Positions 1 through 64,000 of a stretch of DNA of 64,000 bases are shown here, piece by piece; positions within the stretch are counted from its first letter, which is position 1, and the number at the start of each line of letters is the position of its first letter. This DNA is from Gemmatimonadota bacterium. Lineage in GTDB: Bacteria; Gemmatimonadota; Gemmatimonadetes; Gemmatimonadales; Gemmatimonadaceae. Under the pieces are notes generated by a model. It was not told the DNA's origin and searched no databases. It was given only the letters and a program-made list of their open reading frames with translations. Location of the stretch: positions 434,001-498,000 of the forward strand of contig JAZKBK010000004.1 of assembly GCA_040388625.1 (NCBI GenBank), given 5' to 3'. The translations under genes were made by a program, and so were the position numbers.

Positions 1-4
1 CCAT
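1..4 (-). CDS. start of a further gene of the gas-vesicle unit, cut by the window edge
   Basis: On the minus strand the stop codon TAG of the gvpJ-like gene (15..13) runs directly into a strong Shine-Dalgarno stretch (GGAGGAG) followed by ATG at 4..2. This is the expected arrangement for the next cistron of the same unit. Only the start codon and one base of the next codon are inside the window, so the product is unknown. A further gvp gene is the natural guess from context. Confidence 0.5.
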
Positions 5-12
5 GACTCCTC

Positions 13-315
13 CTAGTCAGATGAAGACAGCTTGGCGAGCTGACGCTCGATGCGGTCGAGCCGATCGTTGAGATCGGTCGCCGCGACGGCAGACGCCGTC
101 TGGCTCGTCAGACGCGGGTCGTACCGCCACCAGTTCATACCTATCTGTTCCGCCTTGTCGATGGAGCAGACGAGCAGACGGATCTGTATCGTGAGCAGCT
201 CGACGTTGGCGAGATTGATTTTGATGTCGCCTGCGATCACCAGTCCCTTGTCGAGAACGCGGTCGAGAATCTCGACCAGCCCGGTGCTGCGTGATGGGGA
301 GACTAGTTCAGGCAC
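13..315 (-). CDS. gvpJ: GvpA/GvpJ-family gas vesicle protein
   Basis: A 100-residue protein of the GvpA/J/M/S superfamily (PF00741). These are small alpha-beta-beta-alpha proteins that form or nucleate the gas vesicle shell. The diagnostic core is at residues 12-62, with the leucine-rich LVEILDRVLDKGLVIAGD and a following ...NVELLTIQIRLLV strand-helix. The tail (residues 65-100) is polar and ends in a short coiled-coil-like helix (LNDRLDRIERQLAKL), as in accessory GvpJ/GvpM rather than the short shell protein GvpA. The start is GTG with a GAGG motif a few bases upstream, 9 nt after the stop of the preceding gvp gene. Which paralogue (J, M or S) it is cannot be settled by eye. Confidence 0.85.
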   Translation of the reverse strand: MPELVSPSRSTGLVEILDRVLDKGLVIAGDIKINLANVELLTIQIRLLVCSIDKAEQIGMNWWRYDPRLTSQTASAVAATDLNDRLDRIERQLAKLSSSD

Positions 316-324
316 TTTGCAGCC

Positions 325-1011
325 TCATCGCACACGCCCCAGTGGACCAAGGTCAATTTGCAAATCTTCCTCCGAAAGGCCGAAAACGCGTTTGAGCTCA
401 CTCATTCTATCATTCAACTTCGCAAGAGCCAGTCCCAACCGCTCCACTTCCTCATCTGTCAGCCGTCCACCTTCCATGCGCCGGACAGCCTGATGTTCCA
501 GAACCTTCCTGAGCACCTCGATCAGGGTCAACACCAGTCGTGCGAGCCCGGTTTCAGGACCGGCCGCATCGGCGTTGATCCGCTCGGGTAAGCCTTGAGC
601 CACGCTGTTGAGTGATTGCCCGGTCGGCTGCTCCCTCTCGACCAGCGCCGGCGGCTCCCTGTCCCCCCGCTCTGCTCTCGCAAGTATCGGCGCAGCAGTT
701 CGCGGAATCGACCCAAAACTACCAGCGATCGACCGTGACGGCTCGGGCGGAGCCCGCATCCTCTGCTCAGCGGTCGCAACGGCCTGGAGCAGCAACCCGA
801 TGTTTAGCTTGATCAAATCTACGTCCGCGACGGCGATCGTGACCTCGCCGTGCACTACCGCACCACGGTCAAGAACCGTATTGAGCAGGTCGCTGAGGTC
901 CAGCGGCTCGTCGCCCAGCAGAGTCGCCGGCTGGCCTACCCGCAACTCCTCGAAAGACCCCTCCAGCGGGCCGTCGCGCAGCTTGTCGCGCGGGTCGGAG
1001 TCAGCGACCAC
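325..1011 (-). CDS. gvpK: fusion of a GvpA/J/S-like domain with GvpK, gas vesicle protein
   Basis: One reading frame joins two gas vesicle families that are normally separate proteins. Counting from the GTG at 1011 (228 residues), residues about 35-83 are a GvpA-superfamily core (EPLDLSDLLNTVLDRG, then a ...VDLIKLNIGLLL helix). Residues 84-140 are a proline/arginine-rich linker. Residues 141-228 are a complete GvpK (LARLVLTLIEVLRKVLEHQA, GRLTDEEVERLG, terminal LGPLGRV). GvpK is an essential accessory protein in vesicle assembly. The open frame extends upstream to a TTG at 1050, but GTG at 1011 overlaps the gvpL stop by only 11 nt and is preferred. Neither start has a clear Shine-Dalgarno, so translational coupling to gvpL is likely. 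No stop or frameshift lies between the domains. Confidence 0.88.
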   Translation of the reverse strand: MVADSDPRDKLRDGPLEGSFEELRVGQPATLLGDEPLDLSDLLNTVLDRGAVVHGEVTIAVADVDLIKLNIGLLLQAVATAEQRMRAPPEPSRSIAGSFGSIPRTAAPILARAERGDREPPALVEREQPTGQSLNSVAQGLPERINADAAGPETGLARLVLTLIEVLRKVLEHQAVRRMEGGRLTDEEVERLGLALAKLNDRMSELKRVFGLSEEDLQIDLGPLGRVR

Positions 1012-1783
1012 GGACGAAGTGGTAGGGCGGCCACGGTCCGGTGAAATCAAAACTCAATCCAGCCCGCCCGTATGTCGCGATGAGTTCGGTCAGGGCAGAT
1101 CTGAACGAATCGTAGTGCTCGTTGTCGACCAGATACGCGCCGTCCAGGAGCACCCCTGCCTCGTTCGATACCGAGCCGCCGCGCGCCACGCTTTCGCGCG
1201 AGCAATCGGACAGCGCGGCGTGTGCAAGCTCCGCTATTCGCGACCCCGCATCGCGGGTCGCGGATCGGCGCAGCTCCGTGAGTTTCCTGCGCAGAAGGTA
1301 CGCCTGGCCCGGCGAGGCGACGTCGGCCTGACGCTCGAGCTCGCCCAGCCTGTCATCCATCTGCTCAGCGGCATTCGCGAGCGCGGCCTGATCGGCGGAG
1401 ATGCGCACGCATAGCTCGCGTGCACCACTCACTCGATCCAGCATCGCACGAAACTCATCATGCCTGTCGTCCAGCATCTCCGACACGGCGCGCTCATCGC
1501 TGAACATCGCCCACATCGAAAAAGGCACGACGGCGCCGCGGTCCGCGGCCCACGTGATGACCGCGTCGTGCGCGACGGCCCGGGGCGTGAGCCATTCCGG
1601 ATCCCCCATACGCTCCGACGGCGCATCGCCGGAGTACTCGTCTGCGTCAAGCGCCGTCACGAGCGCGGCGACATCGGCGCGCACGATGCTTCGAACCGGA
1701 GCGCGATCGATCCCACGCGGTGCGTTACTCAGCACGAACGTCGCCGGAACGACGCAGTAGACATACTCGACCGTCCCCGTCAA
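1001..1783 (-). CDS. gvpL: GvpL/GvpF family gas vesicle protein (second copy)
   Basis: A 260-residue GvpF/GvpL family protein (PF06386), which acts in early gas vesicle assembly and contacts GvpA. Family hallmarks are the N-terminal strand EYVYCVVPA, the central VVPFSMWAMFSDE (family pattern 'hG.V..S'), a helical middle rich in RxxL repeats, and the C-terminal signature FTGPWPPYHF. It overlaps the gvpG stop by 4 nt (ATGA), so the two are translationally coupled. A second, more acidic paralogue lies upstream on the other side of gvpG. Two GvpF/L copies per cluster are common. Confidence 0.92.
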   Translation of the reverse strand: MTGTVEYVYCVVPATFVLSNAPRGIDRAPVRSIVRADVAALVTALDADEYSGDAPSERMGDPEWLTPRAVAHDAVITWAADRGAVVPFSMWAMFSDERAVSEMLDDRHDEFRAMLDRVSGARELCVRISADQAALANAAEQMDDRLGELERQADVASPGQAYLLRRKLTELRRSATRDAGSRIAELAHAALSDCSRESVARGGSVSNEAGVLLDGAYLVDNEHYDSFRSALTELIATYGRAGLSFDFTGPWPPYHFVRGR

Positions 1784-2085
1784 CGCGCGTTGTCGTCGTC
1801 ACGCGCGACGCGCACGGGGCCACCACCGACTGACATTCCCAACTGCTCGCGCCACGCACGCACCTCGCGCAGGCGCAGCATTATCGCCTTCTCGCGCTCC
1901 AGATATTCATCCTCGTCGATGTCACCAGCCTCGAGCTCCAGTTGCAGGCGCATCAGGTCTTCCTTGATCGTGGAGTCGTCCGTCAGCTCGTCCTCGACCG
2001 CGCGACGCACCTTGTCCAGCGTCCACATCGTGCCGTCCCACGGCCCGATGAATGGTGCAAGGAGGATGGACGACAGCAACCCCAT
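1780..2085 (-). CDS. gvpG: GvpG gas vesicle accessory protein
   Basis: A small acidic helical protein of about 101 residues. The start is the ATG at 2085, which gives the classic GvpG opening MGLLSSILLAPFIGP. The longer open frame upstream reads as the antisense-like Arg/Ser-rich translation of gvpF and is not coding. The GvpG signature is the amphipathic N-terminus, then a charged helix (KEDLMRLQLELEAGDIDEDEYLEREKA is typical). It begins 1 nt after the stop of the upstream gvpF/L gene and overlaps the next one by 4 nt. Confidence 0.9.
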   Translation of the reverse strand: MGLLSSILLAPFIGPWDGTMWTLDKVRRAVEDELTDDSTIKEDLMRLQLELEAGDIDEDEYLEREKAIMLRLREVRAWREQLGMSVGGGPVRVARDDDNAR

Positions 2086-2086
2086 G

Positions 2087-2947
2087 CTAGTTGGCCTTCT
2101 CCAGCTTGAGCTTGATGTTGACGAAATTGTACGGCGGCCACGGTCCGGTGTACTTGAACGCGAGCAGGTGCTCGTAGCGACGGCTGAGCTCCTTAACGAC
2201 TTCATCGAACGCCTTCTCACCCGATCGGTTCACCAGAAACGCGGCGTTCATGATCATCCGGTCGCCTATGACCTTGTTGCTCCTGCTCGCGACTGAAACC
2301 CGCTTGAGCTCCTCGTGTACGGTGGCGACGTACCGGCTGGCGGAGTCTTCCAGCGCGCCCTCGATCAAGCGCCCGAGCTGCATGCGAGCGAAATACGTGG
2401 ATGACGACGCGTTGCGCGTGATCTCGTCCTTCAGCTTTCGAATCTCGTCATTGTCCTGCTCGATGCTCTCGACGACGCGGTCGCGATCCCAGCGGATCTG
2501 CACACCGAATTCGATCTTGTCCTTCATCTTTTCGAGAACGTCGGTGAACGCTTCGTACGTGGAGCGAAGCAGCTGTCCCACATCCTCTTCAGACCGGAAG
2601 ACCGTTCCGAACGACATCGGGATGACGGTGAACTCGCGCATCACCGTTTCATTCACGAATTCGTGTGCGAGCACGTTCTCACGCGTCGGATCGTAGATCA
2701 CGATCGGCGTGTCGCTGACCACGGCGGCCAGATCCTCATGATGGACGGTGTAAACGCGGGCGCTTCCGCCGATGCCTATGTCACCGAAATCCCGCGGAGT
2801 CTGATGCCGGATGATGCAGTAGACATACTTGCCCTCGGCCGGCGCGACGGCGAGCGAATCGCTCGCCGCGTCGGATTCGCTGCTGGCGTCGAAAAGCGAT
2901 GCGTCGAGCGCGCTCATTCTGTCGTCACTCAATGGCTGTCGTTCCAT
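2087..2947 (-). CDS. gvpF: GvpF/GvpL family gas vesicle protein (first copy)
   Basis: A GvpF/L family assembly protein of about 286 residues. It has KYVYCIIRHQ at the first strand, VIPMSFGTVF in the middle, a long coiled-coil-like helix (DNDEIRKLKDEI) and the C-terminal YTGPWPPYNFV signature. The frame is open to 3010. The ATG at 2947 is preferred because it follows a GGAGGGG motif, although the spacing is long. A later ATG at 2917 is possible. With the 2947 start the gene overlaps the end of the M28 peptidase gene by 23 nt, which ties the gas vesicle genes to the trpS-peptidase transcript. An acidic Ser/Asp-rich N-terminal leader of about 35 residues precedes the fold. Confidence 0.9.
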   Translation of the reverse strand: MERQPLSDDRMSALDASLFDASSESDAASDSLAVAPAEGKYVYCIIRHQTPRDFGDIGIGGSARVYTVHHEDLAAVVSDTPIVIYDPTRENVLAHEFVNETVMREFTVIPMSFGTVFRSEEDVGQLLRSTYEAFTDVLEKMKDKIEFGVQIRWDRDRVVESIEQDNDEIRKLKDEITRNASSSTYFARMQLGRLIEGALEDSASRYVATVHEELKRVSVASRSNKVIGDRMIMNAAFLVNRSGEKAFDEVVKELSRRYEHLLAFKYTGPWPPYNFVNIKLKLEKAN

Positions 2948-4070
2948 TTCCGTCGAAAACCCCCTCCGAGCTGTTACGCGCTGCAACGATTGCGCCGACG
3001 AGTGAAGCAATCACACCGGCCGCACTTTCGACGCCGACGCCGGACATTCTGTCCAGAGTATCGTGCGCAGTGTGCACCCGGGCAAGCGAATAACGCGTTC
3101 CCCGGCTGACAGTGCACGCGGCCCATCCCTCATCAGCAAACGCCGTCGAGTCCATAAGGATCCCGGGAAGTCCTCGCCGAATTCGCGCGTCGAACCCCAG
3201 CACCCCATTCCTGCGCAAAGACTGCAATAGATGACGTCCGGCGCCAGTGGCTGTAATCGTCAGCGCGCCCCGGTCATCCACACCATCACAGTTAATCACC
3301 ACGCCAGCGCCCTTGGATTGCACCCAGGCACGGGCACCGGCGAGGCCCAATTCCTCGGCGGAAGTTATGAGCACTCCGACGGGGATCACCCCATCGATGA
3401 TGCTCGCGGCCCTCAGAATGGCCGCGACGCCGCTGGCATTGTCCAGCGCCCCGCTGCCGCGTGTGCCTACCCACGAAAGTAATAATGGCACAGAAGCAAC
3501 GGCTCCGCAGGTGGCCGCGCCAAGGAGCAGCGCACCCGGCAGGGGCAAGACGCGAGAAGCGGTCCAAACGAGAATCAGACAGACCCAGCTGGTAAGAGCC
3601 CCCACCGCGGCGGCGGCTCGAATCAACAGCGAGACCGGTTGGCTCTTGCTGTCGAGGTGAGCCATGAGCCACACCGAAGGAACACCGCGGCGACCCTCGA
3701 GATTCACCCCGAACCTGCGCGCGAACGGAAGTCGGCGCGTGCCATAGCGGCCCAGCCACCACCCCGACACGGAAACGGCAGCGACCAGCGCAATTCCGAC
3801 TGCCAGGCCCGTGTCCGTCGCGGCTCCCCCGCGCACCGCCCCAATTGCGGCCACGGTCGCTGCGGCGAAGAGCACCAGCCCCGCGATCGGCGTTCCCCAC
3901 ATCCCGGGGAACGCGGAGTAGCCGAAAGGCCGTTGCTCTACCACGAAACCAGCGTCGGTCAGCCACGTCGCACAAATGGTTCGAGCGGCCGACTCGGCGG
4001 CAGATCCGGCCGGACGCGCCGATCCGCCGATGCGTGCGAGCAGAGCCTGACCTTCCGCGGTACCGCTCAC
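2925..4070 (-). CDS. membrane-embedded M28-family zinc peptidase
   Basis: A 381-residue protein starting with GTG 3 nt after the trpS stop. It keeps all expected M28 metallopeptidase residues: His138 and Asp140 in AHLDS, Asp210 in GALDNASG, Glu239-Glu240 in SAEELG, Asp262 in NCDGVDD and His336 in HTAHD. About four hydrophobic helices (roughly 60-79, 87-106, 147-170, 174-198) are built into the chain. Two of them sit between the first zinc histidine and the bridging aspartate, where soluble M28 enzymes have a short loop. It should be an integral membrane aminopeptidase or carboxypeptidase whose substrate is unknown. It shares a transcription unit with trpS upstream and gvp genes downstream. 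Confidence 0.82.
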   Translation of the reverse strand: MSGTAEGQALLARIGGSARPAGSAAESAARTICATWLTDAGFVVEQRPFGYSAFPGMWGTPIAGLVLFAAATVAAIGAVRGGAATDTGLAVGIALVAAVSVSGWWLGRYGTRRLPFARRFGVNLEGRRGVPSVWLMAHLDSKSQPVSLLIRAAAAVGALTSWVCLILVWTASRVLPLPGALLLGAATCGAVASVPLLLSWVGTRGSGALDNASGVAAILRAASIIDGVIPVGVLITSAEELGLAGARAWVQSKGAGVVINCDGVDDRGALTITATGAGRHLLQSLRRNGVLGFDARIRRGLPGILMDSTAFADEGWAACTVSRGTRYSLARVHTAHDTLDRMSGVGVESAAGVIASLVGAIVAARNSSEGVFDGNGTTAIE

Positions 4071-4073
4071 TCG

Positions 4074-5048
4074 CTAGCGGAGACCCATGATCTGCTTGGT
4101 CTCGGTCAACGTGGCGCTGGCGATCGCCCTCGCGCTCGCAGCGCCCGCCGACAGGGCGTCCTCGACACGCTCGGGCGCTGCACGAAGCTCTGCCGCGCGA
4201 GCGCGAATCGGACCCAGCTCGGTCTCCATCGAGGCCTGCAGAACGCGCTTGCAATCGATGCAACCCCAGCCGGCGCTGCTGCACTGTTGCGCCACGTGCT
4301 CGACCGTTGCAGGAGAGCTGAACGCCTTGTGAATGTGATAGATGTTGCAGACTTCCGGAGTGCCGGGATCGGTCTTCTTTACCCGGGCGGGGTCGGTGAC
4401 CGCGGGGCGCAGCTTCTCCCAGATCGCTGCCGGCTCTTCCAGCAGACCAATCGTATTACCGAGTGACTTGGACATCTTCGCCTGGCCGTCCAGTCCCATG
4501 ATGCGTCTGGTCGGAGTGAGCAGCGGCTTGGGCTCGACGAAGAAATCGATGCCGAACTTGGAGTTCCAGCGGCGAACGATCTCGCGCGCGAGTTCCAGAT
4601 GCTGCACCTGATCCTCGCCCACCGGGATGAGCTCGGACTGATACAGCGCGACGTCGGCAGCCTGAAGCACCGGGTAGTTGAGCAACCCCGCGAGGATGCT
4701 CTCCTGGCGGCTCGACTTGTCCTTGAACTGGGTCTGGCGCTCCAGCTCACCCAGCGGAGTCACCGTGTTGAAAATCCACGCCAGCTCGGTATGTTCGGAG
4801 ACCGCGGACTGAACGAACAGGGTGCACTTTTCGGGATCTATGCCGGACGCGAGTAGCGAGATCGCCATGTCGCGCGTGCGACGGCGCAGATCTGCCGGCT
4901 CGTACATGCCCGTTATCGCGTGGTAGTCCACGATCGAGAAGAACGACTCGTATCGGTGCTGCAGCTCGACCCAGTTGCGCACTGCGCCGAGGTAGTTTCC
5001 TATGTGCAGCTCACCCGAGGGTTGAATGCCGCTGAATACACGTGCCAT
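4074..5048 (-). CDS. trpS: tryptophanyl-tRNA synthetase
   Basis: Class I tryptophan-tRNA ligase of 324 residues, close to the usual bacterial length. It charges tRNA-Trp in the cytosol. The HIGH-type motif is HIGN at residues 15-18 (FSGIQPSGELHIGNYLG) and the second signature is KMSKS in AKMSKSLGN. The true start is the ATG at 5048 giving MARVFSG. The open frame to 5402 is antisense to suhB and is rejected. It is divergent from suhB with only 18 nt between the two start codons, and it heads the unit that continues into the peptidase and gas vesicle genes. Confidence 0.97.
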   Translation of the reverse strand: MARVFSGIQPSGELHIGNYLGAVRNWVELQHRYESFFSIVDYHAITGMYEPADLRRRTRDMAISLLASGIDPEKCTLFVQSAVSEHTELAWIFNTVTPLGELERQTQFKDKSSRQESILAGLLNYPVLQAADVALYQSELIPVGEDQVQHLELAREIVRRWNSKFGIDFFVEPKPLLTPTRRIMGLDGQAKMSKSLGNTIGLLEEPAAIWEKLRPAVTDPARVKKTDPGTPEVCNIYHIHKAFSSPATVEHVAQQCSSAGWGCIDCKRVLQASMETELGPIRARAAELRAAPERVEDALSAGAASARAIASATLTETKQIMGLR

Positions 5049-5066
5049 ACGCCAAATATACGAGCG

Positions 5067-5918
5067 ATGACCACAAGTCAGGCAGCTGTTCCATACACTG
5101 GCGAGATCATCGCGAAAATCCTCGACGCGATGATCGTTGCGGCGCGCGCGGCGGAAGGTATAATCTCGGCCGGTGCGACCCGCCGCGGCGACCTCGTCTG
5201 GCAGTCGAAGGGTCTGGCCGATTACCTGACGGAGATAGATACCTCCTCGGAAGCGCTGATCCGGCATGAAATCACCAACGCACTGCACGCCGATTTTCCA
5301 GACCTGCGCGTACTGGGCGAGGAGAGCTGGCGCGATGAGCCGCTTCCGCACGGACTCGCGTTTGTCGTCGATCCGCTCGACGGCACCACGAATTTCCTGC
5401 ACGGGATCCCGGCGTATTCAGTTTCGATAGCCGCAATCCACGACACGGAACCGATCGTCGCACTGGTGCTGGACATTCCGCACGGCGAGCTGTACACCGC
5501 GGTGCGCGGCATGGGCGCGCGACTGAACGGGATACCTCTTCACGTGTCGCAGATATCGGATCCGGAAAGGGCGCTCATCGGCACCGGCTTTCCGTTCGGC
5601 GAGAATGCGGATGCGGTGCGTTATGCGCGCCAGTTCGTTCCGATCGCCCGGACTACGTCGGGAATCAGGAGAGCCGGCTCGGCTGCGATCGACCTCGCAT
5701 GGGTCGCTGGCGGAAGGTTCGACGCCTTCTGGGAGTTGCACCTGTCGCCGTGGGATATGGCGGCCGGCATTCTGCTGGTACGTGAAGCTGGCGGAATCGT
5801 CACCGGCATCGATGGCACGCCGGCCACGATCGAAACGGCGCCGCTCGTGGCCGGTAATCCTGCGATGCACGGATGGCTGCTCGACGTCCTGCACGGCGCG
5901 GACCGTTCTGGAACATGA
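5067..5918 (+). CDS. suhB: inositol monophosphatase family protein (SuhB-like)
   Basis: About 283 residues with the complete signature of Mg-dependent inositol-1-phosphatase-type enzymes: GEES (first metal ligand Glu), DPLDGTTNF (metal-binding and catalytic), and a C-terminal WDMAAGILLVREAGG. It probably dephosphorylates myo-inositol-1-phosphate or a related sugar phosphate. In some bacteria SuhB also binds RNA polymerase antitermination complexes at rRNA operons. The ATG at 5067 is the first in frame. A later ATG at 5130 would also give a normal SuhB N-terminus. The 3' end overlaps the ftcD start (ATGA), so the two are co-translated. Confidence 0.93.
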   Translation: MTTSQAAVPYTGEIIAKILDAMIVAARAAEGIISAGATRRGDLVWQSKGLADYLTEIDTSSEALIRHEITNALHADFPDLRVLGEESWRDEPLPHGLAFVVDPLDGTTNFLHGIPAYSVSIAAIHDTEPIVALVLDIPHGELYTAVRGMGARLNGIPLHVSQISDPERALIGTGFPFGENADAVRYARQFVPIARTTSGIRRAGSAAIDLAWVAGGRFDAFWELHLSPWDMAAGILLVREAGGIVTGIDGTPATIETAPLVAGNPAMHGWLLDVLHGADRSGT

Positions 5919-7429
5919 AGCTCATAGAATGTGTTCCGAATTTTTCCGAAGGGCGCGACTTGGCGGCCGTCGACGCGATTCGCGATCGAATCGCCGCGGT
6001 GCCGGGAGTCTCCGTGCTGCACGTGACTTCGGATGCCTCGCACAACAGGTCGGTCATCACCTTCGTTGCGCCGGCGGAAAGCATGGTCGATGCCGCAGTC
6101 GCCGCGATCCGCGCGGCGCGCGACCATATCGACCTCACGCGACACGAGGGCGTGCATCCACGCATCGGCGCGGCGGATGTGGTTCCGTTCGTGCCACTCG
6201 ACGGTGCGACGATGGAGGACTGCATTGCGATCGCGCGTGAGGTCGGGCAGCGAGTCGGAGACGAACTGGGGATTCCGGTCTATCTCTACGAGCGAGCGGC
6301 AACTCACGTGTCGCGACGCAATCTTGCGGACGTACGGCGTGGCGGCTTCGAAGCGCTGCGCGATGCAATCACATCGGATCCTGCCCGGGCACCGGACTTC
6401 GGACCTGCGCGCGTGCATCCCACTGCGGGTGCGGTCGCAATCGGCGCGCGTCCGTTTCTGATCGCCTTCAACGCATACATCGGCGACAGCGGCAATCTGC
6501 GCGCGGCCAGGGACATTGCACGCGCCGTTCGCGAGTCGAGTGGCGGGCTGCGAGCCGTGAAGGCTCTCGGACTCGAAGTGAATGGCCAGGCTCAGGTATC
6601 GATGAATCTGGTCGACATCGACCAGACGTCGCTCGCGACTGCCTATGTCGCAGTGGAGCGCGAGGCACGCGAGCGTGGCCTGGAGATCGTATGGAGCGAA
6701 TTGATAGGTCTCCTGCCCGAGCGCGCTGCGTTCGAGCTGTCTTCCAGAGCATTGAGGCTGAGAGACGACATCGGCGCACACGTACTCGAGCGCGCCGTGC
6801 TGGCGAAACGCGCCGAGCAATCCATGTCCGATTATCTGAAAAGCGTCGCCAGCGCGGACGCCGTCCCGGGTGGAGGAAGCGTAGCGGCGATCGCGGGTGC
6901 TCTTGGCGCGGCTCTGGTGAGCATGGTCGCGGGTCTGACCATCGGCCGCGATCGGTATGCGGCGGTCGACGCCGAAATGCGGGAGATCCAGCGTGGCGCA
7001 CTGGACATTGCGCACGAGTTGCAGACTCTCGCGCGGCGCGACGCGGAGGCCTACGCACGTGTCACCGATGCGCGCAGATTGCCGCATCGGACCCCGGACG
7101 AGAACGTTGCGCGAGATGTTGCGATACACGACGCTCTCCTCGGCGCTATCGACGTCCCGCTCTCTGTGGCACGTTGCGCAGCTCGGACACTGGTCCTTGT
7201 GAGCGCTGCCTCGGAACGCGGTAATCCGAACGCTATCACCGACGTCGGTGTTGCAGCCCTGCTGGCGAGCGCCGCATGCACCGGGGCGGCCTACAACATC
7301 GGCGTGAATGCGAGCGCACTACGCGACGGTGCCGATGCGGCGGGACCTCTGGAAGAAGCAATCGCGCTCTCGGCGGAAACGGAGGCGCTTGCTGCATCAG
7401 TGGCGAAGAGGGTGTGGGCGGCGATCTGA
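5915..7429 (+). CDS. ftcD: bifunctional glutamate formiminotransferase / formimidoyltetrahydrofolate cyclodeaminase
   Basis: A 504-residue two-domain enzyme. Residues 1-300 are the formiminotransferase (opening KLIECVPNFSEGR, His81 in HPRIGAAD matching the catalytic histidine of the animal enzyme). Residues about 310-500 are the all-helical cyclodeaminase (SVASADAVPGGGSVAA, NPNAITDVGVAALLA). It moves the formimino group from formiminoglutamate to tetrahydrofolate and then releases ammonia to give methenyl-THF, the last steps of one histidine degradation route. Many bacteria encode only one half, but this is the fused animal-like form. No hut genes are beside it. The start overlaps the suhB stop (ATGA). 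Confidence 0.95.
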   Translation: MKLIECVPNFSEGRDLAAVDAIRDRIAAVPGVSVLHVTSDASHNRSVITFVAPAESMVDAAVAAIRAARDHIDLTRHEGVHPRIGAADVVPFVPLDGATMEDCIAIAREVGQRVGDELGIPVYLYERAATHVSRRNLADVRRGGFEALRDAITSDPARAPDFGPARVHPTAGAVAIGARPFLIAFNAYIGDSGNLRAARDIARAVRESSGGLRAVKALGLEVNGQAQVSMNLVDIDQTSLATAYVAVEREARERGLEIVWSELIGLLPERAAFELSSRALRLRDDIGAHVLERAVLAKRAEQSMSDYLKSVASADAVPGGGSVAAIAGALGAALVSMVAGLTIGRDRYAAVDAEMREIQRGALDIAHELQTLARRDAEAYARVTDARRLPHRTPDENVARDVAIHDALLGAIDVPLSVARCAARTLVLVSAASERGNPNAITDVGVAALLASAACTGAAYNIGVNASALRDGADAAGPLEEAIALSAETEALAASVAKRVWAAI

Positions 7430-7473
7430 CGCCGCCACACGTGCACGCGAGCTATGCCGCGCGCACGCTGGTC

Positions 7474-8232
7474 TTACGCAGCTAGCTGCGTCAGCACGCG
7501 CGGGCCCTGCGCAGTGATGGCGACTGTGTGCTCGAAGTGTGCTGCACGCGATTTGTCGACCGTCACGACAGTCCACTGATCCGGCAGCTGGCGAGTCTTG
7601 TGGCTGCCGATCATTACCATGGGCTCGATTGCGATCGTAAGGCCGGCTGCCAGCTTCACGCCACGTTTGGGCTTGCCGTAGTTGGGAACCTGCGGGTCTT
7701 CATGGAACGTAGTTCCAATTCCATGTCCGACCAGGTCGCGCGTGACGTTGAAGCCCGCGCGCTCGACCACTTCCTGCACCGCGGCGCCGATGTCGCCGAC
7801 GTGATTGTCCGGCTGCGCAGCTGCGATTCCAGCGGCCAGCGCCTTGCGCGTTACGTCGAGCAACCGCAATGATTCCGCGCCGACATTACCGACCGCGACC
7901 GTCGTGGCTGCATCCGTGTGATAACCTTCGAGCAGTACGCCGACGTCGATCGATACTATGTCGCCGTCGCGAATGACGCGCTTTGCACTCGGTATTCCGT
8001 GCACGATCTCTTCGTTGATCGATGCGCACACACTTGCGGGAAATCCGTAAAGCCCCTTGAACGACGGAAGTGCGCCTTCGTGCGAGCGTATGAATTCCTC
8101 GATCATGCGGTCGACGTCGAGCGTCGACATTCCGGCGCGCGTGTCGGTTTCAGCGAGACGCACCGCAGCGGCGAGGATCTGTCCCCCGCGCGCCATGATC
8201 TCGATCTCTCTTGCTGATTTGAGCTGTATCAT
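7474..8232 (-). CDS. map: methionine aminopeptidase type I
   Basis: A 252-residue MetAP that removes the initiator methionine from new proteins. The five metal ligands of the pita-bread fold are visible: the two Asp in SIDVGVLLEGYHTDAATT, His in GHGIGTTFHEDP, Glu in IAIEPMVMIG and Glu in HFEHTVAIT. It is the last gene of the leftward spc-type operon behind adk (28 nt gap). It ends facing ftcD 44 nt away. The infA and rpmJ genes, often next in this operon, are not here. Confidence 0.97.
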   Translation of the reverse strand: MIQLKSAREIEIMARGGQILAAAVRLAETDTRAGMSTLDVDRMIEEFIRSHEGALPSFKGLYGFPASVCASINEEIVHGIPSAKRVIRDGDIVSIDVGVLLEGYHTDAATTVAVGNVGAESLRLLDVTRKALAAGIAAAQPDNHVGDIGAAVQEVVERAGFNVTRDLVGHGIGTTFHEDPQVPNYGKPKRGVKLAAGLTIAIEPMVMIGSHKTRQLPDQWTVVTVDKSRAAHFEHTVAITAQGPRVLTQLAA

Positions 8233-8260
8233 TGACTGCTTCCTCTAACCGCGTGCGCCG

Positions 8261-8914
8261 TCAGGATGCGAGTTGGACGCTCTGGAGCGCCTGCGCCGCC
8301 CGGGCCGTAACGTCCGTCACTTCGCCGATCGCGTCTATGCGTTGCACCGGAATACCATGGGAATCATACCACTCGACAACCGGCGCGGTGAGCTCTTCGT
8401 AGACGTTGAGCCGATTCTGAATGGCGTCAGGCTCGTCGTCCTGGCGGCGAATGAGACGGCCGCCGTCGCCGCGTGGACACGCGGTGCCCGGCTCGAGGCC
8501 CCTGAACGGCGTCTGACATACGTCGCAGGTCGTGCGCGAGCTGAGCCGCCGGATCAATTCAGCGTGATTCGCCTCGAATAGCAACACCGCGTCGACCTTT
8601 CGGCCGATGCTCGCGAGCGCCTCGGCGAGACCCTCCGCCTGAGGTACGGTGCGGACTGCGCCGTCGAGAATTGCACCGCGCGCGGATTCAGGCGACGCAA
8701 TCGCGTCGCGAAGAATCCCGAGAATCACCGAATCGGGAACGAGATCGCCACGATCCATGAACTGCTTGGCCTCGAGTCCAAGAGGCGTGCCTTCACGCAC
8801 AGCGGCGCGAAACAGATCGCCGGTGGCGATTTTCGGAATGCCAAGGCGAGCTGCAAGCAGCTCGCCCTGAGTTCCCTTCCCCGCGCCCGGTGGTCCGAGC
8901 AGAACGATTATCAC
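8261..8914 (-). CDS. adk: adenylate kinase (long form)
   Basis: A 217-residue adenylate kinase interconverting ATP+AMP and 2 ADP. The P-loop GPPGAGKGTQ is at residues 7-16, ATGDLFR is at the AMP site, and a LID domain contains RRQDDEPDAI. The LID has CDVC followed by a third Cys in ACPRGDGG, and Asp stands near the place of the fourth. This is a Cys3-Asp-like zinc finger with an extra residue in the second knuckle. It starts with GTG, 15 nt downstream of secY. Confidence 0.96.
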   Translation of the reverse strand: MIIVLLGPPGAGKGTQGELLAARLGIPKIATGDLFRAAVREGTPLGLEAKQFMDRGDLVPDSVILGILRDAIASPESARGAILDGAVRTVPQAEGLAEALASIGRKVDAVLLFEANHAELIRRLSSRTTCDVCQTPFRGLEPGTACPRGDGGRLIRRQDDEPDAIQNRLNVYEELTAPVVEWYDSHGIPVQRIDAIGEVTDVTARAAQALQSVQLAS

Positions 8915-8929
8915 AATTGCACCGCGACG

Positions 8930-10261
8930 TCAGTAGCCGGCGAACGAATTCTGCCCGCGGAACCTTACGCGTCCCTTCTTCATGAATCCGTCGTACTTGC
9001 GGAGCAGCATGTGCTGGTTGATCTGCGCCATCGTATCGAGCGCGACACCGACAACGATCAGCAGCGACGTGCCGCCGAACGTGAACGGAACGTTGATCGC
9101 ATCCGCGATGAAGATCGGAAGCAGTGCGATGAACGTGAGGAATATCGAGCCTGGAAGCGTGATCCGGGATATCACCGAATCCACGTACTCGGCTGTCTTC
9201 GCGCCAGGTTTCACACCCGGAATGAATCCGCCCTGCTTCTTCAGGTTCTCGGCGATGTCCACCGGATTGAAGATGATCGCAGTGTAGAAGTACGTGAAGA
9301 AGATGATCAGGATCGCCAGCAGCGTGAAGTACAACCACGTTCCGGGCTGCATACGCTCCGACATCTGCTGCATGAACGGATTGCCGCTGAACTGTGCGAA
9401 CGCGCCTGGAATCACGATCACCGATTGCGCGAAGATGATAGGCATCACGCCCGCGGTATTGATTCGGAGCGGAATGAAGTTCCGCGATGCTTCTCGCTGG
9501 CGCCCACGAGACATGGTGCGCTGCGGAATCTGAATCATTATGCGCCGCGCTGCGATCGTGATCGCGATCGTACCGGCGACGACGGCAACCATGACGAAGC
9601 CGAGTATGATCAGAGAGAATGGTCCGATCGCCTGCGTCGTCACGAACTTGAACGTGTCGAGAATGCCGGGCCAGAAGCGCTCGACAATCGAGAAGAAGAT
9701 GATGAGCGAGGCACCGTTACCCAGACCACGCTCGGTGATCTGCTCGCCCAGCCACATGACGAAGATCGCGCCGGTGGTGAGGAACAGAACCATCTGCAGC
9801 TTGAACATGAAGCCCGGCGTGATGACGGCGTTCTGGAGCGACGACGTGAACAGCGCGAAGCCCCATCCCTGAACTACGGCGAGCGCGATGGTGATGTATC
9901 GCGTCCACTGGTTGATGGTTTTTCGACCTTCCTCGTCCTTCTGCATCTTCTCGACCTGCGGCAACACTGCACCGGCGATCTGGATGAAGATGGACGCGGA
10001 GATGTACGGCATGATTCCGAGCGCGAACACCGTTGCGCGGGAGAGACCGCCTCCGACGAACAGGTCGTACAGCCCGAGCAATCCTCCACCACCCTTGTTC
10101 GCGAAGAAATCCGTGAGCGCCACCACGTCGATTCCCGGCGCCGTGATATGCGAACCGAGCCGGTAAAGGACGAGGCAGAGGAAGGTGAACTTGATCTTAT
10201 CCCACAGCTCGGTGTTGCGCGTGATGTCCGCGACCGCCGATGCGGGATTTGTCTGCGCCAT
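8930..10261 (-). CDS. secY: preprotein translocase channel subunit SecY
   Basis: A 443-residue, ten-helix core of the Sec translocon. Recognisable segments are YRLGSHITAPGID (helix 1 / plug region), FALGIMPYISASI, GNGASLIIF and the cytoplasmic loop GFIPGVKPG before the last helices. The start is ATG at 10261 behind GAGGAG. The upstream extension to 10294 is not needed. It is placed between rplO and adk, as in most bacterial spc operons. Its partner secE is at 48826-49086. Confidence 0.97.
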   Translation of the reverse strand: MAQTNPASAVADITRNTELWDKIKFTFLCLVLYRLGSHITAPGIDVVALTDFFANKGGGGLLGLYDLFVGGGLSRATVFALGIMPYISASIFIQIAGAVLPQVEKMQKDEEGRKTINQWTRYITIALAVVQGWGFALFTSSLQNAVITPGFMFKLQMVLFLTTGAIFVMWLGEQITERGLGNGASLIIFFSIVERFWPGILDTFKFVTTQAIGPFSLIILGFVMVAVVAGTIAITIAARRIMIQIPQRTMSRGRQREASRNFIPLRINTAGVMPIIFAQSVIVIPGAFAQFSGNPFMQQMSERMQPGTWLYFTLLAILIIFFTYFYTAIIFNPVDIAENLKKQGGFIPGVKPGAKTAEYVDSVISRITLPGSIFLTFIALLPIFIADAINVPFTFGGTSLLIVVGVALDTMAQINQHMLLRKYDGFMKKGRVRFRGQNSFAGY

Positions 10262-10426
10262 TAGTAGAGTCTCCTCAGTGGGTGGCAGCGCCACCCGAAA
10301 CTGCTGTAGGACGATTCCATCGCGCTCACGCGGCAGAATCGCGAAGCGCCGGCGCGGACGGCCAAGGCCGCCGCACTCGACGCATTACACAAAGTTGGTG
10401 GCCATGCTGCGGCCCCTTTCGGAAAT

Positions 10427-10882
10427 TTACGCGACGGTACCGCCGGCGGCGACGATCTTCTCGCGCGCACCGCTGCTGACCTTGAGCCCCCGGACCGTCA
10501 CAGCCTGCGTGATCTCTCCGTTGGCCAGAACCTTGGCCGGTCCCTTGCCGCCGTGGATCATACCCGCCTCCACCAGCAGCTCGTTCGTTATTTCCTTCCC
10601 TTCGAATCTTGCGAGGTCGCCGAGCCGCACGACCTGGCTCTCGACCCGGAACGGACTCGTGAAGCCACGCTTCGGCAGCCGACGGGTGAGCGGCATCTGA
10701 CCGCCCTCGAAATGTGGCTTGCCGCCGCCCGGTCCATGGTGTCCCGACCGTGCCTTGATACCCTTGTGTCCCTTACCCGACGTCTTACCCGTGCCGGAGC
10801 CCGGGCCGCGACCGATGCGCTTGCGATTGCGCGACGATCCCGGTGCAGACGACAGGTTATGGAGACCGATTTTCTTAGCCAT
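10427..10882 (-). CDS. rplO: 50S ribosomal protein L15
   Basis: A 151-residue L15 with the Gly/Arg-rich N-terminal arm that threads into 23S rRNA ([23 protein letters not shown], then [10 protein letters not shown]) and a globular C-terminal fold ([31 protein letters not shown]). It starts 3 nt after the rpmD stop. A 165-nt gap with no obvious gene separates it from secY. Confidence 0.97.
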
Positions 10883-10885
10883 TTG

Positions 10886-11146
10886 TTATGCCTCGTCCTT
10901 GGCCGGAGCGATCGTCACGAGATGGCGCACGCGCTTGATCTGTCCGCGCAGTGCCGCCGAATCCTGATGAATCACCACGTCATGCGGGTGCTTGAGTCCG
11001 AGCGCCTCGAGCGTGCGGCGCATGCGCCACGAATGCCCGATCTTGCTGCGAACCTGCTTGATCTCGATCCTGCCCTTGCCGGGGGCCTGAAGCTTGTCCG
11101 TCGTCTTGGGCCCCCTCGTCGGGTGCCACACGAAAGTCCTGGCCAT
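10886..11146 (-). CDS. rpmD: 50S ribosomal protein L30
   Basis: An 86-residue L30. The conserved IEIKQVRSKIGHSWRMRRTL and the LGLKHPHDVV segment lie at residues 27-60, preceded by a 26-residue basic extension not present in the shortest L30 proteins. The ATG at 11146 overlaps the last base of the rpsE stop codon (TAATG). The longer upstream frame is inside rpsE and is rejected. Confidence 0.93.
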   Translation of the reverse strand: MARTFVWHPTRGPKTTDKLQAPGKGRIEIKQVRSKIGHSWRMRRTLEALGLKHPHDVVIHQDSAALRGQIKRVRHLVTIAPAKDEA

Positions 11147-11970
11147 TACGCAACCACCTTCGTCTTGGCACGAGAGCGATAGCCGAGCGAGCTCTGCTCG
11201 ACGCCACGCTCGCGCGCGATCTGTTCTACAGTTGTCAGCTTCGCCAGCGCGTCGAGCGCGGCGAGAACCATGTTGTGCGGATTGGTCGAGCCGAGGCTCT
11301 TGGTGAGGATGTCGGTGATTCCGACGCATTCCATGACTGCGCGCACCGCACCACCGGCGATTACACCGGCTCCTGGTGCTGCTGGCTTCATGAGAACCTT
11401 TCCTGCGCCATGCTGGCCGACGATAGCGTGTGGAATCGTGCCGCCGGTCATCGGAACCGCGACCATGCGGCGGCGAGCTGCCTCGACGGCCTTGCGGACC
11501 GCTTCGGAAACTTCGTTCGCCTTGCCGGTCGAGAATCCAACCCGTCCCTGACCATCACCGACTGCCACGAGTGCGTTGAAGGAGAAACGACGTCCGCCCT
11601 TCACGACCTTGGCGACGCGATTGATCGCGACCACGTTCTCGATGAGATCGCTGCCGCCCTCGCCGCCCTGACCGCCGCGTCCACCGTCACGTCCGCCACC
11701 GGGGCCACGTCCGCCGCCTGGGCCACCGCGGCCACCCTGACCGCCGCCCTGACCACCGCGGCTCTGACCGCCACCCTGGCCTCCGCGACCACCACCAGCG
11801 CCACCGCGTCCGCCGCCGCCCTGTCCGCCGCGGCCACGCTGCTGGCCGCCGCCGGAGCGCGCGCTGCGCCCGGGTCCGCCAGTGTTGCCGCCGGTGCTGC
11901 CACCAGTGGTGCCACTGCCTGCGCCGCCGCTCGCGGCTGGCGCTCCGCCCTGCTTCTGTTCGTCAGCCAT
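11146..11970 (-). CDS. rpsE: 30S ribosomal protein S5 with a long Gly/Arg-rich N-terminal extension
   Basis: A 274-residue S5. The usual protein is about 165 residues and occupies residues 108-274 here ([20 protein letters not shown], dsRBD-like, then [18 protein letters not shown] and the C-terminal ribosomal S5 fold). Residues 1-107 are almost entirely Gly, Arg and Gln, with many RGG/RGGQGG units, and have no counterpart in typical S5. The ATG at 11970 is supported by a GGAG motif 7 nt upstream and by TAATG coupling to the rplR stop, so the extension appears to be translated. S5 acts in decoding accuracy and the mRNA helicase site of the 30S subunit. Confidence 0.93.
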
Positions 11971-12317
11971 TAGAACTCCAACCCGCCTTCGCGGGCACCG
12001 TCGGCCACCGCTTTCACGCGGCCGTGATACACATATCCACCACGGTCGAAGACGACGCTGGTCACGCCCGCTTCCTTGGCGCGCGCCGCGATCTTCTTGC
12101 CGACCTCGAATGACTTCTCGACCTTCTTCCCGGTGATTCCACCGTCCGTAACGGTCATGAGCGTGTGCTGAGTGTTGTCGTCCACGAGCTGCGCATAGAT
12201 GTGCTTCTCGGAACGGAACACGACCAGACGCGGACGCTCGGCCGTGCCATTCACTTTCTTGCGAACGCGAAAGTGACGACGGGCGCGGTACTGCTCGCGG
12301 GTCTGCGGTTTTTTCAT
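11970..12317 (-). CDS. rplR: 50S ribosomal protein L18
   Basis: A 115-residue L18, which binds 5S rRNA with L5 and L25. It has the basic arm [12 protein letters not shown] followed by [20 protein letters not shown] and the C-terminal [26 protein letters not shown]. The start sits 3 nt after the rplF stop region, and its TAA overlaps the rpsE ATG. The length is normal. Confidence 0.97.
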
Positions 12318-12320
12318 CGC

Positions 12321-12860
12321 TTACTTGCCCCCGGCCTTACCGGCCTTGCGGCGAACCTGCTCGCCTTGATACTTGACTCCCTTGCCCTTGTATGGCTCGG
12401 GTGGACGCAGACTGCGCAACTCCGCGGCAACCTGGCCTACGACTTCCTTGTTCGCGCCTTCGACGACGATCTGCGTCGGCTGCGGTGCGCTCAGCTTGAT
12501 TCCCTTGGGCGACTTGTACTCCACAGGATGGGAGAAGCCGAGAGCCAGCTGCAAGCCATAAGGCCGTACCTCGGCCTTGTAACCAACGCCGACCAGCTCG
12601 AGCGTCTTCGAGAAACCCGTCGATACACCCTCGACCATGTTCGCGACGAGCGTGCGGCTGAGACCATGAAGCGCCTTGTGCTTCTGCTCATCCGACGGAC
12701 GCGCCACGACCACTTCACCGTTTTCCATCGACACTTTCATGTCCGAGTGGAGGGTGCGCTCGAGTTCTCCCTTGGGACCCTTGACCTTCACATTGTTGCC
12801 GTCGACCGTCACCGTTACGTTCGCGGGGACCGGGACTGGCTTCTTTCCAATACGTGACAT
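12321..12860 (-). CDS. rplF: 50S ribosomal protein L6
   Basis: A 179-residue L6 with two duplicated L6 folds. Recognised by [15 protein letters not shown] at the start, [11 protein letters not shown], and the C-terminal [15 protein letters not shown] that contacts 23S rRNA near the sarcin-ricin loop. It lies between rpsH and rplR, as in the standard spc order. Confidence 0.97.
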
Positions 12861-12871
12861 TGTTGGCTCGC

Positions 12872-13276
12872 TTACCAGACTAGCGCGACGAGTTCGCCGC
12901 CGGTGCGATGCTGCCGCGCCTGGCGGTCGGACATGACACCCTGCGACGTGCTGAGGATCGCCATGCCAAGTCCGTTGCGAACGCGCGGGATCTCGGTGAC
13001 ACCGACGTAACGTCGGAGGCCGGGAGTCGAGACGCGTTGCAGATCACGGATGACCGGCTGGCCCGTGCCAGCTGCGTACTTGAGGATCACGCGCAGAATC
13101 TGCCGCCCTTCCTCGGTCTCGAGGGTGCGGTAGTCCTGGATGTAGGAATTCTCTTTCAGGATCTGCGCGATCTGCGTTTTCACCTTTGACGCGGGCATGT
13201 CGACGCGGCGATGCTTCGCCCGGCACGCGTTGCGGATCCGCGTTAGCATATCCGCGATCGGATCTGTCATACTCAT
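12872..13276 (-). CDS. rpsH: 30S ribosomal protein S8
   Basis: A 134-residue S8, the primary binder of 16S rRNA helix 21 and, in enterobacteria, translational repressor of spc genes. Features are [13 protein letters not shown] at the start and the C-terminal [10 protein letters not shown] / [20 protein letters not shown] at 13276 has a GAGGTAG motif upstream. ATG at 13270 is the alternative. A 207-nt gap with three palindromes separates it from rpsN. Confidence 0.97.
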
Positions 13277-13340
13277 CGTTCTGCTCTACCTCGTCCCGTC
13301 GTATCCGTTGCTCGGACGTGCGGGGCTGCTTGGGTATACA

Positions 13341-13359
13341 GCGAGGCCCTTTGCCTCGC
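13341..13359. repeat. palindrome GCGAGGC...GCCTCGC in the rpsN-rpsH gap
   Basis: Seven-base inverted arms around a 5-nt loop. It is the first of three palindromes packed into the 207-nt rpsN-rpsH gap, the only sizeable gap in the middle of the spc genes. It may form an RNA hairpin in the operon transcript. Confidence 0.6.
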
Positions 13360-13389
13360 CTTCTTCTTTCCCTGCCGACCAGCTTGTAT

Positions 13390-13464
13390 GGGCAGGCCCC
13401 CGTGCCTGCCCTTCTTAACTCTGCGCATTCCTTAAGAGGGGGCGGGCAGGGGCGCCTGCCCCTA
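13390..13464. repeat. pair of REP-like palindromes, rpsN-rpsH gap
   Basis: Two related palindromic units: 13390-13411 (GGGCAGG, CCCCCGTG core, CCTGCCC) and 13444-13466 (GGGCAGG, GGCG, CCTGCCCCTAC). They face opposite ways. The same unit recurs at 21925-21947, 21993-22018, 48219-48244, 48251-48276, 49300-49325 and 50699-50721, always between genes of the translation/RNA polymerase operons. Whether they terminate, protect mRNA or are mobile REP/MITE-like units cannot be told from sequence alone. Confidence 0.75.
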
Positions 13465-13483
13465 CGACTGCCACGTTACCAAC

Positions 13484-13789
13484 TTACCAGCTTGCCTTGC
13501 GCACGCCCGGGATGAACCCCGCCAGTGCCATGTCGCGGAACGCGATACGCGCGAGTCCGAACTGACGCAGGTACGCGCGCGGCCGTCCGCTGAACTCGCA
13601 GCGATTGCGGATGCGCACCACTGACGCGTCGCGCGGCATCTTGCGAATCGCGGCATAAGCGTCTGCGCGCTGATCCGGCGTCGACGCCGGATTCTTGATT
13701 ATCGCCTTCAGCTCGCGACGACGCGCCGCGTACTTCGCGACGATTGCACGACGCTGCTCGTTCTTCTTGATCTTGGAAGTCTTCGCCAT
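13484..13789 (-). CDS. rpsN: 30S ribosomal protein S14 (long, zinc-free form)
   Basis: A 101-residue S14 of the long type ([12 protein letters not shown] at the start, [20 protein letters not shown], ending [11 protein letters not shown]). The CXXC pairs of the short zinc-binding S14 are absent. It lies between rplE and rpsH, as in proteobacterial spc operons. Confidence 0.97.
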
Positions 13790-13801
13790 TGTATGCTTCG
13801 G

Positions 13802-14566
13802 TTAACCGTGTACGATGACGGGCTTCTCTTCACCGCGGAACGGCATGCCGAGCTCGCGGAGAAGTGCAAGAGCCTGATCGTCCTTGTTCGTCGTCGTGAC
13901 GAAAGTGATGTCCATTCCGTGGATCTCATCTACCATGTCGTAGTTGATTTCGGGGAAGATCATCTGCTCCTTGACGCCCATCGTGTAGTTGCCGCGTCCG
14001 TCGAACGCGCGTGTGTTGAGGCCGCGGAAATCACGGATGCGTGGAATCGCGACCGTCACCAGACGATCGAGGAACTCCCACATGCGTGGACCACGCAGCG
14101 TCACCGACGCGCCGATCTCCTGGCCCTCGCGCTGACCGAAGTTCGCGATCGACTTCTTCGCCTTGCGCCGCACGGGCCGCTGACCGGTTATGAGCGCCAG
14201 CTCGTCCACCACGATGTCGAGCACCTTGGAGTTGCGAATCGCTTCGCCAACACCGCAGTTGATCACGATCTTCTCGATGGTCGGGACCTCGTGCAGGTTG
14301 CCGAATCCGTACTGCTTGGTGAGACGCGTCCGCACCGTCGACTTGTAATGCTCACGCAGACGCGGCGCCGGAACCGGAAGCTCTGCGCCGGCGTGTTCCG
14401 TCGGCAGCAGCTGCTTGCGCTCTGCGCCGCGACCGGCTGACGCCTTGGTCGAGCTCTTGGATGACGTCTTTGGCGGCGTGGACTTCGCCGGCGATTTTCC
14501 GCCAGCCTTCGCCCCAGCCTTGCCGCCCTTTGCGCCGCCCTTCTTGTTGTCTTGCTTGTTTGCCAT
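13802..14566 (-). CDS. rplE: 50S ribosomal protein L5 with a Lys/Ala-rich N-terminal extension
   Basis: L5 binds 5S rRNA and the P-site tRNA elbow. The normal protein of about 180 residues starts near residue 68 (PRLREHYKSTVRTRL) and runs through RKAKKSIANFGQREGQEIGA to FVTTTNKDDQALALLRELGMPF. In front are about 67 residues rich in Lys, Gly, Ala and Ser. The ATG at 14566 is backed by a TAAGGAAT Shine-Dalgarno that overlaps the rplX stop codon, so the extension is probably made. Total length is 254. Confidence 0.94.
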   Translation of the reverse strand: MANKQDNKKGGAKGGKAGAKAGGKSPAKSTPPKTSSKSSTKASAGRGAERKQLLPTEHAGAELPVPAPRLREHYKSTVRTRLTKQYGFGNLHEVPTIEKIVINCGVGEAIRNSKVLDIVVDELALITGQRPVRRKAKKSIANFGQREGQEIGASVTLRGPRMWEFLDRLVTVAIPRIRDFRGLNTRAFDGRGNYTMGVKEQMIFPEINYDMVDEIHGMDITFVTTTNKDDQALALLRELGMPFRGEEKPVIVHG

Positions 14567-14578
14567 TTGCTCTATTCC

Positions 14579-14983
14579 TTAACGGGACGCCATCGGGATC
14601 GAGTCGCCGCTCTTGACGCTGACGCGCTCCTTCGTTCCGTCCTTGTCCGTACGCGCCTTGACGCGCGTCGGCTTGCCTGACTTCGGATCGATGAGCATCA
14701 CGTTCGATGCAGCAAACGGGGCTTCCATCTCGCGGATGCCGCCCTCTTCCTCCGCACTCGTCGCGCGACGGTGCTTCTTCACGATGTTCACGCCCTTCAC
14801 GAGGACGCGGTTCTTCTTTGTGAAGACACGGAGAACCATGCCCTCCTTGCCCTTGTCGTCGCCGCGCATCACGCGGACAGTGTCGCCCTTGGCAACGTGA
14901 ACGCTGCTGCGTTCCGCATTCGCCGAGTGACGATCGGTGGTGAGGCGGTTCCTGTTCGTCTTCCGATATTTCAACACGCGCAT
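14579..14983 (-). CDS. rplX: 50S ribosomal protein L24
   Basis: A 134-residue L24, an assembly initiator of the 50S subunit. The KOW motif is at residues 30-57 (HVAKGDTVRVMRGDDKGKEG), then VKGVNIVKKHRR and the acidic EEEGGIREMEAPF. It starts with about 25 extra residues including an NRLTTDRHS segment. Two nt downstream of rplN and coupled to rplE. Confidence 0.96.
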   Translation of the reverse strand: MRVLKYRKTNRNRLTTDRHSANAERSSVHVAKGDTVRVMRGDDKGKEGMVLRVFTKKNRVLVKGVNIVKKHRRATSAEEEGGIREMEAPFAASNVMLIDPKSGKPTRVKARTDKDGTKERVSVKSGDSIPMASR

Positions 14984-14984
14984 G

Positions 14985-15353
14985 CTACAGAACCTCCGGC
15001 GCCAGCGAGGCGATCTTCATGTACTTCTTGTCGCGGATCTCACGTGCGACCGGACCGAACACGCGCGTCGCGCGCGGCTCGCCAGCGTCGTTGATGATCA
15101 CGACCGCATTCTCATCGAAGCGGATGTACGAGCCGTCCTTCCGGCGCGTCTCCTTGGCGGTGCGCACTACCACCGCACGCGCCACGTCCGACTTCTTCAC
15201 CGTTCCGTTCGGGAGGGCGTCCTTCACCGCCACGATCACGACGTCGCCAAGACCCGCGTAGCGCCGGCCAGTACCGCCCAGCACACGGATGACGAGCGCC
15301 CGCTTCGCGCCGGAATTATCGGCAACCTTCACCATGGACTCTTGCTGAATCAT
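14985..15353 (-). CDS. rplN: 50S ribosomal protein L14
   Basis: A 122-residue L14 of exactly the usual length, starting [19 protein letters not shown] and ending [10 protein letters not shown]. It binds 23S rRNA at the subunit interface and the silencing factor RsfS in other bacteria. It sits between rpsQ and rplX. Confidence 0.98.
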
Positions 15354-15365
15354 TGCAGTATCTCG

Positions 15366-15674
15366 TTAGCGTGCGCGCTCGACGATCTCGACCACTCGGA
15401 AGCGCTTGTCCTTCGACAACGGGCGCGTCTCCATGATCCGTACCGTATCGCCCAGCTTGGCCGAGTTCTCCTCGTCATGAGCTTTGAGCTTCTTGGTACG
15501 CGTCATCATCTTGCCATAAACAGGGTGCTTCACGCGGCGCTCGATGGCGACCACCACGGTCTTCTCCATCTTGTCGCTCACGACCGTACCCGTGCGCACC
15601 TTGCGCGCGTTACGTGTCTCCGTCCCGAGCTGTGTGCGCTGGGACGAACCGGCGCCGTTAGTCATATCAGCCAT
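15366..15674 (-). CDS. rpsQ: 30S ribosomal protein S17
   Basis: A 102-residue S17. The OB-fold core is at residues 23-100 ([61 protein letters not shown]). The first 20 residues are a polar extension. The ATG at 15674 overlaps the rpmC stop by 8 nt and follows GAGAGGAAG. ATG at 15665 is an alternative. Confidence 0.97.
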
Positions 15675-15864
15675 TCTTCTGCTTCCTCTCGTTCTGCACC
15701 GTCTTGAGCCGCGCGATGTCGCGCCGGATGAACCGCAGGCGTAGCGGATTTTCCAACGTCTCGGTTCCAGAGCGGAACGTCAGTCGGAAGCGCTCTTCCT
15801 CCAGCTCGTTGATCTTCGCGACGACGTCAGAATCGATCATCTCGCGGATTTCGTTAGCCTTCAT
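15667..15864 (-). CDS. rpmC: 50S ribosomal protein L29
   Basis: A 65-residue two-helix L29 at the peptide exit tunnel ([44 protein letters not shown]). The start is ATG at 15864 because a strong GAGGAGG lies 8 nt upstream. An in-frame ATG at 15882 is not needed. It overlaps the rplP 3' end by 11 nt. Confidence 0.96.
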
Positions 15865-16282
15865 CTGAATGCGCCTCCTCACGCTTCACGAACTTCGTCT
15901 TCACACTGAGCTTCGCCGCAGCAAGCGCCATCGCCTTCTGCGCGATCTCGAGCGTCACACCTTCCAGCTCGAACATCACACGGCCAGGCTTCACAACGGC
16001 AACCCAACCTTCGGGTGAGCCCTTACCCTTGCCCATGCGCGTTTCTGCCGGCTTCTTCGTGATCGGCTTGTCGGGGAAGATGCGAATCCACACCTTTCCG
16101 CCGCGCTTGATGTGACGCGTGAGCGCCACACGAGCGGCTTCGATCTGCCGGTTCGTGACCCAGCCTGGCTCCAGTGCCTGGAGGCCGAAATCGCCGAACG
16201 AAACCTTCGATCCACGGGTCGCCAATCCCTTCGTGCGACCCTTGAACATCTTGCGGAACTTTACCCGCTTCGGACTGAGCAT
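15854..16282 (-). CDS. rplP: 50S ribosomal protein L16
   Basis: A 142-residue L16 near the A-site tRNA elbow. Typical segments are [19 protein letters not shown], the [27 protein letters not shown] block and [22 protein letters not shown], which carries the hydroxylatable Arg region. It lies between rpsC and rpmC. Confidence 0.98.
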
Positions 16283-16294
16283 CTCTAATTCTCC

Positions 16295-16954
16295 TTACGC
16301 ATCCGTCGAGTAAGTCTTGCCACGACGATCTTCAACGATCTCACCCTTGAAGATCCAGACCTTCACACCAATGGTGCCGTAGGTCGTCTTCGCGGTTGAA
16401 GTCGCGTAATCGATGTCGGCGCGCAGCGTCTGGAGAGGAACACGACCCTCGTGATATCCCTCGACACGCGCGATCTCGGCGCCGCCAAGACGGCCGCCGC
16501 ACTTGACCTTGATTCCCTGAGCGCCCATCCGCATCGAGCTCTGCACCGCGCGCTTCATCGCGCGGCGGAACGAGATGCGTTGAGCAAGCTGATTCGCGAT
16601 GTTGTCGGCGACGAGCTGGGCATCCAGTTCAGGACGCTTGATCTCCTCGACGTTGATCCCGACTTCCTTGCCCGACAGACGGCTCAGCTCGTCACGCAGC
16701 TGATCGACTTCAGTTCCCTTCTTTCCGATGACGACGCCCGGACGACCGGTGTGAATCGTCACCACTACCTTGCCAGGCTTGCGCTCGATCGTGACGTCGG
16801 AGATCGCGGCGTGGCCGAGACGCGCGTGCAGATACTTGCGGAGGAGTGCGTCCTCCTTGAGCATCGCAGGCATGTCGCGATTCGCGTAGTAGCGCGACCG
16901 CCAGTTCTTCGAGACACCAAGGCGAAAGCCGATTGGATGTGTCTTCTGTCCCAT
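16295..16954 (-). CDS. rpsC: 30S ribosomal protein S3
   Basis: A 219-residue S3 with KH domain ([21 protein letters not shown], GxxG = GKKG) and C-terminal domain ([35 protein letters not shown]). It lines the mRNA entry tunnel. Its ATG overlaps the rplV stop by 1 nt. Confidence 0.98.
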
Positions 16955-17439
16955 TACTTCTCTCCCTCGGTCTTCTTGGCCGTCTTCTTCGCGGCAGTCT
17001 TTGCCGTCGTCTTCCTGGCCGTAGTCTTCTTGGCCGCGGTCTTCTTCGCAACGGGCTTCGGCTTCGCCGCGCGCTCCGAGACGATGATGTCGACGTGGCT
17101 CGTGCGCTTCCTGATTGGAGTGGCACGACCCTGCGCCGCCGGCATGAACCGCTTGATCGGCCTACCTTCATTGATCACCGCATGCGACACCACCAGCAGG
17201 TCGAGATCGATGGCTTCGTTGGCCTGACGCGCCTTGTACTCGGCGTTCGCCACGGCTGACGACAGCGTCTTCTCGATCTGCTTGGCCGCATGCTTCTTGG
17301 AGAAGCGCAGCAGTGCAAGCGCGTCGCTCACGTTCTTGCCACGGATCTGATCGATCACGAGGCGCATCTTGTACGGCGACTGGCGCGTGGTGCGCTGAAT
17401 CGCGCGTGCACGCTCGGTCATCACGGGAGTTGCGGCCAT
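16954..17439 (-). CDS. rplV: 50S ribosomal protein L22 with an Ala/Lys/Thr-rich C-terminal tail
   Basis: A 161-residue L22. Residues 1-113 are the normal protein ([22 protein letters not shown], the exit-tunnel loop [21 protein letters not shown]). Residues about 118-161 are an [14 protein letters not shown]-type histone H1-like tail, unusual for L22. The start is ATG at 17439. The longer frame upstream is antisense/alternative-frame translation of rpsS. The tail resembles the one on L4 at 18899. Confidence 0.95.
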
Positions 17440-17440
17440 G

Positions 17441-17749
17441 TTACTTGCCACCCTTGGCCGGCACGCCCGCCGCCTTCTTGTCCGTCGCCTTGTTACCGGT
17501 ATGACCACGGAAGAGCCGCGTCGGCGAGAACTCGCCAAGCTTGTGCCCAACCATGTTCTCCGTCACATAGACCGGGATGAACTTGTTGCCGTTGTGCACC
17601 GCGAATGTGTGCCCAACGAAGTCAGGAAGGATCGTGCTCGCGCGCGACCACGTCTTCATGACCTTCTTCTCATTGCGGCCGTTCATCGCGTCGACTTTCG
17701 ACATAAGCGATTCGTGTACGAACGGACCCTTGCGAACACTACGTCCCAT
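17441..17749 (-). CDS. rpsS: 30S ribosomal protein S19
   Basis: A 102-residue S19 ([60 protein letters not shown]). It works in the head of the 30S subunit with S13. It ends with a short polar tail. The stop is 1 nt before the rplV start. Confidence 0.98.
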
Positions 17750-17764
17750 ATTCGATTACCCGTC

Positions 17765-18598
17765 TTAAGACTGCGTCGCCTTACCGCGGCGACGGCCGCG
17801 CACGATTAGCCGTGTTGACGGCTTCTTCGAATGGCGTGTCTTCACGCCTTCCTTCTTGCCCCACGGCGACACGACGTTACGTCCGCCGCGCGTACGACCA
17901 CCATGCGGGTGATCCACCGGGTTCATCACTTCACCGCGCACCTTCGGACGCTTGCCCAGCCAGCGCGACTTGCCTGCCTTTCCATGCGACAACAACTCGT
18001 GCTCGGCGTTGCCGACGATGCCGACCGTCGCCATGCACATCCCGTGAACCAGCCGAACCTCGGACGAGCCGAGCTTGAGCGTCACGTACTCGCCTTCCTT
18101 CGCCACGACCTGCGCCGACATTCCGGCGGAGCGTGCCATCTGGCCGCCCTTGCCGGGCTTGAGCTCGATGTTGTGCACGTCGGTACCAAGCGGCATCTCG
18201 CGCAGCGGAACCGCGTTGCCGATACGCGTGTCGGAACCAGGTCCCGAAATCACGGTATCGCCGACGCTCAGTCCCTTGGGATGCAGGATGTAGCGCTTCT
18301 CGCCGTCCTCGTAACGCACCAGCGCGATGCGCGCCGAGCGGTTGGGATCGTACTCGATGTGCTCCACGATCGCGGGCATCGCGAACTTGTTGCGCTTGAA
18401 ATCGATCTTGCGATACTGACGCTTGTGACCGCCGCCGATGCGACGCATAGCTATGTGGCCGTGATTGTCGCGCCCGCCCGACTTGGGAAGCGGCTCGATG
18501 AGCGACTTCTCAGGCGTGCTGCGCGTGATCTCGGCGAAGTCCGACACGGAGCGGAAACGCGAGCTCTTCGTGACCGGCTTGAACTGACGAATTGCCAT
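17765..18598 (-). CDS. rplB: 50S ribosomal protein L2
   Basis: A 277-residue L2, one of the most conserved proteins near the peptidyl transferase centre. It has the RNA-binding OB/SH3 folds ([31 protein letters not shown]) and the C-terminal [17 protein letters not shown], whose His (HPHGG) is the conserved functional histidine. Ends with [10 protein letters not shown]. Confidence 0.98.
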
Positions 18599-18607
18599 GG
18601 TGGCTGC

Positions 18608-18895
18608 TTAACCCTCGAAGATGTCGATCGTGTCGCCCTGCTTCAGCGTCACGATGGCCTTTTTCCAATTCGCGCGCTTGCCGACCGACTGGCCAACGCG
18701 ACGTGTTCTGCCGCGGCAGTTCATCGTCTGCACGCCAGTCACGGTCACGCCGAAGAGCTTCTCGATTGCCTGTCTGATCGCCGTCTTGTTCGAGTCAGGC
18801 GAGACCTCGAACGTGTACTCCTGGCGATCCTGATAGGCCGCCGAAGTCTTCTCGGTCATGATCGGACGAACGATGGTGCGGAACATTGTTGCCAT
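18608..18895 (-). CDS. rplW: 50S ribosomal protein L23
   Basis: A 95-residue L23 at the tunnel exit, docking site for trigger factor and SRP. Segments are IVRPIMTEKTSAAYQDRQEYTF, NKTAIRQAIEKLFGVTVTGVQTMN and GRTRRVGQSVGKRANWKKAIV. The trigger-factor contact Glu is kept in the VSPDSNK/IEKLF region. Three nt after rplD, 9 nt before rplB. Confidence 0.97.
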   Translation of the reverse strand: MATMFRTIVRPIMTEKTSAAYQDRQEYTFEVSPDSNKTAIRQAIEKLFGVTVTGVQTMNCRGRTRRVGQSVGKRANWKKAIVTLKQGDTIDIFEG

Positions 18896-18898
18896 GTG

Positions 18899-19666
18899 CT
18901 ACTTCTCCTTCTTGGCCGAAGTCTTTCTGGCCGTCGTCTTTGCAGTCGTCTTCCGCGCAGCAGGTGTCTTCTTCGCCGCGGTCTTGCGCGCGGGCTTTTC
19001 ACCCTCGGCAACCGGAGCGAGAGACTGGCCGATCGCGCCGGACTCGACGAGCACAACGTCGCTCCACAGAATGTGGTACGTCGAAGCGTCGGAGAACGGC
19101 ATCACGTGCGCGCTCGGAAGATTGCGGCAGCTGAGATACACGTTCCTGTTCACGCCATCGGTGAGAATGAGAACCTTCTTCCCGCTCACACCGAGTGACT
19201 CGAGCAATCCGAGCAACTGCGCCGTCTTGGGCGCATCGTAGTCGAAGCGATCGATCACGAACAGCGAATCTTCGGAAGCGCGTGCATTCAGAGCGCTCTT
19301 GCGAGCGAGAACCTTCACCTTCTTGTTCGTGCCCATCGTGTAATCGCGCGGCGTCGGACCGAAGACCGTACCACCACCGACCCAGTGCGGAGCACGCGTC
19401 GAGCCCTGACGAGCACGACCGGTCCCCTTCTGCTTCCACGGCTTCTGATTACCACCTGTTACCAGGCCGCGCGTCTTGGTCGACGCGGTGCCCTGACGCT
19501 GGTTGGCGAGATACGCCTTGACCGCGTGATGCATCACCGGGAAGTTGATGGTGCCGTCGAACAGGTCGGTCGGAAGCGTTACTGCATCGCGCTGCGTGCC
19601 ACCGCCGGTGTACGCAGCCGCGGTACGCGCGATCACTTCCTGTTCGGTGTTTTCTGTGTCAGCCAT
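18899..19666 (-). CDS. rplD: 50S ribosomal protein L4 with an Ala/Lys/Thr-rich C-terminal tail
   Basis: A 255-residue L4. It is recognised by the tunnel loop RGLVTGGNQKPWKQKGTGRARQGSTR and by PRDYTMGTNKKVKVLARKSAL. The core ends near residue 222. Residues about 223-255 are a basic tail of AAKKT/ARKTT units closely resembling the L22 tail, not found in typical L4. In enterobacteria L4 represses its own S10 operon. That leader structure was not sought here. Confidence 0.96.
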   Translation of the reverse strand: MADTENTEQEVIARTAAAYTGGGTQRDAVTLPTDLFDGTINFPVMHHAVKAYLANQRQGTASTKTRGLVTGGNQKPWKQKGTGRARQGSTRAPHWVGGGTVFGPTPRDYTMGTNKKVKVLARKSALNARASEDSLFVIDRFDYDAPKTAQLLGLLESLGVSGKKVLILTDGVNRNVYLSCRNLPSAHVMPFSDASTYHILWSDVVLVESGAIGQSLAPVAEGEKPARKTAAKKTPAARKTTAKTTARKTSAKKEK

Positions 19667-19668
19667 GA

Positions 19669-20352
19669 TTAAGCCTGCTTGCGGATCATCACGATCCCGC
19701 TGCGGGGACCGGCGATGCTGCCGCGGATGTAGATCAGGTTACGCTCCATGTCGATCTTCTCGACGCGGAGATGCGTCTGCGTGTGGCGCTCGTCACCATA
19801 ACGGCCGGGCATCTTCTTGCCCTTGATGACGCGGGACGGATCCGTACCAGGTCCGATCGAGCCAGGACGACGATGCTTGGTGTTGCCGTGCGTGTTCGGT
19901 CCGCCGCCAAAGCCCCAGCGCTTCACAACGCCCTGGAAGCCGCGACCCTTTGTGGTGCCCGTGACCTTGACCGTATCGCCCGGCGCAAAGATCGAAATGT
20001 CGATCATGTCGCCGACGTTGTAAGTCGGGATCTCGGGATCCTTGCCAGGCGCGTCGTCGATGCGGAACGACTTGAGCGTGTGCGGCGGCGCATCGAGGCC
20101 GGCCTTCTTCGCATGACCGATCTCAGCCTTGTTCGCGCGGCGGCCGCGCGGCGTGCGCTCGTTCTGCTTCGAATCGCGCGCAACGCGCTGCGTGCCGAAA
20201 CCGAGCTGCACCGATGCGAAGCCCGACTCTTCCTTGCTGGTCACGAGCAACACCGGATTGGGTGTCGCCTCGACGACCGTGCAGGGAATCTGCTGGCCCT
20301 GCTCGTTGAATATCTGGGTCATGCCCAGCTTTCTGCCGATGATTCCAATCAT
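19669..20352 (-). CDS. rplC: 50S ribosomal protein L3
   Basis: A 227-residue L3 (MIGIIGRKLGMTQIFNEQGQ, FAPGDTVKVTGTTKGRGFQGVVKRWGFGGGP, GNTKHRRPGSIGPGTDPSRVIKGKKMPG). The glutamine normally methylated by PrmB lies in the GPGTDP loop region. The start is ATG at 20352, 8 nt after rpsJ. The upstream frame is antisense to rpsJ. Confidence 0.97.
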   Translation of the reverse strand: MIGIIGRKLGMTQIFNEQGQQIPCTVVEATPNPVLLVTSKEESGFASVQLGFGTQRVARDSKQNERTPRGRRANKAEIGHAKKAGLDAPPHTLKSFRIDDAPGKDPEIPTYNVGDMIDISIFAPGDTVKVTGTTKGRGFQGVVKRWGFGGGPNTHGNTKHRRPGSIGPGTDPSRVIKGKKMPGRYGDERHTQTHLRVEKIDMERNLIYIRGSIAGPRSGIVMIRKQA

Positions 20353-20359
20353 TGTAGTT

Positions 20360-20668
<309 letters not shown>

Positions 20669-20680
20669 TATACGATCCTG

Positions 20681-21874
<1,194 letters not shown>

Positions 21875-21924
21875 GGTGTCCTTGATTCCCTTTATTCGGT
21901 TCGTTTAAACGTTTCGTCAATCGT

Positions 21925-22018
21925 GCAGGCACGGGGCCTGCCCCTACAAAATCCACGCTAAAAACACACACTTCAAAACAACCACGGGACCCGTACGGGC
22001 AGGCCCCCGTGCCTGCCC
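21925..22018. repeat. inverted pair of REP-like palindromes, tuf1-fusA gap
   Basis: Unit 1 at 21925-21947 reads GCAGGCACGGGGCCTGCCCCTAC-type. Unit 2 at 21993-22018 is the same element in reverse (GTACGGGCAGGC, CCCCGTG, CCTGCCC). They face each other across 45 nt of AC-rich DNA, filling most of the 146-nt gap between fusA and tuf1. A read-through transcript would contain two stable hairpins here. Confidence 0.75.
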
Positions 22019-22020
22019 TG

Positions 22021-24141
22021 CTATTTCTTCGCCTTGCTCATGATCTCTTCCGCTGCGGCCTTCGGGACTTCCTCGTAATGACTGAACTCCATCGAATAAA
22101 CCGCGCGACCCTGCGACATCGAGCGAAGCTTGGTTGAATATCCAAACATCTCTGCTAGTGGCACCTGCGCATCGATCACCTGCGCCTCACCGCGCTGATT
22201 CATTCCGCCGATGCGACCGCGACGGGACGAAAGATCACCGAGCACATCGCCCATGTAATCGTTCGGCGAAACAACTTCGACCTTCATGATCGGCTCGAGA
22301 ATGATCGCACCCGCCTTGCGTGCGCCGTCCTTCACCGCCATCGAGCCTGCGATCTTGAACGCCATTTCGCTCGAATCGACGTCGTGATACGAACCGTATA
22401 CCAGCTCGACCTTCACGTCCACCATCGGATATCCGGCGATGACACCGCCCTCGAGCGCTTCCTTGATACCAGCTTCGATCGGGTTGATGAACTCGCGCGG
22501 AATCACGCCGCCGACGATCTTGTCCTCGAACACGAATCCCTGGCCCTGCTCGGCGGGCATCACGTTGATTACAACGTGTCCGTACTGCCCCTTGCCGCCA
22601 GACTGACGAATGAACTTTCCTTCAACCTTGTCGACGCGCTTCTTGATCGTCTCGCGATACGCAACCTGCGGCCGGCCGATGTTCGCATCGACCTTGAACT
22701 CACGCTGCATGCGATCGACGATGATCTCGAGGTGCAGCTCTCCCATTCCGGAAATGATCGTCTGATTCGTTTCCGGATCGGAATGCACGCGGAACGTCGG
22801 ATCTTCTTCGGCAAGCTTCTGCAACGCGATCGCGAGCTTGTCCTGATCGGCCTTGGTCTTCGGCTCGATTGCAACGTCGATGACGGGAGCCGGAAACTTC
22901 ATCGCTTCCAGAACGATCGGCTGCTCTTCCATCGTCAGCGTGTCGCCGGTCCGCGTGTCGCGAAGTCCGATGGCAGCGGCGATGTCGCCGCAATGCACTT
23001 CCTCGATCTCCTCGCGCTTGTTCGAGTGCATCTGCAACAGACGGCCGATGCGCTCACGCTTGCCCTTGGTCGCGTTGTACACGTACGAGCCACTCTGCAG
23101 CACGCCCGAGTACACACGGAAGAACGTCAGCTTACCGACGAATGGATCGGTCGCGATCTTGAACGCGAGACCTGCGAACGGTGCGTCGTCGGAAACTTCG
23201 CGCGTCTCGACCAGCTCGTTGTGGTCGGGGATATGACCTTCGACGGGCGGAACGTCGAGCGGGGACGGCATGTAATCGATGACTGCATCGAGCAACGCCT
23301 GAACGCCCTTGTTCTTGAACGAGGCGCCGCACAACACTGGAACGATGTGACCGCCAATGGTCGCAACGCGGATCGCGTGACGAATCTCCTCGTCGCTCAG
23401 CTCCGCGCCACCGAGATATTTCTCGAGCAACGGCTCGTCATGCGAGACTGCAGCCTCGATCACAGCGTGACGTGCTTCTTCGACCGCAGCCCTGAACTTC
23501 TCGGGTACGTCGACAACCTCGAACTTCTTGCCGAGTGATTCGTCGTCGAAGATGTACTGCTTGCGCTCGATGACGTCGATGTGGCCCGTGAACGTATCAC
23601 CCGAACCGACAGGCAGCTGGATCGGATACGACTCTTTCGAGAGACGATCGCGGATCATTCGCATGCAACGCTCGAAATCAGCGCCCGTACGGTCCATCTT
23701 GTTGGCGAAGATCAGCCGCGGAACACCATAGCGATCGCCCTGGCGCCACACGGTCTCCGTCTGTGGCTCGACACCAGCGACCGAATCCAGGAGCGTGACT
23801 GCACCGTCGAGCACGCGCAACGAGCGCTCGACTTCGACCGTGAAATCGACGTGCCCAGGGGTATCGATGATGTTGATGCGGTATTCGGGACCGGTTCCCT
23901 GCTCATCGCTCTGCCCGTGACGGCGCCAGAAAGCGGTAGTCGCGGCAGACGTGATCGTGATGCCACGCTCCTGCTCCTGCTCCATCCAGTCCATGGTGGC
24001 AGTGCCTTCATGGACTTCACCGATTTTGTGCGACTTACCGGTGTAATAAAGGATGCGCTCGGTCGTGGTCGTCTTACCAGCATCGATGTGAGCCATGATG
24101 CCGATGTTGCGATAATGTTCGAGCGGGGTGTGGCGAGCCAT
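22021..24141 (-). CDS. fusA: elongation factor G
   Basis: A 706-residue translocase GTPase. Domain I carries [19 protein letters not shown] (P-loop), [11 protein letters not shown] and [16 protein letters not shown]4 is NKMDR. Domain IV has the family loop ([14 protein letters not shown]) and the C-terminal ends [19 protein letters not shown]. It is normal length, and only one copy is in the window. It has its own promoter 170-200 nt upstream rather than being joined to rpsL-rpsG, which lie 9.4 kb away. Confidence 0.99.
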
Positions 24142-24450
24142 GTCTATATCAGCGAGTCAAATCGTCAGAGAGCAACAAAAACGCGGGTGGACCGGGCGTC
24201 CCATCTGGGACCGGTATCCATCCGCCGCCGCCGGGTGCAGCCGCCATTGATGCGCAGCTGGGGACTCGAGGCGCGCCGGCGTTGGCCGGCGATTGGTTTT
24301 CGGTGTAGCCCTTAATTATACCGCAACTATCCCCCAAGTCAACGCCTCGGCATCACCCAAAACACCGAGCGCAGAGACGCCTGTCCCGAGCGCCCCACAA
24401 GGCCCGCCACGCTCTCAGAAATCCCCCGCTTGTGACGACACTTCGGGGGG
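24142..24450. other. 309-nt divergent intergenic region, fusA / lipoprotein gene
   Basis: It holds the fusA promoter (24315-24342) and the GC-rich fusA leader. No open reading frame with coding character is seen. A clear promoter for the rightward lipoprotein gene was not found. The leader contains GGCGCGCCGGCG/TTGGCCGGCG self-complementary runs that could fold. Confidence 0.5.
24315..24342 (-). promoter_or_regulatory. sigma-70-type promoter of fusA-tuf1-S10 operon
   Basis: On the minus strand, TTGACT (24342-24337) and TATAAT (24320-24315) are separated by 16 nt. The -10 is perfect and the -35 has five of six consensus bases. Transcription would begin near 24307, leaving a 5' untranslated leader of about 165 nt before the fusA ATG. 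Confidence 0.8.
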
Positions 24451-24987
24451 ATGAAAAACCCATCGCTCCTTGGTGGCCGCGCCGGCTTCGCCGCGCTGGC
24501 CCTGTCGCTCGCTCTGTCGCTTGCCGCCACCCTTACCGCCTGCGGCGCCGATTCCGGCATCACCGCCCCCGACACAACCGGCCAGTTCTCGGCCGTAGTC
24601 TCTACCGGAAGTCAGATCTCGCTGACGGGCCAGGCCGGACTCCTCTCCCTGCCGGCAGCCCGCTCGGATACCACTGCCCCACCCCCGAGCGCGATTCTGA
24701 TTCTTCAGGACAAGAAGACCACCGCCCAGATGGGCTTCCAATGGGTCGGGACAGCCCTGCCGGCTGCTGGTACGTATTCCGTAGGGGCCGGCGATCTCGA
24801 TGTCGCCGTGGCCTTCGTGGACAGCACCGGAGCCGTGTTCGACGGCGTCGGCGGCAGCGTTACACTGGGTACGGTTTCGAGCGGCCACGTGAGCGGCAGC
24901 TTTTCCGTGACGGCGCAGCCATCGGATAGCACGGCTCAAACCGCAACTATCTCGGGCAACTTCAACGCCCTGGTCGTCGTCCAGTAG
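24451..24987 (+). CDS. putative lipoprotein, function unknown
   Basis: A 178-residue secreted protein. An N-terminal hydrophobic stretch (FAALALSLALSLAATLTAC) ends in a lipobox with Cys31, so it should be a signal-peptidase-II lipoprotein. After a Thr/Ser/Gly-rich linker the rest is predicted beta-rich (AGTYSVGAGDLDVAVAFVD, GGSVTLGTVSSGHVSGSFSV). No family is recognised with confidence. It is divergent from fusA and stands alone on the plus strand. Confidence 0.75.
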   Translation: MKNPSLLGGRAGFAALALSLALSLAATLTACGADSGITAPDTTGQFSAVVSTGSQISLTGQAGLLSLPAARSDTTAPPPSAILILQDKKTTAQMGFQWVGTALPAAGTYSVGAGDLDVAVAFVDSTGAVFDGVGGSVTLGTVSSGHVSGSFSVTAQPSDSTAQTATISGNFNALVVVQ

Positions 24988-25023
24988 CGATGGCTGACGT
25001 GCGGCTCGCCCGGCTCGGCTGAT

Positions 25024-25275
25024 TCAGGTCGGCCGAGCTGCTTTCCGGCCCGGCTTGCTGATCAGCTCCGCCAGCTGCAGATCGGCCAGCTCGGCCCAGT
25101 TTTCGGGGAAATTCCATAGCCGGCGAAACCCGCGCTCATGTGCGGCAATGAGCGAGTTCGCTGGCTTGCCGCTAGCGTCCCAGACTCGCATCTCGGTAAC
25201 GCGCCAGGCGGTCCCGGTCTCATCTACAATCTCGCGCTCAGGTGACTGCTTGCCCTGCTGATTGTTCGCGCTCAT
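25024..25275 (-). CDS. small conserved-type hypothetical protein
   Basis: An 83-residue soluble, highly charged protein (GTAWRVTEMRVWDASGK, ERGFRRLWNFPENWAELADLQLAELI). The ATG at 25275 is preferred to the longer frame to 25362, whose first 29 residues look non-coding. The aromatic FRRLWNFPENW block looks constrained. I do not recognise the family. It lies convergent with the lipoprotein gene. Confidence 0.6.
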   Translation of the reverse strand: MSANNQQGKQSPEREIVDETGTAWRVTEMRVWDASGKPANSLIAAHERGFRRLWNFPENWAELADLQLAELISKPGRKAARPT

Positions 25276-25467
25276 CGTGGTATTGAATATTTCTGAAGGC
25301 TGTCTCGCGATCCGGTCACTACCATTGTAACAGAGACGATCGAACCACCCCGTGTAACACAATTTCGTAGCGCAAATTCACGGCACGTGAAACTTCGTCC
25401 CGCTGCTCCCGGTCGTGTACTCGCCTCGTGCCGCTAGCGTTCCCTTCTGATCGAGCGTACTCAGTTT

Positions 25468-25926
25468 ATGGATACAGTAGTTCTTGTCACCGATCATCCG
25501 CTGCAGCTGACCAGAAAACGACTGCCGGACGATCCCGAGCTGGCGCCGGGCGTGGCGATCGTGGGAACCTATCTCGACGACGCGTTGCTGACGCGCGCGG
25601 TCGCGGATCCCGACTGGGATAGCGACTCGGACATGGGCCTGCTCAGCGAGCCACGGCGGTTGCACTATCAGGCGACGGAAATCGACGGAGGTACGATCCG
25701 CGCAGAGCTGAGCGCCGTCATTCCAGCTGCAGATATCCCGCGCGAACCGTGGCAGGCCGACCCCGACGACGACGCGCCGCCACTCATCTTTCCGCTTGGA
25801 ATCGTTGTCCGGATCGCAGCAGATCGGACGGGAGCCGAGCTCGATGTGGAGTGCTTCATCCACTTCCAGGCGATTCTGTCGGGCGCCGGCGAGCCGGTCG
25901 CGGACCGAATCCTGAAAAACCTGTAG
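25468..25926 (+). CDS. hypothetical protein
   Basis: A 152-residue acidic protein without signal peptide or membrane helices (LTRKRLPDDPELAPGVAIVG, DDDAPPLIFPLGIVVRIAAD). Third codon positions are strongly GC-rich in this frame, as in neighbouring genes. The long minus-strand frame 25378-25863 is Arg/His-rich and is judged a shadow. A strong terminator follows 26 nt after the stop. Function unknown. Confidence 0.6.
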   Translation: MDTVVLVTDHPLQLTRKRLPDDPELAPGVAIVGTYLDDALLTRAVADPDWDSDSDMGLLSEPRRLHYQATEIDGGTIRAELSAVIPAADIPREPWQADPDDDAPPLIFPLGIVVRIAADRTGAELDVECFIHFQAILSGAGEPVADRILKNL

Positions 25927-25952
25927 GCCGCCGTCACGGCCGTGAATCCGTG

Positions 25953-25991
25953 AAAAAAAACCGCCCGGCGTGGATCACCGGGCGGTTTTTT
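25953..25991. terminator. bidirectional intrinsic terminator
   Basis: An 8-bp stem CCGCCCGG/CCGGGCGG with a 9-nt loop, flanked by A8 on the left and T6 on the right, so it works on both strands. It separates the rightward hypothetical gene from the leftward barrel/Tyr-rich operon. Confidence 0.9.
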
Positions 25992-26018
25992 GTTGCCATT
26001 CAGGCCAATAGCGAGCGC

Positions 26019-27374
26019 TTACGGTCGCTGATGGGCTGTGCGACCACCCGACGACGCGGGCTGCGACGGCGGTGGGCTCTCCGTACGTCCAGTCGCCGAA
26101 GGTGGCGGCGACGAAACCGTCGGGCGCGGCTGGGCAGTCGAAGATCCGTTTCGCGGCGCGGTCTGCGTGTACCCCTTCCCCTTTACGGCGTATCCACGCT
26201 GCTGAGGAGGTCCGGCCGTTCCACCCTTCAGAATGATGACCGGCGGATAGTACCAGCCACCGTAGCCAGTCGCGTAACCGCTGTAAGGTGAGTAGTAGGC
26301 ACCATAGGGTGAATACCCAAACGGCGAGTAACCGTATGGGGAGTAACCGTACGGCGAATAACCGTAGCCGTAATAGTCGTATGGGCTGAAGCCGAACGGC
26401 GCATAACTGAACGGCGCATAAGTAGGCGCCATTATTACGGCGACGTTGGGAGCCTTGGCGCGCTCCAGCTCGGCGCCGGCGACGTTCTCACCAGTGACGG
26501 TTCCTTCCACATTTTCGGGGCGGCTGAGCGCAAACGCCTTGGGATAGGACAGCGCCACCATTGCGTCCGTGACGTTGCCAGGGAGGCCCGCATCCGACAA
26601 CGCGACGAGCTGCTTTGCGTCGACGTTGAATCCCTGACCGCGGTCGATCAACCATGCCGCAACCGCGGACGAATCAGCGTTGTGCGACGCGTCGACGATG
26701 GCGGCGATGGAAAGTGTCTCACCAGCGGCTGCGCGCGCTGTGCTCACGGCAAGTGTCTGATTCGCAAGTGCATCCGATATCTCGGACGGCAAAGTGGTCG
26801 GCGCTCCGGCATCGCTGTAGCGCAACGTGCGCACTGCGGTACTTCCGCTCGCGTTCACGCTCTGGACATTGACCCACTGACCCTGCGGCGAAATCGCGAA
26901 CAGTCCCGACGACGTGCGCTTCAACCCGCCCGGGCAGGTGAAGTCCGAGCTGACGTAGAGGCGGTGACCATCCGCCGACCACTTGGCGCGCTCGGTCCCG
27001 TCGCAGCCATCCTTGCTGCGTGCGACGTTGTGACCCGTCGCAACTATCGTGTCGCGCGAAACGATCTTGCCGTCCTTTACGGTTACGACGTTGACGCTCG
27101 ACGACATGTTTCCACCGCTCGCCGGAACGACGCATACGAGCGGAGCATCGCTGCTTCGCGGCGTCGTGGAGTAAGAGATGGGATCGGCCGATGGAGGAGC
27201 TGCGGGACGCCAGCAACCGATCCACGGCTGCCACCGCGCATCGAGCTGCGCGGTCTGCGACACTTGCTGCGTCTGTTGCGCCCAGCCCGTGGACGGAGCA
27301 CCAACGACGAGCGCTACGGCAGCGACGACGGTTGCCAACCGAGTGTGCCTGAGAACGTACTTGTGACTGCGCAT
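26019..27374 (-). CDS. secreted protein with tyrosine-rich YGYSPYG repeats
   Basis: A 451-residue protein. The N-terminus is a signal peptide cleaved near WAQQ (residues 31-34). Residues 40-300 form a mixed region with several Cys (C54, C81, C124, C147) and a TolB-like feel (WSADGHRLYVSSDF). Residues about 317-377 are a low-complexity tract of YGYSPYG / PYGYSPFG units, almost only Tyr, Gly, Ser and Pro. The last 70 residues are Pro/Ser/Thr/Arg-rich and disordered. No catalytic family is recognised. It starts 11 nt after an outer-membrane barrel gene, so the two are co-transcribed and may work at the cell surface. Confidence 0.8.
   Translation of the reverse strand: MRSHKYVLRHTRLATVVAAVALVVGAPSTGWAQQTQQVSQTAQLDARWQPWIGCWRPAAPPSADPISYSTTPRSSDAPLVCVVPASGGNMSSSVNVVTVKDGKIVSRDTIVATGHNVARSKDGCDGTERAKWSADGHRLYVSSDFTCPGGLKRTSSGLFAISPQGQWVNVQSVNASGSTAVRTLRYSDAGAPTTLPSEISDALANQTLAVSTARAAAGETLSIAAIVDASHNADSSAVAAWLIDRGQGFNVDAKQLVALSDAGLPGNVTDAMVALSYPKAFALSRPENVEGTVTGENVAGAELERAKAPNVAVIMAPTYAPFSYAPFGFSPYDYYGYGYSPYGYSPYGYSPFGYSPYGAYYSPYSGYATGYGGWYYPPVIILKGGTAGPPQQRGYAVKGKGYTQTAPRNGSSTAQPRPTVSSPPPSATGRTESPPPSQPASSGGRTAHQRP
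26244..26426 (-). repeat. in-frame tandem repeat encoding YGYSPYG units
   Basis: The DNA shows about 15-nt periodic units (GGCGAGTAACCGTA variants on the plus strand), encoding repeated YSPYG. Units differ by single bases, typical of tandem expansion by slippage or unequal recombination. Confidence 0.8.
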
Positions 27375-27385
27375 GCCGGCTCCTG

Positions 27386-28198
27386 TCAGTACCTGAAGGT
27401 TAAGCCGATCGTCGTCGACAGACCGGAAAGGTCGATATTGTCGAAGCCCGAAAAGCTGTCGCTCAACTTGCCGTGCGCCCAGATGTACTTCGCTTCACCC
27501 GTGAGCGCGAGGTGTGGCGTGAGCGTGAAATCAAGACCGGCCAGTCCCTGCGCTGCCGGCGCCCAGTTGGATGAATTCAGATCGCTGGTGAAGACGTTGC
27601 TGGTGTTGGCGTCGACGAAGTCGCCGTGCTGGCGGAATCTGTACCACATCGCACCACCACCAACTCCGACGTAGGGTGCAAAGCGCGACGGCACCCACGC
27701 GAACCGTCCGACGGATCGACCACGATCCGCGAGATAGGCCTTGAGGCTCACCATCACAGGAACCCGGCGGAAGTCGGTAGTCTGCGTAATCTCCTGATTG
27801 TTCTGGTCGACCAGATGGCGATAGCTCGACGGAGTGGATGTGCCGGAATACGACGTGCCGAGCACGATGTCGAAACGCGGGGCGACACGTATTGCGAGGT
27901 CGGCACCGACGGTCATCCCACTGAAATCGCTCTTGTTGACCGATAACTGGTTTGTGGTGAACGAGAAAATATCGCTGCCCGCATTGGCGTGCGCGTAGCC
28001 GCCGCTAAGCGTCAGGCTACCGGCGGGTTGTTCGAACAGAAAGCCGTTTCCCGAGCTCTGAGCCGTTGCGGTCGACGTGATTCCTGCGACCAGTGCCGCG
28101 GCACCCAGGACGCGGAAAACGGGGATTCTGCGGGCGATACCGAGCCAGTTGCTTCCCCGGGCCGCCACGTGTGAATCGTGTCGTGGCTTTTCGTTCAC
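27386..28198 (-). CDS. outer-membrane beta-barrel protein
   Basis: A 270-residue protein from a GTG start. A long positively charged N-region leads to a hydrophobic segment (VLGAAALVAGITSTATAQ) with likely cleavage after ATA, residue about 46. The mature part alternates polar and hydrophobic residues with Gly and aromatics (LTLSGGYAHANAG, APYVGVGGGAMWYRF, LAGLDFTLTPHLALTGEAKYIW) and ends in the outer-membrane insertion signal FRY. This fits an OmpA/OmpW-like eight-stranded porin. It lies between a secreted phosphoesterase and the Tyr-rich repeat protein. Confidence 0.82.
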   Translation of the reverse strand: MNEKPRHDSHVAARGSNWLGIARRIPVFRVLGAAALVAGITSTATAQSSGNGFLFEQPAGSLTLSGGYAHANAGSDIFSFTTNQLSVNKSDFSGMTVGADLAIRVAPRFDIVLGTSYSGTSTPSSYRHLVDQNNQEITQTTDFRRVPVMVSLKAYLADRGRSVGRFAWVPSRFAPYVGVGGGAMWYRFRQHGDFVDANTSNVFTSDLNSSNWAPAAQGLAGLDFTLTPHLALTGEAKYIWAHGKLSDSFSGFDNIDLSGLSTTIGLTFRY

Positions 28199-28278
28199 CG
28201 CAGTCTCCGGTTGAGAGGTTTATGTGAATCAATGGTACACTCTGTGAGACCTGGCGGTCCATCGATTGTTAACGGCAA

Positions 28279-29391
28279 TTACCGGCCCGCCGTGGTCTTG
28301 CGGTAGATGTCCGGACCAAAGCTCGCGAGGCCCTTTTCGCCGGCGTAGCCGAGGTGCTCCAGGCCGAACAGGTCCTCGACACTGCGAAGCATGGAATAAT
28401 GGTTGTACGGCACATCTGATACCGTCCCCGGCTTGATGAACGGCGACATCAACACGGCGCCGATGCGACCACCGCCAGGGCCGTGAGCGCCGGGAAGATT
28501 GGTATTTGGCCCGGACGGCTCGTTGCAGCACGCGGACGCATCCGCGCTCGCCGCCTCGTCGAACGTCACGATGAGCAATCCGCCGTCGCGAAATGCCGGT
28601 GAGTGCGTAATGATCGGTACCCAGTGGCTCAGAAATTCATTGGCCGAGACCAATCCGCCCGGCTCACCGCTCTTGCACGGGCGATCGTGTCCGTCGTGAC
28701 AGAGACTGGGTGAGATGAAGCTGTAGCTCGGCGTCCGCCGTGCCGAGCTCAAATCTGCGCCGAGCGCGGTAAGCGGAACGACGTTGCGCTGACAGGACAC
28801 AGTGTCATCGATGATCGAATGGAAATACACGAACGGATTGTGCTTCGCCGCATACTGATCGGTCGGCGTGGCACGCTCCGTCGGGTCGCGTTGTCCGATT
28901 ACGGCGTGTCCGCAGGCGCGCGCTTCACGCGTCGTGTCATTGCCCATGTCTTCCATGTACGCTTTCCACTTCAGGTGTCGTGCGGACAGCTGATTCGCGA
29001 TCGTCTGAACGTGCGCGGGATAGACGCAGCCGAGTCCGATAGGTTGGCCGCCGGGTGCCATTCCGGTCTCGACGAATTCCACGTAGCGGCCGCAGTCGGC
29101 CTGTGTCGCCGGATTCGGCGCGAGCCCTGAAATCATCGTTATGTAGTTATCGAGACTCAGGTGGCCGGTTCCGTAGTACTGACGGAGGAATGCCCCTGCC
29201 TTCGTCATGCTGTCGGCCAGGTACGGGATCTGGGTGTCCGCGCCGAACGTGGTTTCGAAAGACTGGTTTTCGAGGACGATGATGAATACGTGCTTGATCG
29301 GCGGCGGGTGATACGTGCGTGGCGCCGGCATGAGGACCGACAACGCGCACGTACCACCGGTGACAGCATTGCGAATCAGACGACTGAGCAT
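28279..29391 (-). CDS. secreted phosphoesterase (phospholipase C / acid phosphatase family)
   Basis: A 370-residue member of the phosphoesterase family PF04185. The nucleophile motif is HVFIIVLENQSFETTFG at residues 34-50. Others are GTGHLSLDNYITMISG, TFDEA (residue about 276), AHGPGGGRIGAVLMSPFI and NHYSMLRSVEDLFGL. An N-terminal hydrophobic stretch with two Arg suggests export. The substrate could be phospholipids or phosphomonoesters. The family alone does not say. It is the second gene of a leftward group of envelope proteins. Confidence 0.88.
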   Translation of the reverse strand: MLSRLIRNAVTGGTCALSVLMPAPRTYHPPPIKHVFIIVLENQSFETTFGADTQIPYLADSMTKAGAFLRQYYGTGHLSLDNYITMISGLAPNPATQADCGRYVEFVETGMAPGGQPIGLGCVYPAHVQTIANQLSARHLKWKAYMEDMGNDTTREARACGHAVIGQRDPTERATPTDQYAAKHNPFVYFHSIIDDTVSCQRNVVPLTALGADLSSARRTPSYSFISPSLCHDGHDRPCKSGEPGGLVSANEFLSHWVPIITHSPAFRDGGLLIVTFDEAASADASACCNEPSGPNTNLPGAHGPGGGRIGAVLMSPFIKPGTVSDVPYNHYSMLRSVEDLFGLEHLGYAGEKGLASFGPDIYRKTTAGR

Positions 29392-29503
29392 GGCGAATCG
29401 GGATCGGCGTTATGGATGGCCTGCCTCCATCCATAAACTACGAAAACGGTCCCGCCAGCGCTGCTCCGCTCCGTAACGGTACGGAAGCGGAACAGTCCCG
29501 ATC

Positions 29504-30346
29504 TCACGGAAAGTGAAACACGCTCTTGATCGTCTTCTTAACCGCGTCGTTTGCCTTCTGCTTGGCCGCGTCAGCTGTGGAGCTCGCCGCATTGTTGCCG
29601 ACGTCCTTTGCAGCCGCCCCGAACATGTCGGCAATCGCCGTGCTGCCGCCTTTCAGCTGCATTAGCAGCGCGCTCTCGTCGAGCTGGTGGTAGCCCGCGG
29701 GAATCTGGAATACAGCGTCCGGCTGGGGCCCTTCCTGAACATTCTGGAGGTCCATCTCGCTGTTCTTGTCCTGCGACCTGCTTACGACATGAAGCTTATT
29801 GTCTATCCATGCGTAGCCTGACTGGGTGGTGCCGTTCGCATCGGTGGTCGTGACCGCCCACTTGTGAGCCGGACGGCCGTTCACGACGTCGGAGCCCGCG
29901 CTCTGACAGGTGAAGTGTGGCGCCTTGTGCGTGCTGTCCTGAAAGCGAAGGACCGCTTGGTTCCAGGCGCTGCACGGATCGCTGGTGGCGGGCGCGAACA
30001 GGCGCACGAGCGTGGGCGCCCCCGAACCGTTCAACACCGCGTTCACTATCGGGGAGTTGCTGCCGCCGATGTACGAGCGGTTCTTGTCCATCACTATCAC
30101 GGTCGATTTCTGGCCGGCGTCCCAGATCACACTTCCCTCCGGTTGGCCGTTCTGGAGCGTCTGGATCCGCATCTTTGTCTTGCCGACGTAGACTCGGGAC
30201 GTGTTCGTGCCATTCGCCGGTGTGCTGACGACGTCGGCGGAGAACTCCTGGGCGCCCGCCGAGCTCGCCGCGAGCGAAGTCACGGCCAGCGTCAGGCTCA
30301 TGACCACGCCCAGTCTTCGAAATCCGTTGCTCACTCTTGCCTCCAT
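29504..30346 (-). CDS. secreted LolA/DUF4412-like protein
   Basis: A 280-residue exported protein with a classical signal peptide (VVMSLTLAVTSLAASSAGAQ, cleavage near residue 33). The mature part resembles DUF4412/LolA-type half-barrels (RVYVGKTKMRIQT, GSVIWDAGQKSTVIVMDKNRSYI, NGRPAHKWAVTTTDANG, GYAWIDNKLHVVSRSQD). Residues about 245-280 form a lysine-rich amphipathic helix. It could bind lipids or act in envelope maintenance. Assignment is by pattern only. Divergent from the SARP regulator. Confidence 0.75.
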   Translation of the reverse strand: MEARVSNGFRRLGVVMSLTLAVTSLAASSAGAQEFSADVVSTPANGTNTSRVYVGKTKMRIQTLQNGQPEGSVIWDAGQKSTVIVMDKNRSYIGGSNSPIVNAVLNGSGAPTLVRLFAPATSDPCSAWNQAVLRFQDSTHKAPHFTCQSAGSDVVNGRPAHKWAVTTTDANGTTQSGYAWIDNKLHVVSRSQDKNSEMDLQNVQEGPQPDAVFQIPAGYHQLDESALLMQLKGGSTAIADMFGAAAKDVGNNAASSTADAAKQKANDAVKKTIKSVFHFP

Positions 30347-30523
30347 GGAACTTGTCCGCAGGCCGTCTGAATCCGCTCGGGAAGGTGACGCCAGCGCGGC
30401 GGTTATTGAATTGCGACATGAAAATGGTCGTCCGTGACGGGGCCGTCACGAGACCGTCACTTGCCGAGTTACGAGGGCGAATAGCATATTCAGGCTGCGG
30501 TAAGGCCTCGCCTAAGGCTGACA

Positions 30524-33490
30524 ATGATTCGCCTTGATACGTTGGGCGCGCTCGCGTTGCGTGGATCTGAGGGCGGTGAGCTGCGATCGGTGCTTACCCA
30601 ACCCAAGCGGCTGGCACTTCTGTGCTATCTCGCCGTCGAATCGCCGCGTGGCTTTCAGCGCCGCGACCGGCTGTTCGGACTGTTCTGGCCGGAACTCAGC
30701 CAGCCACAGGCTCGCCAGGCACTGCGACAGTCGCTTTATTTTCTGCGTCACTCGCTGGGCGAACCGGTGGTCGCCAACCGCGGAGCCGACGAGATCGGCG
30801 TCGACCCGTCGGTATTCCGCTGTGACGTTTCCGCCTTCCTGGATCTCTACCAGCGGGGCAGGCTCGAAGACGCCCTGGCGCTTTATCATGGCGACTTTCT
30901 CGCTGGATTCTTCGTGGACGAGCCATCGCCGGCTTTCGAGCACTGGCTCTATTCGACACGGGATGAGCTACGGAACATCGCAACCAACGCCGCGTGGACG
31001 CTGGCTGACGAGGCTGCGAGTCGCGGCGGTTCGAGCGAGGCTGCCCACTGGGGCCGATACGCGAGCCGACTCGATCCGGACGACGAGCGGTCGCTGCAAC
31101 GTCTCATCCGGCTGCTGGATAGCCAGGGTGACCGGGCGGGTGCACTGCGGGCGTATGCAGACTTCGCAGCATCACTTGCGACCGAGTTCGCTGCTGAGCC
31201 ATCGGCGGAGACCCGTGCGCTGATCGAAGCGGTGCGGAGCCGCACAGAACCATCGCATGCGGTCGCGTGGACGTCGGCGAAAAAGAACCAGGACACGCGT
31301 GACGATGCTGACAGGATGCAGCCACCCGAGCTGTCGCACAGAACCGCACTGGCCTCGGTGGCACCAACTACGGCAGCGCATGATTCATTCGCATCAACCG
31401 GCACGCGACGCACGTTCGCTCGTGACCGCGCATACCTCGTGCTCCCGTTTCTCATACTCGTCGCAGTCGCCGTCCTGGCTACGCGATACTTCCGGCGCGC
31501 GGATACGCCACCGATAGTGGCGGTGGGATGGATTCAGGATCCCAGCGGCGCCGATACCGGTGCGATCACGCGAACGTTTGCGGAATTGCTGGCGACCGAT
31601 CTCGCGCGCGTCCCGCGCCTCGGAGTTGTGAGCCGCGCCAGGCTGTATGATGTGCTTGGTCAGCTCGGTGCGCATGACGAGACGCCATCGGCTATCGCCG
31701 ACGCTGCACGACGCGCTGGTGCAACGCAGCTCATAGAGGCGGTGCTGTCGCGCGCCACGGACAGCACGATCCGCCTCGACGTTCGCCGCGTCGATCTTGC
31801 GACCGGCACAACTCACGGAATGCGGACCTTGCACGCAACTACCGTTGTGGATCTTGCGGATCGTGCGACTGCGCAGATTGCAATCGATTTCGGACTTCGC
31901 GCACCGACCAGGCCGCTGACCGGTGTGACAACGACGTCACTGACGGCACAGCGTCTCTATGAAGAGGGACTGCGCACGTTCTACAGTCGCGACGTGCCGG
32001 CTGCTGTCAGGTTGTTTCACGCGGCGCTGGACGAGGATTCAACATTTGCGATGGCGGCGTATTACGCCGGTGTCGGCGAGGAACAGACCGATGGACTCGC
32101 CGCGCGACGCGATCTTGCACTAGCGCTTCGTCTTGCCAGCCACGCTCCAGATCGTGAGCGACTGATTATTCGGCAGACCTGGGCATACGCCACCAACGAT
32201 CCAGCACAGCTCGCAATCGCCGAGTCGCTGGTGGCGGGCTACCCTGGTGATCCGGACGGCGAACTGGCGCTCGGCCGCGCACTCGGATGGAGCGGCGACT
32301 TCCTCGGCGCCATTCCGCATCTCCAGCGCGTGATCCACATGGACTCTCTCAGTCTGGCTGGACGGAGTCCGTGGTGTCGTGCGTGCGACGCGCTGGAGCT
32401 CGCGATCGCATCCTACATTGGCGCGGACTCGATGGACGCGACCGAGCGAGTGACGCGAGACTGGACCCGCATGCAGCCGCACACGCAGGAACCGTGGTGG
32501 TACCTCGCGTCCATGCTCGCACGCGAGAATCGTTACGACAGCGCGCTCGCCGCCGAGCACACCGCGGAGCGCCTGTCATCCGATCCCGCTGGAGACGTCA
32601 TAACGCGCGCGACGATCGCAATCGGCGCAGGTCGGTTCGCCGCTGCGGATCAGCTGTTGAGTGCACAGGCACAGGATGCCAACGCGGCACGGCGAAGTGA
32701 CGCACTGTGGTGGCTCATCATCAGCCTTCGGCATCAGGGACGTCTGCACGAAGCACTTGCCATTGCAGAGCAGATGGTGAGAGCCAGCGCGGACGAGCCG
32801 CCGGGTTTCAGCACGCCTCGCTCTCTGGATGCCCTCGCGATCGCGCAGGTGAATTTCGAGATGGGACACTTCGAGCTTGCTGCAGCGCAGTTCGACTCGA
32901 TCTCCAATTACGAGTGGCAGTTCTCGCGCGGGTTCACCAGGGAAGCACCCGGCCTCCTCGCGCGTCACCGAATCTGGATGACGACGCACGTTGCCACGGC
33001 GCTCGCTGCGGCACACGACACCACGCGACTAGCCTCGCTCGCCGATAGCGTAGCACTGTGGGCCAGACAGAGCGCGTTCTTCCGTGACCGTGTACTGCAC
33101 CACTACGTCCGTGGACTTCTCCTCGAAGCGCGCGGAAACAACGTCGCTGCCGAGCGCGAGTTTCGTGACGCGATGGTTTCACCCATCGACGGATACAATC
33201 GCGTGAATCTGGAGCTGGGCAAGGTACTCATCGCGGAGGGACGGCCGCGCGATGCGATCGCGGTGTTACAGGCACCGCTGCACGGATCGCTCGAAGCATC
33301 GAATTACTATCTAACGCAGACCGATCTCGAAGCGATGCTGGGCCAAGCGTTCGATCGCGCAAGCGAGCCCGACAGCGCGGTCAGCCACTACCGGCGCGTG
33401 CTCGCCGCGTGGCGTAACGCGGATCCAGAGTTCCGTCCGCGAGTGGCGGCAATCGCACAGCGTGTGCGCGTGCTCACTGCGAGGCGCTAA
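30524..33490 (+). CDS. SARP/BTAD-type transcriptional regulator with membrane anchor and TPR region
   Basis: A 988-residue protein. Residues 1-95 are an OmpR-like winged helix (RLDTLGALALRG, LTQPKRLALLCYLA, RRDRLFGLFWPE, ARQALRQSLYFLR). Residues 100-240 are the bacterial transcriptional activation domain BTAD. A single transmembrane helix lies at 304-323. Residues 330-450 resemble the TolB/adenylyl-cyclase-associated sensor segment (TFAELLATDLARVPRLGVVS). The rest is TPR-like helical repeats. DNA-binding faces the cytoplasm and the repeats the periplasm. ATG at 30524 follows AAGG. Divergent from the LolA-like gene, which may be its target. Confidence 0.88.
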   Translation: MIRLDTLGALALRGSEGGELRSVLTQPKRLALLCYLAVESPRGFQRRDRLFGLFWPELSQPQARQALRQSLYFLRHSLGEPVVANRGADEIGVDPSVFRCDVSAFLDLYQRGRLEDALALYHGDFLAGFFVDEPSPAFEHWLYSTRDELRNIATNAAWTLADEAASRGGSSEAAHWGRYASRLDPDDERSLQRLIRLLDSQGDRAGALRAYADFAASLATEFAAEPSAETRALIEAVRSRTEPSHAVAWTSAKKNQDTRDDADRMQPPELSHRTALASVAPTTAAHDSFASTGTRRTFARDRAYLVLPFLILVAVAVLATRYFRRADTPPIVAVGWIQDPSGADTGAITRTFAELLATDLARVPRLGVVSRARLYDVLGQLGAHDETPSAIADAARRAGATQLIEAVLSRATDSTIRLDVRRVDLATGTTHGMRTLHATTVVDLADRATAQIAIDFGLRAPTRPLTGVTTTSLTAQRLYEEGLRTFYSRDVPAAVRLFHAALDEDSTFAMAAYYAGVGEEQTDGLAARRDLALALRLASHAPDRERLIIRQTWAYATNDPAQLAIAESLVAGYPGDPDGELALGRALGWSGDFLGAIPHLQRVIHMDSLSLAGRSPWCRACDALELAIASYIGADSMDATERVTRDWTRMQPHTQEPWWYLASMLARENRYDSALAAEHTAERLSSDPAGDVITRATIAIGAGRFAAADQLLSAQAQDANAARRSDALWWLIISLRHQGRLHEALAIAEQMVRASADEPPGFSTPRSLDALAIAQVNFEMGHFELAAAQFDSISNYEWQFSRGFTREAPGLLARHRIWMTTHVATALAAAHDTTRLASLADSVALWARQSAFFRDRVLHHYVRGLLLEARGNNVAAEREFRDAMVSPIDGYNRVNLELGKVLIAEGRPRDAIAVLQAPLHGSLEASNYYLTQTDLEAMLGQAFDRASEPDSAVSHYRRVLAAWRNADPEFRPRVAAIAQRVRVLTARR

Positions 33491-33499
33491 CGTGGATGA

Positions 33500-33548
33500 C
33501 AAACAAGAATCCCGCCTCGTGCAGATGACGAGGCGGGATTCTTGTTTG
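33500..33548. terminator. bidirectional terminator between the SARP gene and rpsG
   Basis: A long perfect hairpin AACAAGAATCCCGCCTCGT with its exact complement after a 7-nt loop. The arms end in A-rich/T-rich runs on both strands. It closes the SARP transcript and the rpsL-rpsG transcript, which run towards each other. Confidence 0.9.
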
Positions 33549-33564
33549 CAGACGTCTGCGACTG

Positions 33565-34035
33565 CTACCAGCGATAGTGCGCGAACGCCTTGTTGGCTTC
33601 CGCCATTCTGTGGGTGTCTTCCTTCTTCTTCACGGCGTTGCCCTCGCCCTTGCTTGCCGCGATGACTTCGGCTGCGAGCTTGTCGGCCATGGACTTCTCG
33701 TTGCGGCCGCGTGAGTAGAGGATCAACCAGCGCATCGCGAGTGCCGTACGGCGCTCGGGGCGGACTTCGACTGGAACCTGGTACGTGGCGCCGCCGACGC
33801 GACGGCTCTTCACTTCGACCATCGGCTTGAGGTTGGCGATCGCCTGCTTGAAGACCGTGACCCCGGGCTGAGCGGTCTTCGCCTCGACGCTGTCCATCGC
33901 GTCGTTGAAGATGCGCTCGGCCGTGCTCTTCTTGCCCTGATACATCATGACGTTGATGAACTTCGCCACGGTCTGGCTGTCATAGCGCGAATCCGGAAGG
34001 ATGGTGCGCTTGACTGACTTTTTGCGACGGCTCAT
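33565..34035 (-). CDS. rpsG: 30S ribosomal protein S7
   Basis: A 156-residue S7 ([75 protein letters not shown]). It organises the 30S head and the tRNA exit site. Its ATG directly follows the rpsL stop. fusA, its usual downstream partner, is missing from this spot. Confidence 0.98.
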
Positions 34036-34443
34036 TTACTTCTTCCCCTTGGTCGGTGCGGCCTTTCCGCCGGCCTTCGGCTTCTTGGTCCCGTACTTCG
34101 AGCGGCTGCGATTGCGGCCATTCACGCCGGAGGCGTCGAGAGTGCCGCGAACGATGTGGTAACGAACGCCAGGCAGGTCCTTCACACGACCACCGCGAAT
34201 GAGCACGATCGAGTGCTCCTGCAGGTTGTGACCCTCGCCCGGGATGTATGCGGTGACTTCGAAGCCGTTGGTGAGACGAACGCGCGCAACCTTCCGGAGG
34301 GCGGAGTTAGGCTTCTTGGGGGTGGTTGTGTACACGCGAGTGCACACGCCACGCTTCTGGGGATTGGACTTGAGCGCTGGCGCCTTTTCTTTCTTGGCCA
34401 CATCGCTGCGGCTCTGGCGTACCAGCTGATTGATTGTCGGCAT
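34036..34443 (-). CDS. rpsL: 30S ribosomal protein S12
   Basis: A 135-residue S12 in the decoding centre. It has [22 protein letters not shown] and [15 protein letters not shown]. The two lysines whose change gives streptomycin resistance (KKPNS and RVKDLPG) are both wild type. A lysine-rich tail ends the protein. It is preceded by a GC-rich region with no rpoC readthrough gene directly adjacent. Confidence 0.98.
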
Positions 34444-34584
34444 TTACCATGGATCGACAAGGAAAGGCCCTCCACAACGGAGTGGCCACAGCCTGGATAA
34501 TCTAGAGGGCGGAGCCCGCCGCAGCAACCCGGCATGCCCATCTCGATTCTCGATACCGCCCCGTCCGGTTAGATTGGATGCATC

Positions 34585-35001
34585 ATGCGGCGTCTCGTAA
34601 CCCTGCTTCTCTGCCTTTTCACCGCGACCGGAGCTCGCTCCAGCTTCGCGGCCGTTGGGCAGAACGCGCCGGCGCATGAACACACATCTGTATTTGCGAT
34701 CGGCCTCTCTGCCGCTGATTCCAGTCACGAGGCTCCAGCCGCAGATCCGGCCTGGACCGCGCCAGCCCCGGTCGTTCTCGCACCGGTCACGCGCGACGTA
34801 GCGCCCCATGCTGTTCGACAGCACGGCACTGCGTTCGCCGCACTCGCGCTCACCGTTCCAGAGCAGGAGACCGGGCGCGGCCAGTCGGCCGCTGCCCACC
34901 ACGCGCGTATCCAGCCTCTAAGGCGAGGGTATCGCGCGACCGGACCTCCACAGCACCTCGACATGTCGCCTTTCACGAATTCATTGGCGCGGCCTGCCTG
35001 A
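34585..35001 (+). CDS. possible small secreted protein
   Basis: A 138-residue frame starting with a signal-peptide-like stretch (MRRLVTLLLCLFTATGARSSFA). The remainder is Ala/Pro/His-rich with no recognised domain. A minus-strand frame of similar length covers part of it. The signal peptide and rightward context with the next two genes favour this strand. Uncertain. Confidence 0.4.
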   Translation: MRRLVTLLLCLFTATGARSSFAAVGQNAPAHEHTSVFAIGLSAADSSHEAPAADPAWTAPAPVVLAPVTRDVAPHAVRQHGTAFAALALTVPEQETGRGQSAAAHHARIQPLRRGYRATGPPQHLDMSPFTNSLARPA

Positions 35002-35052
35002 CCGTCGGGATCGACGGAAGGGGGCCTGGCGCCCCAATCCGTCAATCCCAAC

Positions 35053-35298
35053 ATGCCCGACAATACATATACAGCGGCCGAACGCCGCTCCGGTGATGCT
35101 CAACCCGTACGGCGAAGCTGGTTCCGACGCGAACCAGGACTTGCGGCCATCTTCCTCGGCCTCGGAGTGATGCTTCTTGCATTGCTGCTGCCGCAGGAAC
35201 AACGTACCATGGCATTCTACCCTGCGATCGCGCTCGTCGTGATCGGCACCCTTCTAACGCTGCGCCATGGCCCAGACAAGCATCAGGATTTCCGATGA
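35053..35298 (+). CDS. small membrane protein with two helices
   Basis: An 81-residue protein with two hydrophobic helices (AAIFLGLGVMLLALLL and MAFYPAIALVVIGTLLTL) separated by a short QEQR loop and polar ends. Function unknown. It runs in the same direction as the antiporter 94 nt downstream. Confidence 0.5.
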   Translation: MPDNTYTAAERRSGDAQPVRRSWFRREPGLAAIFLGLGVMLLALLLPQEQRTMAFYPAIALVVIGTLLTLRHGPDKHQDFR

Positions 35299-35392
35299 CC
35301 GGCTGGCGCTGATCGACAGTGAAGCGGCGGACGTCGCCCTTGCGTGATGTGACCTGCGCAGGGCGGCGTTCGCGGCCCGTGCCGCGAATCCC

Positions 35393-36886
35393 GTGAACGC
35401 ACCGATTGCGATCGCGGCGATACTTGCGACGGTCGGCATTCTGCTGGGCGGCTCCGTCGTTCTGACCCGCCTCACGGGACGCATCGGGATTCCAATCGCA
35501 CTTGGCTTCATCGCGGTGGGACTTCTGGCCGGTTCCGAAGGAATCGGCCACATCGCGTTCGAGAACTACAGCTTCGCGTTCCGTGCAGGCGTCGTCGCAC
35601 TGGTGCTCATCCTCTTCGACGGCGGGCTCAACACGCCGCCGTCGTCGCTGCGTCCGGTTGCCGCGCCGGCCCTCCTGCTCGCGACCGTCGGTGTGGTTGC
35701 AACAGCTGGAGTACTCGCTGCGTTCGCGCACCTTGCCGGCGGCCTCGACTGGCCGATCGCGCTGCTCATCGGCGCGGTGGTTTCATCGACCGATGCAGCT
35801 GCGGTGTTCGCGACGTTGCGCGGCAGCGGCACCTCGCTCAAATCACGCGTTGGCCGGTTGCTGGAAGCGGAGTCCGGACTCAACGATCCTGTCGCGATCA
35901 TCCTCACGATATCTCTCACGACGTTCGTGTTGTATCGCACGATCGAGAATGGCGGGAGCGTCTGGACACTCCCACTCACCGCGACATTCGAGATCGTGGT
36001 TGGCGGCGTCGCAGGGTGGCTCGCCGGCAAGGCGTCGACAAAACTCATAACTCAGGTACGCCTCGAGTCCGCCGGCCTCTATCCGGTGCTGACGCTCGCC
36101 ATAGCGATGACGGTTTTTGGCGTTACCACCCTGCTGCACGGAAGCGGCTTCATGGCAGTCTATGTCGCGGGTGTCGTGATCGCAGGCGCCACGCAACTGC
36201 CACACCGGCCAGCAATTCTTCGCGTGCACGATGCGTTCGCGTGGCTGGCGCAGATCGGGATGTTCCTCGTGCTCGGGCTGCTCGCATTTCCCACGCGTCT
36301 TGCAGCCGCAGCACTGCCGGGCCTCGGCCTCGCACTCGTGCTCACGCTGGTCGCGCGCCCAGCCGCCGTTGCGCTGTGTCTCGCACCGTTTCGCTACTCG
36401 CTCCGCGAAACGACGTTCATCGGCATCGTTGGACTGCGCGGCGCGGTTCCTGTCGTACTTGCAACCATCCCTGTAATGGCCGGCATTCCCGGCGCGCGCC
36501 GCATCTTCGATGTGGTGTTCTTCATCGTCGTGCTGAACACGCTGATGCCAGGCACGATCGTGGCGTGGCTCGCGCGCAAGCTGGGTGTGGTCGGAGCGGC
36601 GACACCCGAGGCGGCGGCGACGATCGTGATCGAATCGAGCGAGCCGATGCAGAGCTCGCTCAGATCGTATTTCGTGGACAGGGCATTGCCCGTATGCGGT
36701 GTGCCACTATCCGAAGTCCCGTTTCCGGACGGCGCCGCTGTCACGATGATCGTTCGCGGCACGGCGTTGCTGGTCGCCGAGGGCGCGACCCAGTTGCAAC
36801 CGGGTGATCACGTGTATGTGCTCGCATCGCCCCAAGCGGACCCGATGATACAACTTCTGTTCGGCCGACCGGAAATTCTGGAGTGA
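35393..36886 (+). CDS. CPA1-family cation/proton antiporter with a RCK-C (TrkA-C) domain
   Basis: A 497-residue membrane protein from GTG at 35393. About 12 helices span residues 1-395, with typical Na+(K+)/H+ exchanger segments (GRIGIPIALGFIAVGLLAG, VALVLILFDGGLNT, VSSTDAAAVFATLRG, LLEAESGLNDPVAIIL, GLRGAVPVVLATIPV). The soluble end (about 415-497) resembles TrkA-C (LRSYFVDRALPVCGVPLSEVPFP, LQPGDHVYVLASP). This matches NhaP2/CvrA-type potassium/proton antiporters that control K+ and cell volume. Ion choice is not certain. Confidence 0.9.
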   Translation: MNAPIAIAAILATVGILLGGSVVLTRLTGRIGIPIALGFIAVGLLAGSEGIGHIAFENYSFAFRAGVVALVLILFDGGLNTPPSSLRPVAAPALLLATVGVVATAGVLAAFAHLAGGLDWPIALLIGAVVSSTDAAAVFATLRGSGTSLKSRVGRLLEAESGLNDPVAIILTISLTTFVLYRTIENGGSVWTLPLTATFEIVVGGVAGWLAGKASTKLITQVRLESAGLYPVLTLAIAMTVFGVTTLLHGSGFMAVYVAGVVIAGATQLPHRPAILRVHDAFAWLAQIGMFLVLGLLAFPTRLAAAALPGLGLALVLTLVARPAAVALCLAPFRYSLRETTFIGIVGLRGAVPVVLATIPVMAGIPGARRIFDVVFFIVVLNTLMPGTIVAWLARKLGVVGAATPEAAATIVIESSEPMQSSLRSYFVDRALPVCGVPLSEVPFPDGAAVTMIVRGTALLVAEGATQLQPGDHVYVLASPQADPMIQLLFGRPEILE

Positions 36887-36894
36887 AAAGACAA

Positions 36895-36921
36895 GAGGCG
36901 CATCCAGACTGGATGCGCCTC
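36895..36921 (-). terminator. hairpin terminator after rpoC
   Basis: A perfect 12-13 bp stem GAGGCGCATCCAG/CTGGATGCGCCTC with a minimal loop. On the minus strand it is followed by a T-rich run (CTTGTCTTTTC), so it should end the rpoBC transcript. The antiporter gene ends just to its left. Confidence 0.8.
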
Positions 36922-36945
36922 CTGCGTTACCCGTGTCCCGCCGTG

Positions 36946-41304
<4,359 letters not shown>

Positions 41305-41307
41305 AGT

Positions 41308-44300
41308 TTACTCCCCGCTCCCGTTGCCGCTGCCATTGCTCTCAGCGGCGATGAGGCCGTCACGCTCGGCGTTCATCCGGGCGGCGAACCCGGATTCGTT
41401 GGCACCCATTCGTACGTGGATGCCAAGCGCCTTCAGCTCCTGCACGAGAACGTTGAACGACTCTGGCGTTCCCGGCTCCGGCAGGTTCTGTCCCTTCACA
41501 ATTGCTTCATAAACCTTGCTACGACCGTTCACGTCGTCCGACTTGACCGTGAGGATCTCCTGCAGGGTGTGCGCGGCACCGTACGCTTCCAGCGCCCACA
41601 CTTCCATCTCTCCGAAACGCTGGCCGCCGAACTGGGCCTTGCCGGCCAGTGGCTGCTGCGTCACCAATGAGTACGGCCCGATGCTGCGCGCGTGAATCTT
41701 GTCGTCGACAAGGTGCGACAGCTTGAGCATGTATATCGTTCCAACCGTAACAGGCGAGTTGAACGTCTCACCGCTACGTCCATCGCGCAGACGAACCTTT
41801 CCGCCAGGCGTGATGCCTGCCAGGCGAATCAGCTCCGTCGCAGCCGCATCGACGTCGAAGTCCTTCGACTCGATCGTGCTCGCGAGCGCCGGAAGCTCCT
41901 GACTGCGGAGCAACGACGTCGCGCCTGCTGCGCGCTGCTTCTCCAGACTCTTCAGCTGCGCTTCGAACGATTCGCGATGCAACTGCGTGTATTCTTCATC
42001 CTCCATCGCGGACTTGTGGAAGGCGAGCTGGGTCTCCAACTCGGCCTCCTCACGCGCAACCAGATCCTTCGTTGTGGCAGCGACGAAGTCACGAACGCGA
42101 GCATAGATCGCCTTCGTTCCCGCGCCACGACCCTTCGCTCCGAGATCGTTGAGCGTTGCATCGGACAGCAGCTCGGTACGTGTGGCTTCCGAGCTTTCCG
42201 GCTTGATGTCGTTCAACAGGACGCGCACTTCCTCGTCCGTCATCCTGAAGTTCGTTCCACCCAGCTGCAGAGCGTCACGCACCCACGTGAGCGCGGCAAG
42301 CTTGAGCAGCATGCCGATCTCGCGCTCGTTCGCACCCTGGAACACCGGTGTCTTGGCGTAGAAGCCGAGCAGCTTCGCGGCCCACCCGAGGTGGGTCTCG
42401 AGAATCTGTCCGACGTTCATACGGCTCGGAACGCCGAGCGGGTTCAGAACGATGTCCACGGGCCGTCCGTCGGGGAGGAACGGCATGTCCTCCTCAGGCA
42501 CGATACGGGCAACGATACCCTTGTTGCCGTGTCGGCCGGCCATCTTGTCACCGACCGAGATCTTGCGCTTCTCGGCCATGTAAACCTTCACGAGCTGGAT
42601 CACGCCCGGCGGCAGCTCATCCGGCTGCAACACACGGTCGATCCGCTCTTCAGCCTTCTCTTCGAGCTTCGCCTTCTCGTCGTTTGCGGCGTCGATGATG
42701 ACGCGCATACGCTCGTTCACGTCCTTGTCCTCGACGCGAAGCGTCTTGAGGTCGAGGGCGGCGAAGTTGACTTCGTCGAGCACTTCAGGCGTGAGACGCG
42801 TTCCCTGCGGAATCGCCTCTTCCACCGTACCCGACTTGAGTGCGAGCGCGACGGTCTGGCCTGCGAGCAGATCCAGCAGCTCGCCGTCACGGACGGCGTT
42901 CACGCGAATCTTCTCGAGACCTTCAACGCGCCGGATCTCTCCGATGCGCTCGCCGCGATCCTTCTCGACGACCTGATCTTCGACACGCGAGAAGATCTTG
43001 ACGTCGATGACGACGCCTTCCATTCCGGGCGGCACCTTGAGCGAGGAATCCTTCACATCCTTCGCCTTCTCACCGAAGATTGCGGTCAGGAGCTTCTCTT
43101 CGGGAGACAGCTCCGTCTCGCCCTTTGGCGTGATCTTGCCGACGAGAATGTCGCCCGGCTTGACGTGCGCACCGATGCGGACGATTCCGCGCTCATCCAG
43201 ATCGGTGAGCGCTTCCTCGGCGACGTTCGGAATTTCCTTCGTGATTTCTTCCTGGCCACGCTTCGTGTCGCGAACGTGCAGCTCGAGCTCCTGGATGTGG
43301 ATCGACGAATACACGTCGTCCTTCACCAGACGCTCGCTCAACACGATGGCATCCTCGAAGTTGTGTCCGTACCACGGCATGAACGCCACCGTGACGTTCG
43401 CGCCGAGTGCGAGCTGGCCCTGTTCCGTGGACGCACCGTCGGCGAGTACGTCGCCGGCTGCAACCTTCTGGCCGCGATATACCAGCGGTCGCTGATTGAT
43501 CGCGGTGTCCTGGTTGGTGCGCCAGTACTTCTTGATCTTGTACCTGTCGTGTTGCGTCAGACGCGCGAGCGGCCGATCGCTGTGCTTCTTCTGCTGAGCT
43601 TCATCCGCATCGACGACGATCTCGTCGGCGGTGACGCTCGACACCACACCAGCACGCAGCGCAATGACGACCGCGCCTGAATCGCGCGCGACCTTCTCCT
43701 CCAGTCCGGTACCGCACATCGGCGTGCGCGGATTGAGGAGCGGAACTGCCTGACGCTGCATGTTCGAGCCCATCAACGCGCGGTTGGCGTCGTCGTGCTC
43801 GAGGAACGGAATGAGCGCCGCTGCGATCGAGACGAGCTGCTCGGGCGCGACGTCCATGTAATCGATACGGTCGGGCGCCGAGAGCGGCACGTCGCCACCC
43901 TGGCGGCACAGCACCAGCTCATCCATGAACGAACCGTCCGGATTGAGCGCCGCATTTGCCTGCGCGATGATCGCACCTTCCTCACGGTTGGCGTCGAGCC
44001 ACGCGATTTCCCTGGTGACCTTCTCGTTCTTCACCACGAAGTACGGCGTCTCGATGAAGCCGAGATCGTTCACGCGAGCAAATGTCGCAAGCGACGTGAT
44101 GAGTCCAATGTTCGGACCTTCAGGCGTTTCGATCGGGCACATGCGGCCGTACTGCGAGTAGTGCACGTCGCGCACTTCGAAGCCTGCGCGCTCGCGTGTC
44201 AGACCACCCGGTCCGAGCGCCGAAAGACGACGCTTGTGCGTCAGCTCGGCGAGCGGATTCGTCTGATCCATGAACTGTGACAACTGCGACGACCCGAAGA

Positions 44301-45927
44301 ACGCCTGGATCACCGCCGAGACGGTGCGCGCGTTCACGAGATCATCGAGCGAGATCTTTTCCGGATCGGTATTGATCGACATGCGCTCCTTGACCAGGCG
44401 CGCCATGCGTGACAGACCAACACTGAACTGGTTCGCGATCAGCTCTCCAACCGACCGGATACGACGGTTGCCGAGGTGATCGATATCGTCCACGTCGCCC
44501 CGTCCCTCGTGCAGCTCGATGAGGTAGCGGATGATGGCGACGAAATCTTCCTTGGTGAGCACCGTCTCGCCCGCCGGGCGATTGGTGTTCAGGCGTTGAT
44601 TGATCTTGTAACGTCCCACGCGGCCGAGATCGTAACGCTTGGGCGAGAAGAAGAGTCGGTTGAGCGCGTCTCGCGCCGTCTCGCGGTTGGGCGCATCGCC
44701 CGGCCGGAGCAGCGAATAGATCTGCTTGAGTGCCTCGTCTTCCGACTTGGTCGGATCCTTGAGCAGCGTGTTGCGGATCAGCGTGGATTCTGCGCGTCCC
44801 GACGGGACGAACACGTAAACCTTGCCGATCTCCGCGTCGCGCAGCCGCTTCACGACGGCGTCGGTGAGCTGCTCGCCAGCTTCGGCGATCACTTCACCCG
44901 TCTTGTTGTCGACTGCGTCAATTGCGATTGTACGGCGCGCCGGACGCTCGCCGCGCTCGACCGCGTCCATCTCATCGCGGACGTCGACCAGCGTGTACGA
45001 CGCGAACACCTTGACCGTCTCGATGTTGAGACGACGCAGGCGGTTGAACACTTCTTCTGTCAGCTCGTCGCCTTCCTTGACGAGCAGCTCTGACTCATCA
45101 CGCTCGCGCTGCGCGCGGGCCTTCTTGGTCTTGAGCTTGGGCGCCTCGGGATCGGACGCTTCACCGGCGAGATTGATGTCCTCGGCGATGATCGCGCCGA
45201 CCACCTCACGAAGATCCATGCGGCTCTCGCGCTTCTTCACGAGATCGAGCTCGCGAATGGCGAAGAAGAGTCGCAGAATGTCCGAGTTGGAGCCGTACCC
45301 CAGCGCGCGCAGCAGAGCCGTCGCCGGGAATTTCTTCTTCTTGTCGATGTGGACGTAGATCACGTCGTGGATGTCCACGGTGAACTCGACCCACGATCCG
45401 CGGAACGGGATGATGCGCGCGGAAATCAGACGCTGTCCGTTTGGGTGCGTCGCTTCCTCGAACACCACACCCGGAGAGCGGTGCAGCTGGCTCACGATGA
45501 CACGCTCGGCGCCGTTGATCACGAACGTTCCGAGCGAAGTCAGGAGCGGCAGCTCGCCGAGGTACACTTCCTTCTCGATAATATTCTTGGGCCGCTTGCC
45601 ATCAGCGGTCTCTTCGAACACTATGAGCTGGAGCGTTGCCTTGAGCGGCGCGCTGTAGGTCATGTCGCGCTCGATGCACTCCGCTACGGAGTACTTCGGC
45701 TCGCCGACCGTGTAGCTCTTGAAGTCCAGCGAGAAATTCTCGTGGACGTCGGTGATTGGAAAGAGATCCTTGAAGACGCGTTCGAGACCTAAGTCTTCGC
45801 GCTCGTGCTCGGCCGCGTCGCGTTGCAGCAGCGACTGAAAGGCCTGCACCTGGATATCCAGGAGATGCGGCATTTCCATGCCGGTCTCCAACTTTGCGAA
45901 CGAGATTTGCTTCAACGTTTGGGGCAT
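41308..45927 (-). CDS. rpoB: RNA polymerase subunit beta
   Basis: A 1539-residue beta subunit. The start is ATG at 45927 after AAAGGTGA. The longer frame to 45975 runs into a hairpin. Recognised by the rifampicin region near residue 545 ([27 protein letters not shown]), where the positions equivalent to E. coli D516, H526 and S531 are wild type, and by the C-terminal [23 protein letters not shown]. It is about 200 residues longer than E. coli beta. Roughly half of the excess is a charged helical stretch (around 1270-1340) between [10 protein letters not shown] and GKVRLRDGR. Confidence 0.99.
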
Positions 45928-45963
45928 ACATTCACCTTTGGGCACAGGCGCAAACAGCTCCGC

Positions 45964-45996
45964 CCCGGATGCCACGATTTTTTCGTGGCATCCGGG
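45964..45996 (-). promoter_or_regulatory. 14-bp hairpin in the rplL-rpoB gap
   Basis: CCCGGATGCCACGA and its exact complement flank a 5-nt loop of T on the plus strand. No run of T follows on the transcribed side, so a full terminator is unlikely. Partial termination or RNase III processing between rplL and rpoB occurs at the same spot in enterobacteria, which makes an attenuator or processing site plausible. Confidence 0.7.
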
Positions 45997-46036
45997 TTGG
46001 AGCGCTAGGGAACTACAGGACCTTCAGTTGTGATGG

Positions 46037-46438
46037 TTACTTCACCTCGACAACCGCACCCTGCTCTTCCAGCTTCGCCTTCATTGTGGCAGCCTCGTCC
46101 TTGGTCACACCGGTCTTTACAGCCTGCGGTGCGCCGTCAACGAGATCCTTCGCTTCCTTGAGGCCAAGACCGGTGAGCTCGCGCACGACCTTGATGACCT
46201 GAATCTTCTTCGCGCCGGCTTCCTTGAGGTTGACCGTGAACTCGGTCTGCTCTTCGGCGGCCGGTGCAGCGGCGCCACCGGCGCCACCTGCTGCAGGAGC
46301 CGCGCCAACTGGAGCGGCTGCAATTGTTACGTTGAACTTGGTCTTGAATGCATCGACGAGCTCGGACAGCTCGAGCACGGTCATGTTGCCGATCGCGTCG
46401 AGGATTTCGTCTTTGCTGAGAGAGGTAGCGTTAGCCAT
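46037..46438 (-). CDS. rplL: 50S ribosomal protein L7/L12
   Basis: A 133-residue stalk protein. N-terminal dimerisation domain ([23 protein letters not shown]), Ala/Gly hinge (residues about 45-60), C-terminal factor-binding domain ([43 protein letters not shown]). It recruits translation GTPases. The start is ATG at 46438, not the upstream frame to 46492. Confidence 0.97.
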
Positions 46439-46460
46439 TGTAGTAAATCTCCGTGGTGTG

Positions 46461-46976
46461 TTAGGCGCCTTCGCGCTGAGTCTTGAGCGCATCGAGCGCC
46501 CCTGCGAACATGTACAACAGTCCGTTCATGGCGCCCGCAAAGGCTGCCATAGGGGACATGAGGCCGGCTCCGAGTTCAGCCAGCAATTGCTCCCGCGAGG
46601 GGAGTGATGCGAGTTGCTGCACCTGCGCCGGCTGAATGGCGCGGCCGTCGAGCAGGCCACCCTTCACTTCGGGCTTCTGCTCGTTCTCCTTGGCGAAGTC
46701 GCTGAGGACCTTGGCCGCCGCTACAGCGTCCTTGCCCACCACGATTCCGGTCGGTCCACGCAGCCGCGATCCGGCGAGACCACTCTCGTTCACCGCCCGC
46801 AGAGCCAGCGTGTTCTTGATGACTACGTACTCCACGCCCGCACGACGCAGGCGTCGGCGCAGCTCGGTCATCCGCTTCACATTCAATCCGGTGAAGTCGG
46901 TGTAATACACCGCCGAGGCGCCCTTGATCTTGTCGGTAAGCTCGGTGACGAGCTGTTCCTTTTCGGTTCTCTTCAT
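46461..46976 (-). CDS. rplJ: 50S ribosomal protein L10
   Basis: A 171-residue L10 stalk base ([43 protein letters not shown]). The C-terminal helix that holds L7/L12 dimers is at about 120-165. It follows rplA by 12 nt, so there is no room for the long L10-binding leader seen in E. coli. Confidence 0.96.
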
Positions 46977-46988
46977 GATGTCTATCTC

Positions 46989-47678
46989 CTAGCGGTACGG
47001 CGTGGTGTCTACGGTGACGCCCGGGCCCATGGTGCTGGACACCGCAACGTTCCGCACATACACGCCCTTCGCCGCAGCCGGCTTGGAGCGAACTATCTGA
47101 TCCATGAATGCCGCGAAGTTCGTCTGCAGCGCGTCCAGCGCGAAGGAGACCTTCCCGATGGCTGCGTGCACGTTCCCGCCCTTGTCGACGCGGAACTCGA
47201 TCTTACCGGCCTTCACTTCCTTCACAGCGCGGCCCACGTCGAACGTCACCGTACCCGCCTTGGGGTTCGGCATCAGTCCGCGCGGTCCGAGTACGCGTCC
47301 GAGCGCGCCCAGCTGCCCCATCTGGTCCGGGGTCGCGATGAGCACGTCGAAATCGAGCCAGTTGTCCTTGATCTTCTGGAGGAACTCGGTGCCGACGAAA
47401 TCGGCGCCCGCAGCCTCCGCCTCACGTGCCTTGTCGCCCACGGCGATCACTAGCACGCGTACGGACTTACCGGTACCAGCTGGTAGAACGACCGTTCCAC
47501 GCACGATCTGATCAGCGTGACGCGGGTCGACACCCAGACGAACCGCGACCTCCACAGTCTCGTCGAACTTGGCGAACGCACCCGTCTTCACGAGCTCGAG
47601 CGCCTTTGTAGCCTCATACGCCAGGCCTTCCTGCACACGCTTGGCGGAGTTGACGAACTTCTTTCCGTGCTTGCGCAT
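46989..47678 (-). CDS. rplA: 50S ribosomal protein L1
   Basis: A 229-residue L1 of standard length ([63 protein letters not shown]). It binds 23S rRNA at the mobile L1 stalk and in enterobacteria represses the L11 operon. It overlaps the rplK stop by 1 nt. Confidence 0.98.
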
Positions 47679-48100
47679 CAGTCGCGCACCTCCAGACCCA
47701 TCGAGCGGGCGGCGCCGGCGATCATCGCCATTGCCGACTCGATGGATTCAGTGTTGAGATCGGGCATCTTGAGCTCCGCGATCTTGCGCACCTGTGCCTT
47801 TGTGACAGATCCCACCTTGTTGCGATTCGGCGCACCTGAGCCCTTCTCCACACCAGCTTCTCTCTTCAGCAGGAACGCCGCGGGCGGCGTCTTGAGAATG
47901 AAAGTGAAGGACTTGTCCGCGTAGATCGTGATCTCTGCCGGGAGAATCGCATCCTGTCCCTGCGTCCGAGCGTTGAACTCTTTGCAGAAGGCCATGATGT
48001 TGATTCCCTGCGGTCCGAGAGCCGTACCGACGGGGGGCGCCGGGTTCGCTTTACCTGCAGGGATCTGCAGCTTGACGAATCCGATGACCTTTTTTGCCAT
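47678..48100 (-). CDS. rplK: 50S ribosomal protein L11
   Basis: A 140-residue L11 ([69 protein letters not shown]). The Pro-rich N-terminal loop that contacts EF-G and thiostrepton is intact. A 176-nt gap with two REP-like palindromes separates it from nusG. Confidence 0.98.
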
Positions 48101-48218
48101 GATACTCCTTAAACGTTTTCACCCGCGATCCACTGCGGGCTTCGAACCCCCACGGTGTGTTTAGAGTCGTTGTGGTATCCGACTAACGGCGGACCGATGC
48201 TCCGATCGCGCCGCGTAT

Positions 48219-48276
48219 GTACGGGCAGGCCCCTGTGCCTGCCCAACCAAGGGCGGCCACGGAGTGCCGCCCCTAC
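48219..48276. repeat. two REP-like palindromes in the nusG-rplK gap
   Basis: 48219-48244 has GGGCAGGC...CCTGTG...CCTGCCC. 48251-48276 has GGGCGGCCACGGAGTGCCGCCCCTAC-type arms. The flanking CCCCTAC/GTACGGG ends are shared while the arm bases differ (AGG versus CGG), and pairing is retained. The second unit ends exactly at the nusG stop. Confidence 0.75.
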
Positions 48277-48822
48277 CTAATACCCCTTCAGATCCAGGTA
48301 ATCCAACTCTACCGTCGTCGGTCGCCCGAACAACGACACCGACACGCGAACCTTGCCCTTCTCCGAAAGCACTTCTTCGACAGTCCCGTTGAAATCCGTG
48401 AACGGCCCTGTCGTTATCGCTACCGCCTGACCCACCATGAACGGGATCTCTTCCTTCGCAGCGACCGTCTCCTCTTCCTCGGCGAGGCCGAGCAGGCGGT
48501 TCACTTCGTCGGGTCGAAGGGCGTGCGGCTCGCGGTCCTTGTGGCCCACGAACTTGATGACGCCCTGGATTCCGTTGATCGTGTGAAGAGTGTCCTGGTT
48601 CAGGACCATCTCGACCAGCACGTAACCCGGAAAGATCTTGCGTGCGACGTTGACCTTCTTGCCGTTCTTTATCTCGACGACTTCCTGCGTCGGAACCAGA
48701 GCCTGACGGATCATGCGCTGATCAGGCGGCAGCGAGTCGCCCTCGATCTTGCGATCGATCAGCGTCCGCACCTTGTTCTCATGCCCGGATGTCGTCTGAA
48801 CCGCATACCATCGGAAATCCAC
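48277..48822 (-). CDS. nusG: transcription elongation/antitermination factor NusG
   Basis: A 181-residue NusG from a GTG start. The N-terminal NGN domain has FRWYAVQTTSGHENKVRTLI and FPGYVLVEMVLNQDTLHTI (binds the beta' clamp). The C-terminal KOW has GQAVAITTGPFTDFNGTVEEV. It links RNA polymerase with Rho or S10. secE precedes it by 3 nt. Confidence 0.97.
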   Translation of the reverse strand: MDFRWYAVQTTSGHENKVRTLIDRKIEGDSLPPDQRMIRQALVPTQEVVEIKNGKKVNVARKIFPGYVLVEMVLNQDTLHTINGIQGVIKFVGHKDREPHALRPDEVNRLLGLAEEEETVAAKEEIPFMVGQAVAITTGPFTDFNGTVEEVLSEKGKVRVSVSLFGRPTTVELDYLDLKGY

Positions 48823-48825
48823 GGC

Positions 48826-49086
48826 CTAGTGCCCCGCGAACAGCGACGGAATACCGCGCACGAGTATCGCCTGGAATATCACGTCGATGATGGCGATCAC
48901 CGCTCCGATGAACAGCACGAAGATGATGATCTTGATCGTCATGTCCTTGAGCTGCGCACGGTCCGGCCAGACAACCTTGCGCATCTCCGCGATCACTTCG
49001 TTGTAGAACGTGACGAGTTCCCTGGTCCAACGCACAACAGGGTTGACGTGTGGCTCAACTGTCGCAGGAACCGCTTCCCGGGCCAT
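48826..49086 (-). CDS. secE: preprotein translocase subunit SecE
   Basis: An 86-residue single-helix SecE. The amphipathic segment (RWTRELVTFYNEVIAEMRKVVWP) is followed by one membrane helix (IIIFVLFIGAVIAIIDVIFQAILV). It clamps SecY. Its ATG abuts the rpmG stop. Confidence 0.95.
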   Translation of the reverse strand: MAREAVPATVEPHVNPVVRWTRELVTFYNEVIAEMRKVVWPDRAQLKDMTIKIIIFVLFIGAVIAIIDVIFQAILVRGIPSLFAGH

Positions 49087-49239
49087 CTACTTCGTTTCCT
49101 TATGAACCTTATGGCAATCGCAACGCGGGCAGTACTTCTTCCACTCGACCCGTTCTGGATGCAGACGACGGTTCTTGGTGGTGAAGTAGTTCCTGTTCTT
49201 ACAATCGTTGCACGCTAGGATGATCTTATCGCGTGGCAT
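49087..49239 (-). CDS. rpmG: 50S ribosomal protein L33 (zinc-binding form)
   Basis: A 50-residue protein read by eye from ATG at 49239 to TAG at 49087: [33 protein letters not shown] and a C-terminal [17 protein letters not shown]. Two CXXC pairs (Cys10/13 and 37/40) form the zinc ribbon typical of the Cys4 L33 type. It lies directly upstream of secE, the common L33 position. Confidence 0.95.
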
Positions 49240-49299
49240 GTTTTAACTCGAGTATTTGAGATCGTGTAACAAAAGACGTTCTGTATATCGCGACCAGAT

Positions 49300-49325
49300 G
49301 GGCCGGCACGGCGGCCGGCCCCTAC
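49300..49325. repeat. REP-like palindrome in the tuf2-rpmG gap
   Basis: A GGGCCGGC...CACGG...GGCCGGCCCCTAC-type unit with the same outer GGGC/GCCCCTAC frame as the other copies but a CCGG arm. It occupies the gap between rpmG and the end of tuf2, together with a second partial GTCGCCCCTAC. Confidence 0.7.
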
Positions 49326-49357
49326 AGGTCGCCCCTACACATATCCTACTACTCCTC

Positions 49358-50551
<1,194 letters not shown>

Positions 50552-50610
50552 GGTGTCCTTGATTCCCTTTGTTCGGTTCGTTTTTGAAACGTTTCGTTTT
50601 TACCACCGAA

Positions 50611-50683
50611 AGCTCGCGACCGGGATTGAACCGGTGACCTCACCCTTACCAAGGGTGTGCTCTACCAACTGAGCTACACGAGC
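50611..50683 (-). tRNA. tRNA-Thr(GGT)
   Basis: Read on the minus strand: acceptor arms GCTCGTG/CGCGAGC, D-arm TAGCTCAGTTGGTAGAGC, anticodon stem CACCC/GGGTG with loop TTGGTAA (anticodon GGT), T-arm with GGTTCAATCCC. 73 nt. The CCA end is not encoded. It lies just upstream of tuf2. Confidence 0.95.
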
Positions 50684-50698
50684 GATTCGTCCTACTGG

Positions 50699-50721
50699 AT
50701 GGGCACGGGGCCCATCCCCAC
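50699..50721. repeat. short REP-like palindrome between tRNA-Thr and tRNA-Gly
   Basis: A GATGGGCACGGGGCCCATCCCCAC-like unit keeps the CACGGGG core and the outer CCCCAC, but the arms are ATGGGC/GCCCAT. It may be a degenerate member of the operon-gap family. Confidence 0.5.
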
Positions 50722-50780
50722 ATTCTCCTTCACCAACAACCTCGTACTGACAGCCCCTGTGGCCGCCCTTTCCCAACGAT

Positions 50781-50802
50781 GGACGGATCTCAATATCCGT
50801 CC
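50781..50802 (-). repeat. 8-bp hairpin between two tRNA genes
   Basis: GGACGGAT and ATCCGTCC around a 6-nt loop, immediately 3' of tRNA-Gly in the transcript. A processing hairpin in the polycistronic tRNA precursor is a fair guess. Confidence 0.5.
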
Positions 50803-50808
50803 CGAGCA

Positions 50809-50881
50809 AGCGGGAGACGGGACTCGAACCCGCGACATCAAGCTTGGAAGGCTAGCGCTCTACCAACTGAGCTACTCCCGC
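50809..50881 (-). tRNA. tRNA-Gly(TCC)
   Basis: Minus strand: acceptor GCGGGAG/CTCCCGC, anticodon loop CTTCCAA (anticodon TCC) between CTAGC/GCTTG, T-arm GCGGGTTCGAGTCCCG. 73 nt, CCA not encoded. Confidence 0.95.
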
Positions 50882-50907
50882 GACAGTGCTGAACAATGGT
50901 CGAACAA

Positions 50908-50990
50908 TGGTGGGGGAAGGATTCGAACCTTCGAAGGCGTTAGCCGGCAGATTTACAGTCTGCTCCCGTTGGCCGCTTGGGTACCCCACC
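50908..50990 (-). tRNA. tRNA-Tyr(GTA)
   Basis: Minus strand: acceptor GGTGGGG/CCCCACC with discriminator A, anticodon loop CTGTAAA (anticodon GTA) between GCAGA/TCTGC, long variable arm (CGGCTAACGCC), T-arm AAGGTTCGAATCCTT. 83 nt type II tRNA. Confidence 0.95.
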
Positions 50991-51040
50991 TGAGTCCTGC
51001 GCGACCACCGTGTGCCGCATGTAACCCCCCTTTCCCGCAG

Positions 51041-51113
51041 AGCTGACGACCGGAATCGAACCGGTAACCTGTCGATTACAAATCGACTGCTCCGCCAATT
51101 GAGCTACGTCAGC
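51041..51113 (-). tRNA. tRNA-Thr(TGT)
   Basis: Minus strand: acceptor GCTGACG/CGTCAGC, anticodon loop TTTGTAA (anticodon TGT) between GTCGA/TCGAC, T-arm ACCGGTTCGATTCCGGT. First tRNA of the cluster. The order Thr(TGT)-Tyr-Gly(TCC)-Thr(GGT)-tuf equals the E. coli thrU-tyrU-glyT-thrT-tufB operon. Confidence 0.95.
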
Positions 51114-51137
51114 AACGCGTTTCCACGCAAGCCTGGA

Positions 51138-51167
51138 AAAATACCCTGTTTCCGGGGCAAGAGTCAA
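51138..51167 (-). promoter_or_regulatory. promoter of the tRNA-tuf2 operon
   Basis: Minus strand TTGACT (51167-51162) and TATTTT (51143-51138) with 18 nt between, about 18 nt before the predicted start region of the tRNA-Thr precursor. It uses the same -35 hexamer as the fusA promoter. It starts just 4 nt from the cysS stop. Confidence 0.65.
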
Positions 51168-51170
51168 CGG

Positions 51171-52583
51171 CTACAACAGCTTTTTCCAACGAGTGCCCTG
51201 CGGCCCATCCTCGATCGCGATCCCTCGGTTTGTCAGCTCGTCCCGAATTGCATCGCTCGTGGCAAAATCCCGCTTGGCGCGCGCCGCCCGACGGTCGGCG
51301 AGGCGTCCTTCCACGTACGCCGCCAGCTCGGCATCACCCTCCACCCGGTCGGGGACTATGTCGAGAACCCCGTTCACGAGCGCAAATGCCTCCCTCGCCC
51401 GTTCGAGGGCCGCCACATCGGTGCCGGATCTGTCCAGCTCCGAATTTGCACGCCTGATGAACCTGAACAGCGCACCCATCGCCTCCGGCGCGTTGAGATC
51501 GTCGAACAACGCGGCTTTCGCCTCGCTCTCCAGGTCTGCCGCGGCAGCAGCGAGCTCGGGGGTCCCGCCCGTCGCCCGTTCCAACCGCTCGGCGAAGTCG
51601 CCAACTCGACGCACACCCTCGAGCGACGCTTCGAGCGCCTCCGGCGACAGGTTGAGCTGCTTGCGATAGTGCGTGGAGAAGGTGAAGTGCCGGAACGCCG
51701 CGCCCGAGACGCCCTGCTCCCGCATGTCCGCGACCGTCGCGACGTTCCCCACCCGCTTTGCCATTTTGGCTCCGTCGGTGAGAAGAAACTGGCCATGGCA
51801 CCAGAAGCGCGAAAATTCGTGGCCGGTCGCGGCCTCCGACTGCGCGATCTCGTCCTCGTGGTGAGGAAAGACGAGGTCGATCCCGCCGCAATGAATGTCC
51901 AGCGTCTCTCCAAGAAACCGCATTGCCATCGCGGAGCACTCCAGATGCCAGCCGGGACGGCCGCGGCCCCATGGCGAGTCCCAGGCGGCACCGGAGGCCT
52001 CGTCCTCGGGCTTCGCCGCCTTCCACAGCGCGAAGTCCTGCGCGTTCTCCTTGGCGTAGTCATCCTGCGCTACGCGTGCGCCGCTCTGAATCTCGCGCTT
52101 GTCCAGGCGCGACAACTTGCCGTACGCGGGAAACTTGTCGATAGCGAAGTACACCGATCCGTCGTCAGCCTGATATGCGACGCCTCGCGCGACCAATCGC
52201 TCCACCAGAGCAATCATCTCCGGAATGCTCTCAGTGGCGCGAGGGTAGCGCTCCGCGTCCTCGATCCTCAGATAGTGCCGATCGGCGTGAAATCGTTCGG
52301 TGACGGGCCCGGTGATCTCACCGATCGTGACACCGGCCTCCGATGCGCGACGAATGATCTTGTCGTCCACGTCGGTGAGATTCATCACCTGATCGACCTG
52401 CCATCCTGCAAGCCGAAGCACGCGTCGCATCAGATCCTCGAACAGAAACGTTCTGAAGTTTCCAACGTGCGCCGGATTGTACACTGTCGGTCCGCACGTA
52501 TACATGCGCACCACCCTGCCGTCCGCGGGCGCGAATGGCTCGACCGACTGCGTCATCGTGTTGTAGAGGCGAACCTGAGGCAT
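51171..52583 (-). CDS. cysS: cysteinyl-tRNA synthetase
   Basis: A 470-residue class I synthetase from ATG at 52583 (MPQVRLYNTMTQSVEPF). Zinc-site Cys in YTCGPTVYN, HIGH-type HVGN, second zinc ligands in WHLECSAMA and HHEDEIAQSEA. The KMSKS loop reads KMAKR (GAKMAKRVGN), keeping both lysines. The C-terminal DALR-type helical domain is complete. The frame upstream to 52709 is not needed. Confidence 0.97.
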   Translation of the reverse strand: MPQVRLYNTMTQSVEPFAPADGRVVRMYTCGPTVYNPAHVGNFRTFLFEDLMRRVLRLAGWQVDQVMNLTDVDDKIIRRASEAGVTIGEITGPVTERFHADRHYLRIEDAERYPRATESIPEMIALVERLVARGVAYQADDGSVYFAIDKFPAYGKLSRLDKREIQSGARVAQDDYAKENAQDFALWKAAKPEDEASGAAWDSPWGRGRPGWHLECSAMAMRFLGETLDIHCGGIDLVFPHHEDEIAQSEAATGHEFSRFWCHGQFLLTDGAKMAKRVGNVATVADMREQGVSGAAFRHFTFSTHYRKQLNLSPEALEASLEGVRRVGDFAERLERATGGTPELAAAAADLESEAKAALFDDLNAPEAMGALFRFIRRANSELDRSGTDVAALERAREAFALVNGVLDIVPDRVEGDAELAAYVEGRLADRRAARAKRDFATSDAIRDELTNRGIAIEDGPQGTRWKKLL

Positions 52584-52825
52584 CGTACAAAGGTAAGTAC
52601 GCAGCCTAGAGGCCGCGATGTTGCGAACGCCGCTCTCGTCCGTCAAGCAAGCTGAACCGGAGCGCCCGCGCGCCATCGTGTGATCGCGGATTGTGCCAGC
52701 CACGATCAATGCCGCAATCCCCGCGTGACGCCGCCTCCAGTGATTCGATGGCGCCCGTGCCAGTCCTGCCGCGGTGATCTCGTCAACACGGACGGTCGAA
52801 TGAGCGAAATTCAGCAGCCAGGCGA

Positions 52826-55657
52826 TTGAGCGAACCCGGAGAATTCAAAACGCGGCCTCGCGTCCGCAAAGCACTTGTCGCGACGCTCGCCGCGCTGGGC
52901 TACTACGCTGGTGCGCGCCTGGGCTACCGCTTTGCGATTCCCGGCGGCGCGGTCATGCTGTGGCCCGCGAGCGGAGTCATGCTGGGACTGATGCTCTCGA
53001 GCGAACGGCGCGACTGGCCCGCAATCCTTGTCGGGGGACTCATCGGAAGCGTCGTCTCGGACACGCGATCCGGCTACGGCGTCGTGTTCGCGGCGGGCGC
53101 CGCTGTCGCCAATGTCGGCGAGACGCTCGCAGCGACTCTGCTGGTGACCTCGCGGCTGCGGCACCGCATAACGCTTTCAAGTCTCCGCGACGTGGGTGTA
53201 CTGGTCTTTGGCGCCGTCATCCTCAGCAACGCAGCAACCGCGATCCTCGGCGCGATAGCCATGCATCAACGATTCCAGTCGGCGTTGCTGCATGCATGGT
53301 TCTTCTGGTGGATCGGCGACGGTCTCGGAATGCTGATAGTGGCGCCCGTAGTTATCACGGGGGTCCTGGCTGCGAGACACCCGCGATTCAGGACTCGATC
53401 CGCCGTCGAGGCAGTGCTCGTGTTTGCCGCACTCGCCGTCATCTCTCAGATCACGCTCGGCCCCGGATACTCATGGGCGACGGGATCCGGGCCGTTCGCC
53501 ACGTTTCCGTTGCTTCTCTGGGCCGGTCTGCGCTTCGGCCCGTTTGGCGCGGCGGCCGCGACGCTGGTGGTTGCGGCAATTGCAACGTGGAACGCGGCGC
53601 TGCATCTGGGTCCATTCGCCGGCAGTTCACTGTCCGTGATCGACACAGCCGTGCAAACGTACACGTATCTCGCTGTGACGAGCCTGTGCGCGCTGATCCC
53701 GGCAGCTGTGGTGGCGGAGCGCGAGGCATCGGCGCGCCGACAGAGTGAGAGCGAGGACCGCTACCGCTCGGTCGTGGAGGCGGCGACTGACGCAATCGTG
53801 ACGATCGACACCGACAGCCGCGTGCGCTTCGCGAACGCTGCCGTGATGGACATCTTTGGCTACGCGCCCGATGAACTCATCGGACACAATCTCGACATGC
53901 TCATGCCCGAATCGTTTCGGCCACTTCACAAGGCCGGACTGCACAGGTACGTGACGACGGGCGCACCGACCCTCGACTGGAGAGCGAAGCGACTCACCGG
54001 CCTGCACAGAGACGGACACGAGATTCCCCTCGAGATCTCGTTCGGTGTTCGCAACGAAGGCGATGCGCGCATATTCACGGGCATTATCCGCGACATCAGC
54101 GACCAGCAGACAGCCGCGCGCGCACTACGCGAGGCGGAAGACCGCATGGGATTCGCGCTGGCCGCCTCGCGAGTTGGAACGTGGGAAGTAGACGTCGCGA
54201 CAGGTGCCTCGACGTGGTCGACCATCCAGGAGGAGCTTCACGGCGTCGCCGCGGGCACATACGGCGGGACGCTGGAAGCGTTCATCGACCGGATCCATCC
54301 GGATGATCGACAGCAGGTCAGGGCTGCAATCCAGAAGGCGATGCAGCAACGCACCGATTCGAATCTTCTGTATCGCACCGTCTGGCCCGATGGGAGCGTC
54401 CACTGGATCAGCGGCGTTGGGCGTTCCTTCTACAACGCCGACGGCACTCCGATACGCGCCGCCGGCATCGCGCTGGACGTGACGGAGCGACGCGCACTGG
54501 AGGAACAGTACCGGCAATCGCAGAAGATGGAGGCAGTTGGACAATTGGCGGGCGGTGTCGCGCACGATTTCAACAACTTGCTCACCGTCATTCAGAGTTA
54601 CGGAAGCATCCTGCGCGACAACATGAAGCCGAACAGCGAAGCCGCACACAACATCGCAGAGGTGCTTTCTGCCGCGGATCGAGCGGCCGCTCTGACGCGT
54701 CGATTGCTCGCGTTCAGCCGTGGACAGCTTCTGGCGCCGAGAGCATTGAGTCTGTCGGAATCATTGCTGAGCGTCGAGCCGATGCTGCGCCGCCTGATCG
54801 GCGAGCACGTCGAGATCGTCGTGCGTGCTCCCCGCGACGGCGGCAACGTCGTTGCGGATCCCAGTGAGATCGAGCAGGTAATACTCAACCTTGCGATCAA
54901 CGCGCGCGACGCCATGCCGGACGGCGGCGCGTTGACGCTGGAGATCAGCAACGTCGAGCTCGACTCTGCGTATCGGCGCATTCACGGCACCGCGGCGACC
55001 GGTCCCTATGTGATGCTCTCCGTGAGCGACACCGGCACCGGGATGGACGCAGCAACCGCGGCGCGGGTGTTCGAACCATTTTTCACGACGAAGCCACCTG
55101 GCAAGGGTACTGGCCTGGGCCTATCGACCGTTTACGGGATCGTGACGAGGAATGGAGGATCGATCGCTGTTTACAGCGAGCCGAACCACGGGACGACGTT
55201 CAGGGCCTACTTTCCGCGCAGCGATGCCGAGATGGAAGCCGTCGCGCCAACCGCTACGACGAGCGCAACGGCCGGTTCCGAAACGTTGTTGCTGGTGGAA
55301 GATGATCCTGCGATCCGACGCATCACGACGCGTATCCTCACCGCCGCGGGATATCGCGTGATTCCTGCGGGATCACCAGAAGAGGCGCTGGACATTGCGG
55401 ACACCAACGCGACGGATATCGACCTTCTCTTTACAGACGTGGTGCTTCCCGAGATGAGTGGGCGAGGGTTGGCCGAGAAGCTTTCGGCGCGGGTCCCGGC
55501 GATGAAAGTGCTCTACATGTCCGGCTACACCGACGACATAGTCGTGCGCGCGGGCGTACTGGAGCACGATACGCTGTTTCTGCAAAAGCCCTTTTCACAG
55601 AGCGCCTTGCTGAGCAAGGTCCGCGAAGCGCTCGATCGGAGTTCGGCTCGGAGCTAG
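52826..55657 (+). CDS. hybrid sensor histidine kinase: MASE1, two PAS, HisKA, HATPase, receiver
   Basis: A 943-residue protein. Residues 1-295 are about eight membrane helices of MASE1 type ([24 protein letters not shown]). PAS1 spans about 308-430 and PAS2 about 436-555 with PAC motifs ([20 protein letters not shown]). The dimerisation box has His580 in [12 protein letters not shown]. HATPase has N-box [15 protein letters not shown]1 DTGTGMD and G2 [12 protein letters not shown]. The receiver domain at 820-940 has phosphoacceptor Asp871 in FTDVVLPEM and Lys921 in KPF. The TTG start has no ATG near it. The 3' end overlaps the convergent permease gene by 4 nt. The signal sensed is unknown. Confidence 0.92.
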
Positions 55658-56829
55658 GCCTTGAGCCGCGTCTTGAACGCTTCCATATCGACGGGGCCTC
55701 CCTCGGCGAGCAGTACCCCTCCGTCGGGCACCGGTACGCGAAGCACGAGCTTCCGATCGCGACCGCCCTTGCGGAAGCCCTTTCCCTCGTAGATGCGGTT
55801 GATGAGAATCCGTCGCACCACTACCATCACCATCGCGAGAGTTGGCAGTGCAACCACGAGTCCGAGCGGCCCGAGCAGGCTCCCAACGACGAGCACCGCC
55901 ATGATCGTGAGCACCGGCGGTAGCTCGACCTGCTTGGACATTACGAGCGGCGAGACGAGGTTGCCCTCGATGAGATGCACTATCACGCCGACGCCGAGCA
56001 CGAGCAGCGCGCGCGTTCCGCCATTGGGACCGGTGAGGACGAAAGCCGCCGGCAACGTTGTGCTGAGGAGTGAGCCGAAGAACGGAACTATTGCGACCAT
56101 TCCCGTGAACACGCCGAACGTGAGCCAGTACGGCACGTTGAGCACCCACAGAAAGAACGCGGTGAGAATCGCGAGGACCGTCATCGTCGTCAGCTGGCCT
56201 ACGATGTAGGCAAGCAGCGAGCCCGCAACATCGCGAAGAATGTCGCGCACGAGATCGCGATGTCGCGGTGGAAACAGCGCGATGAGCCATTCGCGATACA
56301 CACCGGGTTGCAGCGCGAGATAGATGCTCATCACGAATACAGAGAACACGTCGATCAGAATTCCGACGATGGAGAACACTCGCGAGAACATTCCCTGCGC
56401 GTAGCTCGACATCTGATCGTACAGTGCACGCAATACCTGATGCTGGCCGGTCTTCCAGTAGCCGCTCGTGCCGGGGAGGCTGAGCACGAAGCGATCGAAC
56501 GACGCTTCCCAACTCGTGATGTAGGTGGGAAGGACATCCACGAGCTCTCGCGTCTGTCCGAATACGGCGGGCACGAGGAGCCAGAACAGACCGACCACGA
56601 CCCCGATCGTGAGGAACACGCTCGCCGCGAATGCGACACGTGCGGGCACCTGCGCGCGCGACACTAGTGCATCACGCACCGCCCCAAGGTACAGCGAGAG
56701 TATGACGGCGATGAAAAGCAGCAGAAACACATCCACCGTTCTCTGGAACATCCAGAGAAGGAGGATCAGGAGAGTGACCGCGGTTATCGTTCCGGCGGCC
56801 TTTCCTCCACCTACGGAGACAGGACTCAA
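55654..56829 (-). CDS. AI-2E (YdiK/TqsA-like) family membrane protein
   Basis: A 391-residue PF01594 permease with about eight helices. Family segments are FLLLFIAVILSLYLGAVRDAL, FWLLVPAVFGQTREL, the large loop with DVLPTYITSWEASFD, IVGQLTTMTVLAILTAFFLW, GMVAIVPFFGSLL and VHLIEGNLVSPLVMSKQVELPPVLTI. Members export diverse small molecules or act in Na+/H+ exchange, so the substrate is open. The likely start is TTG overlapping the pspA stop, giving pspA-permease coupling. The C-terminal 45 residues are cytoplasmic and charged. Confidence 0.88.
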   Translation of the reverse strand: MSPVSVGGGKAAGTITAVTLLILLLWMFQRTVDVFLLLFIAVILSLYLGAVRDALVSRAQVPARVAFAASVFLTIGVVVGLFWLLVPAVFGQTRELVDVLPTYITSWEASFDRFVLSLPGTSGYWKTGQHQVLRALYDQMSSYAQGMFSRVFSIVGILIDVFSVFVMSIYLALQPGVYREWLIALFPPRHRDLVRDILRDVAGSLLAYIVGQLTTMTVLAILTAFFLWVLNVPYWLTFGVFTGMVAIVPFFGSLLSTTLPAAFVLTGPNGGTRALLVLGVGVIVHLIEGNLVSPLVMSKQVELPPVLTIMAVLVVGSLLGPLGLVVALPTLAMVMVVVRRILINRIYEGKGFRKGGRDRKLVLRVPVPDGGVLLAEGGPVDMEAFKTRLKA

Positions 56830-57617
56830 GTTTCCGGCTTGTTCTCGCTCGCATCCGGTGCGGGAAGTCCGCGCGCCGGATCAGAGGCCACTTCACCGGG
56901 CGCCAGCTGCCGCGACTGCGGCGCCTGGCCAGAGCCGACCAGTCCCATCTTCTGCTTGAGCTGCGACAGCTGCAGATCCGCGGTCGCATCTCCCGCAGAC
57001 GACTCCAGTTGCTTGAACTGATTGCTGAGCGCGTCGCCCGAGAACTCCTGATCGATCTCGACGCTCGCGCGAATCTGTCGCTCGTTCTGCTCGATCTTCT
57101 CTTCCATGCGCGCGAACGCATCGAATGCCGACTTGTCGGACATCGACGACATGGTTTCCGAAATACGCTTCTGCGCTTCGGCACGACGCTGGCGCGCGAG
57201 CAGCAGTGTCTTCTTGCGGTTTGCTTCTTCGATGTTGTCGTTCAGATCACGAAGCGAATTCTTGAGGCGATCGGTCTCCTGCTTGTGCGCCTCCCATGTC
57301 ATCTGCATCTGCTGGCCGCGCGAGACGTGCTCGTTTCTGCGCATGAGCGCCTGCTTGGCGAGTTCGTCGCGCCCTTCCTTGACGGCGAGCATGGCGCGTC
57401 GCTCCCACTCCTCGGCCTCGCGCAGCTCGCCCATCGTCTGGTCTTCGAGGCGCTTCTCATCGGCGATCGCGGCGGCGACCTGCTGCTTGGCTCGCACGAG
57501 CTGCGTCCGCATGTCGGCGATGATCTGGGTCAACATCTTGTCCGGCTGCTCTACAGCCGAGATCGCGGCGTTCACGTTTGCGCGAAAGAGACGCGCTATG
57601 CTTTCAAAGATGCCCAT
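56826..57617 (-). CDS. pspA: PspA/IM30 (ESCRT-III-like) membrane-stress protein
   Basis: A 263-residue coiled-coil protein (MGIFESIARLFRANVNAAI, EQPDKMLTQIIADMRTQLVRAKQQVAAAIADEKRLE, SMSDKSAFDAFARMEEKIEQNERQI). PspA binds damaged inner membranes and supports the proton gradient. The C-terminal 40 residues are Pro/Gly-rich. No pspB or pspC is adjacent. Its partner here is the AI-2E family permease, overlapping by 4 nt. Confidence 0.95.
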   Translation of the reverse strand: MGIFESIARLFRANVNAAISAVEQPDKMLTQIIADMRTQLVRAKQQVAAAIADEKRLEDQTMGELREAEEWERRAMLAVKEGRDELAKQALMRRNEHVSRGQQMQMTWEAHKQETDRLKNSLRDLNDNIEEANRKKTLLLARQRRAEAQKRISETMSSMSDKSAFDAFARMEEKIEQNERQIRASVEIDQEFSGDALSNQFKQLESSAGDATADLQLSQLKQKMGLVGSGQAPQSRQLAPGEVASDPARGLPAPDASENKPET

Positions 57618-58264
57618 GCGGACAGAATTGGTCGGAGTTCGTGGAGCGGGTGGTCGTCACGTACCAGGCCAGGCAAGGCTGAGCCGGTGCTGTCTGTGCT
57701 GCCTATATACTAGCGCCGGCCACCAGATAAAAGAATAAACAAATACCAATGAGCGGGTGCATTGGCGGTCTCCAGACCGCCGATGGCTCGGTCCGGTGGC
57801 TTTCTGACGGGGTCGATCTGGCTACCCGGCCGGCCAACCTGGCGCACAGCCGACCGTTGCGAACCGAGGCAGGGAGGCCGGCGTTCTGCAGCGCGCGGAT
57901 GGCGCCGTCCGAACTGCGTCTCCGACGTGTTGTCTCTACCCATACGGGATGGCCAATTCCGTCGCGACGACACAACAGTCAGGCTGCCCCGGAGACACCC
58001 GTTTCGTCGCTGCCGACACAAAGGATGTATTGGCTAAGCCGTTGACGGACAACGTGTTGACGAGAAATGACATGCCGATGATCCCGGTCTGGCACGGGGC
58101 CCTGGAATTGCTCACGCGGATTGCGCGATAAACCGTGCGCACTTTCCACTCTGGAGAATCTGATGGCCAGTCGAATACCTCACACATCGCTCGCGATTTC
58201 GCATTCGTTGGCATCCGCTATGATGTCACGCATTTACACACTCTCTCCCAGGAGGACGAAGGTT
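57618..58264. other. 647-nt region without a convincing gene
   Basis: Between the divergent pspA and PEP-CTERM genes. Short frames here lack coding character. It contains a palindrome GGCGGTCT/AGACCGCC at 57764-57781 and several GGCCGG/CCGGCC-type self-complementary runs up to about 57890. The left end (57705-57720) is AT-richer and may hold the pspA promoter. Nothing further is supported. Confidence 0.5.
57764..57781. repeat. palindrome GGCGGTCTCCAGACCGCC
   Basis: Perfect 8-bp inverted arms with a 2-nt centre in the gene-poor stretch before the PEP-CTERM gene. Possibly another interspersed palindromic unit. Only one copy is seen in this window. Confidence 0.55.
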
Positions 58265-59101
58265 ATGTTACGCTCCAAGCTGGCCCTTGGCGCCAGTGCA
58301 TTGGCGTTGTGTACGCTTTCGGCGCAGGTACGGGCTCAGGCCGTCCGAACCGACGCAGGCTTTACCACGAACAACCTTCCAGCCAACGACGACGGATCTA
58401 CAGGCCTGATCAACCTTGGATTCTCGGCCAACTTCTTTGGCACGACGTACACGCAGGCGTACGTCAACAACAACGGCAACATCACGTTCAACGCGCCCCT
58501 CTCGACCTTCACCCCATTTGGTCTGACAGGTGGCGGCGTCCCACCGATCATCGCACCGTTCTTCGCTGATGTGGACACAGACAACGGCCCACTAATGACG
58601 TACGGCACGAGCTCGATCGGCGGACACAATGCGTTTGGCGTCGACTGGCCCGGCGTCGGATACTACTCCGGCCACATCGACAAGACGAACATCTTCCAGC
58701 TGGTCCTGATTGATCGCAGTGACACTGGTGCGGGAAATTTCGATTTCGAGTTCAATTACAACCAGACTCAGTGGGAGACTGGTGATGCGAGCGGGGGATC
58801 GGGCGGACTGGGAGGCAGTTGCGCGCACGCGGGCTACTCCAATGGCCTCACCGGTGCCTCCAACAACTCAGCCGAGCTGACAGGCTCGGGCGTCTGCGGT
58901 GCCTTCCTCGACGGCGGAGTCGACGCGCTGATCAGCCACGACCAGAACAGCACCCAGCTTGGACGGTACATCTTTTCGGTGCGCAACGGGCAGGTCGTCC
59001 CGCCGCCGACGACGGTGCCCGAGCCATCCTCGCTCGCGCTCCTCGGCACCGGCTTCGCGGGGATCATCCCAATGATGCGGAAGCGCCGGCGGAACGGTTG
59101 A
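58265..59101 (+). CDS. PEP-CTERM sorted protein with a nidogen-like domain
   Basis: A 278-residue exported protein from ATG at 58265 (AGGAGG 9 nt upstream). Signal peptide 1-25 (LALGASALALCTLSAQVRAQ). Residues about 30-180 show the NIDO pattern (INLGFSANFFGTTYTQAYVNNNGNITFNAPLSTFTP, PPIIAPFFADVDT, FGVDWPGVGYY). The end has VPEPSSLALLG, a hydrophobic stretch and RKRRRNG, the PEP-CTERM signal recognised by exosortase. It should be processed and displayed or released to an extracellular matrix. No exosortase is in the window. Confidence 0.9.
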   Translation: MLRSKLALGASALALCTLSAQVRAQAVRTDAGFTTNNLPANDDGSTGLINLGFSANFFGTTYTQAYVNNNGNITFNAPLSTFTPFGLTGGGVPPIIAPFFADVDTDNGPLMTYGTSSIGGHNAFGVDWPGVGYYSGHIDKTNIFQLVLIDRSDTGAGNFDFEFNYNQTQWETGDASGGSGGLGGSCAHAGYSNGLTGASNNSAELTGSGVCGAFLDGGVDALISHDQNSTQLGRYIFSVRNGQVVPPPTTVPEPSSLALLGTGFAGIIPMMRKRRRNG

Positions 59102-59127
59102 ACACGCAAGCTCACAAGCACTTTGGA

Positions 59128-59155
59128 GAGGGCCCATGTTATCGCATGGGCCCTC
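59128..59155. terminator. hairpin between the PEP-CTERM gene and elaA
   Basis: An 11-bp perfect stem GAGGGCCCATG/CATGGGCCCTC with a 6-nt loop, lying between two convergent genes. No T-run follows on either strand, so it may be a weak or factor-assisted terminator. Confidence 0.7.
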
Positions 59156-59158
59156 CGC

Positions 59159-59629
59159 TTATCTGCCTGCGGGACGAACCATTTCGGTGTGCGGTATGTC
59201 GTCCTCGTCGTACTCGTAACCGGTCGAGACGAAGCCCAACTGCTCGTAAAAGCGGAGCAGGTACCTCTGCGCCCCGATGCGAATCGGAACGGGGCCGTAC
59301 AGCCGCTCGGCGCGGGCGATTCCTTCCCGCACCAGTGCACGCCCGAGTCCGGTTCCTCGCGCCGATGAAGCCGTTGCGATCCGCCCCAGCGACGGCTCGA
59401 CGTACTTGATGCCAGGCGGAACGACGCGCAGGTAGGCCGCTATCTCGCCGGTGGCACCGCGCGTCCACAGATGATGTGATACGCGATCTGCGCCATCGGA
59501 ATCCTGGTACGGACAGTTCTGCTCGACGATGAAGATCGCGGTGCGGAGCGCGACGATGTCGTACAGATCAAGCGGTGTGAGCTCATGGAAGTGCGCCCAC
59601 TGCCACACGGGGGCGGGTTGCTCGGTCAC
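59159..59629 (-). CDS. elaA: GNAT acetyltransferase, ElaA-like
   Basis: A 156-residue GNAT fold from GTG. It has LDLYDIVALRTAIFIVEQNCPYQD typical of ElaA, then GRIATASSARGTGLGRALVREGI (acetyl-CoA binding R/Q-x-x-G-x-G/A) and YLLRFYEQLGFVSTGYEYDEDDIPHTEM. The acceptor substrate is unknown. It is the last gene of the uvrA-sdaAB-sdaAA unit, 3 nt after sdaAA. Confidence 0.92.
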   Translation of the reverse strand: MTEQPAPVWQWAHFHELTPLDLYDIVALRTAIFIVEQNCPYQDSDGADRVSHHLWTRGATGEIAAYLRVVPPGIKYVEPSLGRIATASSARGTGLGRALVREGIARAERLYGPVPIRIGAQRYLLRFYEQLGFVSTGYEYDEDDIPHTEMVRPAGR

Positions 59630-59632
59630 GAC

Positions 59633-60511
59633 CTACGCCCGCTTGATCTGGTACAGCCTCTCCTTGGCGAGACGGCGCCCTGTAGGCGTCGCGGCGAGGC
59701 CACCGCCTGCTGTCTCGCGATAACGGACGTCCATCTCGCGACCGATCTGCCCCATCACGTCGATCACCTCATCCACGGGAATCGCGAACTCGATTCCTGC
59801 GAGCGCCATCTCGATCGCTGCAAGCGCAATCGCCGAGCCTGTAGCGTTCCGGAATACACATGGCAGCTCCACGAGACCGCCAAGCGGATCGCAGATGAGG
59901 CCGAGCGTGCTCTGCATTGCAAGCGCCGTCGCGTGGCCCGCCTGGCGCGGCGATCCGCCCAGCATCTCCGTGGCTGCACCCGCCGCCATTCCAGCAGCCG
60001 CGCCCGTCTCCGCCTGACATCCGCCTTCCGCACCAGACAGCGATGCGCGCTCGGCGATCACTGCGCCGATGAGACCGGCGGTTGCAAGTGCATCAACGAG
60101 TTGCTCATCGGAGATACCGCGCGCACTGGCTATGCCAGTGAGCACTGCGGGCAGAACGCCAGCGCCGCCCGCCGTTGGCGCAGCGACGATTACGCCCATG
60201 GCCGCGTTCACTTCCTGAACTGCCAGCGCGCGTATGAGGATGTCGTGGAAAGGCGTCGCGGCCAGCGGTCCAGCGGTGCTGTTGACGAGCTTCGCGGCAT
60301 CGCCACCAACGAGCCCGGAGTTGGAGCGCATTGCGCCGGTCATCCCCGCCTCGACTGCGCCACGCATCACATTGAGCGCACGAGCGAGCGAGTTGCGGAT
60401 GTCCGCAACGCTGCGTCCCTGATCCTGCGATTCCAGGTCGAGTGCGACAGTTGTGAGCGTGGCCCCGCGGGCTTCCGCGTCGCTTATGGCCTCGGCGAGT
60501 GATCTATACAT
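59633..60511 (-). CDS. sdaAA: L-serine ammonia-lyase, alpha subunit (4Fe-4S)
   Basis: A 292-residue catalytic subunit that deaminates L-serine to pyruvate and ammonia. The three cysteines expected to bind the [4Fe-4S] cluster are in EGGCQAE, ICDPLGG and ELPCVFRN. Substrate residues lie in SNSGLVGG and APTAGGAGVLPAV. It pairs with the beta subunit encoded 9 nt upstream. Confidence 0.96.
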   Translation of the reverse strand: MYRSLAEAISDAEARGATLTTVALDLESQDQGRSVADIRNSLARALNVMRGAVEAGMTGAMRSNSGLVGGDAAKLVNSTAGPLAATPFHDILIRALAVQEVNAAMGVIVAAPTAGGAGVLPAVLTGIASARGISDEQLVDALATAGLIGAVIAERASLSGAEGGCQAETGAAAGMAAGAATEMLGGSPRQAGHATALAMQSTLGLICDPLGGLVELPCVFRNATGSAIALAAIEMALAGIEFAIPVDEVIDVMGQIGREMDVRYRETAGGGLAATPTGRRLAKERLYQIKRA

Positions 60512-60520
60512 TCGACTGCC

Positions 60521-61192
60521 TCAACCGCCGGAGACTCGATCCAGCCGCATCGCCCAGCGAACCCAGGCGAGCTCGCGGATCTCGTCGCGAACTTCCTCGC
60601 CTGGATTGTCATCACACTCGATCACGATGAATGCGTCACCACCGCGCTGCTTACGCGTGAGCTTGAGCGTCGCGATGTTGATGTCGTGGTTGGACAGAAT
60701 GTGCGTGACGCGCGCGATCGACCCCTTCACATCGGCGGCAAGAATCACGATGCTGTAGAAGTTGCCGCTGATGTCGACCGGATAACCGTCGATTTCCGTG
60801 ACGAGCACGCGGCCAGCACCGAGCGATGATCCAACCATGACGGCGCGACGCGGGCCGCGCGCGACAGTGATTCGCACCGTATTCGGATGCGATTCGTCGC
60901 TGATCGTCGTCTTCTCGAAGCTGTACTGGAGCCCTTCCCCGTCGGCAATCTCGAGCGCAGTTCTGATTCGTTCGTCATCCGGGCGAAAACCAAGCAGGCC
61001 TGCTACGAGTGCCTTGTCGGTGCCGTGCCCCTCGCCTGTACGTGCAAACGATCCGTGCAGCTCGAGCAGGGCCGTCTGCGGCGTGCCACCCACGAGGCCG
61101 CGCGCCAGCAATCCGAGCCGGCACGCACCAGCCGTGTGAGATGACGACGGCCCGACCATTACGGGGCCGATGATATCGAGAAGAGAGACCAT
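60521..61192 (-). CDS. sdaAB: L-serine ammonia-lyase, beta subunit with ACT domain
   Basis: A 223-residue subunit. [27 protein letters not shown] and ELHGSFARTGEGHGTDKALVAGLLGF (family signature) at residues 1-70, then a C-terminal ACT domain at about 145-215 (SIVILAADVKGSIARVTHILSNHDINIATLKLTR) that may bind serine. The start overlaps the uvrA stop by 1 nt (TGATG). Confidence 0.95.
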   Translation of the reverse strand: MVSLLDIIGPVMVGPSSSHTAGACRLGLLARGLVGGTPQTALLELHGSFARTGEGHGTDKALVAGLLGFRPDDERIRTALEIADGEGLQYSFEKTTISDESHPNTVRITVARGPRRAVMVGSSLGAGRVLVTEIDGYPVDISGNFYSIVILAADVKGSIARVTHILSNHDINIATLKLTRKQRGGDAFIVIECDDNPGEEVRDEIRELAWVRWAMRLDRVSGG

Positions 61193-64000
61193 CAGCCCGC
61201 CTTGCGCCGGGACATTGCTGGAAGCATGTGGCGAAGATACTGCCCCGTGTGCGATGCTGCCACACGTGCAACCTGTTCAGGTGTCCCGCTCGCCACGATC
61301 GTACCGCCTTTCAAACCACCCTCGGGTCCAAGATCGATGATGTAATCGGCTGTCTTGATGACATCGAGATTGTGCTCGATGACGAGGACTGTGTTGCCAC
61401 GATCCACGAGCGTGTGCAGAACCTTGAGCAGCATGCGCACATCCTCGAAGTGCAGACCGGTGGTCGGCTCGTCCAGAATGTAGAAAGTGCGTCCCGTGTC
61501 CCGCTTGGACAGCTCGGACGCAAGCTTGACACGTTGCGCTTCTCCGCCCGAAAGCGTGGTGGCGCTCTGACCGAGGTGGATGTAACCCAGTCCGACTTCA
61601 TTGAGCGTGACGAGCTTGTTGTGAATGCGCGGCTGGTTGACGAATACTTCCGTAGCGTCTTCGACAGTCAGCTCGAGAACGTCGGCGATGCTCAGTCCGC
61701 GAAAACGCACCTCGAGCGTTTCGCGGTTGTACCGCTTGCCCTTGCATACGTCGCACGGCACGTACACGTCGGGCAGAAAGTGCATCTCGATTTTCACGAG
61801 GCCGTCGCCTTCGCATGCTTCACAACGACCGCCCTTCACGTTGAACGAGAAGCGGCCCGGTCCGTATCCGCGGATCTTTGCCTCCGGAAGCTCGGCGAAG
61901 AGCTCACGCACTGGTGTGAACAGTCCGACATAGGTCGCCGGATTGGATCTCGGAGTGCGCCCGATCGGACTCTGATCGATGTCGATGACCTTGTCGATGT
62001 GCTCCAGTCCGGTGATGCGCTTGTGCTTTCCGGGGATGACGCGCGCACGATAGAAGTGGCGCGCGAGCGAACTGTGAAGAATGTCTTCCACGAGCGTCGA
62101 TTTGCCCGATCCGGATACACCCGTCACCGCGACAAAATTGCCGAGCGGAATCTCCGCCGTCACGTCGCGCAGATTGTGCTCGGTCGCACCTTCTATGCAC
62201 AGCATGCGGTCGCCATCCTGCGGGCGCCGCTTTTCCGGAACAGCAATCACCGAATCACCGCGCAGGTAGCGCCCAGTCACCGACGCGCGATCGTTGGTTA
62301 CCTGCTCCACCGTGCCCTCGGCAATGACAAAACCACCGTGCTTTCCGGCGCCGGGTCCGAGGTCGATCAGGTGATCCGCGGCGCGCATCGTCTCCTCATC
62401 GTGCTCCACGACGATCACGGTGTTGCCGAGATCGCGCAGCTGTCGCAGCGTCGCGAGCAATCGAGCGTTGTCTCGCTGGTGCAGACCGATCGACGGCTCG
62501 TCCAGTATGTACAGCACGCCAACGAGTCGCGAGCCGATCTGTGTCGCGAGGCGAATGCGCTGCGCCTCGCCGCCGGACAACGATTCCGCCGCGCGGCCAA
62601 GCGTCAGGTAGTCGAGACCTACGTCGACCAGAAAGCGCAGTCGCTCGCGTACTTCCTTGAGGATTGGGCCGGCGATGTCGGCGTCGAGCCCGGGTTGCGA
62701 TCCCGATCGAACCTTGATGTCATTGAAGAAGTGAACCGCTTCGCCAACAGATAACTCGACCACGTCGCCGATGTTGACGCCAGCGATCGTCACTGCGAGC
62801 GACTCGGGCTTGAGCCGTCGTCCGCCACAGGCAGTGCACGGAAGCGCGGTCATGAACTGCTCGAGATCGAGACGCACCGAATCCGACTCAGTCTCGTCGT
62901 AACGGCGCTGCACGTTGGAGATGATTCCTTCCCACTTGATGTCGGCAGAGCGCGGACCGCCGCGGCGTCCGCCCGATCCGTAAAGAAGTGCGTCGCGCGT
63001 CTTCTGAGGCAGCTCGCCCCAGGGCGTATCGAGATTGAACTTGAGCTCGCGCGCGAGTCCTGGAAGGATGGTGCGTCGCAGATATCCGTCCGGCTCACCC
63101 CAAGGGAGAACCACGCCTTCCGGAATGGTCAGACTGGCGTCGCCGAGTATGAGATCCTCGCTTACCTCGCGACGAGTTCCGAGTCCGCCACACTTGGGGC
63201 ACGCACCGAACGGCGAGTTGAACGAGAACTGACGCGGCTCGAGCTCTGTGAGCGACGTTCCGCAATCGGGACATCCGAACTTCTCGGAAAACAGGTTCGA
63301 CGAATCGTCGTCGTGACGTTTCACTTCGACCAGACCGTCGGACAGCTTGAGTGCAGTCTCCACCGAATCCGCCAGGCGGCCGCGGTCGTCGCGATTGACG
63401 ACAACGCGGTCGACGACGATGGCGACGCTGTGATTCAGCTTCTTGTTCAGCTTTGGTGGCGACGCAAGCTCGATCAGATCGCCGTCGACGACGGCGCGCA
63501 CGAACCCCTGGCGGCGTGCACTCTCGAACAGCTCACGAAACTCGCCCTTTCTTTCGCGCACGAGCGGCGCGAGAATCTCGATGCGCGTGTCCTTTGGCCA
63601 CTGCAGGATCGTGTCCGCGATCTGCGCGGCGCTCTGACGCTCAACCGCACGGCCGCACGTGGGGCAGTGCGGTGTGCCAGCGCGCGCGTAAAGGAGACGC
63701 AGGTAATCGTAGATTTCCGTTACGGTCCCGACGGTAGAGCGCGGATTGTGGCCCGCCGTCTTCTGCTGGATCGATATCGCCGGTGACAGTCCCTCGATCG
63801 AATCGACATCGGGCTTTTCCATCAACCCGAGGAACTGGCGTGCGTAAGCGGACAGCGACTCCACGTACCGCCGTTGACCCTCGGCGTAGATGGTATCGAA
63901 GGCCAGCGACGACTTGCCGGAGCCCGACAGGCCGGTGATCACCGTCAGCTTGTCGCGCGGGATGGTAACATTGACGTCGCGGAGATTGTGCTCGCGAGCG
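61192..64000 (-). CDS. uvrA: excinuclease ABC subunit A, 5' end outside the window
   Basis: UvrA finds DNA damage in nucleotide excision repair. The two ABC ATPase modules (first Walker [10 protein letters not shown], second GVSGSGKST), both signature LSGGEAQR motifs, and zinc modules ([33 protein letters not shown] and CDVCKGKRY) are visible. At the edge the frame reads on upstream ([16 protein letters not shown]). The codon at 63942 is an internal GTG, not the start. About 20 N-terminal residues lie beyond 64000. Confidence 0.97.

Follow-up and report, generated by a model that had tools for sequence, protein, structure and literature searches.

Recurrent natural fusion of a GvpS-type domain with GvpK in gas-vesicle gene clusters of Gemmatimonadota

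In Bacillus (Priestia) megaterium GvpS, GvpK and GvpJ are each required for the interaction between GvpA2 and GvpL, and they have been proposed as the seeds of vesicles (PMC11445434). Seeding has been called the least understood step of vesicle assembly, and GvpK proved essential in each of the four systems examined, with a role that is still unknown (PMC11445434). In the passage of that paper that cites mass spectrometry, GvpK is given as absent from purified vesicles; tagged GvpS and tagged GvpK were found to bind vesicles weakly (PMC11223475). In haloarchaea the gene for a minor GvpA-family protein (GvpM or GvpJ) adjoins gvpK, and GvpL binds J, K and M, GvpL (and not GvpM or GvpJ) being the sole split-GFP partner of GvpK (PMC7688916). 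In all these systems the GvpA relatives and GvpK are separate proteins. This also holds for the closest parallels to the locus described here, B. megaterium and the Actinomycetota, where genes of the same two families occur in the same order (with an overlap of 47 bp between gvpS and gvpK in B. megaterium; PMC11223475), and for the separate S-K neighbours of Streptomyces, Nonomuraea and Spartinivicinus. A fusion of a GvpK homologue was remarked on earlier (PMC2963123), with a haloacid-dehalogenase domain as the other partner and no shell-family domain. The gvp sets known so far to be functional comprise about eight genes (PMC11223475).

The window analysed here, a stretch of 64,000 nucleotides (G000:C4:434001-498000) from a Gemmatimonadaceae genome of 3.84 Mb that is 99% complete, contains a gas-vesicle cluster in which the two families are joined by a linker in one chain, and which lacks the gvpL/F gene found between S and K in unfused Gemmatimonadota. 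The fused gene, which we named gvpSK, occupies positions 325-1011 on the minus strand: a single open frame runs from the GTG start at 1011 to 325 (228 codons and a stop), and stops interrupt the frame on the plus strand. A reading of the sequence alone, which named no strand, had proposed that this frame joins a shell-type GvpA-family core to a full GvpK through a linker rich in proline and arginine, and a hmmscan of the 228-residue protein against Pfam bore out both domains, each above the curated cut-off of 25 bits that applies to either family. The GvpA-family domain (PF00741; 38.7 bits, E 1.1e-9, profile positions 2-38 of 39) covers residues 39-75, at 787-897, and GvpK (PF05121; 105.9 bits, E 1.2e-30, profile positions 1-83 of 85) covers residues 144-226, at 334-582. 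The 10-20 residues that precede the Pfam match, SLNSVAQGLPERINAD, were assigned to GvpK as well because stand-alone GvpK proteins carry the same segment, so that the complete GvpK, including this N-terminal LPERINAD segment, extends over 334-615. Between the domains lies a fast-evolving linker, predicted to be unstructured, of 48 residues (about 85-132, at 616-759), which with 8 prolines and 7 arginines is fairly called Pro/Arg-rich in this species. A search of the fused chain against NCBIfam gave no equivalog name.

A few bases of overlap link the GTG start of gvpSK with the stop codon of the gvpL/F gene upstream, and all four congeneric genomes have a GTG at this place, as would be expected for translational coupling. 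An alternative start is a TTG at position 945 (an ATG at the equivalent position in G021); either start lies upstream of the S domain, and the two-domain architecture therefore does not depend on the choice between them.

The full-length GvpK match stands inside a recognisable gvp cluster, with GvpF/L, GvpG and GvpA genes, all on the minus strand in the order gvpF-gvpG-gvpL-gvpSK-gvpJ-gvpA. The cluster begins with a gvpF/L paralogue upstream of gvpG (2087-3010; PF06386, 261 bits), followed by gvpG (1780-2085; PF05120, 66 bits), for which an ATG at 2085 is the probable start within an open reading frame that extends to 2220. Next comes a second gvpL/F paralogue (1001-1783; PF06386, 186 bits), which a tree shows to be orthologous to the gvpL/F gene located before gvpS in unfused clusters. 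Downstream of gvpSK lie a gene of the GvpA family that falls in the GvpJ-type clade (13-315; PF00741, 61 bits) and the start codon, at 1-4, of a gvpA of the shell-type clade, the rest of which lies outside the window (G000:C4:433708-434004; L004 ORF 8709-9005). These two genes and gvpSK are the only three GvpA-family genes of the genome, and gvpSK is both its sole GvpK gene and its sole S-type gene; it must therefore fill both roles, if vesicles form.

Directly downstream of gvpA a PAS-domain histidine kinase of 760 aa is encoded (L004:6446-8728, minus strand), and gvp clusters on methanotroph plasmids likewise have genes for a response regulator and for a PAS or ATP-binding protein at their borders, which suggests that such clusters are under sensory control. 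Several unfused Gemmatimonadota clusters without GvpN encode an ArsA-type ATPase that is duplicated and about 620 aa long (PF02374; L066:2875-4749), in several cases between gvpG and the next gvpL/F gene; neither the fused clade nor the unfused G107 and G199 have it. ArsA homologues associated with gvp genes were noted before (PMC2963123). One genome, G094, has a second, haloarchaea-like gvp cluster (G094:C257), with a long frame (L069:2282-3586, minus strand) that opens with a GvpA-family domain and has a C-terminal region without a Pfam match.

The phylogeny of the GvpA-family domains (88 rows and 62 columns, with many forks unresolved and with the B. megaterium GvpS not included) separated shell GvpA (100/100) and an S-type group (99/93) from each other and from the GvpJ types. 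In the S-type group the fused domains stand together with the S genes that are separate in unfused Gemmatimonadota and with short gvpK-adjacent genes of Streptomyces and Nonomuraea; the haloarchaeal minor proteins fall outside it, a placement that is weakly resolved on few columns. On this tree the N-terminal domain of gvpSK is assigned to the GvpS type, and the gene was named accordingly because its domain falls in the S-type group. The earlier identification of a GvpA-family core next to GvpK thus holds, with the label shell-type narrowed to GvpS type. Shell GvpA as the fusion partner was ruled out, as the shell-type clade excludes the gvpSK domain, and so was GvpJ, whose types are separate from the S-type group.

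The fusion is conserved among relatives. We surveyed one phylum and a plasmid collection; in the sample of 395 Gemmatimonadota genomes GvpK scored above the cut-off in 39, and PF00741 was searched for in the 40 genomes with any GvpK match, after which the loci were mapped. Both domains were found in one frame in 13 of the 39 GvpK-bearing genomes, distributed over three genera (four genomes in g1, six in g3 and three in g13), and also in G260, a single assembly from another family. A scan of GTDB contigs yielded further fused loci at 48-94% identity, with related contigs labelled Gemmatimonadetes/Gemmatimonadaceae, among them the same fused frame, at 94% identity, in an independently assembled relative (DAHUXM010000034.1). 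Eight further fused relatives were tested singly and both domains exceeded the Pfam cut-offs in each. There is no stop codon between the domains, the linker being open in the 13 clade members, in G260 and in two plasmid lineages.

The two plasmid lineages are methanotrophs, and their fusions (WP_197732044.1 of a Methylocella tundrae plasmid and WP_142864684.1 of a Methylosinus sp. C49 plasmid, at L055:5941-6576 and L058:4905-5564) are already present in public databases. Like gvpSK they combine PF00741 and PF05121 in one chain, S-type domain first, with a gvpJ-type gene next; unlike gvpSK they lie in clusters with GvpN and a single gvpL/F, and both trees give them a separate origin. The RefSeq name of both proteins is GvpJ, despite their S-type domain and GvpK and the gvpJ-type gene that follows each. 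The one-chain architecture pointed out in the sequence-only reading is therefore not unique to this genome. Both domains belong to known families, and the architecture had been deposited, unremarked, as GvpJ; in the open literature searched (mostly titles, abstracts and passages, subscription papers being outside the scope) we found no description of a GvpS-GvpK or GvpJ-GvpK fusion.

The 13 genomes with the fusion group as a single clade in the GvpK tree (support 96/92), and the distribution of the fused state requires three changes, one each for this clade, G260 and the methanotroph plasmids. The GvpA-family tree likewise requires three changes, and from these phylogenies the GvpS-GvpK fusion is estimated to have arisen at least three times.

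Gene order provides an indication of how this happened. In unfused Gemmatimonadota with complete mapped loci the order is gvpL/F-gvpG-(..)-gvpL/F-gvpS-gvpL/F-gvpK-gvpJ-gvpA, and in the fused clade it is gvpL/F-gvpG-gvpL/F-gvpSK-gvpJ-gvpA. The gvpL/F gene that precedes gvpSK groups with the one that precedes unfused gvpS (100/97), apart from the copy that separates S from K; the retained gene is therefore the one before gvpS, and it is the intervening gene that was lost. Probably, then, this loss joined gvpS to gvpK: the ancestor of the three Gemmatimonadaceae genera would have lost the gvpL/F gene between them, upon which the flanking genes would have been joined in frame. For G260 a comparison within the genus could be made. 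Its DNA is 92% identical to that of G185 up to the end of gvpS, after which about 600 bp within the gvpL/F gene are missing and gvpS continues in frame into gvpK, the linker containing the tail of the gvpL/F gene in a shifted frame and the old start methionine of GvpK; a single assembly documents this fusion. The separate gvpS and gvpK genes of Spartinivicinus and Nonomuraea share a reading frame and are divided by one stop codon, and by analogy the methanotroph fusion may have originated from genes that were already adjacent and in frame.

Comparison between species of the clade shows that purifying selection acts strongly on the S and K domains (dN/dS about 0.05-0.2 where dS is unsaturated). 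The linker has a dN of 0.4-1.0, with dS near saturation, and has nevertheless stayed open, with length changes in whole codons only. A shuffled version of one linker stays open with a probability of 0.30, so that an open linker in one genome means little; it is the in-frame openness across the clade that counts as evidence. An AlphaFold2 model of gvpSK, based on 21 sequences, showed a helix-strand-strand-helix fold of low confidence for the S domain, an unstructured linker and a GvpK core of two helices (pLDDT about 70-80); with a mean pLDDT of 52.8 this model supports no claim of contact between S and K. A profile search of the PDB returned no GvpK homologue, only GvpA shell entries with weak scores (E 0.001-0.006).

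From these data we consider it fairly probable that gvpSK encodes a two-domain assembly factor that arose through loss of a gvpL/F gene and ties GvpK in cis to a GvpS seed. The GvpS-type domain would bind or seed the nascent vesicle shell, the flexible linker would keep one GvpK domain, soluble and helical, at that site for each S domain (a 1:1 ratio), and the tethered GvpK would help to bring GvpL and the shell subunits together. We infer that the chain remains uncleaved, retains both functions and takes part in seeding, which fits the published joint action of GvpS, GvpK and GvpJ upstream of shell growth. The three fusions suggest that GvpS and GvpK act together when vesicles start. Two of the published results cited above speak against this reading, namely GvpL as the sole split-GFP partner of GvpK in haloarchaea and the absence of GvpK from purified vesicles. 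A location of GvpK at the nucleation or tip region, as was proposed when the frame was first read, is plausible and agrees with published models.

A further-reaching reading, which we put forward only tentatively, is that a scaffold has given way to the covalent link: the product of the lost gvpL/F gene would once have held S and K together and have become dispensable after their joining, leaving a six-gene machine with GvpK as part of the seed. In other systems GvpL does bind partners of both kinds. A gvpL/F gene was indeed lost at both fusions in Gemmatimonadota. Its deletion is, however, simply needed to fuse S and K, and a GvpL-like bridging function of the tether therefore stays hypothetical.

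Rather doubtful, in our view, is that the fusion was neutral, loss of gvpL/F having joined neighbours by accident, with a passive linker between independent domains and the position and function of GvpK unchanged. Where two genes frequently lie side by side, their fusion can be neutral and does not require contact between the domains. It is also mechanically easy, as clusters without relation to one another have gvpS next to gvpK, in frame and just one stop apart in the two genera mentioned above, and the linker, at the dN given, has little conserved sequence. Assays in E. coli showed tolerance of all the GvpS fusions tried and of the majority of the GvpK fusions, and GvpS accepts tags at either end (PMC11445434). 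Yet three independent fusions, always with S before K, and the persistence of one of them throughout a clade indicate that the fusion is at least compatible with joint action, though neutrality would fit them as well.

It is very unlikely that the chain is a precursor that is cut in the linker, or that an internal start yields GvpK in addition, with GvpS and GvpK then acting as separate proteins, as they do elsewhere. The predicted lack of structure in the linker would permit this, and an in-frame methionine in the linkers of G260 (the retained ancestral gvpK ATG) and of some g3 genomes (in a conserved STMESQVV motif) could start a separate GvpK, though no clear ribosome-binding site accompanies it. 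In the genus of the window no start codon in the linker has a convincing ribosome-binding site, and no cleavage motif is conserved in the linker across the fused clade.

Very unlikely is also that the cluster is a decaying relic and the fusion a step in its decay. The fused-clade genomes tested had no GvpN, GvpO or ArsA-type ATPase genome-wide (with positive controls run; for GvpN, TIGR02640 was above the cut-off in none of 28 genomes and in three of three controls), which would be in line with decay. GvpN and GvpO are, however, also missing from unfused Gemmatimonadota with intact clusters, all six genes of the present cluster are intact, gvpSK is under the purifying selection described above, and four congeneric species do not differ in their shell gvpA domain.

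The merging of two genes by an assembly or sequencing error, a concern as most of these genomes are metagenome assemblies, can practically be dismissed and is refuted for the clade, since 13 genomes from three genera have the same fused frame, even where identity falls to about 48%, with only in-frame indels in the linker and both domains constrained. Relatives with separate adjacent genes had been named beforehand as a sign of such an error; separate genes do exist in this phylum, but in differently organised loci with gvpL/F between them, and because the fused frame is conserved in 13 species they represent the ancestral alternative and not evidence of error. The gene is a real, natural fusion of GvpS with GvpK.

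The recurrent natural fusion with GvpS provides good comparative evidence that GvpS and the essential GvpK act at one place, and gvpSK is a ready construct for testing their joint action. The six-gene clusters may, if they make vesicles, define a smaller gene set for the engineering of ultrasound reporters.
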